Below are positions 1-14,001 of a stretch of DNA of 14,001 nucleotides, one piece after another. The notes beneath the pieces are model-generated. The model was not told the origin of the DNA. It ran no database searches and saw only the letters and a program-made list of their open reading frames with translations. Origin of the DNA: Vairimorpha apis BRL 01 (Eukaryota; Microsporidia; Nosematidae); contig KE647143.1 of NCBI GenBank assembly GCA_000447185.1, forward strand, positions 3,467 through 17,467. The letters run 5' to 3'. Each line of letters begins with the position of its first letter. The stretch's first letter is position 1. Made by a program: the position numbers and the translations under genes.

Positions 1-27
1 TATATATTAAATTATTTATTTTAAAAT

Positions 28-1251
28 ATGAACCTGACGATTGAAAAACCTAGTACGCTCATAAAAATTGCAAAAACTCAAAATAAAGAGCAATTAATTA
101 ACACAAATATTTATAAAAATTTTCAACATGAAGGTATAAATTTTTATAATATAAATTTATCAAATTCTCAGTATGTTTTAGACGAATCTAAAATTTTAAA
201 TGATTTATCAAACATGCAAGGTAAATTTGAAAATGACATTAACGAAACTAAAAATAAAAAATAAAATTATGGAAATTACAAAATCTAAAAAGTTTGAAGC
301 CAAAAGAAATAATAACAAATAATTTTACTTTTAGTCCATATTTGTTGAATTCTAATATTGATCAAATTTTTATTTTTTCTACATTAAAATTTGATCTTAG
401 AGTAAAAAATTTTATTATTTTTGATGATTATATAATGGTTTATTTTTTTGTTTGAGTGATTCTTTATCATTTTATAGACAATATTACCATTTTTTTGAAT
501 TGTCATTTCAAGTAATTAATGATTGGAGATCTAATTCTTTGGATAATTTATTAGAGCAAGAAAAAAAATATTTATTTTCAAAAAAACCATTTGATGAAAA
601 AAATGATTTTAATTATTTAAATGAAATAAAATCTGAAAAAACAGAATATGGAAGAAAAAGATTTTTTTCACAGGTAGAATATTTTAATAATCTAAAATCT
701 GGTTTATCAAAAGTCGAAATTTTGCAAATGATAAATGATTTAGATAATTGTAATATCGATTTTGTATTTAAAGATACAAAAAAACTCGCAGTTGGTAGCA
801 AATCTAATAAGATAATGCAAGATGCTATCAAAATAATGTCAGGTGATGAAATATCTAAAACTTATGATTGTCTGGAATATGACATAGTTCCAATATGTTC
901 TACTAAACATGGTGCATATACGATTCAAACACTTTTAAATTATTCAACAAACAAACATCATAGAAGATTAATTTCTAAGTACTTTAAAAAAGAAGGAGAA
1001 TTTTTATTAGCTCATGACATTGGAAATTATACATTTCAAAAATTACTAACTTTTGATCCAAATCTAGTCCGAAATTTTTTTTGTCTAATTTTGAGGATGT
1101 TTTGAATTCTGAGCTTGGATTTAAAGTTTTTAAAAGATGCAGTGATCATTTAGAAAAATGTAAAAATGATATTATGAAAATACTTTTACAACGGTCAGAT
1201 ATTCCTGATGCAACAATTAATCAAATAAGAAATATTATTGCACATTTGTAA
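28..1251 (+). CDS. Pumilio-repeat (PUF/Nop9-like) RNA-binding protein, interrupted by three apparent frameshifts
   Basis: The gene reads through three frames. Frame 1 runs from ATG 28 to a stop at 262-264, frame 3 continues from about 258 to about 449, frame 2 from about 450 to 1105, and frame 1 from about 1081 to the TAA at 1249-1251. Each switch falls on an A or T run (256-261, 443-449, 1075-1082) and is explained by one missing base, which would give about 408 residues. The C-terminal half carries alpha-helical repeats of pumilio type: KHGAYTIQTLL (near 905-940) and DIGNYTFQKLL (near 1015-1050) match the conserved helix that contacts RNA bases, and a weaker repeat, SNKIMQDAIKIM, precedes them. 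The family binds single-stranded RNA, either regulating mRNA (PUF) or acting in pre-rRNA processing (Nop9/Puf6). I cannot decide which. The N-terminal third has no recognised domain, so joining it to the repeat part is an inference. No ATG supports a start at 452, because that codon is TTG. Confidence 0.7.
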
Positions 1252-1264
1252 ATTATAATTTATT

Positions 1265-2937
1265 TTATATTTTGTACGTATCTTTTATAATTTCAACACA
1301 ATCATTATAAATCTTCTGATTTATAAATAATTCATCAAATTTTGTTTTAATTATTGAAGTAGAATTTATACAAGTTTCTAATAATAAAATAGCAGAATAT
1401 ATGTCTTCTTCATCTACATTATGTTTTCCTAAAATTTTTGCATGTGACTCCGAAATACGCACTAAACTTTCAAGCATACGAACTGTATTAAATTCATTTG
1501 GTCCTTCCGTTGATTTTCTTTTTAAATAATAAGTCAATAATTTATTTGACATATTTTCACTAATTTTAACATCATTTTTTCTTATATGTTTAATAAATTT
1601 TTTTAATTTATTAATATTCCATTCATTATTAGATTTTTCTTTAGTTACAATATATTGACGATTTAAAATTACATCTGCAATTTTAGCATCTTTACATTTA
1701 TCTTTTGTATCAAACATACCAAATATTAAATCAAACCTGCTTACTAAAGGTGTACTTATACAAGTATTTTCCGAAACCGTTTTATTATTTTCATATTGAT
1801 AACGAATATTACATGCTGCAATTATAGAACATCGTGCATTAAAAGTTGTAAGTATTCCGGCTTTCGCTACACTCAATGTTTGTTGTTCCATAGCTTCTAA
1901 CAAACCGCCTTTTTCATTAATTTTTAATTTATTAAATTCATCAATACAACAAATTCCCATATCAGCTAGTAAAAGAGCACCTGCTTCAAGAGACCAATCT
2001 TTTCCTTGTTTAATTGCACAAGATGTAAGACCTGCGTTACTTGTTCCAACACCATTTGTTAAAATAGACGGAGTTATTAATTTTGAAGTAGTATTTAAAA
2101 AACAAGTTTTTCCTGTACCAGAATCACCAATGAGTAAAACGTGAGAAATTTGTCGAGTTTGATTAGTAATTTTTTTTCTTCCTTGTGTTCATTAACTAGT
2201 ACTAATAAAAGACCTAATTTTATATTTGAATAACCATAAATTTCAGTAGTAAATGAATTAATCAATATTTTTCTTTTTTCAAATGATGAAAGATTATTAA
2301 AATCCAAAAAGCAATCTAAAAAATCATTATCATTTTCTTCATAGTTCTCTATTTTTGAAATATGTAATGCTTTAATATTTAAAGCAGTTTGAATTTTTTC
2401 ATTATTTTTTAAAACTTTCCATTTTAAAGATAAAATTCCAACAACAATAACTTCTTGACCTGCAACAAAAAGTCCTGCATTATTTCCTTCTATGTTAATT
2501 TCATATAGATCAGTGAATTTATTAACATTGCCAATATTTTGTATTTTAATTGATTGTGTCTTAATGGATTCATTAAGACATTCTTTTTTAAAAACAGAAT
2601 TTGACCCACATGTTTCACATAAAATCAAACCTGGCTTTTCGTAAAAAAAGCCTATAGAATTACATTTTAAACAATTATATTCTGTTTTGATATTTTTCAA
2701 TAAAACAGGACCAGTTCTTATAATTGTTCCTTTAACTCCTATAATTTTATTAATATTAGCAGATTGCATAAAATTATTTCTAAATAAAACGTAAGGTATT
2801 CCAGTAAGTGTTTTATGATAAATTGATGGATGATTATTAACATTCAAAACAAGTTGATTTGCTAATTTTGGATCATTATTACATAATTCCAATAAATTAA
2901 TTATATCAGATTCTGGTAATGCATTTAAAGTAAGCAT
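1265..2937 (-). CDS. MCM9: MCM9-like helicase (MCM N domain plus AAA+ ATPase), one frameshift before Walker A
   Basis: Starts at ATG 2935-2937, with CCC 6-8 bases upstream. Residues 1-60 form the MCM A domain. A zinc finger has C89xxC92 and C107xxC110, and an OB fold follows, with KGTIIRTGP near residue 70 and VGILSLKWK near 190. The frame breaks at the eight-base T run at 2170-2177. Adding one base continues straight into Walker A GDSGTGKT (2105-2128), then LEAGALLLADMGICCIDEF (Walker B, around 1933-1985), EAMEQQTLSVAKAG, sensor 1 IIAACN and arginine-finger motif SRFDLI. The lid region contains NTVRMLESLVRISESHAKI. The repaired length is about 557 residues. The tryptophan after the OB-fold GIL, the CCIDEF Walker B, the LLETCINS segment and the sequence after it resemble MCM9 more than MCM2-7 or MCM8. 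MCM9 works with MCM8 in homologous recombination and DNA synthesis at repair sites. The long C-terminal tail of animal MCM9 is missing. It ends 13 bases from the pumilio gene, tail to tail. MCM is certain; the MCM9 subfamily is likely. Confidence 0.88.
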
Positions 2938-2942
2938 TTTAA

Positions 2943-2945
2943 GGG
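2943..2945 (-). promoter_or_regulatory. CCC start-proximal motif of the MCM9-like gene
   Basis: On the minus strand the sequence AAGCCCTTAAA directly precedes the ATG at 2937. A CCC or GGG triplet shortly before the start codon is a described feature of microsporidian genes. It is one of very few C clusters in this A/T-rich spacer, and it recurs before the kinase gene and the gene at 13527. Confidence 0.45.
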
Positions 2946-3047
2946 CTTGAAAGAAAATAAATTATAAAATTTACACATCTTTTTTAAATTTTATTAATTA
3001 TAAAAATTAAATTTTAATTTTACCATTTTAAAATATTAATTTACATT

Positions 3048-4001
3048 TTATTTAAATTTCTTTAAGTATTCATAAGGTTTGTCTATAACCTCGTTTAAAT
3101 ATATACTTTCATCCTCTTCACTTTCTTCGACATATTCATAATCAGAAGATAAATATTTTTTAGGTTGAATTGGAGGAATCATTTTTAATAATTCAATTTC
3201 ATCCCATTTAATTCTTTCAAAAAATGGATGATTTTTAATATCTTCAAAACCCCAATATCCTAATCGTTCTTGTCTCTTATTGCTTAACAATTTTTTTATT
3301 AAATCGCCGGCCAAAACACTAATATAAGGAGGTATTATAAATTTAGAATCTAGAATTTTTTTATAAATCCTATTAGTGTCTCTATCAAAAAAAGGTGGAT
3401 CTCCGGTTAGCATTTCATATAAAATAACTCCAAACGACCAATAATCACTTTCTAATCCATCGTCTTCATTTAACAATTTTTCAGGCGACATATATTCTGG
3501 TGTACCAGAAATTATATGAGACTTTTCAGTATCGTTTACAGCAAAACCAAAATCCGTTAATTTAATATGACCACATGGATTCAATAAAATATTTTCTGGT
3601 TTTAGATCTCTGTATAATAGTCCACGTTTATGAATATACTCTAAAGCACTTAATATTTCTACAGCAAAAAATAATGTGGCATACTCACTAAACCTACCAA
3701 ATCTTCTAAGCCAATAAAAAAGTTCTCCGCCACTTACGTAATCTAAAACTAAACCTAGATATCTTTCATTTTTTACAAGAGAAATAAGTTTAGTAATAAA
3801 AATATGACCGTTAACCATTTTTAAAGCATTTATCTCATTTTCAACTTGATCAGCTTGTCTCATTAATAGTAATTTACGTCTATTTAAAATTTTTGTTGCA
3901 AAATATACAGGTTTTTCTTTTTTTGCAGAGACTAAATATACTTTACCAAAAGCGCCTGCTCCAATTTTTCTGATAAAAACCAAATTTTCAATTTCTAACA
4001 T
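3048..4001 (-). CDS. AGC-family protein kinase, cAMP-dependent protein kinase (PKA) catalytic-subunit-like
   Basis: Complete 317-residue Ser/Thr kinase. The glycine loop is GAGAFG (14-19), the ATP lysine K37 (in FATK), the helix-C glutamate E56, the catalytic loop YRDLKPEN (130-137, catalytic D132), the metal-binding DFG 150-152, and the APE equivalent SPE 172-174. After the kinase core, WDEIELLKMIPPIQPK and the acidic DYEYVEESEEDE (288-298) align with the PKA C-tail (FDDYEEE region). The end, PYEYLKKFK, takes the place of the usual FxxF tail. This supports PKA over other AGC kinases. PKA phosphorylates cytosolic and nuclear targets when cAMP releases its regulatory subunit; no regulatory subunit is in this window. 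Oddity: the activation-loop threonine (PKA T197) is replaced by I164, while S161 lies at the T195 position. The start is the only suitable ATG and has TACCC upstream. It lies 110 bases upstream of the MCM9-like gene on the same strand. Confidence 0.9.
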   Translation of the reverse strand: MLEIENLVFIRKIGAGAFGKVYLVSAKKEKPVYFATKILNRRKLLLMRQADQVENEINALKMVNGHIFITKLISLVKNERYLGLVLDYVSGGELFYWLRRFGRFSEYATLFFAVEILSALEYIHKRGLLYRDLKPENILLNPCGHIKLTDFGFAVNDTEKSHIISGTPEYMSPEKLLNEDDGLESDYWSFGVILYEMLTGDPPFFDRDTNRIYKKILDSKFIIPPYISVLAGDLIKKLLSNKRQERLGYWGFEDIKNHPFFERIKWDEIELLKMIPPIQPKKYLSSDYEYVEESEEDESIYLNEVIDKPYEYLKKFK

Positions 4002-4009
4002 AAGTTAAT

Positions 4010-4012
4010 GGG
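4010..4012 (-). promoter_or_regulatory. CCC start-proximal motif of the PKA-like kinase gene
   Basis: On the minus strand TTTTACCCATTAACTT leads into the ATG at 4001, placing CCC 9-11 bases upstream. It is the second instance in the window of the microsporidian-type start signal and supports the chosen start. The surrounding spacer is otherwise A/T only. Confidence 0.45.
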
Positions 4013-5321
4013 TAAAAATTATTTTTAATATTAAAATATTTGAACTTATATTTTTTTTAGTGCAATATTAAAGAAAAATTAAACTTGAATAAATTTTTTA
4101 TTTTACATATTAAAATAATTTTTTTAATTAACTTTCCAAAATAATTTAAATTTTTATTATTTATATAAAATAAAATATAAAGTAAAATTATATATTTTAA
4201 ATAGATTTAAATATAAAATAACGCAATATTATAAAAATATCTTTTTATATTTTAATTTATAAAATATTTAATGCAAAAAAATACAATAATTGCGAATATT
4301 AGTATTTTAGATGAAATTAATTTATATTATAATTTAAAAAGCTTATTATTTAAGATACAATATACACATACAATTTATTAATTGATTAAGTTGTATTATA
4401 AAAATTGTTTACGAAAAAATAAAATAAAAGTTTTATATATTTATTGTTTGAACTAAATTTTATAAAATTATTTTTTAGATAATAAAAATTAATCAATAAG
4501 TTTATTTAAAATTCTTATAACTTGTTAATTATTAATTAATTTTATAAATTTCTAAAATTTTATATTCATAAAACAATATTAATATTTTAAAATACAATAA
4601 AACTTTAAAATTTTAGTTTTAAATAATTAGATATTATCTTATAATTAACAATATATATTACTTAAAAAAACTTATTTACAATTATAAAAATTTCAAATTT
4701 ATATTTCAAAAAATATTCTAATTAATATAAAAAGGTACTTTTTAAATTTTATATTATTATAATATAAACATTTAAAGTAATGTATATTAACTAAAAAATA
4801 CATTTAAAGCAATATTAATAATAATTTATTGTGTACATTAATTTAGCATTAAAAAAAATAAATACAATTATTTTATTGTGTTAACATAAAAAAAATTATT
4901 TATTTAATAACGTTGTAATACCAAAAATTATAATTTAAAAAAAAATACATTTTAGGTCATAACATTTATTTTTTAATTTTTATTACCAATAAAAATAGCT
5001 TTTTAAAACGTTTAATTTTATTTATCAGAAAAATAAACTATTTGTTTTTTTTGTTACAAAAGATATAATTAGTTCATCAAATGCAATATATAAAAATGTT
5101 ATATTATTGTTTTAAATTAAAAATAATAAATTCTAAATGTATTATTTTTAAATATCATCTAAATAAAAATTACTAATATATATACTTTTAATTTTATAAA
5201 AATATGTTTGACGTTTGAAATTTAAAAAAAATTGTTCGTCAGTTGATTATTTTTATTTTTGATATTCTCCTTTATTTATCATTTAATTTATAAATTCAAG
5301 TTGCAAAGTACTTTTTCAAAA
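4013..5321. other. A/T-rich spacer without recognisable genes
   Basis: About 1.3 kb of nearly pure A/T between the divergently oriented kinase and Sel1 genes. All six frames are closed by frequent stops, and I see no tRNA, rRNA or coding motif. Homopolymer runs and short A/T repeats dominate. Both promoters should lie here. The only GC-containing patches near the Sel1 gene are TTTGACGTTTG (about 5208), TTGTTCGTCAG (about 5232) and ATTCTCCTTTAT (about 5264), any of which could be part of a promoter. Confidence 0.6.
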
Positions 5322-6518
5322 ATGAACGTACCAAGATACAGGCAAGAAAAAAAACTTTTTCGATTGTATGAAAATGACATCAATAACGACAATATTAAAA
5401 AATTTTGTAAATTTTTAAATATATTTATAGATACTTATGAAGATGAAAATAGTTTAATGAGACATACCTTCATTACATATGATCCTTTTATTGAATTAAA
5501 TTCTACAATAATCGAATGTAAAAAATATTATAAAATTGTTTTTAGCAAATTATCGAATTTTGTAGATAATTACAAATCATTTTTAAATAAACCAAAATAC
5601 ATTGGAAATATAATTGCATATATGGGATATATTTATGAGTATGGACTTTTTGATATAAGTTATAATAAAAATACAGCTTTCCAATATTATAAATTAGCAG
5701 CTAAAGTACATTCTCCTTATGGTACTTTTAAATTAGCACAATGTTATGAAAAAGGTATTGGATGTGAAAAAAATATTCAAAAATCTTTATTATTTTATAA
5801 ATGTTCTGCAAAATTAGGATGTATACAAGGATTACATACCTTTGGAACAATTTTATTACAGAATAATTTAAAAGGTGAATTCGTTGAAGAATCTGCATGT
5901 TTTTATTTACAACTTGCTATTAAAAAAACAAAATTAGAAGAATATCCATATGTTTTTTACGATTATGGTAGATATCTAGAATATAAATTAAATGATAAAT
6001 TTATCTCACAAGTAGAATATTGTTTTCAAATTTATTTAAAAGGTTCGGAAATTGAATGTCCTAATTGTCAATTTAGAGTTGCACAGTGCTTTGAATTGGG
6101 TAATTTAAATATATCTATAGATATTGCTCAATCTTTAAAAATGTATATAAAAGCAGCATTTAACGGACATGTTGAAGCACAATTAAAAGTAGCACAAATT
6201 ATTATTGAAAATGAAAATTCAACTATATTTGATTTTTCAAAGGCTTTTAAATATGCCTTTAAAGCTGCCGTAAAAGAAAATTGTATTGCTATAAAACTTG
6301 TTTCGATTTTTTATGAAAAAGGTATAGGAACACCTAAAAATTTAAATGCATCTTTATGGTGGAATAAAATTTTTGAAATTGTAAAGAAAAAGAAAAATTT
6401 AACTCTAAATTCACCGATTTTTGAAAAATTAGAAAATGTTATCATTCAAGATGATATTCCATTACAACCTGTTTTTGTAAATAATATAACAACTGCTAAT
6501 GCTTTAAAAGTAAAATGA
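5322..6518 (+). CDS. Sel1-like repeat protein, Skt5/Chs4-type (chitin synthase activator-like)
   Basis: Complete 398-residue protein from ATG 5322, in context CAAAAATG. The frame is open for 21 more codons upstream, but only to a TTG, so the ATG is preferred. Residues 1-95 are a charged helical region with no known domain. From about 98 to 356 there are tandem Sel1 repeats: AFQYYKLAAKVHSPYG (119-134), KLAQCYEKGIGCEKN (137-151) with SLLFYKCSAKLG (155-166), a diverged pair to about 245, FRVAQCFELG...SLKMYIKAAFNGHVEAQ (251-287) and IFYEKGIGTPKNLNASLWWNK (329-349). Order and spacing, including the segment EEYPYVFYDYGRYLE (206-220), resemble fungal Skt5/Chs4, which activates and localises chitin synthase at the plasma membrane. 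A role in spore-wall chitin deposition would fit a microsporidian but is inferred. The C-terminus, ALKVK, lacks the CAAX prenylation box found in Skt5/Chs4. Another Sel1 adaptor function cannot be excluded. Confidence 0.85.
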   Translation: MNVPRYRQEKKLFRLYENDINNDNIKKFCKFLNIFIDTYEDENSLMRHTFITYDPFIELNSTIIECKKYYKIVFSKLSNFVDNYKSFLNKPKYIGNIIAYMGYIYEYGLFDISYNKNTAFQYYKLAAKVHSPYGTFKLAQCYEKGIGCEKNIQKSLLFYKCSAKLGCIQGLHTFGTILLQNNLKGEFVEESACFYLQLAIKKTKLEEYPYVFYDYGRYLEYKLNDKFISQVEYCFQIYLKGSEIECPNCQFRVAQCFELGNLNISIDIAQSLKMYIKAAFNGHVEAQLKVAQIIIENENSTIFDFSKAFKYAFKAAVKENCIAIKLVSIFYEKGIGTPKNLNASLWWNKIFEIVKKKKNLTLNSPIFEKLENVIIQDDIPLQPVFVNNITTANALKVK

Positions 6519-7489
6519 TTTACTCTTTACAAATTCTGTATTATTAATTTTGTAAAAATTAATATGTATTTAATCTATACTAAATTAAATTTTCTTTTGT
6601 AATTTCACATTCAAATCATTTATCTTAAAATTCTATTTTAAAATTATAATATGAGAAATGATATTCTTTTTGAAATGTATAAAAAGTTTATAGCTTTTTA
6701 TTATTTATAAATCTTTAAATTTTAAATATAATTCTTATTTATTGTATATCTTTTAAAATGCAAATTATTTGAAAAAAATATTTGTAGTATTAATTTATGA
6801 ATTTTATTAAGAATTTTTACTTTTAAAATTAAGAAAATTGTGTATAAAAATTTTATTCTATTTTTAATAACCATTTAAAAAAAATGCTTAATTTTATGTA
6901 AGAATAATTTTTAGCAAAAAAAATTTATAAAACTTAATTAATTCTCAAAAATATTTTTAAACCAATAAAAATAAATTATATTTTGAAAATCATTATTTTA
7001 TATAGTAATGTTATATTGTTATGATAATAGTGAGTTATTTTTGATTTATACAATTTAAATTTTATTTAAAGATTTAATAATTAAAAAATTTAATTATCTG
7101 ATATGTTTATTTTTTTTATATCATCATATTATTATTTTTTATAAGACAAAAAAAATTATTATATGTATATATAGTTTTTAAAAAATTAGAATTTTACTTT
7201 AATATATGAAATTTTTAATTTTTTTTATTGAATTAAAATATTTTTAGATTAAATTTATACAGAAAAAAAAATTAAATTTGATAACTTTTAATTATTATAA
7301 AACACATTTTCATATTATAAAGATAATAAATCAAAAAAAATTTAATTAAAAATTTCAATAATCATTTTTTCTATTTAAAATGAATAAATTAAAAACTATA
7401 TTTGAATATTAATTATAGCTTAGTTACTTTAAAATCTAAAAATATTAAAAAATATTAAAAAAATTAAATTTTAATTAAATTTTATATTC
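6519..7489. other. A/T-rich spacer without recognisable genes
   Basis: Almost 1 kb of A/T-rich DNA between two genes on the same strand. The longest ATG frames are around 20 codons, such as the one at about 6651, and look random. No RNA gene, GC-rich patch or clear long repeat is visible. The short near-repeat AATATTAAAA occurs twice in tandem at about 7441-7460, which is expected by chance at this composition. Confidence 0.6.
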
Positions 7490-7529
7490 TTTCTCCTTAT
7501 GTTAAAGGAATTAATTACTAAAGGAGAAA
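7490..7529 (+). repeat. Inverted repeat / potential hairpin upstream of the four-span membrane protein gene
   Basis: TTTCTCCTT (7490-7498) and AAGGAGAAA (7521-7529) are perfect 9-base inverted arms around a 22-base spacer, 49 bases before the ATG at 7578. The arms contain G and C in a region that is otherwise almost only A/T, so chance pairing of A and T does not explain them. It could be a protein-binding site in the promoter or an RNA stem in the 5' leader. The left arm resembles the CTCCTT stretch at 5266-5271, upstream of the Sel1 gene. Confidence 0.5.
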
Positions 7530-7591
7530 AAAATAATTGGTTGATTTTTCTATTAAAAGATTTTTTATTTAATAGACATGAAAGCGGATGA
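7499..7591 (+). other. Short upstream ORF (30 codons) overlapping the start of the membrane protein gene
   Basis: ATG 7499 lies in the loop of the inverted repeat. It opens a 30-codon frame (begins MLKELITKGEKNNW) that ends at TGA 7589-7591, 14 bases inside the main coding region and in another frame. If the transcript begins upstream, translation of this frame would reduce initiation at 7578. Microsporidian leaders are often very short, so the frame may not be transcribed at all. Its length is only modestly above chance. Confidence 0.25.
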
Positions 7592-8141
7592 AGTAGGCGA
7601 TAAAGTTCAACAAGAAACACAAGAAGCAGAAAAAAAAGTACAAAATACTATTAAAAAAGTTCAGGAATCAAAATTAAGTAGATATCTTCCTACAGAAATA
7701 AAAGAAGTGAAAATTAAAGATATTGTAAAACTTTTAATGCTTTCAATATTTTCGAATTTTCTTCCTTTATATATTATTTTGGGAGGACCATGGCCAAAAT
7801 ATATTAATTTTTTACGATATATCTTTTTTCCTTTGTTTATAGTATTGTTTTCTGTTCAAGTTTTTTTGGGAATTATTACATATATTACTTGTATAGAAGG
7901 TTTACATATATATTTAACAATAGCAACTGTTCTCAAATCAGCTTTAGTATTAGTTTTACTTACAATTATTGAATTTAAATTTAGTTTTTTGCAGTTTTTT
8001 ATAATTTTTACTTACCTCGCATGGCATACTGCTTTAGATATAGCTTTTTTGTATTATATTGCAATTTTATTAAACAATGAAAATTCAAAAACATATGATG
8101 AACATGGAGTTGAAATAAAAAAGGATAACGAAAAAGTTTGA
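7578..8141 (+). CDS. Predicted membrane protein with about four transmembrane segments, family not recognised
   Basis: A complete 187-residue protein whose family I do not recognise. Residues 1-46 are polar and charged, strongly helical and probably coiled coil (QQETQEAEKKVQNTIKKVQ). Hydrophobic spans follow at about 48-69 (ending LGGPWPKY), 80-104, 108-131 and 136-165. The tail from 166 to 187 is charged and polar. There is no signal peptide, so it probably sits in an internal or plasma membrane with both termini in the cytosol. The third span is interrupted by LLTIIEFKFS, and the fourth contains the polar stretch WHTALD. I considered the TB2/DP1/HVA22 (Yop1) family, but its W-x-x-Y-W signature is absent. 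The ATG at 7578 is the first in frame after a stop at 7554-7556. Upstream lie a 9-base inverted repeat and a short overlapping ORF, and 14 bases after the stop there is a possible hairpin. Confidence 0.8.
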   Translation: MKADEVGDKVQQETQEAEKKVQNTIKKVQESKLSRYLPTEIKEVKIKDIVKLLMLSIFSNFLPLYIILGGPWPKYINFLRYIFFPLFIVLFSVQVFLGIITYITCIEGLHIYLTIATVLKSALVLVLLTIIEFKFSFLQFFIIFTYLAWHTALDIAFLYYIAILLNNENSKTYDEHGVEIKKDNEKV

Positions 8142-8155
8142 CATAATAAAAAAAA

Positions 8156-8190
8156 TTTAACTTTTTTATTCCAATCTTAAGAAAGTTAAA
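8156..8190 (+). terminator. Possible 3'-end hairpin after the membrane protein gene
   Basis: TTTAACTTT (8156-8164) and AAAGTTAAA (8182-8190) are perfect 9-base inverted arms around a 17-base loop, beginning 14 bases after the stop codon and followed soon by a T run. It could mark the transcript end or just be an A/T-rich chance palindrome, since each arm has a single C or G. Eukaryotic termination does not usually need such a structure. Confidence 0.25.
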
Positions 8191-9204
8191 AATTAAATTT
8201 TTTTTCTATATAAGCATAATAAATATATTTTTTTAATCGCATATTTAAATTTAAATAAATTTTTGTAAGATAATTTTAAATTATATTCATTTAGTTTTTA
8301 ATAAACAGTATTTTTATACTTTAATACTTTTTTTATAATATTTTTAATATAACATAAATAAAATATTTTACATATAACAAGAATTTTTGTCATTTATAAT
8401 AATTTTTTTAGCTTAAAAAAGTATTTAGTTCATTTAAATATCTTTAATAAATTTATTTCTGTAATAATTAACTATAAGAAATTTATTAATATTAAATTAA
8501 ATACATTTTAAAAATTTTTATTTATCATTTTTGTTATTGTATTTTTATAATTTTTTTATTGATTAAAATCAATTCATATATTTTATCAAGTGTAAAATTG
8601 TTGTTTTGGTATAATTTTATGCTTATGATTATTTTATATTTGTATTTAATTGTATAATTACTATTTTATTAATAAAAAATAAGGTTTTTAATAAAAATAT
8701 TTGAATTTTATAAAATATAAATAATACTAACAAAATCTTTTAAAAAATAAAAGAAATCTTTAATTTGTTATTATTTTATTTCAACAATAATTCCAACGTA
8801 AATAATATTTTTTAAATTTTCAATTTTTATTTTGTACAAAATTATAATTAGTTTTTTATTTTTGTAATAAATTAATATATTTTACAAAAACAAAATCAAA
8901 AAAACATAATTAATAAATATTAAAAATTTTATTTGTGTTAAATTATTTATAAAAAGCAAAAAATTAAATTGCGAGAATATATAAATATTTATATACAATA
9001 TGTATTTTTCATAAAAAATATAAAATGAATATTTTTTTCAATTATAAATGTATTTTAAAAATTTGATGGACAAATTTTGATCAAAATTAATATTATAGAC
9101 ATTAAGATTCTCAAGATTTTTGATTATTATAAAATATAAACTAGTAATTTAAAAATAAGTTTATATTTTATAAAATTTAAAATTAATAATTTTTTATTTG
9201 AACA
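8191..9204. other. A/T-rich spacer without recognisable genes
   Basis: About 1 kb of A/T-rich DNA before the SWIM gene. Stops are dense in all frames and no RNA gene is visible. One exact palindrome, AATTTTGATCAAAATT, lies at 9073-9088, about 117 bases upstream of the ATG at 9205. It contains the only GATC in this part of the spacer and may be a chance structure. Confidence 0.6.
9073..9088. repeat. 16-base perfect palindrome upstream of the SWIM gene
   Basis: AATTTTGATCAAAATT reads identically on both strands. It sits roughly 117 bases before the ATG at 9205 and could be a dimeric factor site. Palindromes of A/T bases are common by chance here, so support is weak. Confidence 0.2.
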
Positions 9205-9467
9205 ATGGACCCTATTGCAAATGATGACAAAGAGCTTTTTTTAATTGCAGGAGATGATTACGACAAAATATATCAAAGTAAATGTTTTTTTCTTCTTTTC
9301 TTAAAGTTCAATTTTTTATAATTGAAGATAAAAAAATTATTAAAAATAATGAAGGATACATATGTTCATGTGGAGAGATGTTTTGTTGGCATATACTTAA
9401 AATGTTATGTACAAATGAATTTATTAGTAAATGTACATATTTAGATGATTTTAAAGAAACTGAATAG
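9205..9467 (+). CDS. Small SWIM zinc-finger protein, possibly SWS1-like; needs a 29-base intron or one missing base
   Basis: ATG 9205 opens a frame (MDPIANDDKELFLIAGDDYDK...) that closes at 9319. From about 9282 an adjacent frame runs to TAA 9465-9467 and encodes YICSCGEMFCWHILKML, a compact SWIM zinc finger (CxCx4CxH; C44, C46, C51, H53 in the spliced version). Two readings join the parts. One is removal of a 29-base intron at 9278-9306, which starts GTAAAT, has a pyrimidine-rich middle and ends TTAAAG, giving 77 residues. The other is one missing T in the seven-base run at 9285-9291, giving 87 residues. Microsporidia do have introns of this tiny size, but the missing-base reading agrees in sign with other breaks in this window. 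SWIM domains bind DNA or proteins. In SWS1 (ZSWIM7, Shu2) the domain promotes Rad51-dependent recombination, but the resemblance is loose and the spacing here is shorter. It converges on the ricin-B-like gene. Confidence 0.65.
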
Positions 9468-9588
9468 ATATTCAATTAAAAATACAAAAATATATATTAA
9501 AAATTTAATAGTTTAAGAATCTGTATCTGGTGTATTTATTTTAGAAATCTTTTGATCATTTTTTTGTTTTAAGATACTATGTTTATCT

Positions 9589-10161
9589 TTATGGTGATGG
9601 TATAATATTACGTTTTTTCCTTTTTATTTCTTCTATTATGATAATAAATCCGTGTAATGATGTTCGACCGTTTAATGTATGTGCATACACAATATGCTTG
9701 TTATGTTCATAATAATTAGAAATAATATTTGTTGGTTTTATAATTTCATTACTTTTTACAAAAATCGCCCAAAGTTGATTATCTTTATATTTACAATCAT
9801 AAAATGCTACTTTTAATTCTCTTTTAGGAATTAACATGCTAGTTTCAGCTTCTAAACATTTATTATTTTTCATTAGGAAAAATCGTGATTCACCGTCAAA
9901 TACTATTTTAAATGAACTATCACCTGTTGAAAATTGATTTTGTATAATTATATTATTGTCACTTAAAATTAAATTTTTCTTAATAATTGCATCTGTAAAA
10001 TTCATATTTCCTAAATCAGAATAGCTAAATTTAAATTCAACTGGTGAGTAAAAACCTGACAATATTAGAGTATCATTTAATTTAGATAGAAAACTGCTTC
10101 CTGTGCCCTGTTTAATATAAAATCTAGAGGATGCTTGTAATAAAAATATAAATAAAAACAT
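9589..10161 (-). CDS. Secreted ricin-B-lectin-like protein; C-terminus may continue in another frame to 9513
   Basis: 190 residues from ATG 10161. The N-terminus, MFLFIFLLQASS, is a short signal peptide, so the protein is likely secreted or at the cell surface. The rest is beta-rich, and the stretch FFLMKNNKCLEAE (95-106) ... VAFYDCKYKDNQLWAI (118-133) has the CxxE-like start, paired cysteines (C102, C123) and QxW core (QLW 129-131) of a single ricin-B beta-trefoil lobe. Such proteins bind sugars and, in microsporidia, are secreted and implicated in host-cell adhesion; a role here is inferred. No toxin catalytic domain is present. The frame stops at 9589-9591, but an adjacent frame is open from about 9622 to TAA 9513-9515, reads like coding sequence (HHHKDKHSILKQKNDQ), and could be the true C-terminus if the T run at 9613-9618 has one base too many, giving about 215 residues. 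Confidence 0.65.
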   Translation of the reverse strand: MFLFIFLLQASSRFYIKQGTGSSFLSKLNDTLILSGFYSPVEFKFSYSDLGNMNFTDAIIKKNLILSDNNIIIQNQFSTGDSSFKIVFDGESRFFLMKNNKCLEAETSMLIPKRELKVAFYDCKYKDNQLWAIFVKSNEIIKPTNIISNYYEHNKHIVYAHTLNGRTSLHGFIIIIEEIKRKKRNIIPSP

Positions 10162-10203
10162 TTTTTAATTTGTTATATTATTTTTAAAATGTTTTGTGTT
10201 TTT

Positions 10204-10660
10204 CAGAACCAACAAAATATGATTGAATTTTGATGGTACTACAGCTGATAATTTAATTAAAAATTATTGGTTAAAACGCAAATCATGTCAAAAAGATGTA
10301 TACGAAAGGTTTTACATATATAAATAATTTTTTCTTTTTAAATTTTTAAAACGTTTTTTATATTTATATATTATAAAAAAGTTATAAATATTATTTTATG
10401 TCAAATTTTTTAGCATAATTCCAAATGTGCTAACATGGGATATTATAGTCACTAAATACCACGCAAAATACAGAAAATCGCTAGAAATCTTAGATCGAAT
10501 CGAAGCATATATTTAATCAGTAACTCTTAAAAAAGCTTTAGAGAGTGTGTCGATGGAGTACAAAAGAAGAGGCGACTTAATATTAGCGAAGAAAGAGAGG
10601 AACGAAAACTTACATACTAGTAAATTCGTTTGATACGGAAGCGAAAAATAATAGAATAAG
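10204..10660 (+). pseudogene. Broken coding remnant, retrotransposon Gag-like
   Basis: Clearly higher GC than its flanks. Frame at 10223-10325 reads FDGTTADNLIKNYW then LKRKSCQKDVYERF. After about 90 bases of A/T-rich DNA, the frame from 10415 reads IIPNVLTWDIIVTKYHAKY, RKSLEILDRIEAY, a stop, SVTLKKALESVSMEYKRRGD, then LILAKKERNENLHTSKFV and further stops. The helical, tryptophan-containing pattern with conserved basic and acidic residues resembles Gag of Ty3/gypsy-type LTR elements, which occur in microsporidia. The assignment is by eye and uncertain. Several stops and frame changes show it is not functional. No LTRs, reverse transcriptase or zinc knuckle were found nearby. The A/T-rich block in the middle (about 10326-10410) looks like an insertion or a decayed section. 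Confidence 0.45.
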
Positions 10661-11330
10661 AAAATAACCCTCAAATAAAAAGTTTAGTTATGTTAAATTT
10701 TACATTTTAATTTATATATTATAAATAATAATTACATTATAATACTTTAAAATTATTAATTTCTGCATAACACCTATGTTAAAACTCATTTATTTTCTAT
10801 AGAGATTATCAAAACATTTAAAAATTATTTAATTGAATAATTTGATATAATTTTTTCATTTAAAATTATTATAATAGAATTAATTTTTGCTTCGCAGTTG
10901 ATTAAAAAATTAAATGACATGTAAAACATTTTAAAGAGTATTTTTTTTAGAACTAATTTAAACAATAAAATTTTTAATAAAACATTGTAAAAAAAATTTT
11001 GAAGAAAAAAAAAGAAAGTTTTAAAAAGAAATTTATTCTATTTTTTGATTTTTTATGTTATAAGTAAAAAATTTATAAAGATTTGAATTAATACGTAATT
11101 TTTATAATTATAATATTCAATTGTCTAAAATTAACCTAATTCTTAAACGAATATATAATATAATTATTTATTTATCGTCACTACAAATATGATTCCATAT
11201 AATATTTGAAAGAAAAAAAATTTTAATAAATTGCATATAAATATTAACAATATCATCAATATAAAGTTTATAAGATTATTTTGTTTATTATTATAAGCAA
11301 TTCATATTTAGAGCATATTTAAAATAATAT
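10661..11330. other. A/T-rich spacer without recognisable genes
   Basis: About 670 bases of A/T-rich DNA following the Gag-like remnant. No open frame, RNA gene or clear repeat is visible. If a transposon body once lay downstream of the remnant, nothing recognisable of it remains here. Confidence 0.55.
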
Positions 11331-12060
11331 CATATTTAGTTTCTTTGGATTCATTATCTCAGGGCTTTTTTGTTTTATTTATATTTAGTTTCTCCAACTT
11401 GTAATATTTTCTACAAATATATATCGTTTAATATTACTCCAATGATTTTTTCATCATTTTTAATTTAAAGAAATAAACTTTAAAGTCTTCTTAAGTACGA
11501 AAAATTGTATTATGCCTCTAGATTAAGGCGAAATTATAGTTCTTAAATTATTTATTGTAATATCTAGATGTAAACCATCACTTGTTGTTACAAAAAGAAT
11601 TATTGTTATCTTTGCTAAGTGTATTTGTACTATTTCGTTGACAAAAAATCATAATCTCTTAATTTTTTATTGTTAATAAGAGTCAGACAGTTTTAAATAG
11701 TGATTTTTACTCCACAATTATGAATTTTTTTCTTTTTATTTATAACAAGGATATCAAGCTTATTATGTCAAACTTTTATAGCTGTTTTATCCTTGTATCC
11801 ATTTGTTTGGCATTATCATTAGGCATAACATCTTAAACTAAGTAATTCTCATTTAATAATTCTTTTTAAAAACATAAATGAATATTAAAACAGCTGTATA
11901 TATAAAATACCTCATCATGACTTTTTATATGTTCAAATTATAAAATTTGATCGCTTTATATTTATAAATGATAATTATCATTCTTTAATATCACAGTGAA
12001 GACATTATCATTCAGATTACAAAAAAAATGTTTTTTTGTTGTAGGAAGTAATACATTATT
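11331..12060 (-). pseudogene. Possible decayed coding remnant, family unassigned
   Basis: This stretch has more G and C and more mixed sequence than its neighbours, but every frame is broken. The most protein-like readings are on the minus strand, for example FVNEIVQIHLAKITIILFVTTSDG followed by LHLDITINNLRTIISP (about 11653-11525), IKRYIFVENITSWRN (about 11427-11382) and NDNAKQMDTRIKQL (about 11820-11779). Together they could be a long-dead transposase or polyprotein, but no catalytic motif survives. I therefore mark it only as probable former coding DNA, and it may be chance. Confidence 0.2.
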
Positions 12061-13526
12061 TTATATATATACTTATTATTTCTTTTTGTTAAAAAAATAT
12101 TATAACTTTTATTTAAATAAATATAAAAAAAAACTTACAAATAATTTTAAGAATATTATATAGAAAATTTAAATATATTTTTTTGTATGTGCAAAAATTG
12201 TTAAAGATTATAAATTAAGAGCAAGAAACTTAAGAAATGAAAATAAAAAATTTAATTAAAATATAATAATATTGTTATGAGTTTGAATACTTTTTAAAAT
12301 ATATTAAAATTTTGATTTTTAAAAAAATAAACATTATAATAACATAATTTACAAACAATGCTCTTATTTTCAAAAAAATTTAATTAAAACCAATTTTTAT
12401 TTGTAATATTTTATATTTAAGCTATTAAAAAATGACAACCTTAATTTAAATATATATTATTAACATTAAAAATAAAAAAATCTAAATAATATTTATCTAA
12501 TAAACTAAAAAGCTTAGTTTTTGATTTATCTAATAATTTTATAATTTTTTATAATGATAAAAGAAAAATTGTTATTTTATCTATAATACAATTTATATTT
12601 TTTACATTGATATGAGAAAATTAAATTTTTTATAAAAATTAATTAAAAAATATAATTATAATTTTCATGATACAAAAAAATATACGTTAAATGTTGGAAT
12701 TTTAATATTTTTATTAATTAAAAATACTTATAAATAATTTTTATAAAAAAATTTACAAATACATAAAATATATTTATATAAAGTATTTGAAAAGAAAAGA
12801 TTTATATAATGCTATAATTTCAATAATTTTACATCCAATAAATTAAAAGAGAAAAAAATTGAATATTTAAATTATCTTTTTGAGAACATTTCTTTTCCAT
12901 AATTATTTTACATTTTAAATAATTATTTTAATATTTAATAAATTAAAAAATTTTTATCACAATATAGATCATTAAAACATCATCAACAAATAAATTTAAA
13001 TTATATATTAATTAATATAATAAGAAATTTAATCTAAAAATAATTTACTTTTATCAAAATTAAAATATATTTAAAATATAATAATTGTCATTTGAATTTT
13101 AAAATATATTAAGTATTTAAAATTTTTAATTTAAATAATTTATTACTGTAAATACAGCATTAAAGTAATTAAATGTATTTAGTTTAATCATTACAGTTGT
13201 TTCGTAAATTTATTTATAAATATTTTATAATAAAATATATTTGTATCATTGTATATAATAACGTATATTACATTGAAATGAATAACAAATAAACTTTTAC
13301 TTCTGAAGCAATTTTTTGTAACATATAAAAATTATTTATTTCAATATAAAAAGATTTTTTATTTTTGACTAAAAAGTATTTAAATTTTTTAAAATATTTT
13401 TACAATTGAAACATTTTGTTTTAAATCCTTTTATTGTATCAATAGAAAATAATTTTTATCATTTTACAAATAAACAAACAAATTAATATATTTTAGAAAT
13501 AAAAGTAAAATACCCTTGAGCGAAAA
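12061..13526. other. A/T-rich spacer without recognisable genes
   Basis: Nearly 1.5 kb of A/T-rich DNA, the longest featureless part of the window. All frames are dense with stops, and there is no tRNA-like, rRNA-like or repeat array structure that I can see. The final bases before 13527 contain the ACCCTTGAGCG patch that precedes the next gene. Confidence 0.6.
13513..13515 (+). promoter_or_regulatory. CCC start-proximal motif of the small membrane protein gene
   Basis: TACCCTTGAGCGAAAA precedes the ATG at 13527, with CCC 12-14 bases upstream. It is the third instance in this window and stands out in A/T-only surroundings, which supports the small ORF that follows as a real gene. Confidence 0.45.
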
Positions 13527-13733
13527 ATGTTGAAAGTAGATTTAATTAAAAACAGAACTGTCCAAAATAACAGGAGAGAACCCATAAAAATTTTTAGTTT
13601 AAAAATGCTAAGTTTAATTATAAAACTTTTTATCTATTTTATAGCTTTACTTTTATCATATGTGATAAGTTTTGTATTGTCAATATTTGTTTATATAATT
13701 TATATTTTTTTAGGATTTATGGGATACGATTGA
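13527..13733 (+). CDS. Small hydrophobic membrane protein (68 residues), family not recognised
   Basis: Reads MLKVDLIKNRTVQNNRREP, a basic polar N-terminus of about 25 residues, followed by a long hydrophobic stretch from about 28 to 64 (LSLIIKLFIYFIALLLSYVISF...). This is long enough for one very long or two closely spaced membrane spans with a short turn, and it ends GFMGYD. The basic N-terminus suggests that side faces the cytosol. I do not recognise a family. Small ER or mitochondrial-type subunits have this shape, but there is no specific motif. Evidence that it is real: a CCC motif 12-14 bases before the ATG, a leader rich in G and C for this region, and balanced codons in the first 25 positions. 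A/T-rich DNA can mimic hydrophobic proteins, so some doubt remains. Confidence 0.6.
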   Translation: MLKVDLIKNRTVQNNRREPIKIFSLKMLSLIIKLFIYFIALLLSYVISFVLSIFVYIIYIFLGFMGYD

Positions 13734-13854
13734 ACAAATAATTTCGATTGTTATAAATAAATTTTTTTTTATCAAAAATGTCAATTTTTTTGAATTTTTA
13801 AATTTTTATTATTAGTTTTTTTATTTATATAATTTTTTTTAACCGCAACACATA

Positions 13855-14001
13855 ATGAAAGATGATAATCTCATTGATATGGTATTAGAAGATAAGAAAA
13901 AATTATCATATAATGTAATGTTTATAAAACTAAAATCTAAAATGCTTTTACAAAAGAGTCGTGTATCATTTTCTGTTTTTATTCACAATATAAATAAAAA
14001 T
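13855..14001 (+). CDS. N-terminus of an unidentified protein, cut off by the window edge
   Basis: ATG 13855 follows AACCGCAACACATA, a patch rich in C for this DNA, and opens a frame of 49 codons with no stop to the end of the window. It begins MKDDNLIDMVLEDKKKLSYN and continues with a basic segment (FIKLKSKMLLQKSR) and VSFSVFIHNINKN. Nothing in these residues identifies a family, and there is no signal peptide. It lies 121 bases after the small membrane protein gene on the same strand. The codon mix (GAT, GAA, CGT, CTC) looks like coding sequence and unlike the spacers. Confidence 0.55.
   Translation, partial: MKDDNLIDMVLEDKKKLSYNVMFIKLKSKMLLQKSRVSFSVFIHNINKN

What the first reader, a model, noticed from the sequence alone, without database searches (positions are those of the whole stretch)
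1265..2937. MCM9-type helicase in a reduced, A/T-rich, probably microsporidian genome
Motif by motif, the protein follows MCM9 rather than the replicative MCMs: GTIIRT with a CxxC zinc finger close behind, GIL..KWK in the OB fold, the run LEAGALLLADMGICCIDEF, EAMEQQTLSVAKAG, and MLESLVRISESHAKI followed by the LLETCINS segment. MCM9 and its partner MCM8 are missing from most fungi, so keeping MCM9 in a reduced genome would bear on how such organisms do recombination repair. It would also predict an MCM8 gene elsewhere. It lacks the long C-terminal tail of animal MCM9 and would be a near-minimal version.
Basis: partly seen in the sequence, partly recalled or inferred. Interest (0 to 1): 0.75.

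Follow-up and report, generated by a model that had tools for sequence, protein, structure and literature searches.

The report
Ordinary microsporidian MCM9 repair helicase
A bee-parasite genome keeps MCM9, one half of a DNA-repair helicase that many fungi have lost; the gene is real and its partner MCM8 is there too, but microsporidia were already known to keep this pair.

Summary
Window 1265-2937 (minus strand) encodes an MCM helicase in two overlapping frames, broken once near 2170-2190; an unbroken 557-aa near-copy (99% identical) exists. It is MCM9: human MCM9 is the best solved-structure match (260 bits, next 184), and a 70-row tree places it in MCM9 at 100/100 (no MCM6 row). The genome is Nosema (Vairimorpha) apis: its MCM3 equals the V. 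apis BRL 01 record, on a contig of the same length. The predicted MCM8 is on contig C153. The identification is right; the surprise is not new: Liu et al. 2009 list MCM8 and MCM9 in Encephalitozoon cuniculi, relatives are annotated as MCM9, and the short form is usual in microsporidia. One lead goes further: microsporidian MCM9 has lost the sensor-1 asparagine in 45 of 65 rows, while 120 of 120 MCM8 rows and 120 of 120 hits of an MCM2-7 profile keep it. This fits human data in which the MCM8 ATPase matters more. The window copy keeps the asparagine.

The parts
2095..2937 (-). N-terminal open frame of MCM9: N-domain, OB fold (MCM_OB) with C4 zinc finger, start of the AAA+ domain; the frame leaves the MCM9 reading near 2170-2190
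   Evidence: ORF; MCM_OB 2.8e-9; four zinc cysteines, each C in 65 of the first 66 homologs, gap in one
1265..2188 (-). C-terminal open frame of MCM9 (307 aa, no stop inside): Walker A, Walker B, sensor 1, arginine finger, AAA lid, 31-aa tail
   Evidence: frame; MCM 1.7e-37, MCM_lid 7.1e-15 on the ORF 1265-1960; catalytic columns, tail
2170..2190 (-). Place of the single frame break, at an A-run on the coding strand; most likely an assembly error, since an unbroken near-copy exists
   Evidence: P0001 (557 aa) spans it unbroken at 99% identity

Best explanation
The gene is the MCM9 of Nosema (Vairimorpha) apis. With MCM8, encoded elsewhere in the same genome, it should form the alternating MCM8-MCM9 hexamer that unwinds DNA 3'-5' at recombination intermediates and helps DNA synthesis after RAD51 strand invasion. 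Shown here: identity, intact catalytic and zinc residues, presence of MCM8, a RAD51-family gene and a DMC1. Inferred from the human proteins: assembly with MCM8, polarity, and the role in homologous recombination. The frame break in this assembly is probably a sequencing error, not a pseudogene.
For: PDB: human MCM9 260 bits against 184 for the best chain that is not MCM9. Tree of 70 rows: MCM9 clade 100/100 including the window, nearest P0001, P0002, V. necatrix and N. granulosis; MCM8 clade separate at 100/99. Protein search: 2657 relatives among 7989 scored candidates, 120 listed; of the 16 rows in ranks 1-66 that show an organism name, 15 are microsporidian and one is labelled as a snail. 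MCM8 on C153: PDB MCM8 371 bits against 281 next; Pfam WHD_MCM8 34.0 bits, cut-off 26. RAD51-family gene on C153 about 1 kb from MCM8 and a DMC1 on C162. Unbroken near-copy P0001, 557 aa, cluster of 14 sequences. The N. apis genome was sequenced by 454 (passages of PMC3726280); MCM5, MCM7 and one MCM3 copy are also split in frame in the held assembly.
Against: The window copy is broken as assembled, and P0001 comes from an unnamed source, so a real break in some strains is not excluded. No expression or protein data. MCM6 was not found in the held contigs, and the tree has no MCM6 row. Ten of the 70 tree rows, the window among them, have a letter make-up unlike the alignment's, which the model does not allow for. 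SPO11's TP6A_N domain was not found.
Confidence: 0.95

Rival explanations
1. A pseudogene: MCM9 was kept until recently and is now broken in N. apis.
For: The frame is broken in the window.
Against: The two frames together cover the whole protein and the catalytic and zinc residues stand; an unbroken copy 99% identical exists as a cluster of 14 sequences; other MCM genes of the same assembly are split in frame too.
Confidence: 0.04
2. A divergent replicative MCM, for example one standing in for MCM6, which the genome searches did not find.
For: MCM6 was seen in none of three family searches.
Against: The tree puts the protein inside MCM9 with 100/100 (without an MCM6 row); the best MCM6 chain scores 172 bits against 260 for MCM9. 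The held genome is 5.96 Mb of a genome reported at 8.5 Mb, so a missing gene is expected from incompleteness.
Confidence: 0.01
3. A contaminant contig from another organism.
For: RF02542 (microsporidian SSU rRNA) had no match in G000, so the rRNA cannot be used to name the genome.
Against: The protein's kin are microsporidian; the genome's MCM3 is identical to the V. apis record; the window also holds a DUF5090 protein, a family that I recall as microsporidian (no call).
Confidence: 0.01

Closest known systems
MCM9 of other microsporidia (Vairimorpha necatrix P0004, Nosema granulosis P0005, Encephalitozoon cuniculi P0021)
   Same: Similar length (562, 567, 563 aa against 557), identity 60%, 56% and 44% over 98-99% of the query, the three MCM domains precomputed for each; these three, like the window, keep the sensor-1 asparagine
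   Different: Only sequence divergence; 45 of 65 microsporidian MCM9 rows have lost that asparagine
Human MCM9 (PDB 7wi7_B, 8s91_D)
   Same: Alignable over residues 41-526 of the query, E 4.1e-76
   Different: The longer human chain has 1143 aa; the window has a 31-aa tail after the lid and a shorter N-domain (69 residues before GTIIRT against a median of 121 in ranks 67-120)
Human MCM8 (PDB 7wi7_A)
   Same: Related family and presumed partner; the genome's own MCM8 is on C153
   Different: The window protein scores 143.5 bits to MCM8 against 260 to MCM9

Membership tests
MCM9 | MCM AAA+ core (Walker A, Walker B, sensor 1, arginine finger) and AAA lid | tested here: met
   Pfam MCM and MCM_lid over cut-off; GDSGTGKT, CIDEF, AACN, SRFD present
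MCM9 | N-terminal OB fold with CxxC...CxxC zinc finger | tested here: met
   MCM_OB 37.2 bits, cut-off 24.8; cysteines 89, 92, 107, 110, each C in 65 of the first 66 homologs
MCM9 | Phylogenetic place inside MCM9, apart from MCM8 and MCM2-7 | tested here: met
   100/100 in a 70-row tree. MCM6 not sampled; MCM2 is one row (the genome's own), MCM5 and MCM7 two rows each.
MCM9 | Co-occurrence with MCM8 | tested here: met
   C153
MCM9 | Long C-terminal extension as in animal MCM9 (not general: tails of ranks 67-120 run from 29 to 363 aa) | tested here: not met
   31-aa tail; not counted as defining, since other MCM9s lack it too
MCM9 | Forms a hexamer with MCM8 and unwinds DNA | not testable with these tools
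   Inferred from human MCM8-9 (abstract and passages of PMC11055865)
HROB (partner; candidate 148-aa ORF on C62, not in the window) | Pfam PF15072 at or above its gathering score | tested here: not met
   26.0 bits, cut-off 30.8, E 8.8e-6, best of two Pfam matches of that ORF, the other a general OB fold at 0.0093; 28.3 bits in the genome search, in which one bacterial control of 14 also gave a match under the cut-off; best PDB match E 0.16, a ribosomal protein

The most novel reading that the evidence does not exclude
In microsporidia the MCM8-MCM9 helicase is becoming a one-engine machine: MCM9 keeps the arginine finger that completes MCM8's ATPase site, while its own site decays (sensor-1 asparagine replaced in 45 of 65 rows, Walker-B glutamate in 10 of 65). 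MCM8 carries the motor. N. apis would be near the start of this path: it keeps the asparagine but lacks the proline that follows it in 42 of 53 non-microsporidian MCM9 rows.
Probability: 0.4. Interest if true: 0.55.

Novelty: new member of a known kind. Interest (0 to 1): 0.3.

Why it matters
It adds N. apis to the microsporidia with both MCM8 and MCM9, beside a RAD51-family gene and a DMC1, so recombination repair with this helicase pair is kept in a reduced genome although several fungal groups sampled by Liu et al. 2009 lack it. The wider sequence set gives a natural test of a biochemical claim made for the human enzyme, that the MCM8 ATPase site matters more than the MCM9 site.

Tried and rejected
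Replicative MCM: rejected by the tree and the scores, with the limit that no MCM6 row was available. MCM6 search: PF00493, PF17207 and PF17855 gave no MCM6 in G000; PF18263 gave nothing, but no control genome rang either, so that search says nothing. Naming the genome by rRNA: RF02542 found nothing; solved by the MCM3 identity. An open frame at the end of C192 first looked like a possible MCM6 start; I read it as the N-terminal part of MCM2, whose rest begins C26, because the OB domain stops at model position 68 on one and starts at 67 on the other. SPO11: TP6A_N had no match, not read as absence because the held genome is partial. HROB: below cut-off, kept as a lead only. A structure prediction was not run, since sequence evidence already decides the family.

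Rows dropped or grouped: the tree used 28 of the 120 listed MCM9 hits, 20 of the 120 listed MCM8 hits and 15 of the 120 listed hits, chosen by me by name and spread, plus 7 sequences of the window's genome. For the sensor-1 count, ranks 1-66 were taken, P0023 (labelled as a snail, keeps N) was left out before the tree, P0068 (Binucleata) was added, and P0066 (keeps N) was left out after the tree put it outside the microsporidian clade. The quick tree has six rows marked as long branches. Losers and keepers of sensor 1 include 5 rows each without the Walker-B glutamate, so the two losses do not go together, which speaks against a simple stepwise decay. The 10 changes of the sensor-1 state cannot tell loss from regain. 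The control of 120 hits is mostly MCM4 and MCM3 by name and holds at least two records of unusual length (P0241, P0242) that may be fused gene models.

Full report
What is there. On the minus strand, window 1265-2937 holds one MCM gene in two overlapping frames. The frame 2095-2937 gives the N-domain and the OB fold with a C4 zinc finger; the frame open from 2188 to 1265 gives Walker A, Walker B, sensor 1, arginine finger, lid and a 31-residue tail. The coding switches frame once, near 2170-2190. Pfam finds MCM_OB in the first piece (37.2 bits, cut-off 24.8) and MCM (129.1 bits) and MCM_lid (55.7 bits) in the second.

Which MCM. The protein, read through with X at the break, matches human MCM9 in the PDB at 260 and 256 bits; the best other chain scores 184 and human MCM8 143.5. 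A search of 5.8 billion proteins found 2657 relatives among 7989 scored candidates and listed 120; the best is an unnamed 557-aa protein (P0001) that is 99% identical over the full length with no break, followed by P0002 (unnamed organism, 64%), P0003 (unnamed, 62%), Vairimorpha necatrix (60%, annotated DNA helicase MCM9) and Nosema granulosis (56%, putative DNA helicase MCM9), with Encephalitozoon species at 44-47%. A maximum-likelihood tree of 70 rows places the window within MCM9 at 100/100, next to P0001, P0002, V. necatrix and N. granulosis; MCM8 (100/99), MCM3 and MCM4 (both 100/100) are separate groups. Limits of the tree: no MCM6 row, one MCM2 row, two rows each of MCM5 and MCM7, ten rows (the window among them) with unusual letter make-up, and a midpoint root, so it does not test whether MCM8 and MCM9 are sisters.

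Which organism. The window lies in G000:C81; G000 has 5,960,447 bases in 223 contigs. The N. apis genome paper (passages read, PMC3726280) reports 8.5 Mb, 18.78% GC and 454 sequencing. The held genome is therefore most likely a part of the N. apis assembly. 454 reads are known to miscount single-base runs (recalled, no call), which would explain the frame breaks seen in MCM9, MCM5, MCM7 and one of two MCM3 copies.

Partners. The genome holds MCM8 on C153: human MCM8 is its best PDB match at 371 bits against 281 for the next, the MCM8 winged-helix domain is over its Pfam cut-off, and it falls in the MCM8 clade. About 1 kb away lies a RAD51-family gene (which member was not tested further); a second one on C162 is DMC1 by PDB score (425 bits DMC1, 349 RAD51). 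MCM2 (split over C192 and C26), MCM3, MCM4, MCM5 and MCM7 are present: own MCM3, MCM4, MCM5 and MCM7 join named records in the tree, while MCM2 is named from recalled family sequence. MCM6 was not found by three family searches, most likely because part of the genome is not in the held assembly. A 148-aa ORF on C62 has HROB, the known activator of MCM8-9, as its best Pfam match, at 26.0 bits against a cut-off of 30.8; one of 14 bacterial and archaeal control genomes also gave a match under the cut-off in that search, so this is a lead only.

How it likely works. In the human enzyme, MCM8 and MCM9 alternate in a hexamer that moves 3'-5' and is stimulated by HROB; a Walker-A change in MCM8 abolishes unwinding, the same change in MCM9 reduces it moderately, and the authors state that both activities are important (abstract and passages of PMC11055865). 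The N. apis protein has the catalytic and zinc residues checked here. Assembly with MCM8 and a role after RAD51 are inferred, not shown.

What is known. Liu et al. 2009 (passages of PMC2667178) list both MCM8 and MCM9 as present in Encephalitozoon cuniculi and state that they were absent from all fungal genomes analysed except Encephalitozoon and Batrachochytrium. [quoted passage not shown] Names include MCM9 for V. necatrix, N. granulosis, two Pancytospora, Enteropsectra, Astathelohania and Binucleata. So retention of MCM9 in this group is not new. In the held library four papers join MCM9, MCM8 and microsporidia (I saw passages of all four), none joins MCM9 and Nosema, and three each hold MCM9 with 'sensor 1' (listing only) and Encephalitozoon with MCM8 (listing; the same papers). 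The library lacks most subscription journals.

Size. In ranks 1-66, 65 of 66 proteins have 28-45 residues after the lid (one has 1); in ranks 67-120, which include one microsporidian (P0068), the tails run from 29 to 363. The short form is the usual one in microsporidia, and tails of 35-40 residues also occur among the other rows.

A pattern beyond the window. In the 65 microsporidian MCM9 rows the Walker-A lysine and the arginine finger are invariant (65 of 65 each) and the Walker-B aspartate stands in 64, but sensor-1 asparagine remains in 19, is replaced in 45 and gapped in 1, and Walker-B glutamate is replaced in 10. In the 53 other listed MCM9 rows the asparagine and the glutamate are kept in 53 of 53. 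MCM8 keeps both in 120 of 120 (54 in ranks 121-175 less P0170, 66 in the rest), and the 120 listed hits of the MCM2-7 profile keep both in 120 of 120. On a quick tree the sensor-1 state changes 10 times. The residue that MCM9 lends to MCM8's site is kept while those of its own site drift, which is what the human asymmetry would allow. The window copy keeps the asparagine but not the proline that follows it in 42 of 53 other MCM9s. Against a simple decay: V. necatrix, N. granulosis and the three Encephalitozoon rows shown keep the asparagine too, and losses of the asparagine and of the glutamate do not go together. Whether the changed sites still hydrolyse ATP is untested.

Verdict. A correct identification of an ordinary gene of a known kind. 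The lineage-wide change in the MCM9 active site is the part worth following.

Noticed in passing
ranks 1-66 (less P0023, P0066) and P0068; not the window copy: Microsporidian MCM9 has the sensor-1 asparagine replaced in 45 of 65 rows and the Walker-B glutamate in 10 of 65, while its arginine finger is kept in 65 of 65 and the listed MCM8 and MCM2-7-profile hits keep both residues.
   Followed up: partly
L023:1189-2244 (G000:C162): A DMC1 gene by PDB score (425 bits against 349 for RAD51). PMC2680839 (passage) says DMC1 is absent in Encephalitozoon; PMC2866331 (passage) says Dmc1 was found in microsporidian genomes.
   Followed up: partly
L011:1276-1722 (G000:C62) and L012 (G000:C113): A 148-aa ORF with HROB as best Pfam match, under the cut-off; an almost identical stretch with part of this ORF starts contig C113, so the assembly holds duplicated stretches.
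   Followed up: partly
G000:C128 and G000:C23: MCM3 occurs on two contigs: on C128 as one 626-aa ORF near the contig start, whose last residues differ from the other copy, and on C23 split in frame: redundant contigs or two alleles.
   Followed up: no
lists: Nematocida species are named among the MCM4 hits but not among the 120 listed MCM9 or the 120 listed MCM8 hits; this may be joint loss of MCM8 and MCM9 in that genus, or only divergence below the list.
   Followed up: no
P0067 and other Coemansia rows: Coemansia, several chytrids and Rozella have proteins in the MCM9 list, and those sampled fall in the MCM9 clade; MCM9 retention in fungi is thus wider than the two genomes named in 2009.
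   Followed up: no
window 3048-4001 (-), 5259-6518 (+), 7578-8141 (+): Neighbours: a protein kinase (Pkinase 3.3e-60), a Sel1-repeat protein (3.7e-21) and a DUF5090 protein (2.2e-28).
   Followed up: no
window 452-1105 (+): Weak PUF / NOP9-like match (E 0.002, under cut-off) in an ORF that appears to continue in another frame towards 1250, possibly a second frame break in the window.
   Followed up: no
window 9589-10161 (-): ORF with a hydrophobic N-terminus and only weak matches, among them a ricin-B-type lectin fold (E 0.047, under cut-off).
   Followed up: no
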